This document shows, piece after piece, positions 1-64,000 of a stretch of 64,000 nt of DNA (the first letter of the stretch is position 1; every line of letters starts with the position of its first letter). This DNA comes from Syntrophomonadaceae bacterium (GTDB taxonomy: Bacteria; Bacillota; Syntrophomonadia; Syntrophomonadales; Syntrophomonadaceae), in contig JAAYCK010000114.1 in the NCBI GenBank assembly GCA_012729835.1, positions 1 through 64,000 of the forward strand, written 5' to 3'. The notes below the pieces were generated by a model. That model did no database searches and was not told where the DNA came from. It saw only the letters and a list, made by a program, of their open reading frames with translations. A program made the translations under genes and the position numbers.

Positions 1-494
1 CCGGGGCATTAGGGCACGGATTAGGTTTTGCATCCGGCATTGCATTGGCAGGAAAGATGAATAAACACGATTATCAAGTGTATGTATTAATTGGAGATGG
101 CGAATGCCAGGAGGGATCTGTTTGGGAAACCGCTCTCTTTGCCGCTTCCAACAAATTGGATAATCTTAATGTTATATTAGATTACAATAAACTCCAGGCC
201 ATGGACAGGCTGGATAATATTGTAAAAATGGAACCTTTCAAAGATAAGTGGAAGGCATTTGGCTGGGAGGTTGAAGAAGTTGAAGGGCACGATATACCGT
301 CATTAATCGCGGTACTCACTAAAAAGTTCCACACCAACAATTCGCCACGTATCACCATAGCGCATACCGTTAAAGGAAAAGGCATCTCCTTCATGGAAGG
401 GGTGCCTATCTGGCATAATAGACTTCCCAATGAGATTGAAATGCAGATAGCCCTTAAAGAATTGGATATGAGTATGCAGGAGCTGGTAGATTAA
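1..494 (+). CDS. Transketolase, N-terminal (TPP-binding) subunit, 5'-truncated by the window edge
   Basis: Frame stays open upstream of the listed M (GALGHGLGFASGIALAGK); GDGECQEGSVWE TPP motif; GKGISFMEG near the C-terminus. Confidence 0.93.
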   Translation, partial: GALGHGLGFASGIALAGKMNKHDYQVYVLIGDGECQEGSVWETALFAASNKLDNLNVILDYNKLQAMDRLDNIVKMEPFKDKWKAFGWEVEEVEGHDIPSLIAVLTKKFHTNNSPRITIAHTVKGKGISFMEGVPIWHNRLPNEIEMQIALKELDMSMQELVD

Positions 495-1423
495 TGAGAA
501 ATGCATATATAAAAGCGATTTATGATTTGGCCAAAGAAGACAAAAATATTCTTGCTCTGGTTGCTGATAATGGAGCTATAGTCTTTGATCAGTTCCGTTG
601 TGATTACCCGGAACAGTTTATTAATTTCGGAATTTCAGAAGCTAATATGGTATCCGCGGCTGCAGGGCTTGCTAATTGCGGAAAGATCCCTTTTGCTTAT
701 ACGATTGCAGGTTTTATTACGATGCGGGCCTTTGAACAGGTCAGAAATGATGTATGTCTGCAAAAACAAAATGTAAAATTGGTAGGGGTTGGTGCAGGTA
801 TGCGTTATAGTGCCCAGGGTCCGACTCATCATGCTACTGAGGATATTGCCATTATGCGGGTTTTACCTTCTATGAATATTATTGTGCCTGCTTCTCCGCG
901 AGAAGCTTATGCAGCAACTAGATGGGCTGCCCAAATTAACGGACCGGTATATATCAGGTTGGAAGCTACTAATGAACCTGAGATTTATGAAGAGGATTAT
1001 GAATTTCAATTAGGAAAAGGAGTTATTTTGAAGGATGGCGGAGATATAACATTAGTAGCCGCAGGATCCATCATTCATGATGTATTAACAGCGGCAAATA
1101 AGTTAATGGAAAAGGGAATTCATGCCCGGGTTATAAATATGCCCAGTATTAAGCCCATTGACAAAGACATCATTATCGAAGCAGCCCAGGAAACCGGGAA
1201 AATAATAACTATTGAGGAGCATAACGTAATAGGTGGTTTGGGCAGTACGGTAGCGGAGGTTCTTTTAGAAAACAGGTGCAGTGTTATTGCTTTCAAGCCT
1301 ATGGGTTTGCAGGATTGTTTCGGCAAAGGCTACGGTTCACATGCCTATATTAAAACCAAAAATGGACTATCTCCCGAACAAATTATAGAGAATTGCTTAA
1401 AAATGATCGGAACATTATATTAA
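494..1423 (+). CDS. Transketolase, C-terminal subunit
   Basis: Overlaps the previous stop; FGISEANMVSAAAGLANCGKIPFAYTIAGF and EEHNVIGGLGSTVAEVL motifs. Confidence 0.93.
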   Translation: MRNAYIKAIYDLAKEDKNILALVADNGAIVFDQFRCDYPEQFINFGISEANMVSAAAGLANCGKIPFAYTIAGFITMRAFEQVRNDVCLQKQNVKLVGVGAGMRYSAQGPTHHATEDIAIMRVLPSMNIIVPASPREAYAATRWAAQINGPVYIRLEATNEPEIYEEDYEFQLGKGVILKDGGDITLVAAGSIIHDVLTAANKLMEKGIHARVINMPSIKPIDKDIIIEAAQETGKIITIEEHNVIGGLGSTVAEVLLENRCSVIAFKPMGLQDCFGKGYGSHAYIKTKNGLSPEQIIENCLKMIGTLY

Positions 1424-1441
1424 GGCGAAAGGTGAAAATAT

Positions 1442-2137
1442 ATGCATGATGAAATTAATATGAAAGATAAAGAACTATGGAATAAGGTTATGGGAAACAT
1501 TGCAGACGATTCTCTTACCTTGAGCACGTATTTTACCTTTCAGATAAAAGGCGATATCAGACATTTGCTTTTTACCTTTTCGCGCTACAAATTTGCCGCT
1601 CGTATTTTAGGAGATAAGCCCGCCATGGAGGTTTTGGAGTTAGGGTGCAATGAAGGGCTGGGAACCTTACTCCTGGCACAGGTGGCGTCCCGCACCTTGG
1701 GAGTCGATTTTGATAAAAGAGCAATTGACTGGGCTAAGCAAAATCTAAGCCGGAGTGGTTTGGAATTTGTTGCTGCCGACATTTTAGGCTCAAAATTTGG
1801 TAGTTTTGATGCAGTAGTATCTCTCGATGTTATAGAACATATTTCCAGGGAAAAAGAAGAATTATTTTTGCAAACCATAGTTGATAATTTGAATGAAGAT
1901 GGTTTTGCATTAATAGGAACACCTAATATTACTGCTGATGCGTATGCTTCTGAAGCCAGCCGGATGGGTCATATTAATCTTTACGATCATCAACGCTTGA
2001 AAGAATTATTTTTGAAGGAATTTCATAATGTTTTTTTGTTTGGTATGAATGATGAGGTTGTTCATACGGGTTTCCTGCCTATGTGTCATTACTTATTTGT
2101 GCTGGCTTGTAACAAACGACGTCATTCCGGAGAATAG
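1442..2137 (+). CDS. Class I SAM-dependent methyltransferase
   Basis: VLELGCNEGLGTLLLA motif I; DAVVSLDVIEHI. Confidence 0.85.
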   Translation: MHDEINMKDKELWNKVMGNIADDSLTLSTYFTFQIKGDIRHLLFTFSRYKFAARILGDKPAMEVLELGCNEGLGTLLLAQVASRTLGVDFDKRAIDWAKQNLSRSGLEFVAADILGSKFGSFDAVVSLDVIEHISREKEELFLQTIVDNLNEDGFALIGTPNITADAYASEASRMGHINLYDHQRLKELFLKEFHNVFLFGMNDEVVHTGFLPMCHYLFVLACNKRRHSGE

Positions 2138-2186
2138 TAATTATTCAAAAAGTTATCGGGAAGGAAAGCATAAGGGTGAATTACAT

Positions 2187-3305
2187 ATGGAAAATAGTTT
2201 AATATTGGATGGGCATAAATTGAATTGGCATATGGATAAAGTAAACGCATGGCTTAATGGAGAAAGAATTGCACCTATTACTATTGATTGTTCCTTAACG
2301 GCAAATTGTAGTTATAGATGCGTGTACTGTTATGGGAAATTACAAAGAATTAATAACGAGAAGCCGCTTGATAAAGATACAATATTTAGATTTTTAGATG
2401 ATGCTGCAGAAATTGGGGTCAAAGCTATTAGTTTTATTAGTGATGGTGAGAGCACCTGTAGTCCTCATTTATATGATGCGATTATTAGAGGTAAAGCAAA
2501 TGGCATGGATATGGCTTTAGGTACTAACGGTTATTTATTGAAAGATGAAAGATTAGAAGAAATACTAGCCTTATTAACCTATCTACGTTTTAATATTTCT
2601 GCTGCGGAAAAAGATAGATATACGAAAATTCATGGTTGTAATGAAAAATGCTATGAGAAGGTTATTAATACGATAAAGAGAAGTGTAGATGTTAAAAAGA
2701 AATCCGGAATAGACGTTACTATAGGAATGCAGATGGTCTTGTTACCTGACTATCAAGATCAAATACTACCTCTTGCACGTTTAGGTAAAGAACTTGGGGT
2801 GGATTATCTGGTTATTAAACATTGCGGAGACGACGAGGAAGGTAGTTTGGGAGTAGATTATCAAGCTTATGATGGTATGATAGACGTTTTAAAAGAAGCC
2901 GAAGCGCTATCTGATGATAATTATATTGTTCAAGCTAAATGGTCAAAGATATTAAGTCAGGGGAAAAGAAGATATAAGCAATGTTATGGAGCACCCTTTA
3001 TACTGCAAATCTCAGGATCAGGCTTGGTGGCTGCGTGTGGATCGTTTTTTAATGACAAATACCAAAAATACCATATCGGAAATATTAGAGATACTTCATT
3101 TAAAGAATTATGGTCTGGAGATAGGTATTGGAAGGTAATGAATGAAATTGCTTCATGTAATTTCAATGCGCAAAAGGATTGTGCCGCTTTATGTCTGCAG
3201 CATAAAGTGAACGAATACTTATGGGAAATTAAACATTCCAATAAACAAGATTACACAGAAAAGGAGCAATGCGCAGATATACCTATGCACGTTAATTTTA
3301 TTTAG
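2187..3305 (+). CDS. Radical SAM protein with SPASM-like cysteine-rich C-terminus
   Basis: CSYRCVYC (CxxxCxxC); C-terminal cysteine cluster. ATG 2187 preferred over the ORF start 2049, which overlaps the upstream gene. Confidence 0.87.
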   Translation: MENSLILDGHKLNWHMDKVNAWLNGERIAPITIDCSLTANCSYRCVYCYGKLQRINNEKPLDKDTIFRFLDDAAEIGVKAISFISDGESTCSPHLYDAIIRGKANGMDMALGTNGYLLKDERLEEILALLTYLRFNISAAEKDRYTKIHGCNEKCYEKVINTIKRSVDVKKKSGIDVTIGMQMVLLPDYQDQILPLARLGKELGVDYLVIKHCGDDEEGSLGVDYQAYDGMIDVLKEAEALSDDNYIVQAKWSKILSQGKRRYKQCYGAPFILQISGSGLVAACGSFFNDKYQKYHIGNIRDTSFKELWSGDRYWKVMNEIASCNFNAQKDCAALCLQHKVNEYLWEIKHSNKQDYTEKEQCADIPMHVNFI

Positions 3306-3363
3306 AGTGTTCCAAAGTTAGGGGTTAGTGGTGATTAAAGTAATAAAGGAGACTGTAAATAAT

Positions 3364-4509
3364 ATGCAGATAGAGAATCTATTATTAGACTTCTATCAAA
3401 AAAATAGTATTTCTCCCGTGCATCAAAATATATTAGATTTTAATACCCATATCAAGCGTAGAGGAAAACTATATCGATCCCTGGGTATGCCTGAAATGGT
3501 GTTTAACGGAACCGAAGTTTTAGAGATCGGACCAGGAGGAGGATATAATTCTTTAGCCTTTTTAAATTGGGGTGCAACCATGACCTTGGTCGAACCTAAT
3601 AAAACCGCAGTAGATGAATTATATTTTAATTTCAAAAACCAAAATATCGATTCAGATAAATATCAAATTTTAAATAGCCCGATAGAAGACTGCGCACTTT
3701 CAAAGAAGTTTAATATTGTTATAGCTGAGGGTTTTATTCCTGGCATGAACCAAAATAAGCAAAAAGAAGTGATTACAAAAGTAGACAATTTGGTCAATAA
3801 TAATGGAATTGTTGTTGTAACCTGCTTCGATGAGATTAGCATATTCTTTGATTTACTTAAAAGACTAGTTGGAAGTAAATTAACTTTTCTAAAAGGTATA
3901 TCTGATCTGGAAAGCAAAAAAGAGATTTTAATTAAATCATTTGAAGCGCATTTTTCAAATTTGTCCGGTGCTTCAAGGCCTGTGGAGGATTGGGTGTTAG
4001 ATAATCTAATTAATCCGGCTATGCTTTCAGATTTATTTAGTATAGCGGATTGTATTGAACAATTTGGCGATAACTATGATGTTTTAGGCAGCAGTCCGCG
4101 TATGTTTTCGGATTATACATGGTATAAAGATTTGAATAATAAGTATGGAAACACCTGTAAAGAACAGTTTGCTAAGAAACGGCACATGCTTATTGATATG
4201 AGTGTGGAAGAAAACGAAAGACCTTACGTCATGAATTATCAGTTAATAGAGCTTGCCAAAGAATTTAAGAATTATCTAAAAGAATATGAAAATAGTCTTG
4301 AAGGGAAACACCTTGTGGAAATAAGCAAAATATTAACGGGCATTTCCGGCAATGTTTCGGAAATGCCAAACGTGGTTTCTGCGATAAATGAAGTCATACA
4401 GCTAATTAATGATAATGCACTAAATGAATCCAAAATATCGGAATCTAAAGTATTCTCCAAAATGTTTGGAAGGGGCATGCAATACGTTAGTATGATCAAA
4501 AATAACTAA
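3364..4509 (+). CDS. Class I methyltransferase-domain protein
   Basis: VLEIGPGGGYNSLAFLNWGA motif; AAAGGAGA ribosome site before ATG 3364. Confidence 0.75.
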   Translation: MQIENLLLDFYQKNSISPVHQNILDFNTHIKRRGKLYRSLGMPEMVFNGTEVLEIGPGGGYNSLAFLNWGATMTLVEPNKTAVDELYFNFKNQNIDSDKYQILNSPIEDCALSKKFNIVIAEGFIPGMNQNKQKEVITKVDNLVNNNGIVVVTCFDEISIFFDLLKRLVGSKLTFLKGISDLESKKEILIKSFEAHFSNLSGASRPVEDWVLDNLINPAMLSDLFSIADCIEQFGDNYDVLGSSPRMFSDYTWYKDLNNKYGNTCKEQFAKKRHMLIDMSVEENERPYVMNYQLIELAKEFKNYLKEYENSLEGKHLVEISKILTGISGNVSEMPNVVSAINEVIQLINDNALNESKISESKVFSKMFGRGMQYVSMIKNN

Positions 4510-4535
4510 AAATCATTTGAGGAAGGTATGCTGCC

Positions 4536-5291
4536 ATGAGTTTTTTACCAAACGGTGTAGTTGAAAAACGTCATTCGGATAATGACAGAAAATCATATGA
4601 AATGATTGAAAAAGCGTTTCAGGCATCTGATTTATCAGTTTTAGAAAAGTTGGATGCTTTTCCGCGCTTCATATCCAAGAGAAGCCTGACGCATTTTTTA
4701 TGCCGTTATGAGATTTATAAAAAGATTCTCAATGTAAATGGTGTCATTATAGAATGTGGGGTTTTAAATGGAGCGGGATTATTCACATGGGCTCAACTAA
4801 GCAATATATTTGAACCGGTTAATTATAATCGGAGAATTATCGGCTTTGACACATTTGAGGGATTTCCCAGCGTATCAGAAAATGATGTAAACACTGAAAA
4901 AAATCCTGGTGTCGGCGATTTACACGGAGACAGCATAGAAAATATTCTAGTATCGGTAGAAAAACATAATTTAGAAAGGCTTCTTTCACATATACCAACT
5001 ATTGAGCTAGTAAAAGGTGATTTTAACCTTACCGGCGAACCTTTTCTGGAACGAAACAAGCAATTGCTTATATCTATGCTTTACCTCGATTTTGACCTTT
5101 ATGAGCCAACCAAAAAAGCGTTAGAAGTCTTCTTTCCCCGTATGGCTAAAGGTTCCATTATATGTTTTGACGAATTGAATTGTACACAATTTCCTGGTGA
5201 AACCGTTGCCTTACTGGAATGTTTAGACATAAAGAAATATGCTATCGAGAGATTCCCAATGCATCCCTGGATCTCATATATTCAACTGTAA
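4536..5291 (+). CDS. TylF/macrocin O-methyltransferase-like protein
   Basis: IIECGVLNGAGLFTWAQL, IIGFDTFEGFP, LYLDFDLYEPTKKALEVFFPRM. Confidence 0.8.
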   Translation: MSFLPNGVVEKRHSDNDRKSYEMIEKAFQASDLSVLEKLDAFPRFISKRSLTHFLCRYEIYKKILNVNGVIIECGVLNGAGLFTWAQLSNIFEPVNYNRRIIGFDTFEGFPSVSENDVNTEKNPGVGDLHGDSIENILVSVEKHNLERLLSHIPTIELVKGDFNLTGEPFLERNKQLLISMLYLDFDLYEPTKKALEVFFPRMAKGSIICFDELNCTQFPGETVALLECLDIKKYAIERFPMHPWISYIQL

Positions 5292-5314
5292 CTTGCTATG
5301 AAGGTGATGTCATA

Positions 5315-6301
5315 ATGAAAACGTTAGTAACCGGTGGAGCCGGCTTTATCGGTTCCCATTTGGTTGACCGTCTTATGCTGGACGGCCATGAAGTAATTGT
5401 GCTGGACAACTTCAGTACCGGCCGTCCAGAAAATCTTAGACATCTTGAAAACGAAAAACGTCTCCGGCTGATCGAGGTTGATATTCAGGATAAAGTAGCT
5501 ATCCAGGAATTCTTTAAGGGTGTAGATTGGGTATTTCACCTGGCGGCATTGGCGGATATTGTCCCGTCTATCGAAAGGCCGGAGGAATATTTTCATGCCA
5601 ATGTGGACGGTACCTTGGCGGTTTTGGAGACGGTTCGTCAATATGGGGTGAAAAAATTCCTCTATGCTGCATCATCTTCATGCTACGGAATTCCCGACGT
5701 TTATCCTACGCCCGAAACGGCCGATATCAGACCACAATACCCCTATGCTTTGACTAAAAACCTTGCTGAACAGATGATAATGCACTGGGGGCGTTTGTAT
5801 AAAATCCCGGTAGTTGCCCTGAGGCTTTTTAATGTTTATGGAACCCGTTCCCGTACCTCAGGAACCTATGGCGCGGTCTTCGGGGTATTCCTGGCGCAGA
5901 AATTGGCCGGGAAGCCTTTTACGATAGTAGGGGACGGGACCCAGACCCGTGATTTCACCTATGTGACGGATGTAGCTAAGGCCTTTGTCTGCGCGGCTGA
6001 ATCTGAGGTGCGCAATGAAGTTTTCAATGTGGGCAGCGGGGGGACCTATTCAGTAAACAGGTTGGTAGAGCTTTTAGGGGGGGATGTGGTATACATCCCC
6101 AAAAGACCGGGCGAACCGGATTGCACCTTTGCCGATACCGTTAAAATACAGAGGGTATTGGGGTGGCAGCCGGAGGTGTCCCTGGCTGAAGGAGTGGCCA
6201 AAGTGCTGGAAAACATCGAATACTGGAGGCAGGCTCCGGTCTGGGATGCTAATAGTATTGAGGCGGCAACTAAGGACTGGTTTAAGTATTTAAAGGAATA
6301 G
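5315..6301 (+). CDS. NAD-dependent epimerase/dehydratase (SDR, UDP-glucose 4-epimerase-like)
   Basis: TGGAGFIGSHLVDRL and YPYALTKNLAE; start refined to ATG 5315 after AAGGTGATG. Confidence 0.9.
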   Translation: MKTLVTGGAGFIGSHLVDRLMLDGHEVIVLDNFSTGRPENLRHLENEKRLRLIEVDIQDKVAIQEFFKGVDWVFHLAALADIVPSIERPEEYFHANVDGTLAVLETVRQYGVKKFLYAASSSCYGIPDVYPTPETADIRPQYPYALTKNLAEQMIMHWGRLYKIPVVALRLFNVYGTRSRTSGTYGAVFGVFLAQKLAGKPFTIVGDGTQTRDFTYVTDVAKAFVCAAESEVRNEVFNVGSGGTYSVNRLVELLGGDVVYIPKRPGEPDCTFADTVKIQRVLGWQPEVSLAEGVAKVLENIEYWRQAPVWDANSIEAATKDWFKYLKE

Positions 6302-6314
6302 GGGCAGTCATTAT

Positions 6315-6887
6315 ATGAATGCACGGTCATATTTAGCTGATTTTATTAATATAATGGATAGTTTGGAGGTGACGGATTCTTCCGCACAAGCTGTCGACTA
6401 TGATGAAGCAGTAAATGATGTAATTGGGCTAATAAATATGCAGCGATCTAAAGGGAAAAAGGTGATTTTAGTCGGCAACGGGGGAAGTGCCAGCATAGCC
6501 AGCCATGTAGCCATTGATTTTTGGAGAAACGCTGGGGTGCGTGCGTTGTCTTTTAATGATGCTTCCTTGTTGACCTGCATCAGTAATGACTTCGGTTATG
6601 CAAATGTTTTTGCCAGGCCCGTAAGCTGTTTTGCCGATGAAGGCGATATTCTGGTTGCCATCAGCAGTTCGGGAAAGTCGGAGAACATTTTGAATGCAGT
6701 AAAAGCTGCCCATGATACAAAGGCTCAAGTCGTTACATTTTCGGGTTTTTCACCGGCTAATCCTTTGCGGAAATCAGGGGAATATAATTTTTATGTGGCT
6801 TCTGAAAGCTATGGTTATGTTGAGGTGGCCCATCAGTTGATACTACATACGATAGTTGACCTTATGATGCCTCCGGGAACGATATAA
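6315..6887 (+). CDS. gmhA: SIS-domain phosphoheptose isomerase (GmhA-like)
   Basis: VGNGGSASIASHVAIDFW and AISSSGKSENIL. Confidence 0.82.
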   Translation: MNARSYLADFINIMDSLEVTDSSAQAVDYDEAVNDVIGLINMQRSKGKKVILVGNGGSASIASHVAIDFWRNAGVRALSFNDASLLTCISNDFGYANVFARPVSCFADEGDILVAISSSGKSENILNAVKAAHDTKAQVVTFSGFSPANPLRKSGEYNFYVASESYGYVEVAHQLILHTIVDLMMPPGTI

Positions 6888-6889
6888 TC

Positions 6890-7426
6890 ATGGGAAAGGC
6901 GATTTTTCTTGACCGGGACGGGGTTATAATTAAAGAAAAAGGCTACATATCTTCACTTGAACAGGTGGAGATTTTTCCTTATGCGGCGGATTGCTTGACT
7001 AGGCTTAAGAAGGCAGGTTATATCTTAATCGTAATCACCAATCAATCGGCGGTGGCCCGGGGGATAATAAGCGAAAATGAATTGGAGAGAATACATTCCC
7101 ACCTTCTGCAGCAACTGCCGCTCGATGACATTTATTATTGTCCGCACTACCCGATGGTCCCCGAACAAAAACCTTACGGCATAAGATGCACCTGCCGAAA
7201 ACCTGAAACAGGATTGATTTCCCGGGCGGTGGTTAAACACGGAATCGATTTACGGGGATCATATATGGTCGGCGACCGGGCGTCGGATATTCTGACTGGG
7301 CAGAACGCCGGAATTAAAACAATATTACTGAATAGCGGTTATGGCCTGGAACGAATGGAAAGCACGGTATATCCTGATTTTACGTTCGCCGATCTGCAGG
7401 AGTTTTGTGACTTTTTACTGGGATAG
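6890..7426 (+). CDS. gmhB: D-glycero-D-manno-heptose 1,7-bisphosphate phosphatase-like HAD hydrolase (GmhB)
   Basis: FLDRDGVIIKEKGYI, VITNQSAVARG, CTCRKPETGLI, MVGDRASDILTGQNAGI. Confidence 0.9.
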   Translation: MGKAIFLDRDGVIIKEKGYISSLEQVEIFPYAADCLTRLKKAGYILIVITNQSAVARGIISENELERIHSHLLQQLPLDDIYYCPHYPMVPEQKPYGIRCTCRKPETGLISRAVVKHGIDLRGSYMVGDRASDILTGQNAGIKTILLNSGYGLERMESTVYPDFTFADLQEFCDFLLG

Positions 7427-7452
7427 ATCGCTTTTGATTATTCAATATTGCT

Positions 7453-7590
7453 TTACCGGCAATTAATAATAGTCATGTGGGGATGGCCTTCGAGAAGCTC
7501 AAATTGATTATCCTTGAATATTCTACCCACATCATTTTCTCCTCTATATGTCCTTATTACATTTAAATCAATTCCGCACAAGAAGTCTAC
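7453..7590 (-). pseudogene. Decayed C-terminal coding remnant (about 45 codons)
   Basis: Minus-strand reading VDFLCGIDLNVIRTYRGENDVGRIFKDNQFELLEGHPHMTIINCR*, with stops just upstream; lies in a 320-bp gap. Confidence 0.45.
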
Positions 7591-7748
7591 AATTAAGCTG
7601 GAAAACGATTAAGAAAAGCCTAACCGATTATTGCTTTGGAATAAAGAAATCCATCTAATACACGATATTAATTACATAGGCAATTAATGTGATGGAACGC
7701 TGAATTCTATATGGATGACAATACATTAAATATTGGGAGGTTCTACTT

Positions 7749-8996
7749 ATGGAACTTATCAAATGTTCACGCTGTGTCACTCCTGAAACCCATGAAACTA
7801 TCCACTTTGACGAAAACGGCGTATGCAATGTTTGCCGGCAAAGTGAGTTTAAAAAGGAAAGCATTGATTGGGCCAGCCGGGAAATAGAGTTACAGGAACT
7901 ACTGGATGCTTACCGTGGCAAGGGTGATTATGATTGCCTGGTGCCTTTCAGCGGAGGTAAAGACAGCACCTTTACTCTGCTGACATTGGTTAGGGAGTAT
8001 CATTTGAAACCCCTGGTCATTTCGTTTGATCACGGCTTTTACCGGCCGACGGTTGAGGAAAGCAAAACCCGCACATTCAGAAAACTCGGAGTGGACGTAT
8101 TGCGCTTCACCCCTAATTGGCACTTGGTTAAGAAGTTGATGCTGGAAAGCATGAAGCGAAAAGGCGATTTTTGCTGGCATTGTCATACCGGGATTTTTGC
8201 CTATCCTATGCAGGTAGCGATCAGGTATAAGGTTCCGCTGGTAATCTGGGGCGAACCTAGTGCTGAGTACACCTCGTACTATTCTTATGACGATGGCATA
8301 GAAGAAGTGGACGAAGAGAGGTTCAACCGCTTTGTCAACCTGGGCATCAATGCCGAAGATATGGTAGGTATGCTGAATGACCCGAAAATAACCATGCGAG
8401 ACATGCAGCCTTTTGTTTATCCGCCCTTGCGGGAACTCAAAGCTATTAACTATCGTTCCTTCTGTCTGGGCAGCTATATACCCTGGGATGTTAAGAGTCA
8501 GGCGCAGCTTATTAAAGACGAGCTAGGCTGGCAGGAGGAAGAGGTTGAAGGGGTTCCTCCGGGGTATGGCTATGAGAAGATCGAATGCTCTTTCCAGGGC
8601 GTACGCGATTACCTAAAATATATCAAGCGGGGTTATGCACGAACCTCCCACCTGGTTAGTATCGATATACGCAACGGAAGGTTGGATAGGGAGGAAGCCG
8701 TACGACTAGTTGAGGAATATGAAGGCCGCCGGCCGGCTAGCCTTGATGTATTCCTGGATTACCTGGGCATCAGCGAGTCTGAGTTCAATGAAATAGCAAT
8801 CAGCCAGTTGGTCCATCCCAATCAATGCGATCCTGCGGCTCTTCCGCGCGGCAAGGAACTATGGGATCAAAGGATCTGGTACCATGAAAATATTCCTGGT
8901 ATGGGCATCAAGGAACTCATGCATAAATATGATGACTCGCAGAAGGAGAACGAACTTAATACTATGTCCGCGGAAAAACTGACCATAGTGAAGTAA
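7749..8996 (+). CDS. pseA: N-acetyl sugar amidotransferase (PseA/WbpG-like)
   Basis: CSRCVTPETHETIHFDENGVCNVC zinc-like N-terminus, PFSGGKDSTFTLL PP-loop, GDFCWHCHTGIF. Confidence 0.88.
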   Translation: MELIKCSRCVTPETHETIHFDENGVCNVCRQSEFKKESIDWASREIELQELLDAYRGKGDYDCLVPFSGGKDSTFTLLTLVREYHLKPLVISFDHGFYRPTVEESKTRTFRKLGVDVLRFTPNWHLVKKLMLESMKRKGDFCWHCHTGIFAYPMQVAIRYKVPLVIWGEPSAEYTSYYSYDDGIEEVDEERFNRFVNLGINAEDMVGMLNDPKITMRDMQPFVYPPLRELKAINYRSFCLGSYIPWDVKSQAQLIKDELGWQEEEVEGVPPGYGYEKIECSFQGVRDYLKYIKRGYARTSHLVSIDIRNGRLDREEAVRLVEEYEGRRPASLDVFLDYLGISESEFNEIAISQLVHPNQCDPAALPRGKELWDQRIWYHENIPGMGIKELMHKYDDSQKENELNTMSAEKLTIVK

Positions 8997-9066
8997 AAAG
9001 CCAGATAATACCGCAGTGCCAGGGCTTGCAGCTGCTTTAAATGAAGGGTGGCACAATAGTAAATAT

Positions 9067-9684
9067 ATGATTGCAATCATTGATTATGGAATGGGCAACA
9101 AGCATTCCGTTTACAATGCTCTCAAATACATCGCTGTGGATTCTATTATTACCCGAGATGCCGGTGAAATCAGCCGGGCGGAAAGGATAATCCTGCCTGG
9201 TGTCGGAGCCTTCGGGGCAGCAATGGAGAACCTTAGGCAGTTTGGTTTGGAAGATATTTTGCATGAAGAAGTGATAGTAAAAGGCAAACCGTTCCTAGGA
9301 ATTTGCCTGGGAATGCAGCTGTTAGCTGAGACTGGCACCGAAAAGGGATTATTTAAAGGTTTGGGTTGGATCGCCGGCGATGTGGTTAAGCTGCAGCCTG
9401 CAGGGACTGGGTTTAAGCTGCCGCATGTAGGATGGAACGATATTGAGTTGGTTAGGGATGTTGGCCTTTTTAAAGGCTTGAAGAAAGAGAAAGCCTTTTA
9501 TTATGTTCACAGTTATGCCATGCGGCCCGCTGATGAGAATGATCTGGTTGCCACCGGAAATTACGGGGTTGATTTTACCGCGGCGGTTTTAAAAAATAAT
9601 ATCTTTGCCACCCAGTTTCATCCCGAAAAGAGTCAAAAGAACGGCCTGACGGTATTAGAGAACTTTGTCGACTGGAGGGTTTAA
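9067..9684 (+). CDS. hisH: HisH-like glutamine amidotransferase in a glycan locus
   Basis: IIDYGMGNKHSVYNAL, ILPGVGAFGAAM, GICLGMQLL, ATQFHPEKSQKNG. Confidence 0.9.
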   Translation: MIAIIDYGMGNKHSVYNALKYIAVDSIITRDAGEISRAERIILPGVGAFGAAMENLRQFGLEDILHEEVIVKGKPFLGICLGMQLLAETGTEKGLFKGLGWIAGDVVKLQPAGTGFKLPHVGWNDIELVRDVGLFKGLKKEKAFYYVHSYAMRPADENDLVATGNYGVDFTAAVLKNNIFATQFHPEKSQKNGLTVLENFVDWRV

Positions 9685-9686
9685 TC

Positions 9687-10445
9687 GTGCTGAAAAAAAG
9701 GATTATTCCCGCCCTGTTGCTAAAGGATGGCCGTATGGTAAAGGGCAAGAACTTTTCCCAGTTCCGGGATGTGGGCAATCCGGTAACCGCCGCCCGCGTA
9801 TATAATGCCCAAAAGGCCGACGAACTGGTATTTTTGGATATCTGCCCGACTCGGGAGAGCCGGCAGGTCGTCTGCCATATTATCGAGGAAGCCGCTTGTG
9901 AATGTTTTATGCCCTTGACGGTAGGCGGGGGCATAAGCAGTTGTGAAGACATTAAGGATTTTTTAGATATCGGCGCCGATAAAGTGGCTATTAATTCGGC
10001 CGCGGTCAGGAATCCGGAGCTGATCCGGGAAGGCGCAGAAATGTTCGGTGATCAGTGCATCGTAGTGAGTGTTGACTATAAAACCCGGAGTGACGGTACT
10101 CGCAGAGTCTACATCGACAGTGGGAAAACCGAGGTGGACCTGGACCCGTGGGAGCATATCCAGCGTTGCACAGCGTTGGGCGCCGGTGAGATAATGCTTA
10201 CCAGCATTGACCATGAAGGCATGATGCAGGGTTATGACATGGATTTTATTGCCATGGTAAGCGGAATGATCGATGTACCGCTTATTGCCAACGGAGGCGC
10301 CGGCCGCTTGGAAGATTTTAAACAGGTGCTGGCTGAAACCAGGGCTTCGGCGGTGGCGGCTAGCAGCATTTTTCACTTCACCGATCAGAGCCCAATCAAG
10401 ACTCGCTTTTTCTTGTCCAACAATGGTGTCAACGTGAGGGTTTAA
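9687..10445 (+). CDS. hisF: HisF-like cyclase subunit in a glycan locus
   Basis: RIIPALLLKDGRMVKG, LTVGGGISS, DKVAINSAAVRNPELI. Confidence 0.9.
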   Translation: MLKKRIIPALLLKDGRMVKGKNFSQFRDVGNPVTAARVYNAQKADELVFLDICPTRESRQVVCHIIEEAACECFMPLTVGGGISSCEDIKDFLDIGADKVAINSAAVRNPELIREGAEMFGDQCIVVSVDYKTRSDGTRRVYIDSGKTEVDLDPWEHIQRCTALGAGEIMLTSIDHEGMMQGYDMDFIAMVSGMIDVPLIANGGAGRLEDFKQVLAETRASAVAASSIFHFTDQSPIKTRFFLSNNGVNVRV

Positions 10446-10462
10446 GCCGGGGGAAGACGGAA

Positions 10463-10606
10463 ATAGACGCAGATAACGCAGATTAAAATGATTAACGCAG
10501 AAAGGATTGTTTTTAAAACTACTATTCTGTCATTGCTGCGAAAACAATAACGGAACACCAGGCGCCGAACCTGTCATGGCGAGCGTAGCGCGGCAATCTT
10601 CCCCCT
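10463..10606. repeat. Dispersed intergenic repeats: ACGCAGAT-type motifs plus a TCATGGCGAGCGTAGCGCGGCAATCTTCC element
   Basis: Same motif families recur near 29.8, 42.4, 48.0, 54.2 and 61.7 kb. Confidence 0.7.
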
Positions 10607-10723
10607 GCCGGGACAGCGTTCCAGGCGGCGAATGCTGAGGAAACAAACCTGACAGTCTGCGGGCGGATATATGATCAGCCCCTACGATAGTATTAGTCCT
10701 AGATGCAAAGGAGAGAATTCTAC

Positions 10724-11272
10724 ATGAATAACGCTGTATATGAACATTTTATCGAGGGCGAACAAATCTATCTTAGGGAAGTGCGCCGTGAAGATGTCAA
10801 TGAAAATTACTATAAATGGATGAATGATCATGAAATAACCCGTTATACCGAGAGCCGCTATTATCCGTATTCTATGGAGCAATTGCAGGCTTTTGTCACT
10901 TCTCTGGATGGAAAAAGAAACGATGTATTTCTGGCCATAATTGAAAAAGCCACTGATAAGCATGTAGGCAATATCAAACTGGGAGATATCAATTGGATTC
11001 ACCGCCGGGGAGACATCGGTGTCATTATCGGAGAGAAATCCTGTTGGGGGAAAGGCTATGCCAGCGAAGCGATCGCGCTGCTCAGCTCATATGCCTTTAG
11101 CAAACTTAATCTATATAAAGTCTGTTCGGGATGCTATGCCAATAATATTGGATCTATTAAAGCATTTAAGAAAGCGGGTTTCGCGGAAGAAGCAGTTCTA
11201 AAAAGGCATTACTATTACGCTGGTGAATATATTGACGTTGTATTATTAGGAAAGTTCAACGGGGAGGCATAA
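10724..11272 (+). CDS. GNAT acetyltransferase (RimJ/PseH-like)
   Basis: IYLREVRREDVNENYYKWMND, GIGSIKAFKKAGF-type motif (NNIGSIKAFKKAGF); AAAGGAGAG before ATG 10724. Confidence 0.82.
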   Translation: MNNAVYEHFIEGEQIYLREVRREDVNENYYKWMNDHEITRYTESRYYPYSMEQLQAFVTSLDGKRNDVFLAIIEKATDKHVGNIKLGDINWIHRRGDIGVIIGEKSCWGKGYASEAIALLSSYAFSKLNLYKVCSGCYANNIGSIKAFKKAGFAEEAVLKRHYYYAGEYIDVVLLGKFNGEA

Positions 11273-11273
11273 C

Positions 11274-12065
11274 ATGAATCTTGTCATAATGCAGGCTCGA
11301 ATGGGTTCGAGCCGTTTGCCGGGCAAGGTTTTAATGAAGGTCTGCGGCCGTTCGCTGTTGGAACTGCAATATGAGAGGATTCAAGCCGCTGTTAAAGTTG
11401 ATCGGATTATTGTTGCTACTACCAGCGGGGCTAGTGACGATGCCATTGCTCAATTATGTAAGAATCAGAACATAGAGTATTTTCAAGGTTCAGAGAATGA
11501 CGTGTTGGACCGGTTTTATCAAGCCGCCCGGCAGGCAGGGTGTGTAAATGGTGATTCTATAATACGGGTTACCGGCGACTGCCCGCTCCTGGACCCGGAG
11601 GTTCTGGACGGGGTGGTTGATTTGTTCTACACCAGCGGTGTTGATTATGCATCCAATATTAATCCGCCTACCTTCCCGGACGGTCTGGATGTAGAGATAT
11701 TTAATTATAAGTCACTGGCCAGAGCCTGGCGGGAAGCCAGCCTGACCTCCGAACGGGAGCATGTTACCCCCTATATCCGCACTCACCCAGAGCTATTTTC
11801 TCAAGCCAACTACAGCAGGGCCAGCGACTTGTCCGATTTGCGTTTGACGGTTGATGAACCGGAAGATTTAGAAATAATCCGTTTTATATATGAAAGCCTG
11901 TACCCGCAAAAACCATTATTCTTACTAGCCGATGTACTGCAGGTGATCGATCAGAACCCGAGTCTCCTGGAGATAAACCGGGGTTTCGCCAGAAATGAAG
12001 GATATGAAAAATCCCTGCGGGAAGACCAACTCGTCCGCTCGGGAGGTAAAGCCCATGACGCATGA
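11274..12065 (+). CDS. Cytidylyltransferase, PseF/SpsF-like
   Basis: MQARMGSSRLPGKVLMKVCGRSLLE and ITRVTGDCPLLDPE-like (IIRVTGDCPLLDPE). Confidence 0.87.
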   Translation: MNLVIMQARMGSSRLPGKVLMKVCGRSLLELQYERIQAAVKVDRIIVATTSGASDDAIAQLCKNQNIEYFQGSENDVLDRFYQAARQAGCVNGDSIIRVTGDCPLLDPEVLDGVVDLFYTSGVDYASNINPPTFPDGLDVEIFNYKSLARAWREASLTSEREHVTPYIRTHPELFSQANYSRASDLSDLRLTVDEPEDLEIIRFIYESLYPQKPLFLLADVLQVIDQNPSLLEINRGFARNEGYEKSLREDQLVRSGGKAHDA

Positions 12066-12969
12066 TGTTAAGACCAGATTATGCCTGGGTACGGTCCAAT
12101 TCGGGCTGGAATACGGAGTGAACAATAAGACCGGAAAACCAAGCCCGGATGAAGTATTCACCATGCTGGACTATGCGCTGGAGCAGGGGATAGAATATAT
12201 CGATACCGCCGCGGCTTATGGCAATGCCGAAGAATTACTCGGTGAATACTTCAGCAGCAGAAACATACCGCAAGATTTAAAGGTTATATCTAAATTAACA
12301 CCGAACCTTATAGCCGATGATTGCAGTGACGGCGAGAATCTGGTGATAAGAGAAATCGAGAAATCTCTGCAAAGGCTCCGACTGGACAGCCTGGAGGGTT
12401 ATCTGCTGCACACCCCCACCAACTTTTACAACCCCAGTATTATGAGAGGTCTAAAACAGGCGAAAGACCTGGGTCTGATAAAAAACCTGGGAGTATCTAT
12501 CTACGAGACGCAGCACGCGTTGGATGTGGTTAGTTCAGGTTTAGTTGATTATATTCAGGTGCCATATAATATCTTTGACCAGCGCCTGGAGAAAAACGAT
12601 TTCTTCAGTCTGGCCCGTGCCAATGGAGTGATGGTTTTCGGCCGGGCGCCTTTCTTGCAAGGGCTATTATTTATGCAGCCATCGGAGGTGCCCGAGCACC
12701 TGGCCCGGGCTAGAGATTACCTGCAGGAGTTTGCCGAGATCATAGCCCGGTACGACCTGGGCAGGGCAGAGGCCACCTTGCTATTTTCCGCGCAGAACCC
12801 CGGCATCGATAGAGTCGTGTTCGGCATAGATAATATGGCGCAGTTAAAGGAAGATATTGCGGTAATCAGCGCGATGTCCACCGACACCCGCTGCCGGGAG
12901 GAATTAAAACTACATTTTATCACTATGGAGAAAGAAATAATCTTCCCTAGCCTTTGGGCTAAACGTTAA
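12055..12969 (+). CDS. Aldo/keto reductase family protein
   Basis: CLGTVQFGLEYGVNN, YIDTAAAYGNAEELLGEY; start ATG 12055. Confidence 0.85.
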   Translation: MTHDVKTRLCLGTVQFGLEYGVNNKTGKPSPDEVFTMLDYALEQGIEYIDTAAAYGNAEELLGEYFSSRNIPQDLKVISKLTPNLIADDCSDGENLVIREIEKSLQRLRLDSLEGYLLHTPTNFYNPSIMRGLKQAKDLGLIKNLGVSIYETQHALDVVSSGLVDYIQVPYNIFDQRLEKNDFFSLARANGVMVFGRAPFLQGLLFMQPSEVPEHLARARDYLQEFAEIIARYDLGRAEATLLFSAQNPGIDRVVFGIDNMAQLKEDIAVISAMSTDTRCREELKLHFITMEKEIIFPSLWAKR

Positions 12970-12982
12970 AAGATAGGAAGCG

Positions 12983-14278
12983 ATGAAATTGTCAGAACGC
13001 TATGCCAAGTCAGAAGCTATGCTGGAGCGGGCGCTAAAAAGTATTCCGCTCGGGACCCAAACCTTTAGCAAAAGCAAGACCCAGTATCCCTACGGGGTTT
13101 CACCCTATTACATGGAACGCGGCCAGGGCAGCCATGTGTGGGACATTGACGGAAATGAATATATCGATTTTATTAACGGTTTGGACTGCATTTCTCTGGG
13201 CTACAATGACCCCGATGTGAATGCTGCGGTCGCCGAGCAGTTACAGAATGGTCATATATTCTCCCTGCCCCACCTGCTGGAGGTGGAGGTAGCCGAGAAG
13301 ATTATCGCTATGGTCCCCTGCGCCGAGATGGTGCGCTTCGGGAAAAATGGTTCGGATGCCACTGCCGGAGCAATTCGCCTGGCCCGCGCCTATACCGGCC
13401 GTGATCATGTGGCGGTTTGCGGTTATCATGGCTGGCAGGATTGGTATATTGGTTCTACCGCCAGGAATCTGGGGGTGCCGCAGGCTACGCGGGATTTGAC
13501 CCATAGTTTTGTTTATAATAATACTTCATCGCTGCAGGATCTTTTTAATCAATGGCCGGATCAGATTGCCGCGGTTATCATGGAACCGATGAATGTTGAA
13601 GTGCCGGCTGAAGGATTTCTGCAGAAAGTTAAGGACCTGGCTCATAAGAATGGGACTTTGTTCGTATTCGATGAGACGGTAACCGGGTTTCGCTTTGCCA
13701 AGGGGGGAGCCCAGGAGTACTTTGGCGTAGTCCCCGATTTGGCAACATTCGGCAAAGGGCTTTCCAACGGCTTTCCCCTGTCGGCGGTAACCGGGAAAGC
13801 GGAAATAATGAAATTGATGGAGGAGATATTCTTTTCCTTCACCTTTGGCGGGGAGACCCTTTCTCTGGCCGCGGCCCGGGCTACCCTCGACAAACTGGAG
13901 CGGGAACCGGTTATCGAAACCCTGCGGCAGCAGGGGGATAAAGTTATTAAGGGAGTAAAGGTCCTTCTTAATAAATATGAATTGAACTCAATCATGTCCA
14001 TTTCCGGTCATCCCAGCTGGTCCTTCCTGGCTTTTAGAGACAGCGGGAATTATTCACAATGGGATCTGAAGACCCTGTTTATGCAGGAGGTACTGGCCAG
14101 AGGCATCATTACTTTGGGAACGCATAACATGAGCTATTGCCATAGCGATGCCGATATAGAAAAGCTGCTGCAATGCTATGACGAGGTTTTCCAGATCATA
14201 CAGGATGGAATCAAAAGTGGTTGTTTGGAAAAGTATCTTCGTTGTAAGCCTTTGGAGCCTCTCTTCAAACTGAGATAA
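12983..14278 (+). CDS. Class III aminotransferase (glutamate-1-semialdehyde aminomutase-like)
   Basis: VWDIDGNEYIDFINGLDCISLGYNDP, FDETVTGFRFAKGGAQ, TFGKGLSNGFPLSAVTG. Confidence 0.9.
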   Translation: MKLSERYAKSEAMLERALKSIPLGTQTFSKSKTQYPYGVSPYYMERGQGSHVWDIDGNEYIDFINGLDCISLGYNDPDVNAAVAEQLQNGHIFSLPHLLEVEVAEKIIAMVPCAEMVRFGKNGSDATAGAIRLARAYTGRDHVAVCGYHGWQDWYIGSTARNLGVPQATRDLTHSFVYNNTSSLQDLFNQWPDQIAAVIMEPMNVEVPAEGFLQKVKDLAHKNGTLFVFDETVTGFRFAKGGAQEYFGVVPDLATFGKGLSNGFPLSAVTGKAEIMKLMEEIFFSFTFGGETLSLAAARATLDKLEREPVIETLRQQGDKVIKGVKVLLNKYELNSIMSISGHPSWSFLAFRDSGNYSQWDLKTLFMQEVLARGIITLGTHNMSYCHSDADIEKLLQCYDEVFQIIQDGIKSGCLEKYLRCKPLEPLFKLR

Positions 14279-14391
14279 CAATAGCTATTGGTAAGCAGGT
14301 GAAGCGAAGGCACGTTTTTTGTTTCATGTCCGGCTATTTTGGAAGGAAGAGAAAATTACGTGCTGTTGCTTCCTTCCTCGATGGGGAGTGC

Positions 14392-14943
14392 ATGGTGAGA
14401 TTAACCGAAGGAAAAGTCAGACTAATAAATGAGCATGATCTGTCCATGGTTCTGGCATGGCGAAATTCAGAACGCATCACTAGAAACATGTTCAGTGACC
14501 ATGTTATTACCATGGAAGAACATCAACGCTGGTTTGCCGGATTAAACACCGGCACCCGAGTATGTTTGATCTTTGAATTAAGTTGCCGTCCGGTCGGTGT
14601 TGTCAATGTCACCGATATTGATCTGGATAATAATAAATGCTCCTGGGGTTTTTATCTGGGCGAAGCTGGTCTGCCGAAAGGGACCGGCCTATTGATGGGA
14701 TATCATGGACTGCAATTCATCTTTGAAGAACTTGATATTCGTAAGATCAACAGCCAGGCCTTTGCTTTTAATGAGAGCAGCGTTAAATACCATAAGAAAC
14801 TCGGTTTTAGAGAAGAGGGTCTTCTGATTAAAGAAACTAAAAAAAAGGGCCGATTTGAGGATGTGGTGGTCTTGGCCCTATTTAAAGATCAATGGCAGCA
14901 GCACCGGATCAAGGTGGAAAATGCCTTAATGAAATATGAGTAG
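14392..14943 (+). CDS. GNAT acetyltransferase, PseH-like
   Basis: LAWRNSERITRNMFSDHVITMEEHQRWF is typical of PseH-type GNATs. Confidence 0.8.
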   Translation: MVRLTEGKVRLINEHDLSMVLAWRNSERITRNMFSDHVITMEEHQRWFAGLNTGTRVCLIFELSCRPVGVVNVTDIDLDNNKCSWGFYLGEAGLPKGTGLLMGYHGLQFIFEELDIRKINSQAFAFNESSVKYHKKLGFREEGLLIKETKKKGRFEDVVVLALFKDQWQQHRIKVENALMKYE

Positions 14944-14993
14944 GTGAGTGATGTAATTGAAAATTGGCTGTATGAGAGAAGAGGTAATAAAGA

Positions 14994-16043
14994 ATGCGTG
15001 AAATTTCCATCGGGGATCGTTTAATCAGCCCGATGCAACCTCCCTTTATCGCCGCCGAGATGTCCGGCAATCATAACCAGTCTTTGGAGCGGGCGCTGAA
15101 GATCGTAGAAGCTGCTGCCCGGGCTGGAGCGCATGCTATCAAGCTGCAAACCTATACCGCCGATACCATGACGCTGGATTTAGATAGTAATGAATTCTTT
15201 ATCAGTGATCCAGACAGTCTATGGGAAGGTACCAGTCTTTATAAGCTCTACCAGCAGGCATATACACCCTGGGAATGGCACAGGCCGATTTTTGAACGCT
15301 GCCGGGAACTGGGCCTGATTGCTTTCAGCACACCATTTGATGATACTGCCGTTGATTTTCTTGAATCACTCGACGTACCTTGTTATAAAATAGCGTCTTT
15401 TGAAAATACGGATCTGCCTTTGATTCGCAAGGTGGCGTCTACCGGCAAACCGATGATTATTTCCACTGGTATGGCTACTATTGCTGACCTGGATGAGACA
15501 GTTAGATACGCCCGGAAATATGGTGGTCAGGACATAATCCTGCTCAAGTGCACCAGCAGTTACCCGGCCAGCCCTGCGGACAGCAACCTGCTGACTATTC
15601 CACACATGCGAGAATTGTTTGGCTGCCAGGTGGGGCTGTCAGATCACACCATGGGATTGGGCGGCGCTCTGGCCAGCATTGCCCTGGGGGCTACTTTTAT
15701 TGAAAAGCATTTCACCCTGTCACGCGCCGACGGCGGGGTCGACTCGGTTTTTTCGATGGAGCCGGCGGAAATGCACAGCCTGGTAATCGAAAGCGAACGG
15801 GCCTGGCAGGCGTTAGGGGCTATACACTATGGGGCGGGAGAAGGGGAGGCTGCCTCCTTGAAGTTTCGGCGTTCATTATATATCGCCCGGGATATGCAGG
15901 CCGGTGAAGTGCTGACCCCGGAAAATTTGCGTCTGATCAGGCCCGGTTTTGGCTTGGAACCGAAGTATTATGAACTGATGCTGGGCCGAAGGGTGAAAAT
16001 GAACGTTAAAGCCGGTACCCCGTTAAATTGGGATTTGATTTAA
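14994..16043 (+). CDS. pseI: Pseudaminic acid synthase
   Basis: PPFIAAEMSGNHNQSLERAL, GLSDHTMGLGGALASIALGATFIEKHFTLSRADGGVDSVFSMEP, C-terminal SAF-like region. Confidence 0.93.
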   Translation: MREISIGDRLISPMQPPFIAAEMSGNHNQSLERALKIVEAAARAGAHAIKLQTYTADTMTLDLDSNEFFISDPDSLWEGTSLYKLYQQAYTPWEWHRPIFERCRELGLIAFSTPFDDTAVDFLESLDVPCYKIASFENTDLPLIRKVASTGKPMIISTGMATIADLDETVRYARKYGGQDIILLKCTSSYPASPADSNLLTIPHMRELFGCQVGLSDHTMGLGGALASIALGATFIEKHFTLSRADGGVDSVFSMEPAEMHSLVIESERAWQALGAIHYGAGEGEAASLKFRRSLYIARDMQAGEVLTPENLRLIRPGFGLEPKYYELMLGRRVKMNVKAGTPLNWDLI

Positions 16044-16114
16044 ATCGGTTTATTTTCATCTTATATGCATTATACTTTTGGCATAAGGTTAATGTAATCG
16101 GCAGGTGAAGAACG

Positions 16115-16528
16115 CTGCAATATTTAACAGATAACGACATTGAAATAATTAAAACGGAATTGCATGAGGCGATTAGCCCCTATTTAATTATTCTGTTTGG
16201 TTCTGCGGCGAAACTACAGATGAGGGCTGACAGCGATGTAGATGTTGCCTATTTAAGTGATGTGGAGATTAATCCATATCAGCAATGGTTGCTGGCCGAG
16301 CGTCTGGCTGGTTTGCTCAAACGGGATGTTCATCTGCTTGATTTAAAAAAAGTTAGCACTGTAGTGCAGGCTCAGGTAGTGGGCAAAGGGAAGATTATTC
16401 TGGATCAAGAACCTCTGCGTCGGCAGGAGTATTTTATATTAGTGCTCAAAAAGTATGCCCGTTTAAATGAAGAACGCGAGCCGGTGTTAGCCCGGATTAA
16501 AGAAAGGGGGCGGGTGTATGTTCAATGA
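16115..16528 (+). CDS. mntA: MNT-type minimal nucleotidyltransferase (MntA-like antitoxin)
   Basis: ILFGSAAKLQMRADSDVDVAYL (GSx10DxD-type motif). The listed TTG 16160 is likely too short; in-frame CTG 16115 follows AGGTGAAG. Confidence 0.78.
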   Translation: MQYLTDNDIEIIKTELHEAISPYLIILFGSAAKLQMRADSDVDVAYLSDVEINPYQQWLLAERLAGLLKRDVHLLDLKKVSTVVQAQVVGKGKIILDQEPLRRQEYFILVLKKYARLNEEREPVLARIKERGRVYVQ

Positions 16529-16922
16529 CGTAATTATTAATAAGGTTCAAATCATTGAACATTGTATCAAACGCATCAACGAGGAATACAACGGTGATCC
16601 TGCCAACCTGTCCAATATTACCCGGCAAGATTCAATTGTTCTGAATATCCAGAGAGCTTGTGAGGCGGCCATAGCTTTGGCAATGCATATGGTGGCGGAA
16701 AGCGGTTGGGGAGTTCCGAATTCCAGTCGTGAGGCTTTCGATTTATTGGTTGAGCATGATGCCTTGGAACCTGCCCTGGCTAACCGGCTGAAGGCTATGG
16801 TGGGCTTTCGCAATATAGCCATTCATGATTATCAGAAGATGAATATGGATATTATTCAGGAGATTATCACCAGACATCTGGTTGACCTTACGGATTTTAT
16901 TGAAAGCGTTTTGCATAGTTGA
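16518..16922 (+). CDS. hepT: HEPN-domain HepT-like toxin
   Basis: RNIAIHDY (Rx4H HEPN motif); overlaps the MNT gene. Confidence 0.82.
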   Translation: MFNDVIINKVQIIEHCIKRINEEYNGDPANLSNITRQDSIVLNIQRACEAAIALAMHMVAESGWGVPNSSREAFDLLVEHDALEPALANRLKAMVGFRNIAIHDYQKMNMDIIQEIITRHLVDLTDFIESVLHS

Positions 16923-16943
16923 TATTGTTTTGGGGAGATTAAG

Positions 16944-17948
16944 ATGCCGGTAAAGGTTATTATAAGAGCCGATGGCAATAGTGTCATCGGGTTTGGTCAT
17001 ATTATTAGAACCCAGGCTTTGGCTTGCCAGCTTGAAAAATGCGGAGCCAAAGTCTCTTTTTTAACCCGAAATCCTGAAAACGTTGCAGGCTTTACAGCGA
17101 TAAAAATACCTGATGATTATAATGCAGAACAGGAGGACACTTGTATAGTCCAAGTTGCTGAAGAATTATCAGCCGGTATGTTGATCATCGACAGTTACGC
17201 CTTTAACCAGGAAAGGCTAAACAAAATGGCGGGGCTCGGCTTGATTTCTGTATATGTTGACGACATGAACCTTTATGAATTCAACACTACTTATGTGATC
17301 AACGGCAATTTATATGCCCCCCGGCTCGATTACCGCGGACAGGCCCGGTTTTTACTGGGGAGCGGGTATTTATTGATGCGTGAACAATTCACTAGTATAT
17401 TACCGAGGGTGGTCAGGCCGCAGGTTAAGAATATTTTGCTGACCTTTGGCGCGGCCGACCCTAATAACCTTACCGCCATGCTTCTCCGGCAAATAAAAAG
17501 CTTTCCCCGTTTCTTAGCTTTACAATGGCATGTTATAGTCGGACCCGCTTTTCGGCACATATCTGATCTGGAAACATTAGCACTTGATTGCAGCAATATC
17601 TTGCTCCATTACAATCCCGATGTAAAGAATTTGATGGAATTTTGCGATATATCTATTAGTGCCGCCGGCAGCACCACCTATGAATTGGCTGCCTGCGGTT
17701 TGCCGTCAATTATAATCGCAGCGGCAGATAACCAGCTAATGCTGGCTGAAGAAGCTGACCACCAAGGAATATCAATCAATCTGGGAGGACCCGGGCAGAT
17801 TGACTATCGGGACTTGGAGCGAATACTGAATCGATTGCTGGATGATTTTGACCTGAGGAAAAGTATGGCGGAGCTCGGTCAGAAGAGCGTTGATGGACAA
17901 GGGGCGATCAGAACAGCTCAAACCTTGCTGGGCGCAGATCGTTTTTGA
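16944..17948 (+). CDS. pseG: UDP-2,4-diacetamido-2,4,6-trideoxy-beta-L-altropyranose hydrolase
   Basis: IIRADGNSVIGFGHIIRTQALA, DDMNLYEF, SAAGSTTYELAACGLPSIII. Confidence 0.9.
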   Translation: MPVKVIIRADGNSVIGFGHIIRTQALACQLEKCGAKVSFLTRNPENVAGFTAIKIPDDYNAEQEDTCIVQVAEELSAGMLIIDSYAFNQERLNKMAGLGLISVYVDDMNLYEFNTTYVINGNLYAPRLDYRGQARFLLGSGYLLMREQFTSILPRVVRPQVKNILLTFGAADPNNLTAMLLRQIKSFPRFLALQWHVIVGPAFRHISDLETLALDCSNILLHYNPDVKNLMEFCDISISAAGSTTYELAACGLPSIIIAAADNQLMLAEEADHQGISINLGGPGQIDYRDLERILNRLLDDFDLRKSMAELGQKSVDGQGAIRTAQTLLGADRF

Positions 17949-17981
17949 CCAGGTGATTATAAATGCTGGGGAGAGAGAATT

Positions 17982-19058
17982 ATGACGCAATATGAAAATG
18001 ATATTATAAACGACAAAATCAGAAAAATGATAAAAGGCAAGACGATCCTGGTCACCGGCGGGACCGGAACAGTCGGGCAGGCTCTGGTCAGGAAAATTTT
18101 AAAGATGGAAGCTGGGGTAGTCAGGGTCTTTTCCCGCGATGAACATAAGCAGTTTCTAATGCAGACGGATTTGGCCAAGGATACGGATCCGGATCAGATT
18201 CGTTTTTTGCTGGGGGATGTGCGGGATCAGGAACGGCTTCTGCGAGCCATGGAAGGAGTAGATATTGTATTTCATTTGGCCGCATTGAAGCATGTACCGG
18301 CCTGCGAATATAACCCCTATGAGGCGGTAAAAACTAACGTACTCGGAACTCAAAACGTTATCGACTGTGCCATCAAACAGAATGTATGCGCTGTAGTATA
18401 CGCCAGCACTGATAAGGCGGCTTCCCCAACCAATACCATGGGAGCCAGCAAGCTGCTGGCGGAAAGGCTAATCTCATCGGCTAATCACTGGAAAGGTTCT
18501 CATGATCTGAAGCTGTTTTCAGTTCGATTCGGCAATATCCTGAACAGCCGGGGTTCGGTCATCCCGCTTTTTTCCCGGCAGATCATTAACGGAGGTCCGC
18601 TGACAGTAACAGATGGCAATATGACTCGGTTTTTTATGGATGTCAACCGGGCCGTTGATCTGATTCTGCAATCCCTGACTATAGCTCAGGGCGGAGAGAC
18701 TTTTGTTTTCAAGATGCCGGTCATGAGCATTGGCGATATGGCCCGAGCGGTGGTAGACTTATCCGGGAAAGCGGTGGAGATATCCACCATCGGCCTCAGG
18801 CCGGGGGAGAAAATGTATGAGGAATTAATGAGCGAGGAAGAGAGTTCACGGGCATTGGAAACAGATGATCTTTTTGTCATCCTTCCTTTTGACAGCGATA
18901 TCAATAAAGTGGCAGGGGAATATCCCGGCTCCAAACGAGCCGCCTGCGGGGTATTCAGTTCCGCCGACGAAGATATTTTGCCTCTGGACCAGATCAAATT
19001 CATGTTGGTGAAATCGATGGGCGATGAGATGCTTTGCCCGTTGATCAACCAGGAATAA
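17982..19058 (+). CDS. pseB: UDP-N-acetylglucosamine 4,6-dehydratase
   Basis: ILVTGGTGTVGQALVRKIL, FSRDEHKQF, ALKHVPACEYNPYEAVKTNVLGTQNVI, STDKAASPTNTMGASKLLAE. Confidence 0.92.
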   Translation: MTQYENDIINDKIRKMIKGKTILVTGGTGTVGQALVRKILKMEAGVVRVFSRDEHKQFLMQTDLAKDTDPDQIRFLLGDVRDQERLLRAMEGVDIVFHLAALKHVPACEYNPYEAVKTNVLGTQNVIDCAIKQNVCAVVYASTDKAASPTNTMGASKLLAERLISSANHWKGSHDLKLFSVRFGNILNSRGSVIPLFSRQIINGGPLTVTDGNMTRFFMDVNRAVDLILQSLTIAQGGETFVFKMPVMSIGDMARAVVDLSGKAVEISTIGLRPGEKMYEELMSEEESSRALETDDLFVILPFDSDINKVAGEYPGSKRAACGVFSSADEDILPLDQIKFMLVKSMGDEMLCPLINQE

Positions 19059-19097
19059 GGTTTTCGATTACATAATATGGATTGCGGAGGAAATGAA

Positions 19098-20036
19098 ATG
19101 AAGGTTTTAGTTACCGGCGGGGCTGGTTTTATTGGTCGCTGGCTGGTGAAACGTTTGTTGAACGAAGGTTACCGGGTCACCGCGCTGGATGATCTCTCCA
19201 ACGGCCAACTCGCCAATATTGAAGAGTTCACGACCGATGCTAATTTTACTTTTATCCAGGGGGATATCAAGGATATTGCTTTGCTGGACAGCGTTTTCGA
19301 GGAAGGATTTGGCCTGGTATATCACCTGGCCGCCAGTATCAATGTGCAGGATTCGATCGACGATCCCCGGACCACCTTTGACAACGATGTGGTCGGGACC
19401 TTCAATGTTCTGGAACAGTGCAGGAAAATTGGGGCCAGGGTGCTTTTCATGTCTACCTGCATGGTCTATGACCGCAGCCTGGATGAATCTGGTATAAGTG
19501 AGACGCATCCGGTAAAACCGGCGTCGCCTTATGCTGCCAGTAAACTGGCCGGAGAAGCCCTGACCCTTTCCTATTATTATGCCTACGGGCTGCCTGCCGT
19601 GGTGGTCAGGCCCTTTAATACCTATGGCCCATTTCAAAAGGCTTCGGGAGAAGGTGGCGTAGTAGCTATTTTCATCAAACGCAGTCTGGAAGGTGAGCCT
19701 CTTAATATCTATGGAGAGGGTACCCAGACCCGTGATCTATTGTATGTAGAGGATTGTGCCGACTTCATATACCGGGCTGCCATGGAACCAGCATCATCCG
19801 GCTTGATACTCAATGCGGGGCTGGGAAAAGACATAGCGATCAATGATCTTGCCCTGCTCATAGGTGGAAATCCCGAGCAGATAAAACATGTACCCCATAT
19901 TCATCCTCAGAGTGAAATTCCCAAGCTGTTGTGCAATTACAGCCAGGCGCGCAGCCTGCTGAAATGGCAGCCTGCAGTGAGTCTTGAAGAAGGGTTGCTC
20001 CGGACCCGGGCCTGGATCAGCGGTCAAGAGGGTTGA
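19098..20036 (+). CDS. NAD-dependent epimerase/dehydratase
   Basis: MKVLVTGGAGFIGRWLVKRLL, SPYAASKLAGE. Confidence 0.9.
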   Translation: MKVLVTGGAGFIGRWLVKRLLNEGYRVTALDDLSNGQLANIEEFTTDANFTFIQGDIKDIALLDSVFEEGFGLVYHLAASINVQDSIDDPRTTFDNDVVGTFNVLEQCRKIGARVLFMSTCMVYDRSLDESGISETHPVKPASPYAASKLAGEALTLSYYYAYGLPAVVVRPFNTYGPFQKASGEGGVVAIFIKRSLEGEPLNIYGEGTQTRDLLYVEDCADFIYRAAMEPASSGLILNAGLGKDIAINDLALLIGGNPEQIKHVPHIHPQSEIPKLLCNYSQARSLLKWQPAVSLEEGLLRTRAWISGQEG

Positions 20037-20039
20037 TTT

Positions 20040-21188
20040 ATGGCTGATAAATTTATTCCCTATGGGTGTCAATATATCGATGATGACGATATTGCAGCGG
20101 TAGTGCAGGCTCTGCGTGATCCACTCATAACCCAGGGCCCTATGGTGGAGAAGTTCGAAGCCGCAGTGGCTGAGTATTGCGGAGCCCGTTATGCAGTTGC
20201 CTATAACAGCGGGACCTCTGCTTTGCACGGGGCAATGTATGCAGCGGGAGTAGGGCCCGGAGATGAGGTCATTACCAGTACCATGACCTTCGCGGCTTCG
20301 GCTAATGCTGCTGTTTATATGGGGGCCCGCCCGGTACTGGGCGATATCGACCCGAAAAACTATTGTCTGGATATTGCGGGGTTTAAAAAAGCCATTAGCG
20401 GTAAGACCAAAGCCGTCATCCCGGTTGATTATGCAGGGTACCCGGTGGATATAGCAGCAATAATGGAAATAGCCCACGATCACAACCTGGTGGTGGTCGA
20501 AGATGCTGCTCATGCTTTAGGGGCTATACGTAATGGTAGTAGGGTTGGCAGTCAGGCCGATATGACTATGTTCAGCTTTCATCCGGTAAAACATATAACT
20601 ACCGGTGAAGGCGGTATGATCGTCTGCAATGAAGAAAGATATTATCACCGGCTCAAGCTGTTTCGAAGTCATGGGATAACCAGGGATGAAGAAATGCTCA
20701 CCGCTAACGAGGGACCCTGGTACTATGAGATGCAGGAACTGGGCTATAATTACCGAATAACCGATATCCAGTGTGCCCTGGGCTTTTCGCAACTAAAGAA
20801 ACTGGAGACATTTATTGAAAGGCGCAATGAGCTCGCAGCCCACTATGATAAGGCACTGGCAGCGGTCGATTGGATTGAGGTTCCGCCCCGGCCGCCCGGC
20901 GAGTGCCGCCATGCCTATCATCTTTATCCCATTATGGTCAAAGATGGTGTTGATCGTAAGGAATTCTTTACTTATCTCAGGGCAGCGTCGATTGGGGTTC
21001 AGGTCCACTACATACCAGTGCATTGCCACCCCTTTTACCGCAGGTGTTTTGGCTACTCCGCGGGAGATTTTCCTGTTGCCGAAACCTTCTATGCTAAAGA
21101 GATCAGTCTCCCCATGTTTGCTTCTCTAAGTGATGCCGACCAGGATTCTGTTATCCAGCACATATTGAATTATCGTCCAGCAGTTTAA
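20040..21188 (+). CDS. pseC: UDP-4-amino-4,6-dideoxy-N-acetyl-beta-L-altrosamine transaminase
   Basis: DegT/PseC motifs: YAVAYNSGTSALHGAM, VVEDAAHALGA, MFSFHPVKHITTGEGGMIV. Confidence 0.92.
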   Translation: MADKFIPYGCQYIDDDDIAAVVQALRDPLITQGPMVEKFEAAVAEYCGARYAVAYNSGTSALHGAMYAAGVGPGDEVITSTMTFAASANAAVYMGARPVLGDIDPKNYCLDIAGFKKAISGKTKAVIPVDYAGYPVDIAAIMEIAHDHNLVVVEDAAHALGAIRNGSRVGSQADMTMFSFHPVKHITTGEGGMIVCNEERYYHRLKLFRSHGITRDEEMLTANEGPWYYEMQELGYNYRITDIQCALGFSQLKKLETFIERRNELAAHYDKALAAVDWIEVPPRPPGECRHAYHLYPIMVKDGVDRKEFFTYLRAASIGVQVHYIPVHCHPFYRRCFGYSAGDFPVAETFYAKEISLPMFASLSDADQDSVIQHILNYRPAV

Positions 21189-21301
21189 AGCACTGCCGTG
21201 CCTTAGCGGGCAGGTTGTCACGGGAAGGGAAATAGTTTAAGATTATAATAATGGTTAGGATTTCCTTGTTCGCTTTGGTACAGCCGGGAAGGGGGATACT
21301 T

Positions 21302-21508
21302 ATGGATACTTTATCAATAGCCGGCGCGGCTATGAGTATGCAGGCCGCACAACTACAGCAAGCGGTTGGTGTTGCTATACTTAAGAAGCAGATGGATAGT
21401 GCCAGCGAATCGGCCCAAGGTTTGATTAAAATGATGATGAACAGTACTCCACCCCTGGAGCTTTCTGTCAGACCGCATCTGGGATCCCAAATCGATATCC
21501 TGGCCTAA
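21302..21508 (+). CDS. Small putative motility protein (YjfB-like)
   Basis: Short protein MDTLSIAGAAMSMQAAQLQQAVGVAILKKQMD; next to flagellar genes. Confidence 0.65.
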   Translation: MDTLSIAGAAMSMQAAQLQQAVGVAILKKQMDSASESAQGLIKMMMNSTPPLELSVRPHLGSQIDILA

Positions 21509-21565
21509 AAGGCATTTTAGGGGTTATCCGTTTTCATATTAATGTAGTCACAGAAAGGAGACAAT

Positions 21566-21934
21566 ATGCCGGATTCCTACGCGATGGTTGCCGATATTCT
21601 TGATCTTTCTGATAGTGTCATCCAGGCCATGCAACATTTGCAGATGCGCTTGCTAGAAGGGCACTTGGAGGATAGTTCATATTTGCTGGAAGACTTGAAG
21701 GATGCAGTCATATCTATTCAAAACGCCACAGAATTATTGATGCCTCAATTGGGAGATAATCAGATAGATGTTTTTACCGTGCAGTTGCAGAATCTGGTAG
21801 AAAATATGACCCGGAATTATGAGCAAAGACTAATTGAAAAAGCTAAAACTGATATGCAGTGGCAGTTGATTCCGCTGGCACAAAAATGGAGAGATGAACT
21901 GGAAAGGTGTCTGACAGCCTATAAGGCTTCATAA
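21566..21934 (+). CDS. Hypothetical protein, 122 aa, in flagellar neighbourhood
   Basis: Open frame with AAAGGAG site; no recognised motif. Confidence 0.7.
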   Translation: MPDSYAMVADILDLSDSVIQAMQHLQMRLLEGHLEDSSYLLEDLKDAVISIQNATELLMPQLGDNQIDVFTVQLQNLVENMTRNYEQRLIEKAKTDMQWQLIPLAQKWRDELERCLTAYKAS

Positions 21935-21960
21935 ATCAATATCAACAGTCAAGAAATTGT

Positions 21961-21998
21961 ACCTGGGGAGTAAAATACCCCGGGTATTTTGTTTTATT
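21961..21998 (+). terminator. Rho-independent-like terminator
   Basis: ACCTGGGG...CCCCGGGT stem followed by ATTTTGTTTT. Confidence 0.7.
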
Positions 21999-22088
21999 AG
22001 AAAAAAGCAATGGTGGGTTAAAGTTTTTTCTGGCAGAAACGATAATACCAATACAGTGTTGTGAGTTATTATGCAGGAGGCGAATGCG

Positions 22089-22460
22089 ATGAAGATTGAA
22101 GGGCAAGGGACTGCCGTGAATCTGGTTGCACAGGTTGTCAACGAAGCAGTAAAGCCACAAGAAAAGCCGGCTCCAGTCGTCAGACAGGATCAGAAGGGTG
22201 AAAATGCCAAACCAGCAGTTAGGAATGAGGAAGACGTCATAAAAGCTGCCGAAGTAATGAACGAAATCATGAAGATCTACAATTATCACTTGGAATTTAG
22301 GCCGCATAAGGGCAGTGGCAAGGTACAGGTAAGGGTAGTTGATACCGATACCGATAAGACTATCAGGGAGATACCGCCGGATTCACTGTTAGAGTGTTCG
22401 GCCCGAATCCGCGAATTCTTGGACCATATGGCTGGTATGCTGGTGGATGAAATAGTCTGA
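22089..22460 (+). CDS. flaG: FlaG family protein
   Basis: LEFRPHKGSGKVQVRVVDTDTDKTIREIPPDSLLE; start ATG 22089 after AGGAGG. Confidence 0.88.
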   Translation: MKIEGQGTAVNLVAQVVNEAVKPQEKPAPVVRQDQKGENAKPAVRNEEDVIKAAEVMNEIMKIYNYHLEFRPHKGSGKVQVRVVDTDTDKTIREIPPDSLLECSARIREFLDHMAGMLVDEIV

Positions 22461-22536
22461 TTTTCATCTGTTTGGAGATTCAAGGACCGAGCTTAGAGTC
22501 TCAAACTGAATATACGATTATATGGCAAGGGGAGGA

Positions 22537-22971
22537 ATGATGCCAGTTATGAATGCACAGGCATATGATCAATACAAAAAGACCAACATAGAGAGTGTTG
22601 GCCTGGGTAAGCTATTGCTTATGCTTTTTGAAGGGGCTGTTCGAGATATTGATAATGCCAAGGAAGCGATTCTGAACAAGGATATCAACCTTGCCCATAA
22701 CGAAATCATCAAAACCCAGAATATAATTCTGGAACTAATCAGCAGTTTGAATATGGAATATGAGATATCCAATCAGATATTTAATATGTATGAATTTATG
22801 TATTATCAACTGGTCATTGCCAATGCCCAGAAGGATATCAAGGTATTGGATGAGGTCAGAGATTTGCTCTGCGAATTTCATGATATCTGGGAGGAAGCGA
22901 GCAAAAAGGCCGGGATTATGAAGGCCCAAGGTGAGACTCTGCCAAGCCAAGGGCTAAATATACGGGGATAG
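22537..22971 (+). CDS. fliS: Flagellar export chaperone FliS
   Basis: AYDQYKKTNIESVGLGKLLLMLFEGAVRDIDNAKEAI; GGGGAGG ribosome site. Confidence 0.93.
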   Translation: MMPVMNAQAYDQYKKTNIESVGLGKLLLMLFEGAVRDIDNAKEAILNKDINLAHNEIIKTQNIILELISSLNMEYEISNQIFNMYEFMYYQLVIANAQKDIKVLDEVRDLLCEFHDIWEEASKKAGIMKAQGETLPSQGLNIRG

Positions 22972-22975
22972 TCTG

Positions 22976-23419
22976 ATGATTCTTTCGGAGCAGGAATTGA
23001 TAGCACAACTTGATAGAGAAAAGGTTCTTTTTGGAGAGATACTGGCGCTTTCGGAGCGCCATTTATTACTCTTGGGGGATGCCGACGTGACGGATGATAA
23101 ACTTGTGGAGGCATTCCAAGACTTGATTGATGAACGTAAAAAACTAATGGACCTGATTGATGTTATTCAGGTTGCCATAAAAGAGACTGTGGAGGATTCC
23201 AATTTCAGAGACTTGGTAAACAGGTACCAGCAGGAGAAAAAAGCCATCATAACCAGCATACAAGCAAGTGACCAGAAGATGTTTTATTTGGCCCAAAAAA
23301 CCACCAGCCTGATCGGTAATAAACTACAAGAAACCCGGTCTAATATAAAAGCCACTAAGGCCTACTATGGCGAAGTTGATACCGGAGGCAAGGGCTGGTT
23401 CATCGATCGCAAGAAATAA
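22976..23419 (+). CDS. FlgN/FliT-like flagellar chaperone-type coiled-coil protein
   Basis: All-helical, directly after fliS. Confidence 0.55.
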   Translation: MILSEQELIAQLDREKVLFGEILALSERHLLLLGDADVTDDKLVEAFQDLIDERKKLMDLIDVIQVAIKETVEDSNFRDLVNRYQQEKKAIITSIQASDQKMFYLAQKTTSLIGNKLQETRSNIKATKAYYGEVDTGGKGWFIDRKK

Positions 23420-23431
23420 ACAGAGGGCAGG

Positions 23432-23896
23432 GTGTCGATCTTGATACGGGACCTAATCGATAATTACATCAAGCAGGAAAAGATATATCAGAAGATTGAG
23501 TTATCTTCCATCCAACAGACTTTGCTGTTGCAGAACCAAACGCTGGATCCGCTCATGATAAAAGAGGTGCTGCAGCAAAGGCAAGCTCTGATGGATGATG
23601 TGGCTGCTATCAACGAAGAGGCTAAGAAAATCCAGGAAAAGATGAAACGTGACTATGGCCTGAAGTCTTTCACGGTAAGTGAGATCGAGGGCGTAGTAAA
23701 CAATATTGACCTGTTAGAACTTAAACAGGCATTGGAAAACATGAGTGAGGTTTTGAAACAGATCAGTCAGAACGACCTAAGAAATCAGACCTTGATGCGC
23801 CAGGCCGCAGCCGAATCACACACCGGACCATCCGTCAGCAACCAGCAAGCCACTAACGCATATCGCCAGTCTATGGACCGCAAGAACAGCCAGTAA
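23432..23896 (+). CDS. Hypothetical coiled-coil protein, FliT-like position
   Basis: Helical composition; GTG start after AGGGCAGG. Confidence 0.6.
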   Translation: MSILIRDLIDNYIKQEKIYQKIELSSIQQTLLLQNQTLDPLMIKEVLQQRQALMDDVAAINEEAKKIQEKMKRDYGLKSFTVSEIEGVVNNIDLLELKQALENMSEVLKQISQNDLRNQTLMRQAAAESHTGPSVSNQQATNAYRQSMDRKNSQ

Positions 23897-23923
23897 AGCA
23901 GGCTGTAAACCTTGTGAAATTCC

Positions 23924-23952
23924 TTGCAATTCACTTATAAAACCTCTATAAT
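23924..23952 (+). promoter_or_regulatory. Sigma-A type promoter
   Basis: TTGCAA (23924-23929), 17-nt spacer, TATAAT (23947-23952), upstream of the zinc-ribbon gene. Confidence 0.75.
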
Positions 23953-24030
23953 AAACTGTACCATTTGGTAAGTTGATCCAGTGGAGTCAGGCTTGCCGGG
24001 AATATTCAAAAAAAGTGAGGGATCTTTTTA

Positions 24031-24315
24031 ATGTTCGAAGACAGAGTATTAATTTGTCAGGATTGCGGTCAGGAGTTTGTGTTCACTGCCGGCGAACAGG
24101 AGTTTTACCAGGAAAAGGGTTTTGAAAATGAGCCTAAACGTTGCCGGGACTGCAGAAGTCAGCGCCGTAACGGTGATCGGAATGGCAACCGCGCTCCAAG
24201 GGAAATGTTTCCTGCCGTATGCGCCAGATGTGGATGTGATACTCAGGTTCCTTTCAACCCCGTAGCAGGTCGGCCGGTTTACTGTAACCAGTGCTTTCAG
24301 GAAATGAAAGAGTAA
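24031..24315 (+). CDS. Zinc-ribbon domain protein
   Basis: CQDCGQEFVFTAGEQEFYQEKGFENEPKRCRDCR and CARCGCDTQVPF...YCNQC. Confidence 0.88.
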   Translation: MFEDRVLICQDCGQEFVFTAGEQEFYQEKGFENEPKRCRDCRSQRRNGDRNGNRAPREMFPAVCARCGCDTQVPFNPVAGRPVYCNQCFQEMKE

Positions 24316-24337
24316 GCCATATAATTTTAGAATTAAT

Positions 24338-24362
24338 AACCGGGCTAGTGCCCGGTTTTTGT
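24338..24362 (+). terminator. Rho-independent terminator
   Basis: AACCGGGC-TAGT-GCCCGGTT followed by T-run. Confidence 0.85.
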
Positions 24363-24480
24363 TTTTCTGGCGCCTTAGACCAAGGGGACTTTACCACCGC
24401 TTCTCCCACCGTTTGCTATGGAGGATTTTTACCTGATAGAGTAGAATATAATAATAGAACAACGGGAAAGAGGTGGTCGT

Positions 24481-25029
24481 ATGAAATTCGAAATCCGCGG
24501 CAGAAACATCGAAATCACGGACGCACTCCGGGAGTATACCACTAAGCGGCTTTCCAAGTTGGAGAAATATATTGAGGACGTAAAGGAGGTACAAGTTGCC
24601 CTTTCCGTAGAAGGGGATAAACACAAGGTAGAGGTGACCATTCCCCTTAACGGTATGATTTTACGTGGAGAGGAAGCCACTGACGATATGTATAGCGCTA
24701 TCGATCTGGTGGAAGAGAAGCTCGAAAAGCAAATTGAAAAGCATAAGACCAAATTGTATAAACAACACCGGGGAGTCGGCCTGAAAAAGACCTTCCAGGA
24801 GCAGATCCGTCTTGATCTAGACCAGAGCGATCAAAAGATCGAGCGTTTTAAGGTAGTGCGCTCCAAGCGCTTCGCCTTGAAACCCATGGATACCGAAGAA
24901 GCTATTATGCAGATGAATATGCTGGGTCACAGTTTCTTCGTATTCTGGAATCCGGAGAGCGAGCAGGTCAATGTGGTTTATCGGCGCAAGGACAGTAACT
25001 ACGGGCTGATAGAACCTGAATTTGATTAG
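24481..25029 (+). CDS. hpf: Ribosome hibernation promoting factor, long form
   Basis: FEIRGRNIEITDALREYTTKRLSKLEKYI; C-terminal SFFVFWNPESEQVNVVYRRKDSNYGLIEPE. Confidence 0.95.
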   Translation: MKFEIRGRNIEITDALREYTTKRLSKLEKYIEDVKEVQVALSVEGDKHKVEVTIPLNGMILRGEEATDDMYSAIDLVEEKLEKQIEKHKTKLYKQHRGVGLKKTFQEQIRLDLDQSDQKIERFKVVRSKRFALKPMDTEEAIMQMNMLGHSFFVFWNPESEQVNVVYRRKDSNYGLIEPEFD

Positions 25030-25083
25030 TTGAGGCGGGACCCTAAAAATGATAATATAAAAATGTTAATTACTAGCACGTAT

Positions 25084-25112
25084 GAGGAACCGTAGGGTTC
25101 CTCTCTTTTTTG
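25084..25112 (+). terminator. Rho-independent terminator between hpf and secA
   Basis: GAGGAAC...GTTCCTC stem followed by TCTTTTTT. Confidence 0.85.
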
Positions 25113-25181
25113 AGTTATGGTGATTCACGCAGGGACAGGTTGGGTTAGCCTGGCTGAAAATGAAAAGAGGTAAGACGCAGC

Positions 25182-27671
25182 ATGATCAAAGAGACCCTGA
25201 AACGCTTGTTGGATGATGACGAAAGAGAGGTCAAACGCCTTCGCCAGAAGGTTGCCATAATCAATAAAATGGAACCGGAAATCGAAGCCCTGACCCCAGA
25301 AGATTTCCCCCGTCGAACCATGGAATTAAAGGAAAAATTAAAGCAGGGCCAGAATTTAAACGATATATTACCTGAAGCCTTCGCTTTGGTACGGGAAGCA
25401 TCCCGGAGAACTCTGGGGATGCGTCATTTTGATGAGCAGATGATCGGTGGCATGGTTCTGCATAATGGCCGCATCGCCGAAATGAAGACCGGTGAAGGAA
25501 AGACTCTGGTAGCCACTCTGCCCGCCTACCTGAATGCCCTGGAGGGCAAAGGGGTGCATATAGTTACGGTCAATGACTATCTAGCCAGCCGTGACGCTAA
25601 CTGGATGAGACCGGTGTACGAGTATTGCGGTTTATCCGTGGGACTCATAGTGCATGGCCTGACCTATGAAGATCGCAAGCAGGCCTATGCTTGCGACATT
25701 ACCTATGCCACCAACAATGAACTGGGGTTTGATTATCTCAGGGATAATATGGTTATTGCTTATGAGCATATGGTTCAGCGAGACCTATTCTACGCCATTA
25801 TTGATGAGGTGGACTCGATACTGGTCGATGAAGCGCGGACCCCGCTGATCATATCGGGTGAAGGGGACAAACCTACTAATCTGTATTATCAGATCGCCAA
25901 GTTTATCCCCCGCCTGATTGCGGATGAGGATTATAAAGTCGATGAAAAGGCTCACCTGGTAACGCTTACCGAGGATGGAGTCAGGAGAGTCGAGAAGCAT
26001 TTTAATGTAGATAATCTCTCAGAGAACATGGAACTAGCCCATCACGTCAACCAGGGACTTCGGGCCCACAGCCTGATGCGGCGGGACCGGGATTATGTGG
26101 TCAAGGATGATCAGGTCATCATTGTTGATGAATTCACTGGCCGTCTGATGTTTGGCAGGCGTTACAGCGATGGACTGCACCAGGCTATTGAGGCCAAGGA
26201 AGGCGTAAAGATCGAAAAGGAATCTCAGACCCTGGCTACCGTCACCTTCCAGAACTATTTCAGGATGTATAGCAAGCTGGCTGGTATGACCGGTACGGCC
26301 AAGACCGAGGAAGAAGAGTTCCGCAAGATATACAATATGGATGTGGTGGCTATCCCCACTCATATGCCGATGGTCAGGCATGACCGGGCAGATTTTGTTT
26401 ATCGCAGTGAAGAAGGTAAATTCCAGGCAGTAGTCGAAGATATAGTTGAGAGACATGCCAAGGGGCAGCCGGTACTGGTGGGCACCATTTCTATTGAAAA
26501 ATCCGAACTGCTTAGTACCATGCTGGTCAAGCGGGGTGTCACCCATCAGGTGCTCAATGCCAAACACCACGAGAAAGAGGCCCAGATTATCGCTCAGGCC
26601 GGGCAGAAAGGCACGGTTACCATTGCCACTAACATGGCTGGCCGCGGTACCGATATCGTACTGGGTGACGGTGTTACCGAATTGGGTGGCTTGTATGTTT
26701 TGGGAACTGAGCGTCATGAGGCCAGGCGTATAGATAATCAGTTGCGCGGTCGCTCGGGCCGGCAGGGAGATCCCGGCGAATCCAGGTTTTATGTTTCGCT
26801 GGAGGACGACCTGATGCGTTTATTCGGGGCTGCTACTATTGATGGTGTGATGGGCCGCCTGGGCATGGATGACAGCATGCCGATCGAAAACCGTATGGTT
26901 TCCAAAGGCATCGAGAATGCCCAGAAGAAGGTGGAAGGACGCAACTTCGGCATCCGCAAGAACGTTCTTGAATACGATGATGTGATCAACCAACAGCGAG
27001 AGGTTATTTACGGAGAGCGCCGCAAGGTCCTGACCGGCGAGAACCTCAAAGATACCATAGCCAGCATGATCGACGATGTGATAAATGCAGTGGTCGATAG
27101 CTTTGCCGGCGAGATCAGATACTCAGATGACTGGGATCTGCCCGGGTTGATGGCATATGTTGAACAGAACATCCTGCCGCATCCGAATTTTGACCTGGAA
27201 AGCCTTAAGGGCCTGACCCGTCGTCAGGTAAAAGACCTTTTAATGGAAGCAACGCATGCTCTTTATGAGACCAGGGAACAGGAACTGGGCGAGGAGACCA
27301 TGCGTGAGCTGGAAAAGGCTCTGATGCTCAGGATCATTGATGAAAAATGGATGGATCATATCGACGCCATGGACCAACTGCGCAATGGCATATCACTCAG
27401 GGCTTACGGGCAGAAGGATCCACTCATCGAATATAAATTCGAGGCTTTCGATGCCTTCCAGAGTATGATCCATAGTATAAAAGAGGATTTGCTGAGATAT
27501 ATCATGCGCATCCGGGTGGTAGAGCAGCAGGAGGAGAGAGTCACCTTTGTCAATCAAGGTGAAGAAGCGGAAAAGAAGCCGGTCAAGGTCGGTAAGAAGG
27601 TGGGGCGTAATGAGCCCTGTCCCTGTGGCAGCGGCAAGAAGTATAAGAACTGTTGCGGTAAGCAGGCTTAA
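25182..27671 (+). CDS. secA: Preprotein translocase ATPase SecA
   Basis: [38 protein letters not shown]-terminal [14 protein letters not shown]. Confidence 0.98.
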
Positions 27672-27712
27672 GCAAGGATTTAGTGAATTCAGTTGGGGAG
27701 AGGGGTTAATTC

Positions 27713-28489
27713 ATGGATATTGCTACTCTAATAGGATTAGTATTGGGCCTCGGTGGTCTGTTGGGCGGTTTTATGGAAGAAGGGGGCACGCCGGGAATGC
27801 TGTTGCAGCTTTCTGCTGCAATAATCGTTTTTGGCGGTACCTTTGGAGCAGCAATCCTTAGTTTCACCACGGAAGAACTTAAAACTATCCCCTACTTCTT
27901 TAGAGTAGTATTTACTGAGGAAAAGGTCGATTACTTAACGGTGCTTGACTTATTGGTCAGCACTGCTGATAAAGCACGTCGCGAAGGTTTGCTCAGTCTG
28001 GAGAGCTCACTGGGAGAGATCGAAAACACCTTCCTGACTCGCGGTCTGCAGTTAGTTATTGATGGAACCGACCCGGAACTTACCCGTAACATGCTGGAAA
28101 TGGAGATAGAGGCTAGTGAAAAGAGAGAAAAAGTAGGCGTTGAAATATTTGCCGCAATGGGTGGTTATGCACCTACTATGGGCATTATCGGAACGGTTAT
28201 GGGATTGGTTATGGTTCTGGGCAATCTGCAGGATCCTTCTAAACTGGGTGGAGCTATTGCTGCCGCCTTTATTGCTACTCTCTATGGCGTATCATCGGCC
28301 AATGTGCTGTGGCTGCCTTTTTCCTCTAAGATTAAGATTAAGGCGGAAAAACATGGTTTGTTGATGGAATTGATTCTTGAAGGAGTATTATCCATTCAGG
28401 CCGGCGAGAACCCGCGCGTTATCAGAGAAAAGCTCATGACCTTCCTGCCTCCGGAAAGCCGTGAGATTGCTGTAGAACAAGAAGCGTAG
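27713..28489 (+). CDS. motA: Flagellar motor stator protein MotA
   Basis: APTMGIIGTVMGLVMVLGNL and the adjacent motB. Confidence 0.93.
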   Translation: MDIATLIGLVLGLGGLLGGFMEEGGTPGMLLQLSAAIIVFGGTFGAAILSFTTEELKTIPYFFRVVFTEEKVDYLTVLDLLVSTADKARREGLLSLESSLGEIENTFLTRGLQLVIDGTDPELTRNMLEMEIEASEKREKVGVEIFAAMGGYAPTMGIIGTVMGLVMVLGNLQDPSKLGGAIAAAFIATLYGVSSANVLWLPFSSKIKIKAEKHGLLMELILEGVLSIQAGENPRVIREKLMTFLPPESREIAVEQEA

Positions 28490-28504
28490 AAAGGAAAGAG
28501 TCTC

Positions 28505-29338
28505 ATGGCGCGTAGACAAAAAAAACCGGATAAAGAGCCCAACCATGAGCGATGGCTGATAACCTACGCCGATCTTATCACCCTGCTCCTGATATTCTTT
28601 GTCGTCATGTACTCGATGAGTCAGATCAGCGCGGCGAAATATGCGGCAGTAGCCAATTCTCTTAGTGTAGTGCTATCCGGGCAGGCCATGTCGCTGCTGG
28701 AGACCCAGGGACCTTCACTAGCTCAGGGTATTTCCGGCCAGCAGATGCCGGAAGGCGGGAATAAGAACCCATCCAAGCAAGGTGAGTTGGAAGAGGTCAA
28801 GCGCCAAATAGCTGAGTTTATCAAGGCGGAAGACGCCAAGGCTGGTGAGAAGCAGGCCGGTCAACAGGGTGCCAGCGCCAAGCTCAGCGACCAGATTACG
28901 GTGACCGAACAAGAGCGCGGCCTGGTGATAAGCTTCAAGGAAGCCTTGCTTTTTCCCAGCGGCTCTGATGTACTTACACCTCAAGCCCACTCTGTCATTG
29001 TTCAGGTAGCTGGTTCTCTGTTGAATCTGCCTAATTACATACGAGTCGAAGGGCATACCGATAATATTCCCATCAGTTCCGGGAAGTTCCCCTCCAATTG
29101 GGAACTATCTTCCTTGCGTGCAGCCAATGTGGTGCATGTATTGAATGCCGAAGCAGGTTTGCCATCCGACCGCTTATCCATAATAGGCTACGGAGAGTAT
29201 CGCCCGCTGGTCCCCAATGACAGTGATATTAACCGTGCTATCAACCGCCGGGTTGATATAGTGATCCTCAAGAAGAAATACGATTATTTTGAGCCGCCGG
29301 CAGTTCCAGATGAGAGCGCGCCGACCACTCAACAGTAA
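28505..29338 (+). CDS. motB: Flagellar motor protein MotB (OmpA domain)
   Basis: ERWLITYADLITLLLIFFVVMYSMS; IRVEGHTDNIPI...NWELSSLRAANVV. Confidence 0.95.
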   Translation: MARRQKKPDKEPNHERWLITYADLITLLLIFFVVMYSMSQISAAKYAAVANSLSVVLSGQAMSLLETQGPSLAQGISGQQMPEGGNKNPSKQGELEEVKRQIAEFIKAEDAKAGEKQAGQQGASAKLSDQITVTEQERGLVISFKEALLFPSGSDVLTPQAHSVIVQVAGSLLNLPNYIRVEGHTDNIPISSGKFPSNWELSSLRAANVVHVLNAEAGLPSDRLSIIGYGEYRPLVPNDSDINRAINRRVDIVILKKKYDYFEPPAVPDESAPTTQQ

Positions 29339-29350
29339 GAGGGTTATTTA

Positions 29351-29737
29351 ATGGGAATAGCAGTATGCAATGGAGCTAACCTGCAGTGCAGCTTTGGTGC
29401 CGCACCGAGTACTCTGATAGTCCTGCCGATGAACCGGGTAATGGCTACCATGCCTGCCGCCAATATCATGGATAATAAACCCTTTGTGAATATCCTGCCC
29501 TTCGGCATGTGCACCTCCATGTCCAATCCAGCAGTCGCATCAGCGACTGCGGCAGCCCTAGGCGTCTTGACCCCCATGCCCTGTACACCAGTCACCGTCG
29601 CCCCCTGGGCCCCCGGAGCCCCTACGGTGTTGATCGCCAATATGCCCGCCCTTAATAACAGCTCCAAACTGATGTGTTCCTTCGGCGGAGTCATCCAGGT
29701 AGTCAACCCCGGCCAGACCAAAACCATGGTACCGTAG
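29351..29737 (+). CDS. PAAR-like protein (DUF4280-type), candidate spike tip of the eCIS
   Basis: MGIAVCNGANLQCSFGAAPSTLIVLP...VNILPFGMCTSMSNPAVASATAAALGVLTPMPC...LMCSFGGVIQVVNPGQT. Confidence 0.82.
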   Translation: MGIAVCNGANLQCSFGAAPSTLIVLPMNRVMATMPAANIMDNKPFVNILPFGMCTSMSNPAVASATAAALGVLTPMPCTPVTVAPWAPGAPTVLIANMPALNNSSKLMCSFGGVIQVVNPGQTKTMVP

Positions 29738-29750
29738 CGGGGAACGAATT

Positions 29751-30165
29751 TAACACAGATGGACACAGATTATACACAGATATACACAGATCTTTTCTAT
29801 GTGGGCTGTTAAAAATCACTGGCCAAAATAAAAACCACGTGTTACCACGTGGATACAGACCGTTAAAAAAGTTTTATATTGGTCGAAGCTTTAGATTGCC
29901 GCATCGCTCCGCTCCTCGCAACGACGCAATGTAGATAAGTGTCATTGCGAGCCGAAGGCGTGGCAATCTTAAACGTTCATTGATATCCTTAACCTTGCTT
30001 ATTAGTACTTTAAATGACACGTTAAAACCAAGTGTTACCTCGTGGATACTTATATCATACAGCTATACAATTTTTTTATAGCTCAACATGTTGAGTCACT
30101 TCCTAAACAGGATAATCAGTGTTCATCTGTGTCGCCGCAGGCATCTGTGTCAATCTGTGTTGAAT
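29751..30165. repeat. Cluster of dispersed intergenic repeats (ACACAGAT motifs, CCACGTG hairpins, CATTGCGAG...GGCAATCTT elements)
   Basis: Four ACACAGAT copies at 29757-29790; ATTGCCGCATCG...TCATTGCGAGCCGAAGGCGTGGCAATCTT; ATCTGTGT motifs at 30124-30165. Confidence 0.7.
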
Positions 30166-30193
30166 CGTACCCCGTGACCCCTTGCAACCCAGT

Positions 30194-31255
30194 CTACTCA
30201 ACCACTTCTGCCGCCAGGGCGGTATCGACTTTCTTGATCACTTCATCGGGTACCCATGCGTTCCAAATGTCTGGTTTATCTTTCATGAAGGCTATAACGG
30301 CCTTATTCTTGTTTCCGGCATATTTACTAAGGTACTGCAGCAATTGAATATTTTGATCATAAGTAGTTTCATATTTGTCGAGCAGGTCCAGCAGTTCAGG
30401 TGCTGTGTTTTCCAGACTGCGGTTGGCGCCGATCAGGACATCGGTAACCGGATAGGCACAGGCGTGCTGCTGCCAGAGTAGCTCATCATATGGCGGTTCA
30501 CGGAGCATGATCATTTTTTGTCCGGCGGTTATCAGTCCGGGATCGCGGGAATAACCCAGCCAAGGTGTCCCTTTCTCATAGTAGCGCAGCAGCGATTTGG
30601 TCAGATCGCTCTCTGAATTGGTCGATGCCAGGGTATAATAGCTGCTTAGTCCGTAGGCTTTTAGTTTAGTGCGATTGATATCGGCTGCCACCCAAGTGGA
30701 GGGGGCATTATTAAGCAAGCTTTTTTGTGAACTGGGATTTTTCGCAAAGAGGCTGCCAAAACGAGGCAGATCCGAAACATATTTGAGATCAGGTGCCACT
30801 GGTTCTATCCCGCGTTCTACGTCACCGGCGATCATATAAGCAGGAACAAACCAGCCCTGAACCGCTCCGGCATAGTTGGTACCCATATTCTTAACCTTCA
30901 GTTCCTTCTGCATGGTTTTCCATTCTACCGGGAAGTCGCCCGTCCAAACTTCCATCATGATCTGAATGTCGTTACCAGCCAGAGCCCTGAGCAGCGGAAG
31001 TTCTTCGCCGGAGAGATATTCTACCGGATAACCGTACCCGTTCTGGATTATGTATCCGATCAGCCGATTGTGCAGCTGAATAGTGGCCCAGGTACCATCG
31101 GCCAGGACGATTGCCTCCTTGACTTTATCGGTATTTTTTTTTGTATCATGGTTTTTTGAAGCACATCCGCTGAGGGAAAGTGGGAGGCAGATCGACAGGA
31201 GCATTACGATAAATATTCGCCGTAGGGAAAAAGATTGAAGCCGCCTGGTTCTCAT
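30194..31255 (-). CDS. Glycine betaine/proline-type ABC transporter substrate-binding lipoprotein (OpuAC-like), orphan
   Basis: Signal/lipobox LSLSGCASK; EAIVLADGTWATIQLHNRLIGYIIQNGYGYPVEYLSG; AAGGAGG before ATG 31255. Confidence 0.8.
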   Translation of the reverse strand: MRTRRLQSFSLRRIFIVMLLSICLPLSLSGCASKNHDTKKNTDKVKEAIVLADGTWATIQLHNRLIGYIIQNGYGYPVEYLSGEELPLLRALAGNDIQIMMEVWTGDFPVEWKTMQKELKVKNMGTNYAGAVQGWFVPAYMIAGDVERGIEPVAPDLKYVSDLPRFGSLFAKNPSSQKSLLNNAPSTWVAADINRTKLKAYGLSSYYTLASTNSESDLTKSLLRYYEKGTPWLGYSRDPGLITAGQKMIMLREPPYDELLWQQHACAYPVTDVLIGANRSLENTAPELLDLLDKYETTYDQNIQLLQYLSKYAGNKNKAVIAFMKDKPDIWNAWVPDEVIKKVDTALAAEVVE

Positions 31256-31548
31256 AATCGCTCCTCCTTGAATCATTTATGCTTTTATTTGATTAGCATT
31301 CAATAATTTGCCCATATCATAGCCGAGTTTTGCTTTTTCGTCAAATCCCGACCCAGATATTCGAAACTGAGAGCTGCGAATATATAAAATATCTATGTAA
31401 ACTACGATATATACTTGTCAGACAAAATTTTGATTTAATTGGCAGGATCTATCACAACCTATATTCAACCGGATAAAAAGTGTGATAAAATACAATATAA
31501 CTTGAAAATGCTACAATATATAACATAGGGTATTTGTGTCCGAAATCT

Positions 31549-31618
31549 ACCAATGGTTTCAATTGACATAATACTTACCCTGCGACTCATATCTATTATT
31601 AACCTGATTACCATTGGT
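31549..31618 (+). promoter_or_regulatory. Candidate promoter of the eCIS operon flanked by an inverted repeat
   Basis: ACCAATGGT (31549-31557) and ACCATTGGT (31610-31618) flank TTGACA (31563-31568), 18-nt spacer, TCATAT (31587-31592). Confidence 0.4.
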
Positions 31619-31817
31619 TCAGGCTCGGGAAATCAGGTCATTCGTATTAAGAGGGAGGTGGCCATTAGTATCGGCGGCAAATGCAGGTAAAATGGTAGTC
31701 CTCAGGTTTGGCATCTAATTGCAATTAGCAGTAACAATAGGAAGGAGGGAGCTGGTTTCTGGTTTATGCGGACGAGCTGAGTACAGTCAATGCATAAATT
31801 ACAGTAACTGGGAAAGA

Positions 31818-33551
31818 ATGCCAGAGTATTTATCACCAGGTGTATACGTAGAGGAGTTTGAAAGCGGCGGAAAACCAATGGAGGGTGTAAGCACCAGTAC
31901 TGCTGGTTTTTTGGGACTGGCTGAGAGAGGCCCGGTAGAAGGATTACCGGATTTGGTTACTAATTTTGGTGATTTTCAGAGGCTGTTTGGGGCCTATCTT
32001 TCTGAAAATGCCTTCGGCGATTATCGCTTTTTGGCATATGCGGTAGAACATTTCTTTATCAACGGCGGAGCCCGCGCTTACATAATGAGGGTAGCTCCCC
32101 CCGATGCCAAAGCAGCTACCAATTACACCGCCGATGACGAGGATTCTGTCCTCCTCAAGATCGCTGCTAAGAATCCCGGTCAATGGGGAGAAAAAATCCG
32201 TTTGCTGTTTACTCCAGCCAGCAAAGCCAAGACACCGATCCTCGCTATCAAAGGTGATGGCGTCTATAAAGTAAAAAACAATGCCGGTTTCAATGTAGGT
32301 GATATCGTTGTTTTTGATGACGGCGATGCACGTAGTTTCAGTCAGGTGACCATGTCCCAGGATAATGAAATTGCTCTGGCTGAAGCACTGCCCGGTGATG
32401 TAGTTGACACCGCACTGCTCCCCACCAAGACTCTTAATACCTGCGAGTTTACCCTGCAGGTGTTCTACGGCAGCGAAGCAGAAACCTATGAAAAGCTTTC
32501 CTTGAATATAGCTGCTCCCAATTATATTGAGAAGAAGGTCGCCCGTTCCAACATAATTACCCTTACCCATAATCAAGGTGTTGGCGATCCCCAGGATACT
32601 CCATTTGACAGAATAGCAGGAGATAAAGCTGGTGAAGAGCAATTCTGGGTTAGCTTGACCGGTGGCAGCGATGGATCACTGTCCGCCCTGTCGGCAGCTG
32701 ATTACATTGGAGAAGATCGGGGCCCGGGTAAGAGAACCGGCATCCAGGCTTTTATTGATAATGATGAAGTCAGTATTATGGCTGTACCCGGTGTAACCGA
32801 CCCCAATGTCCAACTCTCGCTGGTAGCCCACTGTGAAAACCTCAAGAGCCGCTTTGCGGTACTCGACATTCCGCGTGATCTGAAAAAGGTAGCCGATGTT
32901 CAGACTCATCGGAACATATTCGATACGGACTATGCCGCTATGTATCATCCCTGGCTGCAGGTTTTTGATCCCATGGACAAACGCAATATTTTCATTCCGC
33001 CCTCGGGCTCGGTAGTCGGTATATATGCAAGATCGGACAACAGTCGTGGTGTCTACAAGGCTCCGGCCAATGAAGTGGTTCGCGCTTGTGTTGGGTTAGA
33101 CTGCCAGTATAACAAAGGAGAGCAGGATATCCTTAATCCGAAGGGAATTAACCTGATTCGTTACTTTACTGGTCAGGGTATTCGAGTGTGGGGTGCTAGA
33201 ACCTGCAGTTCTAACTCTATCTGGAAATATGTCAACGTCCGCCGCCTATTTATTTTCGTGGAACAATCCATCAAGAACGGCTCCAACTGGGTTGTATTCG
33301 AACCTAATGATGAAAGATTGTGGGCAAGAGTCCAGAGAACTATCTACAGCTTCTTGCTGGGTGTTTGGAGAGGCGGAGCATTAATGGGTTCCACCCCAGA
33401 TGAGGCTTTCTTCGTTAAGGTTGACCGCTCAACCATGTCACAGGATGATATCGACAACGGACGGTTAATATGTATCATCGGTATATCACCGGTAAAACCC
33501 GCCGAGTTTGTTATCTTCAGAATCACCCAGAAGACCGCAGACAGCGAATAA
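31818..33551 (+). CDS. eCIS contractile tail sheath protein
   Basis: MPEYLSPGVYVEEFESGGKPMEGVSTSTAGFLGLAERGP; C-terminal FVEQSIKNGSNWVVFEPNDERLWARVQRTIYSFLLGVWRGGALMGSTPDEAFFVKVD. Confidence 0.95.
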   Translation: MPEYLSPGVYVEEFESGGKPMEGVSTSTAGFLGLAERGPVEGLPDLVTNFGDFQRLFGAYLSENAFGDYRFLAYAVEHFFINGGARAYIMRVAPPDAKAATNYTADDEDSVLLKIAAKNPGQWGEKIRLLFTPASKAKTPILAIKGDGVYKVKNNAGFNVGDIVVFDDGDARSFSQVTMSQDNEIALAEALPGDVVDTALLPTKTLNTCEFTLQVFYGSEAETYEKLSLNIAAPNYIEKKVARSNIITLTHNQGVGDPQDTPFDRIAGDKAGEEQFWVSLTGGSDGSLSALSAADYIGEDRGPGKRTGIQAFIDNDEVSIMAVPGVTDPNVQLSLVAHCENLKSRFAVLDIPRDLKKVADVQTHRNIFDTDYAAMYHPWLQVFDPMDKRNIFIPPSGSVVGIYARSDNSRGVYKAPANEVVRACVGLDCQYNKGEQDILNPKGINLIRYFTGQGIRVWGARTCSSNSIWKYVNVRRLFIFVEQSIKNGSNWVVFEPNDERLWARVQRTIYSFLLGVWRGGALMGSTPDEAFFVKVDRSTMSQDDIDNGRLICIIGISPVKPAEFVIFRITQKTADSE

Positions 33552-33612
33552 GAGCTGGCGGGTTAAATACAATGATTAATCTTTTATAGTTGGGAAAGGA
33601 GAGTATATAAAA

Positions 33613-34068
33613 ATGGCACGAGCAGATTCATATGCCGATGACCCCTTCCGTAGTTATAGGTTTGCGATCGAGGTTGATGGTATCACCGATGCTTATTTTA
33701 CTGAAATTTCAGGAATAGAAGCCTCCTACGATGTTATTGAGTTTCGGGCCGGGAGTATGCCCAACTCGGCTTCCATCAAAATGCCGGGTCTGTATAAAAA
33801 CCCGGTAGCAGTTTTCAAACAAGGTATGACCGCCAATACTGAACTGCATGAATGGTTCATGGGTGATGCTGTGGCCCAGGGCACGGTAGAGCGCAAGGAT
33901 ATCACCGTTAAGGCAGTAGATACTGATGGTGAGACTGAACTGGCCGTTTGGGTACTCTATGATGCCTGGCCGAGCAAATACCAGGTTTCGGGCTTTAATG
34001 CCAAGGAGTCAGCGGTATCTATAGAGACTCTGGAACTGGCCTATGAAACTATGGAGAGAACCACCTAG
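33613..34068 (+). CDS. eCIS tail tube protein 1 (gp19-like)
   Basis: DPFRSYRFAIEVDGITDAYFTEISGIEASYDVIEFRAG; WPSKYQVSGFNAKESAVSIETLELAYE. Confidence 0.93.
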   Translation: MARADSYADDPFRSYRFAIEVDGITDAYFTEISGIEASYDVIEFRAGSMPNSASIKMPGLYKNPVAVFKQGMTANTELHEWFMGDAVAQGTVERKDITVKAVDTDGETELAVWVLYDAWPSKYQVSGFNAKESAVSIETLELAYETMERTT

Positions 34069-34085
34069 AGATTGGTTTTTAATCG

Positions 34086-34122
34086 CAGATGAACACGGGT
34101 CTTATGACCCGGCGTTCATCTG
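34086..34122 (+). other. Strong intergenic hairpin downstream of tube gene
   Basis: CAGATGAAC-ac-GGGTC-ttat-GACCC-gg-c-GTTCATCTG; no T-tract. Confidence 0.75.
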
Positions 34123-34153
34123 TTGGGGTTAAAACTTTACGGAGGATAAAAGC

Positions 34154-34516
34154 ATGTCATTTCAAACTGAATATGAATTTGAACTGCCCAGGGGCTTTAT
34201 TGATGACAACGGTGATCTTCATCGTAATGGGATAATGCGCCTGGCTACTGCCGCCGATGAGATTCTGCCCATGCGCGATCCCCGTGTCCAACAGAACCCG
34301 GGTTATCTCACGATAATCGTGTTGTCCCGAGTTATTACGAAACTGGGCTCTTTAAGAACAGTAGATACACGTGCTATTGAGAAGCTTTTTACCGCCGACT
34401 TGGCCTATTTACAAGATTTGTACCAAAGGATCAACGAGAGTGAGACCCCTAATATACGCGTGGTATGTCCGCGCTGTGAGCATGAATTCGAGACTGAAGT
34501 AAATTTTATAAGATGA
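34154..34516 (+). CDS. Phage tail assembly chaperone-like eCIS protein with C-terminal CxxC motif
   Basis: FELPRGFIDDNGDLHRNGIMRLATAADEILPMRDPRVQQNPGYL; VVCPRCEHEFETEV; position between the tube genes. Confidence 0.78.
   Translation: MSFQTEYEFELPRGFIDDNGDLHRNGIMRLATAADEILPMRDPRVQQNPGYLTIIVLSRVITKLGSLRTVDTRAIEKLFTADLAYLQDLYQRINESETPNIRVVCPRCEHEFETEVNFIR
34501..34507 (+). promoter_or_regulatory. Candidate -1 ribosomal frameshift slippery heptamer
   Basis: A AAT TTT in the zero frame of ORF 34154; the -1 frame enters ORF 34513 without a stop. Confidence 0.5.
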
Positions 34517-34719
34517 CCAGTGGAATTAAATCCTATCCTATCGACAGGATTTACGAGGAAGCTGCTTTTATCGCCTACTATTTTCACTGGCCAAATGAAC
34601 AGATAATGACCATGGAACATCGCGAGCGTCGCAGGTGGTGTGAAGAAATAACCCGCATTAATAAAAAGCTCAATGCCGAACCCGACAATCCGTTTGATGT
34701 GTTTAGTCAGAAGAGGTGA
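34513..34719 (+). CDS. Small eCIS protein (DUF6760-like)
   Basis: SYPIDRIYEEAAFIAYYFHWPNEQIMTMEHRERRRWCEEI; 4-nt overlap (ATGA) with upstream gene. Confidence 0.75.
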   Translation: MTSGIKSYPIDRIYEEAAFIAYYFHWPNEQIMTMEHRERRRWCEEITRINKKLNAEPDNPFDVFSQKR

Positions 34720-34727
34720 AAGAAAAC

Positions 34728-35186
34728 ATGAAGGACAGTGAATGGGTAAGGCCGACATTAAGCCCAGCTTTTCGTTTTGAGATAGAAATCGAAGGTATCA
34801 ACGAAGCTGAGTTTACATCAGTTCATGGTTTGGAAGCAGAGATAGAGTTAGAGCCATATCGGGAAGGCGGAGAAAACAACTTTGAATACAAATTCCCCAA
34901 ACGGACCAAATATCCCAATTTGGTACTGAAAAGAGGCATGACCGGCTCTCACCACCTTTGGAACTGGTTTCGGGCTTGCACCCAGGGACACATCACCCGC
35001 AAGGATTGTACTATAAAATTGATAAATTATAACGGAGATGTATTCTCCCAATGGACCTGTTACAAGTGTTATCCAGTAAAATGGGTAGGGCCTGACTTGA
35101 CAGCCGACCGCAGTGCGGTGGCCATAGAAACACTGGAGTTGGTCCACCAGGGATTTATGAGCGACTCCAAGCAGGGCAAGAAGTAA
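34728..35186 (+). CDS. eCIS tail tube protein 2 (gp19-like)
   Basis: PAFRFEIEIEGINEAEFTSVHGLEAEIELEPYREGGENNFEYKFP; ATG 34728 after AGAGGTGA. Confidence 0.9.
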   Translation: MKDSEWVRPTLSPAFRFEIEIEGINEAEFTSVHGLEAEIELEPYREGGENNFEYKFPKRTKYPNLVLKRGMTGSHHLWNWFRACTQGHITRKDCTIKLINYNGDVFSQWTCYKCYPVKWVGPDLTADRSAVAIETLELVHQGFMSDSKQGKK

Positions 35187-35214
35187 TAAGGTTTTACCTT
35201 TTCAGGGGTAGACG

Positions 35215-38200
35215 ATGGTTATATTACCTAAGAGCACAACGGCGATAGCACCAATAACACCGGTAAGTCTGGGTTTTGGCTCCAGGATCTTTGACCGTTA
35301 TGGTTGGGGTGGCTATTATTCCTGGGGTGCCCTGTTCATGCTCTTTAAAAACATGAACTTAGTCACTGCAACTGGCACCAATACTAACTCTATTTCTCTA
35401 TTTCTAAAGTATATCACCAGGCCGGGCAATCCTTTCGTCCTTCAGCATACCGGGGCTGCATTTAGCACCAGACCGGGGCTGCCGCGAATTGATGCTGGTC
35501 AGCAAATACATATAGTAAACCATCAACCGGGGAGGCCAATGGTCAGCCCCGGTTTAGTACCGTTAGAAGCAGATAGGCCCGAACTGCCGTCTGTCCTGGT
35601 AAAGACATTAAAGGAGCATGAGAAACCTTTACCGAGTGATCAGAGACCGCTCAAATACTTGTATCGCAATATCCCGGGAGGCGAGCACCTGTCTTTTTTC
35701 ACTTTGCCCGATATAAACAAGCTGTTGTTACAGTGGTCCTTCCAAAATAACAGCTATTATCAAACAAAGCCCAACTATCAGGGAGCCGGCAGAGAGCTTA
35801 TCTATCAATTATTCGGGGCGAATCCGGTGAAGTATGACCGGACCCGCAAGGAAAACCCCACGGCAGGCGGGGCTGCTATAAACTTTAACAGGAGCTATGG
35901 ATCAGATGTTCCTACATACCACCCGTTACCTGTGGTCCCGATCAATTCTTATTTTATAGACCATACAGAAGATAATAATAAGCTATTAACGCCTGAATTA
36001 CGCATGACAGATATATTTATTAGGCCATTGTCATATCAAAGGCGAGGAGGCTCACTATCTTACCAGCCACATTTTGACCGCTTTGGATTACCGGAGGGGA
36101 GTCGCGCACTTAGGATCATCGAGAGAGTTTTCCCGCAATTCCCAGCAGGGGCCGCCGGAGTTGTTTCCGGGCAGTCGGGTACTGGTCAAAGAACGGTTCC
36201 AGGGAGAAAGAACAGAGGCTACAGCAGCAATATCGTATTTAATTATCTATTGAGGCAGGGCCACGCGCCTTTTTACTTTAATAGAGTGACCTTGCCGGGT
36301 TCGCAAGGCCATATTTCGATATCTCCCCGGATTCTGCCCAACACCTGGCATGAGGGCGGGTCACCGGCCCAATATGGAGTAAATCTACGCCCGCCGGGGA
36401 CAGATAACCATACATATCAAGGGCCAAAATGGATGGAAATCCTACCCGGTGAAAAAGCGGAGACTAGACAATATCGTTTGCATAACTTAGTCAAGACCAT
36501 TCGAACCGCTGTTCTTCTAGCAGCTATCCGCGGCGCCGGGGCAAATCATGGTATATCGATGCCGTTACTGCTCCCGGCCGGAACTGAATTGATTCCAAAT
36601 CTGAATATTACAAGCCCTGCCCCCAACCGGGTACCTTATCAGGAGTATGGTCAGGTTGGTTTGCCGCTGATCCATCTGCAGCATGAGAGCCCGGCAGCGC
36701 CAGGTCAGGCATTATTCCAGGCCGGGAAGGCAGCTCTTACCAATGAGAACAGGATAGCAGCAGGAGTGACGGGCCATATATCACAGCCGGCATTTGTTTA
36801 TTGGCAGCAGTCTTTGCCGTCAGTAAGTGACATACCGCGAAAGGCTGGATTCGCTAGCCCTGCCCCCAACCGGGTACCTTATCGGGAGTCTGCCCAGGTT
36901 GGTTTGCCACTGATCTTTCTGCAGCCGGAGAGCCCGGCGGCATGGCCAGGTAACATATTATTCCAGGCTGGACTGGCAGCTCTGACCAATGAGACCAGAA
37001 TAGCAGCAGGAGTGACGGGCCATATATCACAGCCGGCATTTGTTTACGGGCAGCAGTCTTTGCCGGCAGTAAGTGAAATTCCGCAAAAGGCTGGACTCGC
37101 TAAACCGGAATTGCCCTTGGGAGAGATTTTGGCGGCTAGCATGATCAATAAAGAGCGTCGTGTGAATTATGGGAAGTGGCTGCTCACACAGTCTTTGTTC
37201 GCAGAGCAATCGCCAACTAGAGCAGTAGCTATAAAGTCTCTCGGAAACCAAGTAATCAACCGGCAGCTGCCGCTTATATTTTTGGTCCAACACCTGACCA
37301 GATTGGGTGCGGACTTGCAATCGCTGAACCGGTTAAGCGATAGTCCCAGCACTGTTCACGTTGCGCCAACCGCAGCGAGGGGATATAACAGCAAGGAAAA
37401 TGCAGTGAACAGGCCATTGATGAAAAAAGCTGACCGGCGTTCCGCTAAGAATCATCAATCCAGTGCATCCGGGCAAGTAGGTGAAAGGTCTACATCAACC
37501 GATGTGAACCGTTCTGATAGATATACAGGAGATGTTCTGCAGAGGTCGACAGCAAGTTATCCCGTACTAATTGATCATTTTCCCGTTCAATACTGGTCTG
37601 AATATAATCAGGTTATCCAGTCGGCGTTATTGGACTCAGTGAAAACGGAGACAGCTAGGTCTAAGCTGGCTGAGAAAGCTCGGTTTTGGCAACAGCCAGC
37701 ACAGGGAACGTGGCATTTGGCTGAAGTCCTGGGCAGGGTTCCCCTGACCGGTCGTCATGGTGACATCAAGCCGGCATCCATTATGCAGTATCGCTTGCCA
37801 GCACAGCAAGGACTGTCTGCCGCTAACTCGATGGTGGAATGGATGATCAGGAAGGTCGCTGGTGATAGCAGACAGGCGTTGGGAAATCATTCATCCATAT
37901 CGCGCGAGGCAGCGCCTGATCAGCTGAAGCCATCGCCGGTGCCGATTTCACCAAGAGGATATTCGGGTGCTATACTTAACGCCCGTGAGCATAGTTTAAA
38001 TACCATACAAGCTTATCGGTCAACGGAGAGCAGGGACACGATCAACTACAGGTCTCTGGTTTATCAAGACCAGTATCGGGGTGGGGGAGAATATAACAAG
38101 CGTTTCAGCCGATTACGTAATGGCAATCAGGTCAGTAGACTTACACCAAATAACGCCCCGGTAGCTGGGCAGGCAACCGGTACGGATACAACGCCCCACT

Positions 38201-39231
38201 CATATCGGGCTACCGAACCGGCGGGAGTGGGTTTAACTAGAATGCCCAGTGAAGGGCCGGCGATTGTGCAGAGGGCACGTGATATCTCGCTAGCCGAAAG
38301 CAGTCGCCAGATTGTTCCAGTCAGGATAGCTGAACGAGCCATGCAAAGGATGGCTGAGATAAAACCTATTGTGCTATACCGGAACCAAAGGCCATTGTTA
38401 ACGAACACAGCCAAGAAGCGGGATGAACCCAGGCGGGATTTCAGTTCTGAACCAATACACCATACTGGAAATGCCTCCTGGAGTATAGCCAAGCAGGAAT
38501 TCATATCCCGCTCGAATATGGACCAGATCAACCTATCAGTTTCGCCTGAACACCGGGCTGAAAGAGTTTATCGGGCAAATACTGCTCCGATTCAAGTCAA
38601 TACTGAAAATATAGCTCGCAGGATCACCAGAGTGGCGGTGGCTATGCCGGGTGGTGATAATAGCAGAGCAACAATTCTGGCTGCAAGCCCGGAGGAGAGT
38701 CGGGTTACACCGGCGATTAACCCTCCACTACAACTTAAGCGGATTGTTGACCTGCCAACAGGAGCATTGACCAGAAGGTCTTATACTAACAATTTACAAA
38801 CCGTTGCTTATGTGCCGGTGATGGACCGTGATCGCGGAGCGTCCTCCCGAATCGGGGAACTAGCACGGTGGGGGCCCTACCAGGAGGCCGTGGCCGCAGG
38901 AGCTTCTCGGGGACACCGACAGGAAACAGAGACAATAATACTCTACCAGGATCGCTGGCATAACCGTATAAATAGTAGTTCTGAGTCACCAGGTTTAGCA
39001 TCAGTTCCAGGAATCGAGCTTAACCACCGCCGCGAGGCTTTATCCTCAGAGAAGGCCAATGAACCCGCCATGCCGGTACTGACCCCGGAGGCGGTGCAGG
39101 AGCAGATCGAGGCCAGTAAGGCTGAGGTACCGCACCGGATGAGTACTGCTGAGATAAGGAGTATCGCAGATCGGGTTTATAATGAGATTCAGCGGAAAAT
39201 GAAGATAGATCGCCAGTGCCGGGGGATATGA
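35215..39231 (+). CDS. 1338-aa low-complexity eCIS protein in the tape-measure position (function unknown)
   Basis: Long open frame rich in P/R/G/Y, internal 81-82-aa tandem repeat, C-terminal helix EIRSIADRVYNEIQRKMKIDRQCRGI. Confidence 0.85.
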   Translation: MVILPKSTTAIAPITPVSLGFGSRIFDRYGWGGYYSWGALFMLFKNMNLVTATGTNTNSISLFLKYITRPGNPFVLQHTGAAFSTRPGLPRIDAGQQIHIVNHQPGRPMVSPGLVPLEADRPELPSVLVKTLKEHEKPLPSDQRPLKYLYRNIPGGEHLSFFTLPDINKLLLQWSFQNNSYYQTKPNYQGAGRELIYQLFGANPVKYDRTRKENPTAGGAAINFNRSYGSDVPTYHPLPVVPINSYFIDHTEDNNKLLTPELRMTDIFIRPLSYQRRGGSLSYQPHFDRFGLPEGSRALRIIERVFPQFPAGAAGVVSGQSGTGQRTVPGRKNRGYSSNIVFNYLLRQGHAPFYFNRVTLPGSQGHISISPRILPNTWHEGGSPAQYGVNLRPPGTDNHTYQGPKWMEILPGEKAETRQYRLHNLVKTIRTAVLLAAIRGAGANHGISMPLLLPAGTELIPNLNITSPAPNRVPYQEYGQVGLPLIHLQHESPAAPGQALFQAGKAALTNENRIAAGVTGHISQPAFVYWQQSLPSVSDIPRKAGFASPAPNRVPYRESAQVGLPLIFLQPESPAAWPGNILFQAGLAALTNETRIAAGVTGHISQPAFVYGQQSLPAVSEIPQKAGLAKPELPLGEILAASMINKERRVNYGKWLLTQSLFAEQSPTRAVAIKSLGNQVINRQLPLIFLVQHLTRLGADLQSLNRLSDSPSTVHVAPTAARGYNSKENAVNRPLMKKADRRSAKNHQSSASGQVGERSTSTDVNRSDRYTGDVLQRSTASYPVLIDHFPVQYWSEYNQVIQSALLDSVKTETARSKLAEKARFWQQPAQGTWHLAEVLGRVPLTGRHGDIKPASIMQYRLPAQQGLSAANSMVEWMIRKVAGDSRQALGNHSSISREAAPDQLKPSPVPISPRGYSGAILNAREHSLNTIQAYRSTESRDTINYRSLVYQDQYRGGGEYNKRFSRLRNGNQVSRLTPNNAPVAGQATGTDTTPHSYRATEPAGVGLTRMPSEGPAIVQRARDISLAESSRQIVPVRIAERAMQRMAEIKPIVLYRNQRPLLTNTAKKRDEPRRDFSSEPIHHTGNASWSIAKQEFISRSNMDQINLSVSPEHRAERVYRANTAPIQVNTENIARRITRVAVAMPGGDNSRATILAASPEESRVTPAINPPLQLKRIVDLPTGALTRRSYTNNLQTVAYVPVMDRDRGASSRIGELARWGPYQEAVAAGASRGHRQETETIILYQDRWHNRINSSSESPGLASVPGIELNHRREALSSEKANEPAMPVLTPEAVQEQIEASKAEVPHRMSTAEIRSIADRVYNEIQRKMKIDRQCRGI
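36613..37101 (+). repeat. Tandem duplication (243 + 246 nt) in the 1338-aa ORF
   Basis: SPAPNRVPYxExxQVGLPLIxLQxESPAA...RIAAGVTGHISQPAFVYxQQSLPxVSxIPxKAGxA occurs twice in tandem. Confidence 0.92.
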
Positions 39232-39288
39232 AGATCTGAACCTGCCGGCGAGCTGTCTAGATGAATTACCGGAAGTTGGTGAAATCAA

Positions 39289-39900
39289 GTGGCGACCAAG
39301 GCCAAGATAAAGATCACGGAAGGCAAAAAAAAGAATACAGAAATAACGGTATTGTTCAACCCTAATGAATATAAGATCAACCGCACTACCAGATACTCCT
39401 TTCAACCGGTGCAGGGGGAAAACAAACCTACGGTTCAGTTTAACAACGGTAATGAAGCAACCTTGACCATGGATCTCTTTTTCGACACCTCCGAAAGCAG
39501 GAAGGATGTTCGTGATACTACCAAAAAGATAGTAGAATTGCTGGATATAGATGCGGCCCTGCACACGCCGCCAATATGTACATTCGCCTGGGGGACGCTT
39601 ACTTTTACCGGAGTTTTTACTCAGGTAAACCAGCGTTTTACCATGTTTATGGAAGATGGCAAACCGATCAGGGCAGTTCTCACCGTTATTATGAAAGAGG
39701 TAGATACCAGCAACATAGCCCGAGAATCCTCGGACCGTACCAAGGAGCGGGTATTGAAACAGGGTGAGGAGCTTTGGATGCTGGCTGCCAGAGAATACGA
39801 GGATCCAAGCGAATGGCGTTCGATCGCTCGGGCCAACAATATAAACAATCCGCGTCTGGCGGAGACCAGCCGGAAAGTAATCGTGCCGCCATTGGAGTGA
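39289..39900 (+). CDS. eCIS LysM-containing baseplate hub protein (Afp7-like)
   Basis: ITVLFNPNEYKINRTTRYSFQPV...LTMDLFFDTSES; C-terminal LysM-like LWMLAAREYEDPSEWRSIARANNINNPRL. Confidence 0.9.
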   Translation: MATKAKIKITEGKKKNTEITVLFNPNEYKINRTTRYSFQPVQGENKPTVQFNNGNEATLTMDLFFDTSESRKDVRDTTKKIVELLDIDAALHTPPICTFAWGTLTFTGVFTQVNQRFTMFMEDGKPIRAVLTVIMKEVDTSNIARESSDRTKERVLKQGEELWMLAAREYEDPSEWRSIARANNINNPRLAETSRKVIVPPLE

Positions 39901-39904
39901 TAAT

Positions 39905-40999
39905 GTGTCGGATGTAACTCAACTGAAAAAAGGGAAGATTGTCTATGATTCCTTGGTCACCAAGTACAAGGATTTTATGGGGCCAACTTTCACGGTGAAG
40001 ATTGACAATCAGGAAATAAGCAGCAGTCAGATGCAGATTTCCAGCCTAAATTTGACCACCAGTATCGAACGAGCTGATTCGTTTACCATGGAAATTACCG
40101 GAGCCTATGATTTCCAGGCCAAAGCCTTTAAGCACAGCGATAAGATCAAACTGGGCAAAGAGGTTCAGATCCTTTTGGGTTATGTGGATAACGTAGTCAT
40201 TGCCTTTTACGGCTATATCACCAATATTAAATATGAAGCTGTTGCCGATGATGATATCAAGATAATCGTTTCCGGGATGGACAAAACCATCAAACTGATG
40301 AAGGGCGTAAAATCGAGATCCTTCTTAAAAAAGAAGCACAGTGAAATTATTAGCACCCTGGCGAGTGAAGCCGGTCTTACCCCGAAAGTTGATGCTACTT
40401 CCACGATGTATGAGTCGGTGGAACAGATCGGAATGAGCGATTACAGTTTTATGCAGGCTTTGGCTGAGAAAAATAATTATGAGGTCTTTGTCAGCGGGAA
40501 TGAGTTACATTTCCGCAAACTTCACCAGGATACTAGTGCCAACCTGACTCTGGATTGGGCTGAAAGTATCATAAATTTTAGCCGGGAGGATGATTTGGTT
40601 GACCAACCTGGCGAGATCACGGTCAGGGGTTGGGATCCTATGAAAAAGGAAGCGGTGGTTGGCACTTGCTCTACTATGACAGCGATCGGCAGCGGGACTT
40701 CTGGGAAGTCCCTGTTAAGCAGCGTAGTAAGTGGGGTCAAGGAGTACTATTATTCTGAAGTCAAGTCGGCGGTCGACGCCAAGACTCTGGCAGAATCTAT
40801 TTATCACCGGCGGGCCATGCGGCTGGTGTCCGGGAAGATTACATCGATCGGGATTCCTGAGATAAGAGCCGGAATCTATGTCGAAATTAAGGGCATCGAT
40901 ACTGACCTGGATCACACGTATTACATAGTATCAGCCAGTCACGAGATTGATGAAAATGGCTATGTGACCAACATGACCATTGGGAGCAATGTGGTATGA
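39905..40999 (+). CDS. Late control gpD/VgrG-N-like baseplate hub protein
   Basis: FTMEITGAYDFQ...VQILLGYVDNVVIAFYGYITNIKYEA; SYHRRAMRLVSGKIT-like region; overlaps the spike gene. Confidence 0.85.
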   Translation: MSDVTQLKKGKIVYDSLVTKYKDFMGPTFTVKIDNQEISSSQMQISSLNLTTSIERADSFTMEITGAYDFQAKAFKHSDKIKLGKEVQILLGYVDNVVIAFYGYITNIKYEAVADDDIKIIVSGMDKTIKLMKGVKSRSFLKKKHSEIISTLASEAGLTPKVDATSTMYESVEQIGMSDYSFMQALAEKNNYEVFVSGNELHFRKLHQDTSANLTLDWAESIINFSREDDLVDQPGEITVRGWDPMKKEAVVGTCSTMTAIGSGTSGKSLLSSVVSGVKEYYYSEVKSAVDAKTLAESIYHRRAMRLVSGKITSIGIPEIRAGIYVEIKGIDTDLDHTYYIVSASHEIDENGYVTNMTIGSNVV

Positions 41000-41748
41000 A
41001 TATAAACTACACAGTTGAAAACTTCCGGGAGAATCCTGAACACAAGATCTATGGCGTTACTATCGGGATAGTCACCGGCATTGCTGACCCGGAAAACCTG
41101 GGACGGATCAAGGTCAAGTTTCCTCATCGCGATGGTGAGCGGCAGACTGACTGGATCAGAATGGTCAGTCTCATGGCCGGCTCCAGCCGCGGTATCTTCT
41201 GGCTGCCCGAGGTTAATGATGAGGTTCTGCTGGCCTTTAATCATGGTAATATTGATGAACCGTATGTTATCGGCGCTCTGTGGAACGGGCAGGATAAACC
41301 GCCGGAGACTGCCGCTGTCGAGCAAAACAAGGTAAAGATACGCAAGATTAAGACTACGCGGGGCCACGAGGTGACCTTTACCGATAAGCAAAACGAGGAT
41401 AAGCTGGAGGTGAAAACCCCGGCTGGCAATACGGTTATCATGGAAGATCAGGGCAAGAAGATAACGGTTAAAGATGCCAGTGGCAATAATAGTATTATTT
41501 TGGATGGCCAGGGTCGTGCTGTTACAGCGGAATCCGGCGGGAAGATCACCTTGAAAGCCAGTAGCTGTTCTATCATTATAGATGGGTCAGCAGGGATTAC
41601 GATTGATTCGGGAAGCCTCCCGTTAAAAATTAAAGGCGGGCCTACTGAAATCAAGGCAGCTGCCAATCTTAAGGCGGAAGGAGCCATCATCGATATAAAG
41701 GGTCAGGGTCCGGTCAATATAGCCGGGGCCATAGTCAAAATCAACTAG
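40996..41748 (+). CDS. gpV/gp5-like baseplate spike protein
   Basis: YGVTIGIVTGIADPENLGRIKVKFPH...WIRMVSLMAGSSRGIFWLPEVNDEVLLAFNHGNIDEPYVIGALWNG. Confidence 0.92.
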   Translation: MNINYTVENFRENPEHKIYGVTIGIVTGIADPENLGRIKVKFPHRDGERQTDWIRMVSLMAGSSRGIFWLPEVNDEVLLAFNHGNIDEPYVIGALWNGQDKPPETAAVEQNKVKIRKIKTTRGHEVTFTDKQNEDKLEVKTPAGNTVIMEDQGKKITVKDASGNNSIILDGQGRAVTAESGGKITLKASSCSIIIDGSAGITIDSGSLPLKIKGGPTEIKAAANLKAEGAIIDIKGQGPVNIAGAIVKIN

Positions 41749-41770
41749 AGCGAGACCAGGAGGTGAGAAC

Positions 41771-42172
41771 ATGAGCAGCGGCTTCTTAGGCAAGGGGTGG
41801 AAGTTCCCGGTACAGGTAGACCCAGTTACCGGGCGTTTCATGATGTCTTCCGGGGAAGAAGATATTGCCGAGGCACTGGGCATAATTCTTAGGACCATGC
41901 AGGGCGAAAGGGTCATGCGGCCCAACTTTGGAGGCAACCTGAATAATTATGTTTTTGAGCTGACCGATGCTACTATGCTCAATCTGCTGGAAACCGACCT
42001 GTTGAATGCTATAGTCAAATGGGAACCCCGGGTGGAAGATGTCGAGGTACATATCGAAACTGATCCAGCTGCTCAGGAAAAGTTAATGATACATGTTCAG
42101 TACGTGGTACGCGCTACTAATAATCTGTTCAATCAGGTTTATCCATACTACCTCAGCGAAGGAACCAGTTAA
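41771..42172 (+). CDS. gp25-like baseplate protein (Afp9-like)
   Basis: GKGWKFPVQVDPVTGRFMMSSGEEDIAEALGIILRTMQGERVMRPNFG. Confidence 0.93.
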   Translation: MSSGFLGKGWKFPVQVDPVTGRFMMSSGEEDIAEALGIILRTMQGERVMRPNFGGNLNNYVFELTDATMLNLLETDLLNAIVKWEPRVEDVEVHIETDPAAQEKLMIHVQYVVRATNNLFNQVYPYYLSEGTS

Positions 42173-42177
42173 TAGTA

Positions 42178-42211
42178 GAGGGACACACCTCCTGACAGAG
42201 GAATGTCCCTC
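42178..42211 (+). other. Hairpin after gp25
   Basis: GAGGGACA-cacCTCctgacaGAGgaa-TGTCCCTC; no T-tract. Confidence 0.7.
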
Positions 42212-42386
42212 GGCGATCTAATATATTATCGGCGCAGAGGAATTGAGTTACGCAGAATTTGTAATACGGCAAGTAATCAAAAGTTTAGTTATTACAACAA
42301 ATGGAATAAAACATATTATAAGATTTTTTAACTAGATATTTGGATAAGTCAGTAGATTAATAAAATATTGTTTAAGATAAGAATCG

Positions 42387-42470
42387 CGTGAATCCGTGTT
42401 AATCCGTGGCTAACAAAACCATAAACAGTGTTGATCATATTGAATCTGCGTAAATCTGCGTCTATTAAAA
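42387..42470. repeat. Dispersed (A/T)ATC(C/T)G(T/C)GT-type repeats
   Basis: GTGAATCCGTGTTAATCCGTGGC; AATCTGCGTAAATCTGCGTC. Confidence 0.65.
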
Positions 42471-42501
42471 GTCGCGTCTATTATAAAATGGAGGGGTAAG
42501 C

Positions 42502-45500
42502 ATGCAGCCACCGGCGCTTGATACCCGAGATAGCAAGGCCTTGATTCAAAAAATGAAAGAGATGATTCCCTATTACACCCCGGAATGGAGCTTTGACCCC
42601 GATGATCCGGATGCGGGTGCTGCTTTGCTGTTTATATTTACCCGAATGATGGAAGGGACCATCAAACGCTTTAATCAGGTGCCGCTAAAAAACATGGTAT
42701 CTTTTCTCAATATGATGGATGCTACCTTACTGCCGTCTCAACCAGCTCAGGCCTGGCTGAGCTTTTTTACCAGCGCTTCAGATATTGAGCCGGTACATAT
42801 CCCAGGTGGGATCCAGATTGCAGCCAATGCTGGCGGGCAAGCACTATTGTTTGAAACGCAAAGCGACTTGATGGTAACTCCGGCCAGTGTGCAGGCTGCC
42901 TTTACCAGCAGTGCATGGTTCGATTCTATCCTGGAGTTACCGACACCGCTCCTGGAAATATCGGCAGCTGCGCCCAGTCAGGAATACCGGTTGTTCGATT
43001 TCCGTTCTCCGGAAAATCTTCAGCAACATTGTTTTTACCTGGGACATGAGCATCTTTTCAACATTAGCGAAGGAGCCTTGATAGAAATACTTATTAATCA
43101 TTACCGCCGTCAACACAGTGAAGCCGAAACCGCTTCATTGCTGGGGGATCCCTCCTGTACCGAGTGGTCATACAGCGGTAAAGAGGGGTGGATACCCTTT
43201 GAAGGTATACGTACCAACGGCAATCGCCTGGTATTGACCAAGGAGAATCCTGGAGAGATTGCTGAGCAGGAACTGCAGGGCGTTAATAGCAGGTGGTTGC
43301 GGTGCCGGGTGCAACCAGGGAAGATTTCTCAGCTCAAATTGGTCGAGTTCGATAACCTGGATATGCGAGCAAGATATCTGCCGACCGGGGAAGATGATGG
43401 CCTGCGTCCTGATATGGTATTCTGCAACGATCTGCCCTTGGATCGCGAACAGTTCTATCCCTTTGGTGAGTTCTTCGCACTCTACGACACATTTTATATC
43501 TCAGCCCAGGAGGCCTTCTCCAAGAAGCAAGGTATGATTACCTTGTCCTTTAGTTTACGGCATGAGCCGAAAACCATGGGGGAGGACAGTCAAACGGCTA
43601 TCGAGTGGAAGATGGTTATGAAAAAGTCCGATTTGGATGAACCCGAGCCCCCGCGTATACTAATAACGCGTGTATCCTGGGAGTATTACAATGGTCAGGG
43701 CTGGACCCGCTTGTTCCCGGGCTCCGAATATGAAGATTTATTCCTGCATCCAGCTGATCGTCCGCGGGTAATGCGTTTTAAGTGTCCGGAAGACCTGGAA
43801 CAGACTGCTATAAACAATCATACCAACTATTGGTTAAGGGCCAGGGTGCTCAGTATAAATAATATGTACGCCGCCGGTGGAATCTATCAGACCCCGTTCG
43901 TGGAACACATGCGCCTCGATTATGAATATGAAAACGATTCACTCGACCCACAGGCAGCCATGAGCGTTAATAACCTGGAATGGCATGACCTACACCAGGA
44001 CCTGCAGCAACAATCATTAGTAAGTCCTTTTAATGCATTGGAACAAAAGGAGCCGGCTTTATATCTGGGCTTCGATCAGCCTCCGGAAAAGGGGCCGCTA
44101 TCCATTTATTTCTCTTTTCGCTTCAACAGTCAGGAAAATGGAGAGAAACCGCTCCTGCATTGGGAGTACCTCAAACAGGAAGGGATTTCCCAGCGCTGGG
44201 TACGTCTGGAGCTGCGGGACGAGACTTCGGGCTTTACTGAAAGCGGTCTGGTTATATTTAATGGTCCCGCTGATTTTGCTCAGGCCTCCTGTTTCGGACA
44301 TGAACTCTATTGGATACGAGTGGTCAATACTGACGGGAAATACCTTACCCCGGGTACTTTCCTGCCCCTGCCGGTGGTGACCGGGATCTATCCTAATACG
44401 GTGAAGGCGGTACAACAGGAGAGTATCAATGCTGAAACCTTCAATAATCCGGAAGAAGAGGTTAATAAAAATTTCACTCTCAGAAGGTCTCCGGTAGTAT
44501 CCGAAGAGGTTTGGGTTGAAGAAGCCGCCAGGCTTACTGATCGGGAACGGGATGAAATGGTCCGCAATCAACCATCCGGGATCAGGGTGGAGAGTGACGA
44601 GTGGGGGAATATAAAGCGACTCTGGGTCAAGTGGGTTAGGGTGTCGAGCCTTGATTTTTCCGGTCCACATGACCGTCATTATGTTATCGACCGTGCTCTT
44701 GGCCTTTTGCGTTTTGGTGATGGGCATAATGGCAGGATACCACCACCATCATCCATACCCAATATTGAAGTGAACTATAAGGCCGGCGGAGGCGAGCACG
44801 GCAATTTACCGGTCGGTTCCATCAACCAGCTTCAGGTCTCCGTGGCATACATAGATAGGGTTTTTAATCCGGAGTCCGCAGTCGGCGGTTGTGACCGGGA
44901 GAACATCAGTGAAGCGATTAACCGGGTTCCCCATACTATTAAACATGGCAACCGGGCGGTGACCGCCGGGGATTTTGAGGCCATATGCATGGAAGTCTCT
45001 CGAAATGTTGAAAGGGTTAAATGTCTGCCTAATATAAATGCCCGGGGCGAAAAAGAGAGCGGTTGCCTCACCCTGGTGGTGATGCCCCGCGGCGGTAGAA
45101 AAGCTGCCGGGCTCTTTCCCGTTCTTAAACAGGAAATTGAACGTGAACTGATGCTGAAGGCTGCTGGCACTCTGGCCTTTCCCCATCGGATACGGATCAT
45201 CCAGCCAGCATATTTGAAAATATCAGTAAATGCCGTCGTAGTAGTCAAGGATCTGGATGCTGTTATTGGCGTAGAAAGAGAAGCGGAGGCTAGATTGGAG
45301 CAATTCTTCCAGCCGGCTGCAAGCGATGCCCTCGGCAGCGGCGGGTGGACTATCGGGGAATACCCGAGTACTTCACTCCTCTATACCCTGTTAAAATCAG
45401 TTGCCGGAGTTGTCTATGTTGAAAAGGTAACCATGAGTGTCTTTCACTTAATGGATGAAGGGCCGCTGGAGATAGATGCTGATTCGCTGCCAGGACTGCC

Positions 45501-45555
45501 CCACGGTATGGTTATGAATGGGCAGCACCGCATCCAGGTCAAGGTGAAAAGCTGA
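42502..45555 (+). CDS. Baseplate J-like protein (Afp11-like)
   Basis: FDPDDPDAGAALLFIFTRMMEGTIKRFNQVP; DRHYVIDRALGLLRFGDGHNGRIPP; AVTAGDFEAICMEVSRNVERVKCLP. Confidence 0.9.
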   Translation: MQPPALDTRDSKALIQKMKEMIPYYTPEWSFDPDDPDAGAALLFIFTRMMEGTIKRFNQVPLKNMVSFLNMMDATLLPSQPAQAWLSFFTSASDIEPVHIPGGIQIAANAGGQALLFETQSDLMVTPASVQAAFTSSAWFDSILELPTPLLEISAAAPSQEYRLFDFRSPENLQQHCFYLGHEHLFNISEGALIEILINHYRRQHSEAETASLLGDPSCTEWSYSGKEGWIPFEGIRTNGNRLVLTKENPGEIAEQELQGVNSRWLRCRVQPGKISQLKLVEFDNLDMRARYLPTGEDDGLRPDMVFCNDLPLDREQFYPFGEFFALYDTFYISAQEAFSKKQGMITLSFSLRHEPKTMGEDSQTAIEWKMVMKKSDLDEPEPPRILITRVSWEYYNGQGWTRLFPGSEYEDLFLHPADRPRVMRFKCPEDLEQTAINNHTNYWLRARVLSINNMYAAGGIYQTPFVEHMRLDYEYENDSLDPQAAMSVNNLEWHDLHQDLQQQSLVSPFNALEQKEPALYLGFDQPPEKGPLSIYFSFRFNSQENGEKPLLHWEYLKQEGISQRWVRLELRDETSGFTESGLVIFNGPADFAQASCFGHELYWIRVVNTDGKYLTPGTFLPLPVVTGIYPNTVKAVQQESINAETFNNPEEEVNKNFTLRRSPVVSEEVWVEEAARLTDRERDEMVRNQPSGIRVESDEWGNIKRLWVKWVRVSSLDFSGPHDRHYVIDRALGLLRFGDGHNGRIPPPSSIPNIEVNYKAGGGEHGNLPVGSINQLQVSVAYIDRVFNPESAVGGCDRENISEAINRVPHTIKHGNRAVTAGDFEAICMEVSRNVERVKCLPNINARGEKESGCLTLVVMPRGGRKAAGLFPVLKQEIERELMLKAAGTLAFPHRIRIIQPAYLKISVNAVVVVKDLDAVIGVEREAEARLEQFFQPAASDALGSGGWTIGEYPSTSLLYTLLKSVAGVVYVEKVTMSVFHLMDEGPLEIDADSLPGLPHGMVMNGQHRIQVKVKS

Positions 45556-45634
45556 TTCAGCCAAGAGTGATTGCTGTGGCCTTCAATGTGGTCACCATTT
45601 GATATGATTTCTAAACTAAGGAGTCTGAGCTGTC

Positions 45635-47872
45635 ATGCTGCCAGTACCAATTTTAGATGATCAATTGTTCATAGACATAGTAGCCGAAGCGCGCAAGATG
45701 ATCCCGCGCTTCTATTCGGACTGGACTGACGAGAATTACCATGATCCCGGAATTACCATGATCGAACTTCTCGCATGGCTCTCGGAGATGCAGCAGTATT
45801 ATCTCGACCGGGTCACTGAGAAAAATGAACGCAAATTCCTGAAACTTATGGGGATCAGACCTTTGGATGCGATTAGCGCCAGGACCGAGGTTACTTTTTC
45901 TGCTCTGCAAGAGAGTGAATGGATTCCCTGCGGTATCCGACTGGGAGCAGGGGATCAGGTTTTTGAGAGTGACGAGGCTATTTATCTATTACCAATAACA
46001 ATTGAAAAAATGCTGGTTTATGCTGATGGTGAATATGGTGATGTCAGTGCCCTTGATGCCACCCCCGGTCTCTCATATTACGCGTTTGGCCGCCAGGCCC
46101 GATCCGGCAACCGCTTGTTGCTTGGCATGGACCGGCCAATACCGGGGACTCGTGAGACCTCGCTGAACATAAAAATGGATGACAACTATCCAATAGCGCC
46201 GGGAGAGATATATCCGGGGTGTCAGGTTTACCCTTCTGCCGCCAACTCCTGGTATTATTACGGTAAGGAAGGCGATTCCATCGGGTGGCATCCCTTGCTG
46301 GTGACGGTGGATGACACTCGCAGCCTGCACTGCAGCGGTAAACTCCGTTTTGTTATACCGGATGAAATGATGGCTACCCGCTTCAATCCGGCGCTGGACA
46401 AAGATCGTTATTGGCTATGCTGCGTCTTAGAGGGTGACGAGTATGAACTCCCACCACGCATTGAAAAGATTTGCTTGAACACGATTACAGCCACTCAGCA
46501 AACCAGTCACAGCATCGAACAGCGTTTTTCCGGCAGCGGGCAGCGGGATCAGAGGTTAGTTATGCAGCATGCCCTATCCTATTATGGAAAAAACGAGGTA
46601 CAGGTAAGAGATGATAACGGGGATTGGGTTATTTGGCAGAAAGTTGACGCACTAGTGCCGGCCTATGCCGGTCAGCCGGTTTACGTCCTGAAGGCTAAGC
46701 CTGAGAATCGAACGCTGGCCATTACATTCGGCAACGGTGATAATGGAGCCATCCCCGGGGCAGGAGTTGACAATATCCGTGTGCTGTCCTTTAGCAGTGA
46801 TTTTGAAGGATACCGTTGGCTGGGTTGCAGTAATGGCCTGCCGGGTCAGAGTTTCGAATTGCCCTGGCCAGAGATAATAAAAGATAGTTTTCGCCTGCAG
46901 ACAGGGGTTTTTGACGGCGGCAGCGGAGAATGGCGCTGGCAGGACTGGTGTGCGGTCGATGACTTCAGCACCTCGGGTCCGGCTGATCGCCATTACGTTA
47001 TCGACCTGGAAAACCAGATGCTATATTTTGGGGATAACGAACGGGGTATGGTCCCACCTGCGTCGGTGACGCCGAATATCCTGATTGCAGCCTGCAAAAC
47101 CGGCGGCGGGGAGCGGGGAAATGTTAAAGCCGGAGATATTAATCGGATTCTGGAACCAGACCCGGTACTATCCATGATAAGTATAACCAACCTTTGGCCG
47201 GCCCGTGGCGGTGCCCCAGCCGAGAATCTGACCGAAGCCAAGGCTCGCTTGAGAAGAGTCCGAAATACTCCACAACGAGCTGTGACTGCTGAAGATTATG
47301 AGGTACTGTCCCGGTCGACACCGGGTCACCGAGTGGCACGGGTGAAGGCTCTGCCCCTATATTCACCCGGACTGAAAAACTATCCGGAGAATCAGACCCC
47401 AGCAGCAGTGACCGTGGTAGTTGTCCCCTATAGTGAGTCACCTAATCCGGTGCCCAGTACCGGTTTTTTAAGAAGTGTGAAGCATCACCTGGACCGTTAC
47501 CGTTTACTGACCACCAATCTGCAGGTAATGGCACCGGAGTATATTAAAGTGACGGTCTATGCCGTGGTAGTGATAAACTCCAGTAAAGGTGAACCGCGTG
47601 AAAAGATTCTGGACATGTTAAATCAATTCCTGGAGGCGCTGGACCTGGAAGATCCTGAGGGGGGCTGGCCTTTCGGACGTACTGTCAACAAGGGAGATAT
47701 TTACGAGATCATCAACCGCATCCCGGTGGTGGAATATGTAAAAGATCTATGGCTCTATGCCGAGGGCGGCGGCATCAAACGTGAGGTGAGCGGAGATATT
47801 GAGCTTCCCCCTACCGGCTTGGTCTACTCCGGTGAGCATGAGATAGAGATCATACATAAGAATGATGTGTAG
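45635..47872 (+). CDS. Baseplate J-like protein (Afp12-like)
   Basis: WTDENYHDPGITMIELLAWLSEMQQYYLDRVTEKNERKFLKLMG; DRHYVIDLENQMLYFGDNERGMVPP. Confidence 0.9.
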   Translation: MLPVPILDDQLFIDIVAEARKMIPRFYSDWTDENYHDPGITMIELLAWLSEMQQYYLDRVTEKNERKFLKLMGIRPLDAISARTEVTFSALQESEWIPCGIRLGAGDQVFESDEAIYLLPITIEKMLVYADGEYGDVSALDATPGLSYYAFGRQARSGNRLLLGMDRPIPGTRETSLNIKMDDNYPIAPGEIYPGCQVYPSAANSWYYYGKEGDSIGWHPLLVTVDDTRSLHCSGKLRFVIPDEMMATRFNPALDKDRYWLCCVLEGDEYELPPRIEKICLNTITATQQTSHSIEQRFSGSGQRDQRLVMQHALSYYGKNEVQVRDDNGDWVIWQKVDALVPAYAGQPVYVLKAKPENRTLAITFGNGDNGAIPGAGVDNIRVLSFSSDFEGYRWLGCSNGLPGQSFELPWPEIIKDSFRLQTGVFDGGSGEWRWQDWCAVDDFSTSGPADRHYVIDLENQMLYFGDNERGMVPPASVTPNILIAACKTGGGERGNVKAGDINRILEPDPVLSMISITNLWPARGGAPAENLTEAKARLRRVRNTPQRAVTAEDYEVLSRSTPGHRVARVKALPLYSPGLKNYPENQTPAAVTVVVVPYSESPNPVPSTGFLRSVKHHLDRYRLLTTNLQVMAPEYIKVTVYAVVVINSSKGEPREKILDMLNQFLEALDLEDPEGGWPFGRTVNKGDIYEIINRIPVVEYVKDLWLYAEGGGIKREVSGDIELPPTGLVYSGEHEIEIIHKNDV

Positions 47873-47885
47873 GAGTTTGAATTTA

Positions 47886-48318
47886 CCACAGATGAACACA
47901 GATTTAGACTGATATTCACAGATAGAAATATAAGGGGAACAGTTTTTTAGCCACAGATTAAGATGTTCATAAAATGTCATTGCTGCGAAAACGGGTGAAG
48001 ATTGCCGCGCTGCGCTCGCAATGACACAATAAAGGATTGCCGCCCCGGTGTCCCGCCTTGTCATTGCGAGGAGCGTTAGCGACGCGGCAATCTTCCCCGG
48101 TCATTATGGCTAAACGAAAAAATGGTCTAACGCTTTTCGTTCATTGTGGTGGGTTAATACCCGTGATAATTGCGAGTGCAGCAAAGCAATCAATAATGTT
48201 TCATCAAAAATAAATCTGTGTGAATCTGTGTTAATCACCCTACGGGTACAACGATGCACCCTGGCGGGTGCCATTAAGGTCGCTGTGGCTAATAAAAATC
48301 CGTGTTTATCTGTGGTGA
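47886..48318. repeat. Cluster of dispersed repeats (ACAGATGAACACAGAT; CATTGCGAGGAGCGTTAGCGACGCGGCAATCTTCC; ATCTGTGTTAATC)
   Basis: Inverted pair ATTGCCGCGCTGCGCTCGCAATGAC and GTCATTGCGAGG...GCGGCAATCTTCCCC. Confidence 0.75.
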
Positions 48319-48337
48319 ATTAAGAGAATAAGGTGAT

Positions 48338-50332
48338 TTGATGTACGGCAAGTTCAAATTCTTCTCTTTTAATAAGCAAAGTGACTGGAACAGGGGTTGG
48401 ATGACTAATCTGACCTGTACTGATGGACTGCGCATTCCCACTACTCAGCGCTATATCCGCCGTCGGCTGATAACCGCTGAAGAATTGGGGAAAGACCATG
48501 AATTCCTTTCTGCAGTTGCCGGACCATATGGGTTGATCTTTCTGATGGACCAATTGGCTGGTTTATGGACTTACGATTACCGAAATCGTCGGCGGGAGGT
48601 CTTGATAGAGTCAGGACATGGACAATTTACTGCCGATGCGATGATAAGCGGTTCCGGTAATCACCTGTACATAGTTGATCGCTACCCCAATGCGCCGGTG
48701 ATATGTTATTCTATGACTCTTGGATCGACCACATTTATTAAGCTGGATTCCGGGGGAGGACGACCGCTGGCTCTGACTACCGGCTATGGGAATGAGGCTT
48801 TTTTGGCCGTAGGAAGAGAAAATGCTGCCGGCGGACATATCGATATTTGGCGGATAAGTCCATCCGGGCATGCGGAGATTTGGGCAGATTTGTCCGGTAT
48901 AACAGATATCCCGGCTATGGACCTGTATATCAGCTACCCGGGGGGAAGCTCTTTATACCTGTTGGATGGCTTGTCTGGCCGGCTGTGGATCTGCAAAGAC
49001 GGGAAAATCGCGGAAAAGCGCCAATTGGAAGTGAAAGGACACCTGGTGGGACTGGGGGTGGACCAAGATGGCGGGATATATTCCGGAGATACGCGTCAAG
49101 AAGCCGGGACGCTGTCTTTAACCGACCGGTTTTTGCTGAATTATCCGGCTGGTAATGACGGCGCTGGCGAATGCCTGGCCTATTCCGGCTGGGTAGATGG
49201 ACTCACCATGGACCCGGAGAATCGTTTATTCATATGGAATGGTCGTCAGGGTACCATGAGTATCCTGGAAAAGCAGGACCGTATAAACACAGGATATAAT
49301 GGAAGCAGTGCCGGAGTGTATATCCTGCCCCCGTTGGACAGTACGGAAAGTGAAAACGAGTGGCACCGGATCACCCTGGATGCAGATATCCCTAACGACA
49401 CTCAGATCAAGGTGTCCTATTTTGCTGTCGAGACTCTGGAAATGGTTCTGCAGGGGCGTTTAACCAACCTGGAGACATGGTTGGGTGATGAAACGCTTTC
49501 CATGCAGCAGAGGCTTGAGCTGCTGGAACCATTATGGTCCAAAGCGATAGTCAATCCCCGGGACGCTTTATTGAGAAATGCCCGGGGGCGCTATCTAATG
49601 ATTAAAATAGAATTGGGCGGCAGTGAAACCAGCACGCCCTGTATAGACCGTATGAGGATCTATTTCCCCCGCATGACCATGCTTGATTATATGCCGGCGG
49701 TGTACCAGCAAGACGCAGCCAGCCGGGATTTTCTCTCCCGTTACTTGGCTATTTTCGGTTCTATGCTGGATAATATGGAAGAAAAGATTGACAATATTGC
49801 GGAGCTATTTGATGCTGAGACCGTAGCCGGTTCGGTCATGGATTGGCTGGCCAGCTGGCTGGGCATTGCAGTGGATGATAACTGGGATGATGAGACCCTC
49901 CGCAAGCTGATAATCAAGGCTCCTTACATATTTGCCCGGCGGGGAACCCGGGAGGCCTTGGAAATATTCCTGGAGATATTCACCGGGGTCAAGCCACTGA
50001 TCGTAGAACATTTTCAATTTAAACACTTCCAGGAGACTACTGAACTAAAGGAGCTGATGGAAAAGCTTTATGGGCAGGATCCTTATGCTTTTACCGTATT
50101 GCTGAACCCGGCGGGAAGTCTGACAACCAGTCAAGTGGGAACCCTGCAGTCCATACTGGCTCAGGAAAAACCAGCTTTTACCGATGCCCGACTGGTGATC
50201 CTGCAACCATGGATGTATATGGACATGCATTCATATTTGGGAATAAACACCTATCTATCAGAGTTAACCCCGCTGAAATTGGATAACCAATCAGCCGTAC
50301 CCTTTAATTCATTAATAATTGATCAGGAATAA
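48338..50332 (+). CDS. Beta-propeller-like / phage tail protein I (gpI) fusion
   Basis: N-terminal propeller-type repeats (LYIVDRYPNAPVICYS, LYLLDGLSGRLWICKDG, LFIWNGRQG); C-terminal DYMPAVYQQDAASRDFLSRYLAIFGSMLDNMEEKID. Confidence 0.8.
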   Translation: MMYGKFKFFSFNKQSDWNRGWMTNLTCTDGLRIPTTQRYIRRRLITAEELGKDHEFLSAVAGPYGLIFLMDQLAGLWTYDYRNRRREVLIESGHGQFTADAMISGSGNHLYIVDRYPNAPVICYSMTLGSTTFIKLDSGGGRPLALTTGYGNEAFLAVGRENAAGGHIDIWRISPSGHAEIWADLSGITDIPAMDLYISYPGGSSLYLLDGLSGRLWICKDGKIAEKRQLEVKGHLVGLGVDQDGGIYSGDTRQEAGTLSLTDRFLLNYPAGNDGAGECLAYSGWVDGLTMDPENRLFIWNGRQGTMSILEKQDRINTGYNGSSAGVYILPPLDSTESENEWHRITLDADIPNDTQIKVSYFAVETLEMVLQGRLTNLETWLGDETLSMQQRLELLEPLWSKAIVNPRDALLRNARGRYLMIKIELGGSETSTPCIDRMRIYFPRMTMLDYMPAVYQQDAASRDFLSRYLAIFGSMLDNMEEKIDNIAELFDAETVAGSVMDWLASWLGIAVDDNWDDETLRKLIIKAPYIFARRGTREALEIFLEIFTGVKPLIVEHFQFKHFQETTELKELMEKLYGQDPYAFTVLLNPAGSLTTSQVGTLQSILAQEKPAFTDARLVILQPWMYMDMHSYLGINTYLSELTPLKLDNQSAVPFNSLIIDQE

Positions 50333-50349
50333 AAGGAGGAGAGTGTGCA

Positions 50350-51912
50350 GTGAAGAATTCCCGGTATTATCCTCATGAAAGAAATCGGTTTTTTTATGGC
50401 AAGTTGCTCACAGTGCGAGACTTTGAGGCCGAGCAGAGATATGTTAATGATAAACGGCGCATGATCAATCGACTGCTGCATGGAGCAGGGGTGGTATGTG
50501 GTCTGCAGGTGATCGCAGTGGATGAAAAGACCATCTCCCTGGAGACCGGCATGGCCCTGGATTATTCCGGGCGGGAGATAGTGGTTTCCGCACCGTTGAC
50601 CCAGAAGCTGTCGATGATCGATGGTTTCACCGGTAGTGAAACTGCCAAGAACGTTTATCTGTGCATCGCCTATGATGAAAGGGGCAAGGAGCCGGTTTAT
50701 TCAGTTGCCAGCTCTTCATCTCATGCCGATGAGATGGCTGAGTATAACCGTATCCAGGAGAGCTATCGGGTTTTCCTGACGGAAACCGCACCAGACGAAA
50801 CCGGACTGGGTTTCAGCAATCTGACTGAAGATGTGGTGCTGCTACATGAGAGCAAGGATCTGCGGATATCACAGATATGTCCGCGCTATGTCAATCCCGA
50901 GGAACTGTTTGAGATCCGCCTGCGGGTCGAAAAATCTGTGCAGTTGCCGCGTCTACAAATCGAATACCAGCTCAGCGGTGACCACATTGAACCTTTGGAT
51001 CCCCAGAAGGGCAGCCATATAATCTTTAGCGAGCCCGACGAAAACCGCCTGTCCCGCTATGAAGCAGCTTTCACCTTCAAAGCTGGTGATCAACCCGGGG
51101 TGGTAGACAACATTGTGATACCCCAGGGCAAGCTCTCCGTTACCATCGGAGATGATGTTCAGGAGTATAATTGTGATTATGCCCAGGTTATAAACATCAT
51201 TAGTGAACCGGTGAAAGACCGCATCCTGAAAAATTATCTGAATATTGGTCTCGACCAGTATGCCGGCTTTGATCCCGACCAGCCCATCTATCTGGCTCAG
51301 CTTAGTCTGCTGCAGATCGGCAGCAGCTTTATGATACAGCAGGTCACCCAGGTTCCTTTTGGGGAATATGCCTATAACAGCTCAGATCTTTACAAGATCG
51401 GTATTCTGGGCAAGGGCAGCCGTCAGGCGCCATTTTTAACCCATGCCGAAGCCAATATTTTGGAATCCGGGGAAGACCCGCGCCTGGATGTACGTTTCCA
51501 TCCCGCAGAAAACATGTTTGATTTCCGCTTGGGTATTCCGCGCACTACCATTATCAGGGAAGATTTTTCTACCGGTTTGGTAGAGATAGAACTGGAAGCC
51601 AACACCAAAGCCGGTAAGAGCTATTTCTCGGATGAGGTCGAACATGGTATGGGAGAAGGACCGGTTTATATCATGACCGGAGTAGAAGAAAGCAGCGACG
51701 AAGAACTAATGAAGGTTCCCCAGCATAGTGAGCAGATATTTTTCGGAGCCTATGAAGTGTTTCAAAAGAGCGCTTACGAGTCACTGGCACCCCGTATGGC
51801 GATAGGAGTAGTATTGTACCCGACTCGGGGGACCTTCCGTATTGGTGTCCGCTGCCAGACTCCCGTACTGACCAGGGTCCATATCCGCTGGTGGGCGTTC
51901 AGGCATAAGTAA
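50350..51912 (+). CDS. Conserved eCIS-associated protein of unknown function
   Basis: HERNRFFYGKLLTVRDFEAEQRYVNDKRRMINRLLHGAGVVCGLQV; operon position. Confidence 0.75.
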   Translation: MKNSRYYPHERNRFFYGKLLTVRDFEAEQRYVNDKRRMINRLLHGAGVVCGLQVIAVDEKTISLETGMALDYSGREIVVSAPLTQKLSMIDGFTGSETAKNVYLCIAYDERGKEPVYSVASSSSHADEMAEYNRIQESYRVFLTETAPDETGLGFSNLTEDVVLLHESKDLRISQICPRYVNPEELFEIRLRVEKSVQLPRLQIEYQLSGDHIEPLDPQKGSHIIFSEPDENRLSRYEAAFTFKAGDQPGVVDNIVIPQGKLSVTIGDDVQEYNCDYAQVINIISEPVKDRILKNYLNIGLDQYAGFDPDQPIYLAQLSLLQIGSSFMIQQVTQVPFGEYAYNSSDLYKIGILGKGSRQAPFLTHAEANILESGEDPRLDVRFHPAENMFDFRLGIPRTTIIREDFSTGLVEIELEANTKAGKSYFSDEVEHGMGEGPVYIMTGVEESSDEELMKVPQHSEQIFFGAYEVFQKSAYESLAPRMAIGVVLYPTRGTFRIGVRCQTPVLTRVHIRWWAFRHK

Positions 51913-51923
51913 AGGCATTCAAC

Positions 51924-54164
51924 ATGGCAAGCATATTTAGTAAAGCACGAAAAGAATCCCCTATGAGCGGAACCACGGTCACTCCCTATCGGGACAGCTG
52001 GGAGCAGATCCATGAAGAGTTGCGCCTGTTGGATATGCGGATTCGGCTGCAATTTTATCGACAGCGATCAGATTATCAGGATGACAGCAACCAGCTACGA
52101 GGACTCATCATCTCCGACGCGGAAGTAGAGGCATTACTGGCCGGGAAGCGGGAAGAGGAGAGCGGTCTGGATCACCTGGAGGCTGAAGTATTAGAATGGG
52201 AGCCAGTACTCCGGGCCCGGACTAAGATTACCCTGGAGAATGGCGGTTTTTTGCATCTGGAACACCTATCCCTGGCATTTAATCTTAATGCCTTTGAAAG
52301 AAACTGCCTCCTGCTTTGCCTGGCAGTAGAATGGGACCGCAAATACGAGAGGATTTTTGCCTATTTGCAGGATGACGTGACCTGTAAACATCCAACTGTG
52401 GACCTGGCCCTGAAATTACTCACCCGGACTATGGCGGAGAAAATGGCGGCAAGGAATTCTTTCACCATGGATTCCGCACTGGTCAAATACCTGCTGCAAT
52501 TTCAGGATGAGGTCCAATCGGCAGGTCCCCGTTTAACCCGACCCTTGAGACTGCAAAGACGTTTCATGGATTACTTTTTTCAACCATTGACCATAGATCC
52601 GGATATCGCACCCTGGGCAGAGTTCTTCAATCCCTTCCAGGCCCTGGAACCCATTCTGTTTGGACAGGAGGTACAGGAAGAACTGTGCATATGGTGGGAG
52701 CGCTATCTGGAAGAAACCGGCCCGGATCGGCCGCTTTTTGTGATACAAGGACCGCCTGGCAGCGGTAAATCTCTGCAAATTCGCCATCTTTGCGCCAATT
52801 ATCAGTATCCCTTGATTATCGTAGATCTGAGCCGGATGCCCCGGCAGGTCGATGAGTTCAGTCGCGGCATGCAATATGTACTGAGAGAGTGTTTACTGAC
52901 GGGATCTCTGGCCGGGTTTCGGGGTCTGGAATCAATAATGCCCGAGAGTTTTCCGGCCAACCAGGGCAGCGAACACCAGATTAGCGATGAGCGCCGGGAG
53001 GTGTTTATTCGTACCGTAGAAGAACTACCCGGACCATTGTTTATTCTGGTGGAAGAGATGGCAGTTAAACTCGATCTTCCTAATTACTCAACCTTAGGGA
53101 TCACCCTGGATATACCCGGTGAGAGTCTGCGCCAACAGATCTGGGAGACATTTAGCGGGGATTATCGTTTTGCTGAGGAGATCGACTGGGGACAGATGGC
53201 CAGCAAGTTTAGGTTCACCGCCGGGCAAATCAGAAATGCTCTGAATGAAGCTCGGGCGACTACCAGCAGCCGTGAGGCCAATCCCCCGATAACTCTGGAT
53301 TCTCTACATCAGGCCTGTTTTGGGCAAGGAAGACATGCTCTCTCCGGAACCGCCGCCCGTATAAAACCGGTCTATACCTGGGAACAGTTGATCCTTCCCC
53401 CGGAGACCATTGGACTACTGCAAAATGCCTGTAATCAAATGAAGTACCGTTATCGGGTTTATGGTGATTGGGGTTTTGATAAGCGCCTGGCATACGGCAA
53501 AGGTCTTTCCATGCTGTTTTCAGGGCTGCCCGGTACTGGCAAGACTATGGCGGCCCAGGTCATAGCCGCTGAACTCAACCTGGAATTGTTCCGCATAGAT
53601 TTGGCCCAGGTGGTCAGTAAATATATCGGGGAAACCGAGAAAAACCTGCGGCGAATATTCAATGAAGCTCAATCCAGTAATGCAATATTGTTTTTTGACG
53701 AGGCCGACGCTCTGTTTGGCAAGCGTTCGGAGGTCAAAGATTCCCATGACCGCTACGCCAACATCGAGATCGCCTACCTGCTGCAAAAAGTCGAGGAATA
53801 TGAAGGGATATCGATACTGGCCACTAATCTGTCCAAGAACATGGATGAGGCATTTGTACGGAGGATCACCTATATCGTTGAGTTTCCCTTTCCGGATGCC
53901 GAATATCGCAAAAAAATATGGAAATCGATGTTCCCATTGCAGACCCCGATGCATAAGGATGTCGATTTCGACTTCCTGGCCCGGCGCTTTGAGATTGCCG
54001 GAGGCAGCATAAAAAATATCGCGGTAGCATCAGCTTTCCTGGCCGCGCAGGAAAACGATATCGTCAGAATGAAATACATACTGCGAGCCACTAAATACGA
54101 ATTCAAGAAAACCGGGAGGGTCCTCTTAAAAGAAGACCTCGGCGAGTATTACAACGAGATCTGA
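51924..54164 (+). CDS. eCIS AAA+ ATPase (Afp15-like), two P-loop regions
   Basis: GPPGSGKS and FSGLPGTGKTMAAQVIAAELNLELFRIDLAQVVSKYIGETEKNLRRIF; ILFFDEADALFGKRSEVKDSHDRYAN. Confidence 0.93.
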   Translation: MASIFSKARKESPMSGTTVTPYRDSWEQIHEELRLLDMRIRLQFYRQRSDYQDDSNQLRGLIISDAEVEALLAGKREEESGLDHLEAEVLEWEPVLRARTKITLENGGFLHLEHLSLAFNLNAFERNCLLLCLAVEWDRKYERIFAYLQDDVTCKHPTVDLALKLLTRTMAEKMAARNSFTMDSALVKYLLQFQDEVQSAGPRLTRPLRLQRRFMDYFFQPLTIDPDIAPWAEFFNPFQALEPILFGQEVQEELCIWWERYLEETGPDRPLFVIQGPPGSGKSLQIRHLCANYQYPLIIVDLSRMPRQVDEFSRGMQYVLRECLLTGSLAGFRGLESIMPESFPANQGSEHQISDERREVFIRTVEELPGPLFILVEEMAVKLDLPNYSTLGITLDIPGESLRQQIWETFSGDYRFAEEIDWGQMASKFRFTAGQIRNALNEARATTSSREANPPITLDSLHQACFGQGRHALSGTAARIKPVYTWEQLILPPETIGLLQNACNQMKYRYRVYGDWGFDKRLAYGKGLSMLFSGLPGTGKTMAAQVIAAELNLELFRIDLAQVVSKYIGETEKNLRRIFNEAQSSNAILFFDEADALFGKRSEVKDSHDRYANIEIAYLLQKVEEYEGISILATNLSKNMDEAFVRRITYIVEFPFPDAEYRKKIWKSMFPLQTPMHKDVDFDFLARRFEIAGGSIKNIAVASAFLAAQENDIVRMKYILRATKYEFKKTGRVLLKEDLGEYYNEI

Positions 54165-54183
54165 GTTGTAAGGGGAACGAATA

Positions 54184-54228
54184 GACGCAGATTTACGCAG
54201 ATTAATATGATTAACGCAGATTTTTTAA
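54184..54228. repeat. ACGCAGATT-type dispersed repeat
   Basis: AGACGCAGATTTACGCAGATTAATATGATTAACGCAGATTTTTT. Confidence 0.7.
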
Positions 54229-54424
54229 ATGAATCCTATTAGAGTTATTTTGGTTTTTATAGATATTATAGGTGTAAATATGTTTCTGTTTTAATTGGAG
54301 TTAGAAAAAATAATATTTACAGTTCCAGCAATTTATCAGTGAAATAATTCTTCGTTAATATGAAACTTAGTTCTGCGCTATTCATAAAAATATGCGTCTA
54401 ATTAAAAACCTGGGGGGTATTTGT

Positions 54425-54934
54425 TTGGCTGATTATACTGCGATAGTGGATGCGGGGGCATCAATAGTTGAGGTGCTGCGGGATAATATGATACCGGAGC
54501 CGATCCCTTCTCCTGATATGATCGGGTTATGCTCACCCGCCGAGACCGGTGATCTAAGCCTGGGTCTCTATCTTTATGCTATTAAGGAAAACCGTGAATA
54601 CCGTGCGCCTGGCGTCATGGCTTTGAGCCTGTTTTATATCATGACGGCATACTCCAATGCCGATTATAAGCAAAGGGCCTACGATGAACACTACATCCTG
54701 GGTCGGGCCATCCAGGTCTTAAAAGAAAACGCTCTGGTGGAAGGCATCTATCTGCAGGGGTCGCTGGGCCAGTCCAATGAGGTCCTGCGGGTTGAACAGT
54801 TTTTTATCACACCGGATGATATGCAGAAGATATGGCTGTTTCCCAACGTACCTTACCGCAGTTCGGTGGGCTATATCGTTTCGCCGGTGCTTATTGATAC
54901 CTTTGGAGTTGGCGGCGGACCTCGAGTAGGTTAG
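54425..54934 (+). CDS. DUF4255/Pvc16-N-like tail terminator protein
   Basis: ADYTAIVDAGASIVEVLRDNM...LSLGLYLYAIKENREYR; TTG 54425 after CTGGGGGG. Confidence 0.82.
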   Translation: MADYTAIVDAGASIVEVLRDNMIPEPIPSPDMIGLCSPAETGDLSLGLYLYAIKENREYRAPGVMALSLFYIMTAYSNADYKQRAYDEHYILGRAIQVLKENALVEGIYLQGSLGQSNEVLRVEQFFITPDDMQKIWLFPNVPYRSSVGYIVSPVLIDTFGVGGGPRVG

Positions 54935-54959
54935 TCTGCATGTTAAAGGGGGTCCTGAT

Positions 54960-55736
54960 TTGATTACATCCACCCTCAAGTTGGGTAAACAGGTTTCTCT
55001 GGTATTGTGGTTGATCGACCAGTATACCGGGTTAGGCTGTAATGAGCAAGATGTCACGGTATATCTCAATGGCCAACCGGAAGCATTCCAGCGTAAAGCC
55101 GGCGGCTATTTGGTATTTACCGATCTGCCCGGAGGGCTTTATCAGGTGAGAGTAGAGGCGGCCAATTACTTCTCCCAGGAGTTGGAGGTAAATCTCCAGG
55201 AGATAGTGGCTCGGGGGCGGGTAGTATACCTGTCGCTGGTGCCAACTCCCAATTATCCGTTCAGTACTACGGCAACTCTGCTGCGCGCATCAATCGGCCG
55301 CGGGGAGCGGGCAGATATCACAGCCGCGCTGCTCAGCGACGCTTGCGCTCGTGCCAAACTGGGGCGTCAGGGAGCAGCGTCCGGGGCTCAGGAAGTATTC
55401 CTGGTTGACGTTGCCATGTTTTCTGCACCGGGGGACCTGTATATGCTTAGGCCACCCGGTGGTGATCAAGGGGAACTCTGTGAGATCGATAAACCGGGAA
55501 AAGGTGAAGATCAATATACTTTGAGGTATCCCTTGCAGGGGGATCACGAACGCGGAGAATTTTTGATGCCAGTGGTAAAGACCAGGGCAGATGAAAGAGG
55601 CGAGATCGTGGTGGCCTTCCGCAATTTCCGCCAACGTGAATGTCTGGTATCCCTGGAGATCCAGACCGGTGATAGTGTCAAGCGGCAGGAACTCACCATC
55701 CCGCTCGGGCAAACCACTCTGCTGGGCAATCTTTAG
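54960..55736 (+). CDS. eCIS operon distal protein with carboxypeptidase-regulatory-like fold signature
   Basis: VTVYLNGQPEAFQRKAGGYLVFTDLPGGLYQVRVEAANYFSQELEV. Confidence 0.65.
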   Translation: MITSTLKLGKQVSLVLWLIDQYTGLGCNEQDVTVYLNGQPEAFQRKAGGYLVFTDLPGGLYQVRVEAANYFSQELEVNLQEIVARGRVVYLSLVPTPNYPFSTTATLLRASIGRGERADITAALLSDACARAKLGRQGAASGAQEVFLVDVAMFSAPGDLYMLRPPGGDQGELCEIDKPGKGEDQYTLRYPLQGDHERGEFLMPVVKTRADERGEIVVAFRNFRQRECLVSLEIQTGDSVKRQELTIPLGQTTLLGNL

Positions 55737-55748
55737 CAGGCTGCTCGA

Positions 55749-57473
55749 TCATTGCTGATTGCTGATGATCAGCTGTTGGATATCGTCATTGGGTTTGACA
55801 TAGAAACGATAGATATATGAATCTATTGAATATTCCCAGATATCGAGATGGGCGCCGCTTTTAACCTCTTCCCAACTCTTGCTGGGTTCTCCCAGCGTCT
55901 TTAGCAGTTGGTCGGCCTTTTTGTTGAGGCTGACCCCGTTGACTTCCTGACTGCCATATAGACTGACACTGGTGACCACCGGCGGGCGTTTATCGCCGGG
56001 GGACCGGACTTCCAGATTGATCGATTGTTCTGGATAGGATATCGTAGTAACCGCACTGCCTACTGTTTTGTTTTTAGATACCCCCATGATCTCATCGATT
56101 TTCTTTTCTGACAGACCCAGGAATCCCGCATAGCTGGGGACACCGTTTTTAACTATACCCTGGAATGTGATGTTACCGTTGGTATCATAAATCATCCCGG
56201 TGCCGTTATAAGAGCCGCCCCTGAATTCGCCATCATAAAGCAGTACTCCGTTTTCATCAAAGGCCTGGCCTTTGCCGTTATAGCTGCCGTTAGCGAAGTT
56301 GCCGACATACTTGGCGGTGCCGTTTTCATAGAATTCGCTTCCTTCGCCGGAGAAGACTCCATCCGCGAAATTACCCTGGTAAATCATGATACCCTGATCA
56401 GTAAAAGCGGTACCGGCCCCTTCTGGTTTCCCATCGGCGAATTGCCCTTCATAAAGGACCACGCCGTCCTCAGAGAGGAACTTGCCCTTACCGGCGGGCA
56501 GGCCGTCGGCAAACTCACCCTGGTAGATCAGCTTACCTTCAGCATTGTATAGTTCGCCGGCGCCGCTCTGTTTGCCGGCAAGAAATGCTCCTTTATAAAT
56601 CACTTTGCCAGTTTCATTGTATAGTTGGCCCTGGCCTTCATACAAACCATTAACGAAGGCTCCTTCATATTTAACGTCGCCATTAGCAAAGAGCTCCTTG
56701 CCCTGTCCGCTGTATACGCCGTTGACGAACTGTCCGTCATAGAGCAAAGTACCCCTCTTATCGTAGAGTTTGCCAACTCCGGAATACTGGTTGTTAACAA
56801 AGTTGCCCTCGTACTTCACCCCGCCGTTGATAAAGTATTCGCGGCCTTGACCGCTGTAAGTGCCGGCAGCAAAATGTCCAGAGTAAATGTAATTACCTTT
56901 CATATTATAGAGTTTGCCTTGACCTTCATACTGTCCATTAACCAGAGCGCCTTCGTATTTTACCTTGCCGTTCTCATAATAAAGGGTTCCGGTGCCGTTG
57001 ATTACCCCGTTGCTGAACTGTCCTTCGTAGAGCAAATGCCCCTTGTCGTCGTAAAGTTTACCTGGCCCGGAGTAAACACCGTTGGCCATATCACCGTAAT
57101 AGACCATTTTCCCTTGCGGGTTGTATAGCTTCACTTTACCGGTATAGGTGAGAGGGCTGCTTTTTCTGGTTTCGTGTATCTCCTTATAGCCAAGGATCTT
57201 GACACTAACAATAGGAGCCAGTTTATATATCGCAAAAGCTAGCAGGATAGAGATCACAATTATTATCAGGATAAGTTTTTTCGAGATTAGTCTTTCACCG
57301 AAAGCTATGTAATCTTCGATGGAGGGTTCTTTGGTCCAGAGCTTCTTGATACCCTGGGTCAGAAATTGTATTAAGGTCTTGGGCAGTTTCCGAATGGCGG
57401 CTAGTTGCTTTCTAACCAATGAGATGTATGGCTTGACTACGGGGCCGAATATCCTAAGCAGCAATTTCTCCAC
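55749..57473 (-). CDS. Membrane-anchored MORN-repeat protein (about 14 repeats of 24 aa)
   Basis: TM KLILIIIVISILLAFAIYKL; units such as KLYDDKGHLLYEGQFSNGVINGTG; GTG 57473 preceded by AAAGGAG. Confidence 0.88.
   Translation of the reverse strand: MEKLLLRIFGPVVKPYISLVRKQLAAIRKLPKTLIQFLTQGIKKLWTKEPSIEDYIAFGERLISKKLILIIIVISILLAFAIYKLAPIVSVKILGYKEIHETRKSSPLTYTGKVKLYNPQGKMVYYGDMANGVYSGPGKLYDDKGHLLYEGQFSNGVINGTGTLYYENGKVKYEGALVNGQYEGQGKLYNMKGNYIYSGHFAAGTYSGQGREYFINGGVKYEGNFVNNQYSGVGKLYDKRGTLLYDGQFVNGVYSGQGKELFANGDVKYEGAFVNGLYEGQGQLYNETGKVIYKGAFLAGKQSGAGELYNAEGKLIYQGEFADGLPAGKGKFLSEDGVVLYEGQFADGKPEGAGTAFTDQGIMIYQGNFADGVFSGEGSEFYENGTAKYVGNFANGSYNGKGQAFDENGVLLYDGEFRGGSYNGTGMIYDTNGNITFQGIVKNGVPSYAGFLGLSEKKIDEIMGVSKNKTVGSAVTTISYPEQSINLEVRSPGDKRPPVVTSVSLYGSQEVNGVSLNKKADQLLKTLGEPSKSWEEVKSGAHLDIWEYSIDSYIYRFYVKPNDDIQQLIISNQQ
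56130..57140 (-). repeat. 72-nt periodic coding repeat (MORN units)
   Basis: 14 consecutive 24-aa units in translation. Confidence 0.85.
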
Positions 57474-57730
57474 GGAAATAACTCCTTTACTGGCAGTCTT
57501 AACCTTTATTATACAGGATATATGACGACAAAATAGCATAAATTCCTGAAGTAATAAAAAATATAGGTCTCCCTAAAAACAAGACATGTGAGGCATAATC
57601 TGTTAAAATATTGATATCCTCCAACCAATGATAGCCAACTATGGCGCAGTGCAGATCAGGGAAGTCCCTATCAGGAGATTTCCTGGTCTTAATCATTATT
57701 ATTGTATTAATTGCAGGATTGAGGTGTGTG

Positions 57731-60535
57731 ATGAAGAAGCGGTTGATGGTGCTAGGACTGCTGATCGCGGCCATTTTTCTTAGCTCCTTTTTTGTGGTGA
57801 GTCATCGTGACTTCCTGTCAAACCCTCTGCAAAGGGATGACGTACTTGAAAAGATCGCGTTGCTCAAGGCGGATAAAGAAGGCAATATCTACTTGATAGT
57901 TGATGCCCGTAGCAGCATCGTCAAGATTAATTCTCAGGGTATCTGCACCTACAAGATTTCCGAAGGGAAAAACGCATCCTATTTATATATGAATCTCGCT
58001 GTGGATGAAAAGGGCAACCTTTATGTAGTACGGGTTGATCTCAACGCCAAAGGAAATCTAGTGGAATCCGAAAGCATAACCAAGTATGATCCGCAGGGCG
58101 AATACGCCGGCGTACTGTTTCGCCAGGAATATAAGGGTGACGACCGTCCAATGCGTTGGGGTTACATAAAATCCTTGGATGTTCGCGGCAATTCGCTTCT
58201 TTTCCACTATATTAATGGTAACCGTGATGTTTTGCGGGAAATTGACCTGGTCTCCAAGGACCAGAACAAACGACTGGTTGCTTACCTGCCAGTCAATAAT
58301 TATCTGGCCGAGATAACCGGTACTCAGCCGGGGTCTGTATTTTACTCCAATCAAAAGGGGCAGATCCAAAACATAGGTGCCGATGGTAGTCTTACTCTGC
58401 TTTACCCTAATCCCACGCCGAAGAATCCGCAGAATAAGTCAAGCAAACAGCAGGAACTTCCTGCGCAGCCTTCTGCCCGAAGCTTCCCGACCCAGGCCAA
58501 ATACGATGGGTTTCACCACCTGTACTTCATAGATACCTTCGCCAACGAGGTCAAGTTGCTGGACACCAGAGAACCCTATCAATGCTCAACGGTGTTTTCC
58601 CAGGATATTATGAATGGGCAGGGCATGGATCTGGAACTGTCGACTATGAAGGATATTATCATTAATAATGATGGCTCCATGGCTCTGGCCTTTTCCGACA
58701 GCGTATTCAAGCTGGATGCCTCCGGCCGGGTTAACCAGGTTATAGACAAGATATCGTATCCGCAACAAACAGTAAGAATGTGCTGGTGGACCTGGATATG
58801 CTTAATAATTCTCGCCGGGTTGGTAGTCTTTACCCTGCGCTACACGTTCGTGGAGGTAATGCGGAGGCGCATGTCTCTGATATGGAAGCTGATAGCGGTC
58901 ATTGCGCCGATCATTATCGTAGGAATGGCATTTCTAGCAATAATGGTTTACCGTGAATCTGCCGCCCGGGAGGAAGAGGCGGTTTATCAGGAACTCATTC
59001 TGCTCACCCAAACCGGATTGACTCGTCTCGACGTCCAAAATCTTGAACGCATCAATAGCCCGTTGGATTATGGCAACCAGGATTTTCAGGCTCTGCTGGA
59101 CTTAACTCTAGAAGCGCAGATTGCGAAGGGAAACAAATCTACCCAAAATCTTGGAGAAGAAGGCCTCTATACCAATATATACAAACTTGAAGATGATCAT
59201 CTGTACTATATCATTGATTACGATAACACGGTCACCATGTTCGAACCGGTTGATATTGCCTATGAGTATGAGCGTACCATTGAAGGCAGGCAGATGGTAT
59301 GGGACAAAAATGACGATGCCAATGGCAGCTGGATGTTTGCCATGGCGCCTATTTTCGATGACAATGGCAACATTATCGGCATACTTGAGAATGGTATGGA
59401 TCTGTCCGGTTTCAAACGAGAACAGACGGCTTTATATGAAAGAATTGCAAGAAATATCGGTCTAATTACTCTGGTTATAGTATTGATCTTCCTGGTTACC
59501 ACCTACTATCAACTGCAATCAATCCGCCAGCTGCGCAACAGTGTTACAGAAATCGCCAGTGGCAACTGGGAAACTGCGGTGTCGCTGGATACGGGTGATG
59601 AGGTAGCCGATCTGGGTGATCGGGTCAATGACATGGCGGAAAATATAAGAGAATACATTGCCAACATCACTCGTCTGTCCGAGGCCTATTACCGTTTTGT
59701 TCCCCAGCAGTTCATCAGCTTTCTGGGCAAGCAGAGCATAGTAGATGTAAACCTGGGTGACCAGGTGGGTAAGGAAATGAGTGTTTTGTCGGTGGATATA
59801 CGCGCCTTTTACCGTCTATCCGAGAGCCTGACCCCGGCCGAAAACTTCAGGTTCCTGAATTCGTTCCTCAAGAGGATGGGTCCCTTCATCCGCAACAACG
59901 AAGGTCTGATTGAACGATATTCCGGATCGGGGTTTGTGGCGCTCTTCTCAGAGGACGCTGAAGAAGCTCTTAAAGCTGCCTTGCAGATGCGGAGTGAGCT
60001 AATCAACTACAATGCCAACCGGGCGAGTGTTGATTATCCTCCTATTGAAATAGGCATCGGGATCCATCAGGGCCCGCTGATGCTGGGTATTATCGGCGAA
60101 GAGCAGAGAATGGCCGGTACAGTCATCTCCGATAACGTCAATCTGGCCATAGCCTTGAACCGTTTGACCGCTAATCTGGGAGCTTATATACTTATATCTG
60201 AAAGTACCCTGCAGGCGATTCGCAATCCGGAACCCTATCTATATCGCGAGTTGGGTACTATGCGGGTAGAAGGCAAGGACGATACTATTCGATTCTATGA
60301 TGTTTTCCAGGGGGATCCGGAAGAGATCTGCAGGTTGAAGCTAGAGACTAGGGAGACGTTCCATGAAGGTATACGTCTGTACCGTGAAGGCTTGTTCTAT
60401 GAAGCCCGCGCCAACTTCATAGAGGTTATCAAGCACAATCGTCAGGATGAGACTGCTCGTATCTATTTCTACCTCTGTGAAGAATACTATAAGAACGGTG
60501 CCCCGGAAGGATGGGACGGAACCCTGTTGCTGTAA
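57731..60535 (+). CDS. Class III nucleotide cyclase-like receptor (extracytoplasmic propeller-like domain, TM, HAMP, cyclase-homology domain, C-terminal helical region)
   Basis: HAMP LRQLRNSVTEIASGNWETAVSLDTGDEVADLGDRVNDM; cyclase-like VLSVDIRAFYRLSESL...RYSGSGFVALF; start ATG 57731. Confidence 0.85.
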   Translation: MKKRLMVLGLLIAAIFLSSFFVVSHRDFLSNPLQRDDVLEKIALLKADKEGNIYLIVDARSSIVKINSQGICTYKISEGKNASYLYMNLAVDEKGNLYVVRVDLNAKGNLVESESITKYDPQGEYAGVLFRQEYKGDDRPMRWGYIKSLDVRGNSLLFHYINGNRDVLREIDLVSKDQNKRLVAYLPVNNYLAEITGTQPGSVFYSNQKGQIQNIGADGSLTLLYPNPTPKNPQNKSSKQQELPAQPSARSFPTQAKYDGFHHLYFIDTFANEVKLLDTREPYQCSTVFSQDIMNGQGMDLELSTMKDIIINNDGSMALAFSDSVFKLDASGRVNQVIDKISYPQQTVRMCWWTWICLIILAGLVVFTLRYTFVEVMRRRMSLIWKLIAVIAPIIIVGMAFLAIMVYRESAAREEEAVYQELILLTQTGLTRLDVQNLERINSPLDYGNQDFQALLDLTLEAQIAKGNKSTQNLGEEGLYTNIYKLEDDHLYYIIDYDNTVTMFEPVDIAYEYERTIEGRQMVWDKNDDANGSWMFAMAPIFDDNGNIIGILENGMDLSGFKREQTALYERIARNIGLITLVIVLIFLVTTYYQLQSIRQLRNSVTEIASGNWETAVSLDTGDEVADLGDRVNDMAENIREYIANITRLSEAYYRFVPQQFISFLGKQSIVDVNLGDQVGKEMSVLSVDIRAFYRLSESLTPAENFRFLNSFLKRMGPFIRNNEGLIERYSGSGFVALFSEDAEEALKAALQMRSELINYNANRASVDYPPIEIGIGIHQGPLMLGIIGEEQRMAGTVISDNVNLAIALNRLTANLGAYILISESTLQAIRNPEPYLYRELGTMRVEGKDDTIRFYDVFQGDPEEICRLKLETRETFHEGIRLYREGLFYEARANFIEVIKHNRQDETARIYFYLCEEYYKNGAPEGWDGTLLL

Positions 60536-60578
60536 CGCGAACAAAGGATGTGCAGGGTTAATATGAGGGGGGAAGATC

Positions 60579-61680
60579 TTGCTGGAAGATCCCCGGGCAG
60601 TATGCCTGGACATAATTGACCGCCTTAACGAAATGAGGGGTCCTCTTTGACATCGACAGCCGTAAGCTGGAGATAGTAGAGCTGCATAAGAAAACGTTGG
60701 GAGAAAACTTCTGGAATGATAATCAGGAAGCCGGTCGCATACTTAAACGGGTAAGTGAACTGGAAGAGGGTATCAACCGTTACGAAGGGTTACTGGAATC
60801 TGCAAACTACATGAAAGATCTGCTGGAAATGGCTGCGCTGGAAGAAGATCAGGGGCTTTACAAAGACACCGTCCGCGAAGTAGCAGAATTGCAGAAGAAG
60901 TTTCGCGATTTTGAACTGGTGGTGTTGTTCTCCGGGCCTCATGATGACCGCAACGCCATTCTTTCTTTGCATGCCGGAGCAGGTGGTACCGAGGCTCAGG
61001 ATTGGGTCCAGATGCTTTTCCGCATGTACAGCCGTTGGGCAGATGATTCCAATTACGAAACCGAGATACTGGATTACCTCGATGGGGATGAAGCCGGCAT
61101 TAAAAGTGTGACTTTTATGGTCAAAGGACGCTACGCCTTTGGTAAAATGAAATGCGAAGAAGGAGTGCACCGTCTGATTCGGATATCCCCCTTCGATTCA
61201 TCAGGGCGGCGCCATACCTCCTTTGCTTCGGTATCGGTCTTGCCAGAGATTCTGGAAAATGTAGAAGTGTCCATCAATCCTGAAGAATTACGGATCGATA
61301 CTTACCGTTCCGGCGGCGCCGGAGGGCAGCATGTGAACAAAACCGATTCCGCTGTCAGGATAACTCATCTGCCAACCGGAATCGTAGTACAATGTCAGAA
61401 CGAACGCTCCCAACATGCCAATCGTTTGTCGGCTATGAAGATATTGTCCGCCCGTCTCTACGAGGTAAAGGAAAGGGAGATGCAAAACCAGATGGAGGGG
61501 CTTAAAGGCGACTTAAAGGATATCGCCTGGGGCAGCCAGATAAGAACCTATACCATGAACCCGTTCAGCCTGGTCAAGGACCACCGGACCAACCTGGAGG
61601 TGGGCAATGTGGGGGCAGTAATGGACGGCGACCTCGACGACTTCATCTACGCCTACCTGCATTTGAAGGCGGGGAGCTAG
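60579..61680 (+). CDS. prfB: Peptide chain release factor 2 with programmed +1 frameshift; join(60579..60647,60649..61680)
   Basis: TTG start, MLEDPRAVCLDIIDRLNEMRGPL then CTT TGA C at 60645-60651; resumes DIDSRKLEIVELHKKTLGENFWND; GGQ motif GGAGGQHVNKTDSAVR. Confidence 0.95.
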
Positions 61681-61725
61681 GGGAGTCATGGAACAGACGC
61701 AGATAACAGATATGGGGTAAGTGAA

Positions 61726-61922
61726 TTTTGAATGATGAATTTTTAATTATGAATTAATGAGGAAATGCTTCGCATTTCGTTACGGTTTAAGGGAAGATAT
61801 ATTCTAACATACTAAAACTTACTACCGGGTCACCTTGATGATGAAAAATAACCTGAACGACTCTAATTGCACCCGGAGGGTGCACACATAATTAAAAATT
61901 AAGAATTAAAAATTAATAATTC
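61726..61922 (+). repeat. AT-arm hairpin repeat element, copy A
   Basis: AATTTTTAATTA left arm, GAAATGCTTCGCATTTC (61762-61778), TGCACCCGGAGGGTGCA (61868-61884), TAATTAAAAATT right arm. Confidence 0.75.
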
Positions 61923-61978
61923 TAATAATGTGTGTATCTGTGTTAATCTGTGTTGAATTTAACGAAGGAGTTTTGAAC

Positions 61979-62806
61979 GTGCGAGAGATTTCGGATTCCA
62001 CTGTAGAAATAGTAACAGAGAAGGCCCGGGTCATCCGGCGGGATATCATTGAGATGTTAGGGAAAGCGGGATCGGGGCATACCGGTGGATCGCTTTCCGC
62101 TGCAGATATCATGGCTTGCCTGTATTTTTGGGAACTCAACCTGGATCCGCTCAAACCCGATTGGGACGGGCGGGATCGTTTCGTATTGAGTAAGGGTCAT
62201 GCTGCTCCGGTACTATATGCCAGTTTGGCGGAACGTGGTTTCTTCCCGCGGGAACAGTTGGGCACCTTGCGCAAGCTGGGTAGTCCTCTGCAGGGTCATC
62301 CCGATCGCAAGAAACTGGCCGGAGTGGAGGCTTCCACCGGGTCACTGGGGCAGGGTATTTCCTGGGCGGTAGGTATGGGATTGGCCGGCAAGATTGATGC
62401 AGCTCCCTACCGGGTATATGCTTTGCTGGGAGATGGCGAACTGGAAGAGGGTATGGTCTGGGAAGCAGTGATGGCTGCTGCCCACTACCGCTTGGACAAC
62501 CTGGTCATAATTGTTGACAATAATGGTCTGCAGATTGACGGACCAATAAAGAAGGTAATGTCGCCGGAGCCTATCGCCGACAAATTCCGAGCTTTTGGCT
62601 GTGAAACTATAGCGATTGACGGACACGACCCCCGGGCTATTATGGATGCCTTGAGCTGCGCCCGCCAGGTCAGCGGGAAGCCAACCGCCATTATTGCAGC
62701 AACCGTGAAGGGCAAAGGCTGCTCCTTTATGGAGGACCGTCCTGAATGGCACGGGGTAACCCCCAACACTGACGAAGTCCAGCGCGCCCTGGCCGAGCTG
62801 GGGTAG
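61979..62806 (+). CDS. Transketolase, N-terminal subunit
   Basis: GKAGSGHTGGSLSAADIMACLYF; LLGDGELEEGMVWEAVMAAAHYRLDNLVIIVDNNGLQIDG. Confidence 0.93.
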   Translation: MREISDSTVEIVTEKARVIRRDIIEMLGKAGSGHTGGSLSAADIMACLYFWELNLDPLKPDWDGRDRFVLSKGHAAPVLYASLAERGFFPREQLGTLRKLGSPLQGHPDRKKLAGVEASTGSLGQGISWAVGMGLAGKIDAAPYRVYALLGDGELEEGMVWEAVMAAAHYRLDNLVIIVDNNGLQIDGPIKKVMSPEPIADKFRAFGCETIAIDGHDPRAIMDALSCARQVSGKPTAIIAATVKGKGCSFMEDRPEWHGVTPNTDEVQRALAELG

Positions 62807-63127
62807 ATCAAGTAATTAGTAATTCTCAATTTTAAATTTTTAATTATGGGTGAAATACTCCGTATTTCGAATTATTGCCCATTCTGGGTTTATAGACTTT
62901 CATTGCACCTGGGGTGCACACCTTAATTTATGGAGGACCGTCCGAAATGGCACGGGGTAACCCCCAACGCTGACGAAGTCCAGCGCGCCCTGGCCGAGCT
63001 GGGGTAGATCAAGTAATTAGTAATTCTCAATTTTAAATTTTTAATTATGGGTGAAATACTCCGTATTTCGAATTATTGCCCATTTTGGGTTTATGGACTT
63101 TCATTGCACCTGGGGTGCACACCTTTA
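62726..63127 (+). repeat. 201-bp tandem duplication (3' end of tktN plus intergenic hairpin element)
   Basis: TTTATGGAGGACCGTCC... at 62726 recurs at 62927 with few mismatches to about 63124. Confidence 0.93.
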
Positions 63128-63172
63128 ATTAAAAATTAAGAATTTGTAATTCAAAATTTAAAGGAGTTGTTT

Positions 63173-64000
63173 TTGTTGCAGAAACAAGCGACAAGGGATG
63201 CATATGGACTGGCTCTGGTGGAACTGGGACATTTGCATGAAGATATCGTTGTTTTGGATGCTGATCTTTCCAAGTCGACCAAGACGGCTGATTTTGCCAA
63301 GGTCTTTCCTGGGCGTTTTATAAATGCTGGCATAGCCGAACAGAATATGATGGGCATGGCAGCGGGGCTGGCAGCATCCGGTAAAAAGGTATTTGCCAGT
63401 ACCTTTGCCATATTTGCGACTGGTCGTGCCTTTGAGCAGGTGCGCAACTCGCTGGCTTATGCCGGAATGAATGTTAAGGTATGCGCCACTCACGCCGGGA
63501 TCACCGTTGGTGAAGACGGCGGTTCCCATCAGTCGGTGGAAGATATTGCTCTTATGCGCAGTATACCGGGTATGCTGGTAGTTGTACCCTCAGATGGGGT
63601 GATTACCCGCCAGGCATTGATAAGTCTTTATGAATACGAGGGACCGGCTTACCTGCGCTTGGGACGTCCAGCGGTTCCCGTTATATATGATGAAGGCACA
63701 TCTTTTGAGATCGGGCGGGGGATCAAATTGCGGGGAGGTCAAGATGTTGCCATAATTGCCTGCGGCATCATGGTGCATAAGTCGCTGGAGGCCGCCGCGA
63801 TCTTAGCTGGGCAGGGCATTGAGGCAAGCGTGATAGATATGCATACCATCAAACCGCTGGATCGCGAAATGGTCCTGGCAGCAGCGCGGGAGACTGGTGC
63901 TATCCTCACAGTGGAGGAACATAGCATTATTGGAGGACTCGGCAGTGCAGTGTGTGAACTAGTCAGCGAATTCCAACCGGTTCCAGTCAAACGGATGGGA
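63173..64000 (+). CDS. Transketolase, C-terminal subunit, 3'-truncated by window edge
   Basis: Open to the window end; INAGIAEQNMMGMAAGLAASGKKVFASTFAIFATGRAFEQVRNSLAYAGMNVKVCATHAGITVGEDGGSHQSVEDIALMR. Confidence 0.93.
   Translation, partial: MLQKQATRDAYGLALVELGHLHEDIVVLDADLSKSTKTADFAKVFPGRFINAGIAEQNMMGMAAGLAASGKKVFASTFAIFATGRAFEQVRNSLAYAGMNVKVCATHAGITVGEDGGSHQSVEDIALMRSIPGMLVVVPSDGVITRQALISLYEYEGPAYLRLGRPAVPVIYDEGTSFEIGRGIKLRGGQDVAIIACGIMVHKSLEAAAILAGQGIEASVIDMHTIKPLDREMVLAAARETGAILTVEEHSIIGGLGSAVCELVSEFQPVPVKRMG

What the first reader, a model, noticed from the sequence alone, without database searches (positions are those of the whole stretch)
34480..34560. Candidate programmed -1 frameshift fusing two small eCIS genes, as in phage tail-assembly chaperones (G/GT)
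Seen: ORF 34154-34516 ends ...GAA GTA AAT TTT ATA AGA TGA. The heptamer A AAT TTT (34501-34507) is in the X XXY YYZ phase of that frame. A -1 slip gives TAT AAG ATG ACC..., entering ORF 34513 with no stop. ORF 34513 overlaps by 4 nt and has no good ribosome site. A 7-bp stem AAATCCT/AGGATTT (34528-34534/34546-34552) lies downstream. Known: tailed phages often place a frameshifted G/GT pair between tube and tape-measure genes, the same position as here. I am not aware of this being described for eCIS. Translational coupling through ATGA is the main alternative.
Basis: partly seen in the sequence, partly recalled or inferred. Interest (0 to 1): 0.8.

Follow-up and report, generated by a model that had tools for sequence, protein, structure and literature searches.

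The report
Frameshift-made assembly chaperone in bacterial nanosyringes
Two small overlapping genes in a bacterial contractile injection machine are almost certainly joined by a deliberate ribosome slip into one longer protein, the trick phages use to build tails to the right length, and the signal is kept in relatives from soil bacteria to archaea.

Summary
In detail: A_AAT_TTT (34501-34507) lies in phase near the end of ORF1 (34154-34516), and ORF2 (34513-34719, DUF6760/PF20546) continues in the -1 frame. I read 121 homologous junctions from Bacillota, Actinomycetota, Pseudomonadota, Cyanobacteriota, Spirochaetota, archaea and IMG/VR contigs. DUF6760 is in the -1 frame in all 121, and 118 carry an in-phase slippery site (A_AAT_TTT, T_TTT_TTN, G_GGG_GAR, G_GGA_AAC or C_CCT_TTT). 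Most have no start codon for DUF6760. In the window's own family the slip site is present in 8/8, but the ATG is absent in 4 of 8. The window's ATG has no Shine-Dalgarno sequence. ORF1 matches a tail-assembly-chaperone family in 33/33 homologues. In phage-like relatives the pair sits directly before a true tape-measure gene. So this is an eCIS counterpart of phage G/GT, with DUF6760 as the T domain. In the G_GGG_GAR lineages a different downstream stem is supported by folding energy and covariation. Frameshift efficiency and the fusion protein are not shown experimentally. I found no description of this for eCIS in the open-access papers searched.

The parts
34154..34516 (+). ORF1, G-like tail assembly chaperone with a C-terminal CPxC zinc-ribbon-like half
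   Evidence: phrog_508 tail assembly chaperone in 33/33 homologues; predicted fold (pLDDT 85) matches phage 'baseplate hub assembly, T4-like' proteins, best E 3.9e-8
34501..34507 (+). slippery heptamer A_AAT_TTT in ORF1 phase
   Evidence: direct reading; kept in 8/8 family members; in-phase slip sites in 118/121 homologous junctions
34507..34719 (+). -1 frame T-like domain (DUF6760, PF20546); with ORF1 it gives a GT-like fusion of 188 aa
   Evidence: PF20546 E 3.2e-16; frame open to 34498 (open frame of 73 codons)
34513..34515 (+). ATG overlapping the ORF1 stop (ATGA); probably incidental or a minor coupled start
   Evidence: no SD, 0.2 kcal/mol; absent in family members L115, L118, L119, L120
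34527..34553 (+).
   Evidence: present, but not conserved in the family and not significant against synonymous recoding
33613..34068 (+). inner tube protein 1 (Phage_T4_gp19), upstream neighbour
   Evidence: PF06841 E 5.5e-37
34716..35186 (+). inner tube protein 2 (likely start ATG 34731), downstream neighbour
   Evidence: PF06841 E 1.8e-46; CIS5-like; SD at 34731
35215..39231 (+). 1338-aa protein of unknown family in the place where a tape-measure or tape-measure-related cargo gene would be expected
   Evidence: no Pfam or PHROG match; position only

Best explanation
ORF1 and ORF2 are one recoded gene, the eCIS counterpart of phage G/GT. Most ribosomes finish ORF1 and make the short G-like chaperone. 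A minority slip back one base on A_AAT_TTT and read on into DUF6760, making a 188-aa GT-like fusion. By analogy with lambda, many copies of G and few of GT would coat the tape-measure or cargo protein. The T-like DUF6760 part would recruit tube subunits (encoded on both sides of the pair), and both forms would leave before the particle is finished. Shown here by comparison: conserved -1 frame, conserved in-phase slip site, frequent lack of any start codon, chaperone homology, and in phage-like relatives the order tube, G/GT, tape measure. Inferred: slip efficiency, protein ratio, binding partners, and absence from the mature particle.
For: -1 relation in 121/121 junctions and in-phase slip site in 118/121. 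No ATG/GTG/TTG between slip site and conserved core in 73 of 109 loci. Slip site in 8/8 family members while the ATG is missing in 4. No SD at the window ATG. Slip codons are the ones needed among synonyms: across lineages under 80% identical in ORF1, 38 use A_AAT_TTT, 17 T_TTT_TTN and 19 G_GGG_GAR, with joint synonymous probabilities of 1e-41, 1e-30 and 1e-20, uncorrected for grouping by motif. GGGGGAA is the same motif reported for about a thousand actinophage tail-chaperone frameshifts (PMC10885494). ORF1 = phrog_508 tail assembly chaperone in 33/33. In IMG/VR relatives the pair precedes a tape-measure gene (PF10145, phrog_28). A downstream stem in the G_GGG_GAR group has mean z -2.3 against synonymous recoding and covariation above all shuffles and slid controls.
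Against: No expression data. The window, and some relatives such as Streptomyces, also have an ATGA/GTGA overlap that could allow coupled reinitiation. No conserved stimulatory structure was demonstrated for the window's own lineage, and the upstream SD-like trend is weak. Two Brevibacillus loci have no good heptamer but do have ATGA with an SD-like stretch, so a separate or coupled protein can apparently serve. One locus (L042) has neither. Many of the loci are related, so the counts are not independent.
Confidence: 0.91

Rival explanations
1. Translational coupling: DUF6760 is a separate protein started at the ATGA overlap by ribosomes that have just finished ORF1, with no fusion.
For: Window ATGA. 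Nostoc, Streptomyces and Haloferax DUF6760 are annotated as separate CDS with 4-nt overlaps. Brevibacillus L032/L035 have ATGA preceded by GGAGGG and no canonical heptamer.
Against: Most relatives have no start codon at all, and half of the window's family lack the ATG but keep the heptamer. No SD at the window ATG. Where GTGA is annotated in Streptomyces the in-phase G_GGG_GAA is also present at -10. The Nostoc 'start' can only be ATA.
Confidence: 0.06
2. Both routes operate in the window: low-level frameshifting makes GT and coupled reinitiation adds some free DUF6760. (This overlaps with the best explanation rather than excluding it.)
For: Window and relatives L113, L114, L116 keep both a heptamer and an ATG near the stop.
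Against: The ATG has no SD and is not conserved.
Confidence: 0.2
3. Transcriptional slippage on the homopolymer run, rather than ribosomal slippage, makes the fusion.
For: Some relatives have T6 or G5-6 runs.
Against: The window has only A3T4, too short by general knowledge of RNA polymerase slippage. Slip sites are kept in ribosomal codon phase while their letters change freely between lineages.
Confidence: 0.02
4. Chance heptamer in an ordinary overlapping gene pair.
For: A -1 relation follows automatically from any ATGA overlap.
Against: Conservation in 118/121 junctions against 5.5 per 1000 codons elsewhere, and many junctions have no ATGA.
Confidence: 0.01

Closest known systems
Phage lambda G/GT tail assembly chaperones (-1 frameshift; reviewed in PMC5009743)
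   Same: Small chaperone followed by a -1-frame extension with an in-phase slip site, in the tail-tube gene region; ORF1 belongs to a tail-assembly-chaperone family.
   Different: Sits in a bacterial eCIS cluster, not a phage. T domain is DUF6760, for which no homology to lambda T was found. The pair lies between two tube genes and the downstream large gene is not a recognisable tape measure.
Actinophage tail assembly chaperone frameshifts with GGGGGAA (PRFect 'fivetwo' motif, PMC10885494)
   Same: Identical slip motif G_GGG_GAA in the eCIS relatives from Actinomycetota, Pseudomonadota, Cyanobacteriota, Spirochaetota and ANME archaea.
   Different: Those are genes of actinobacterial phages (SEA-PHAGES set); no sequence relation was tested. 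The window's lineage uses A_AAT_TTT.
Phage Mu tail assembly protein gp41 (Pfam Gp41_Mu)
   Same: Contractile tail; one ORF1 homologue gives a weak Gp41_Mu match (E 0.0065).
   Different: By general knowledge Mu uses a -2 slip; the match is weak and in 1 of 33 members.
T4 gp51/gp26-like baseplate hub assembly proteins
   Same: Predicted ORF1 fold matches several such predicted phage proteins (E 3.9e-8 to 5e-4).
   Different: T4 itself is reported not to use the G/GT frameshift (PMC5009743); most of those matches are longer proteins and no frameshift was examined there.
Streptomyces davawensis CIS with tape-measure-related effector Tme (PMC11126660)
   Same: A CIS whose largest gene, next to baseplate genes, is a tape-measure relative, so a chaperone for it is plausible.
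   Different: No G/GT-like pair or frameshift appeared in the passages read; the window's large gene has no detectable relation to Tme.

Membership tests
Phage-type G/GT frameshift tail assembly chaperone | Two ORFs in -1 relation with an open overlap at the slip site | tested here: met
   121/121 junctions
Phage-type G/GT frameshift tail assembly chaperone | Conserved in-phase slippery sequence near the end of the first ORF | tested here: met
   118/121; exceptions L032, L035, L042
Phage-type G/GT frameshift tail assembly chaperone | First ORF homologous to a known tail assembly chaperone family | tested here: met
   phrog_508 in 33/33 members, best E 6e-10
Phage-type G/GT frameshift tail assembly chaperone | T domain homologous to a known T domain | tested here: inconclusive
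   DUF6760 predicted as three helices; no viral structural match at E<=0.001
Phage-type G/GT frameshift tail assembly chaperone | Gene order tube, G/GT, tape measure | tested here: inconclusive
   Met in phage-like relatives L111, L112, L126. In the window a second tube gene and then an unknown 1338-aa gene follow
Phage-type G/GT frameshift tail assembly chaperone | Fusion made at a low, defined ratio; G binds tape measure, T binds tube; absent from mature particle | not testable with these tools
   needs experiments
eCIS gene cluster | Sheath, gp19-type tubes, LysM/CIS_tube, hub/spike, gp25, baseplate, AAA ATPase and cap-like genes without capsid genes | tested here: met
   Sheath, two tubes, CIS_tube and hub by Pfam; spike, gp25, baseplate J and AAA ATPase by reading translations; same order in annotated Nostoc plasmid cluster L097
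DUF6760 (PF20546) | Match over the curated cut-off | tested here: met
   59.6 bits against cut-off 27

The most novel reading that the evidence does not exclude
A G/GT-type recoded assembly chaperone is an ancient, near-universal part of the DUF6760-bearing eCIS lineages across bacteria and archaea. DUF6760 is never, or hardly ever, a gene of its own but the T domain of a frameshift fusion, and its stimulatory RNA stem and slip site have been replaced lineage by lineage.
Probability: 0.8. Interest if true: 0.75.

Novelty: new variant of a known kind. Interest (0 to 1): 0.7.

Why it matters
It assigns a role to a family of unknown function (DUF6760) and shows that annotation pipelines split or miss the gene. 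It says that non-viral injection machines kept the phage way of setting a chaperone ratio. It makes length control and cargo packaging in eCIS, which are being engineered as protein delivery devices, directly testable with point changes in a laboratory strain. The lineage-by-lineage swaps of slip site (A_AAT_TTT, T_TTT_TTN, G_GGG_GAR) are also a natural data set on which slip sites are interchangeable.

Tried and rejected
Upstream SD-like stimulator: native pairing is stronger than synonymous controls on average (for example -5.6 against -3.2 in the T group), but few or no single loci are significant, so left as a weak trend. PDB fold search of ORF1: no significant match; the B. subtilis protein YqbN (3klu, prob 0.33) is only suggestive. 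Fold search of DUF6760 against viral proteins: nothing significant. DUF6760 and ORF1 against INPHARED phages: no match. Identity of the 1338-aa gene as tape measure: no match found, left open. Locus L014 was set aside because its ORF1 is disrupted or unclear; by eye its last ORF1-like codons also carry TTG GGG GAA in -1 relation to DUF6760.

Full report
Observation. The window (contig C108 of a 3.1-Mb genome) carries an eCIS cluster: sheath 31719-33551, tube 1 33613-34068, ORF1 34154-34516, ORF2 34513-34719, tube 2 34716-35186, a 1338-aa gene, then CIS_tube, hub, spike, gp25, baseplate and ATPase genes. ORF1 ends GAA GTA AAT TTT ATA AGA TGA, so A_AAT_TTT (34501-34507) is in slip phase. ORF2 is in the -1 frame and open back to 34498.

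What the two genes are. ORF2 is DUF6760 (PF20546, E 3e-16). ORF1 matches PHROG family 508, tail assembly chaperone, weakly by itself (E 1.5e-5) but in 33 of 33 homologues (best E 6e-10). Its predicted fold (mean pLDDT 85) matches phage proteins labelled T4-like baseplate hub assembly (E 4e-8 and weaker). DUF6760 is predicted as three helices.

Comparison of junctions. Relatives came from 398 genomes of the phylum, 80 loci of the GTDB collection, plasmid records, IMG/VR and the window's own family and class. Counted together without duplicates there are 121 readable junctions: 109, 5 further family members, and 7 further viral contigs. DUF6760 is in the -1 frame in all of them, and 118 have an in-phase slip site. 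The sites are A_AAT_TTT 47, T_TTT_TTN 34, G_GGG_GAR 20, plus G_GGG_GGA, C_CCT_TTT, and in Haloferax G_GGA_AAC. GGGGGAA is the motif reported for actinophage tail assembly chaperones (PMC10885494). The background in other ORFs of the same loci is 5.5 in-phase XXXYYYZ sites per 1000 codons, and 0.145 for A_AAT_TTT.

Frameshift against coupling. In 73 of 109 loci no ATG, GTG or TTG lies between the slip site and the conserved core of DUF6760. In the window's own family and order all eight loci keep A_AAT_TTT. Four (L115, L118, L119, L120) have no usable start, L115 because its stop is TAA where the window has TGA. The window's ATG has no SD. In two Brevibacillus loci the heptamer is broken and an ATGA preceded by GGAGGG is present, as if coupling had replaced slipping there. 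The annotation follows the same difficulty: Nostoc DUF6760 is listed as a CDS that can only begin at ATA, and in Brasilonema it is not listed although its neighbours are (PLSDB tables are incomplete).

Signals around the slip site. In the G_GGG_GAR group the RNA after the slip site is more stable than synonymous recodings of the same protein (mean z -2.3, 68% of loci below p 0.05). The A group (z -1.1) and T group (z -0.6) show less, and the window gives z -1.48, p 0.08. A stem pairing the GGC-TAC-C codons with the G-GTA-GCC codons, with its left arm a few bases (about 3-9) after the heptamer, shows 12 doubly changed cells and a covariation score of 0.206 (0 of 500 shuffles as high; slid controls 0.05-0.14). 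Some Streptomyces loci pair in a different register.

Link to phages. In IMG/VR contigs L111, L112 and L126 the homologous pair, again in -1 relation with slip sites, is followed directly by a tape-measure protein (PF10145, E 1e-28 to 7e-45; phrog_28). L111 also has a sheath match and two gp19-type tubes before the pair. That is the phage order sheath, tube, G/GT, tape measure, so the function inferred from lambda is reasonable here. In the eCIS the pair sits between the two tube genes, and the large gene after tube 2 has no detectable family. In the S. davawensis CIS a tape-measure-related effector is the largest gene, immediately upstream of the baseplate genes (PMC11126660).

What is known. 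Full-text searches of the open-access library found no paper with 'contractile injection system' and 'programmed frameshift', none naming DUF6760, and no relevant statement in the papers that hold 'contractile injection' with 'ribosomal frameshifting' or 'tail assembly chaperone' that I opened. Subscription papers and preprints are not covered, so novelty is probable, not proven. The mechanism itself is long known for phages.

Verdict. A -1 programmed frameshift making a GT-like fusion is the best explanation (0.91), inferred from comparison only. The efficiency, ratio and partners are untested.

Noticed in passing
window 60579-61680, slip site 60645-60651: prfB (release factor 2) with the classic +1 recoding site CTT TGA C preceded by AGGGG: a known recoding signal in the same window.
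   Followed up: partly
window 25182-27671 and 60579-61680: The eCIS cluster and its neighbours lie between secA and prfB, which are usually adjacent in Bacillota (general knowledge), so the cluster looks inserted there.
   Followed up: no
window 35215-39231: 1338-aa protein, rich in Pro/Tyr/Gln/Arg, no Pfam or PHROG match, in the place of a tape measure or cargo gene.
   Followed up: partly
L032 and L035, around 5000: Brevibacillus eCIS: slip heptamer degraded to T_TTT_TCA, but ATGA start with upstream GGAGGG present; possible switch from frameshifting to coupling.
   Followed up: partly
L111, L112, L125, L126, L127: Phage-like contractile tail loci in IMG/VR with DUF6760-type GT directly before a tape-measure-like gene; INPHARED has no match to DUF6760.
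   Followed up: partly
L108 1114-2516: Treponema plasmid: an ISAs1 transposase gene ends about 40 bases before a short annotated remnant of the ORF1 homologue; the ORF1 start may be lost, yet G_GGG_GAA and the -1 frame remain.
   Followed up: no
L099, L104, L110 near 2507: Streptomyces-type loci have a downstream stem in another register (GTACGC/GCGTAC), together with a GTGA overlap.
   Followed up: no
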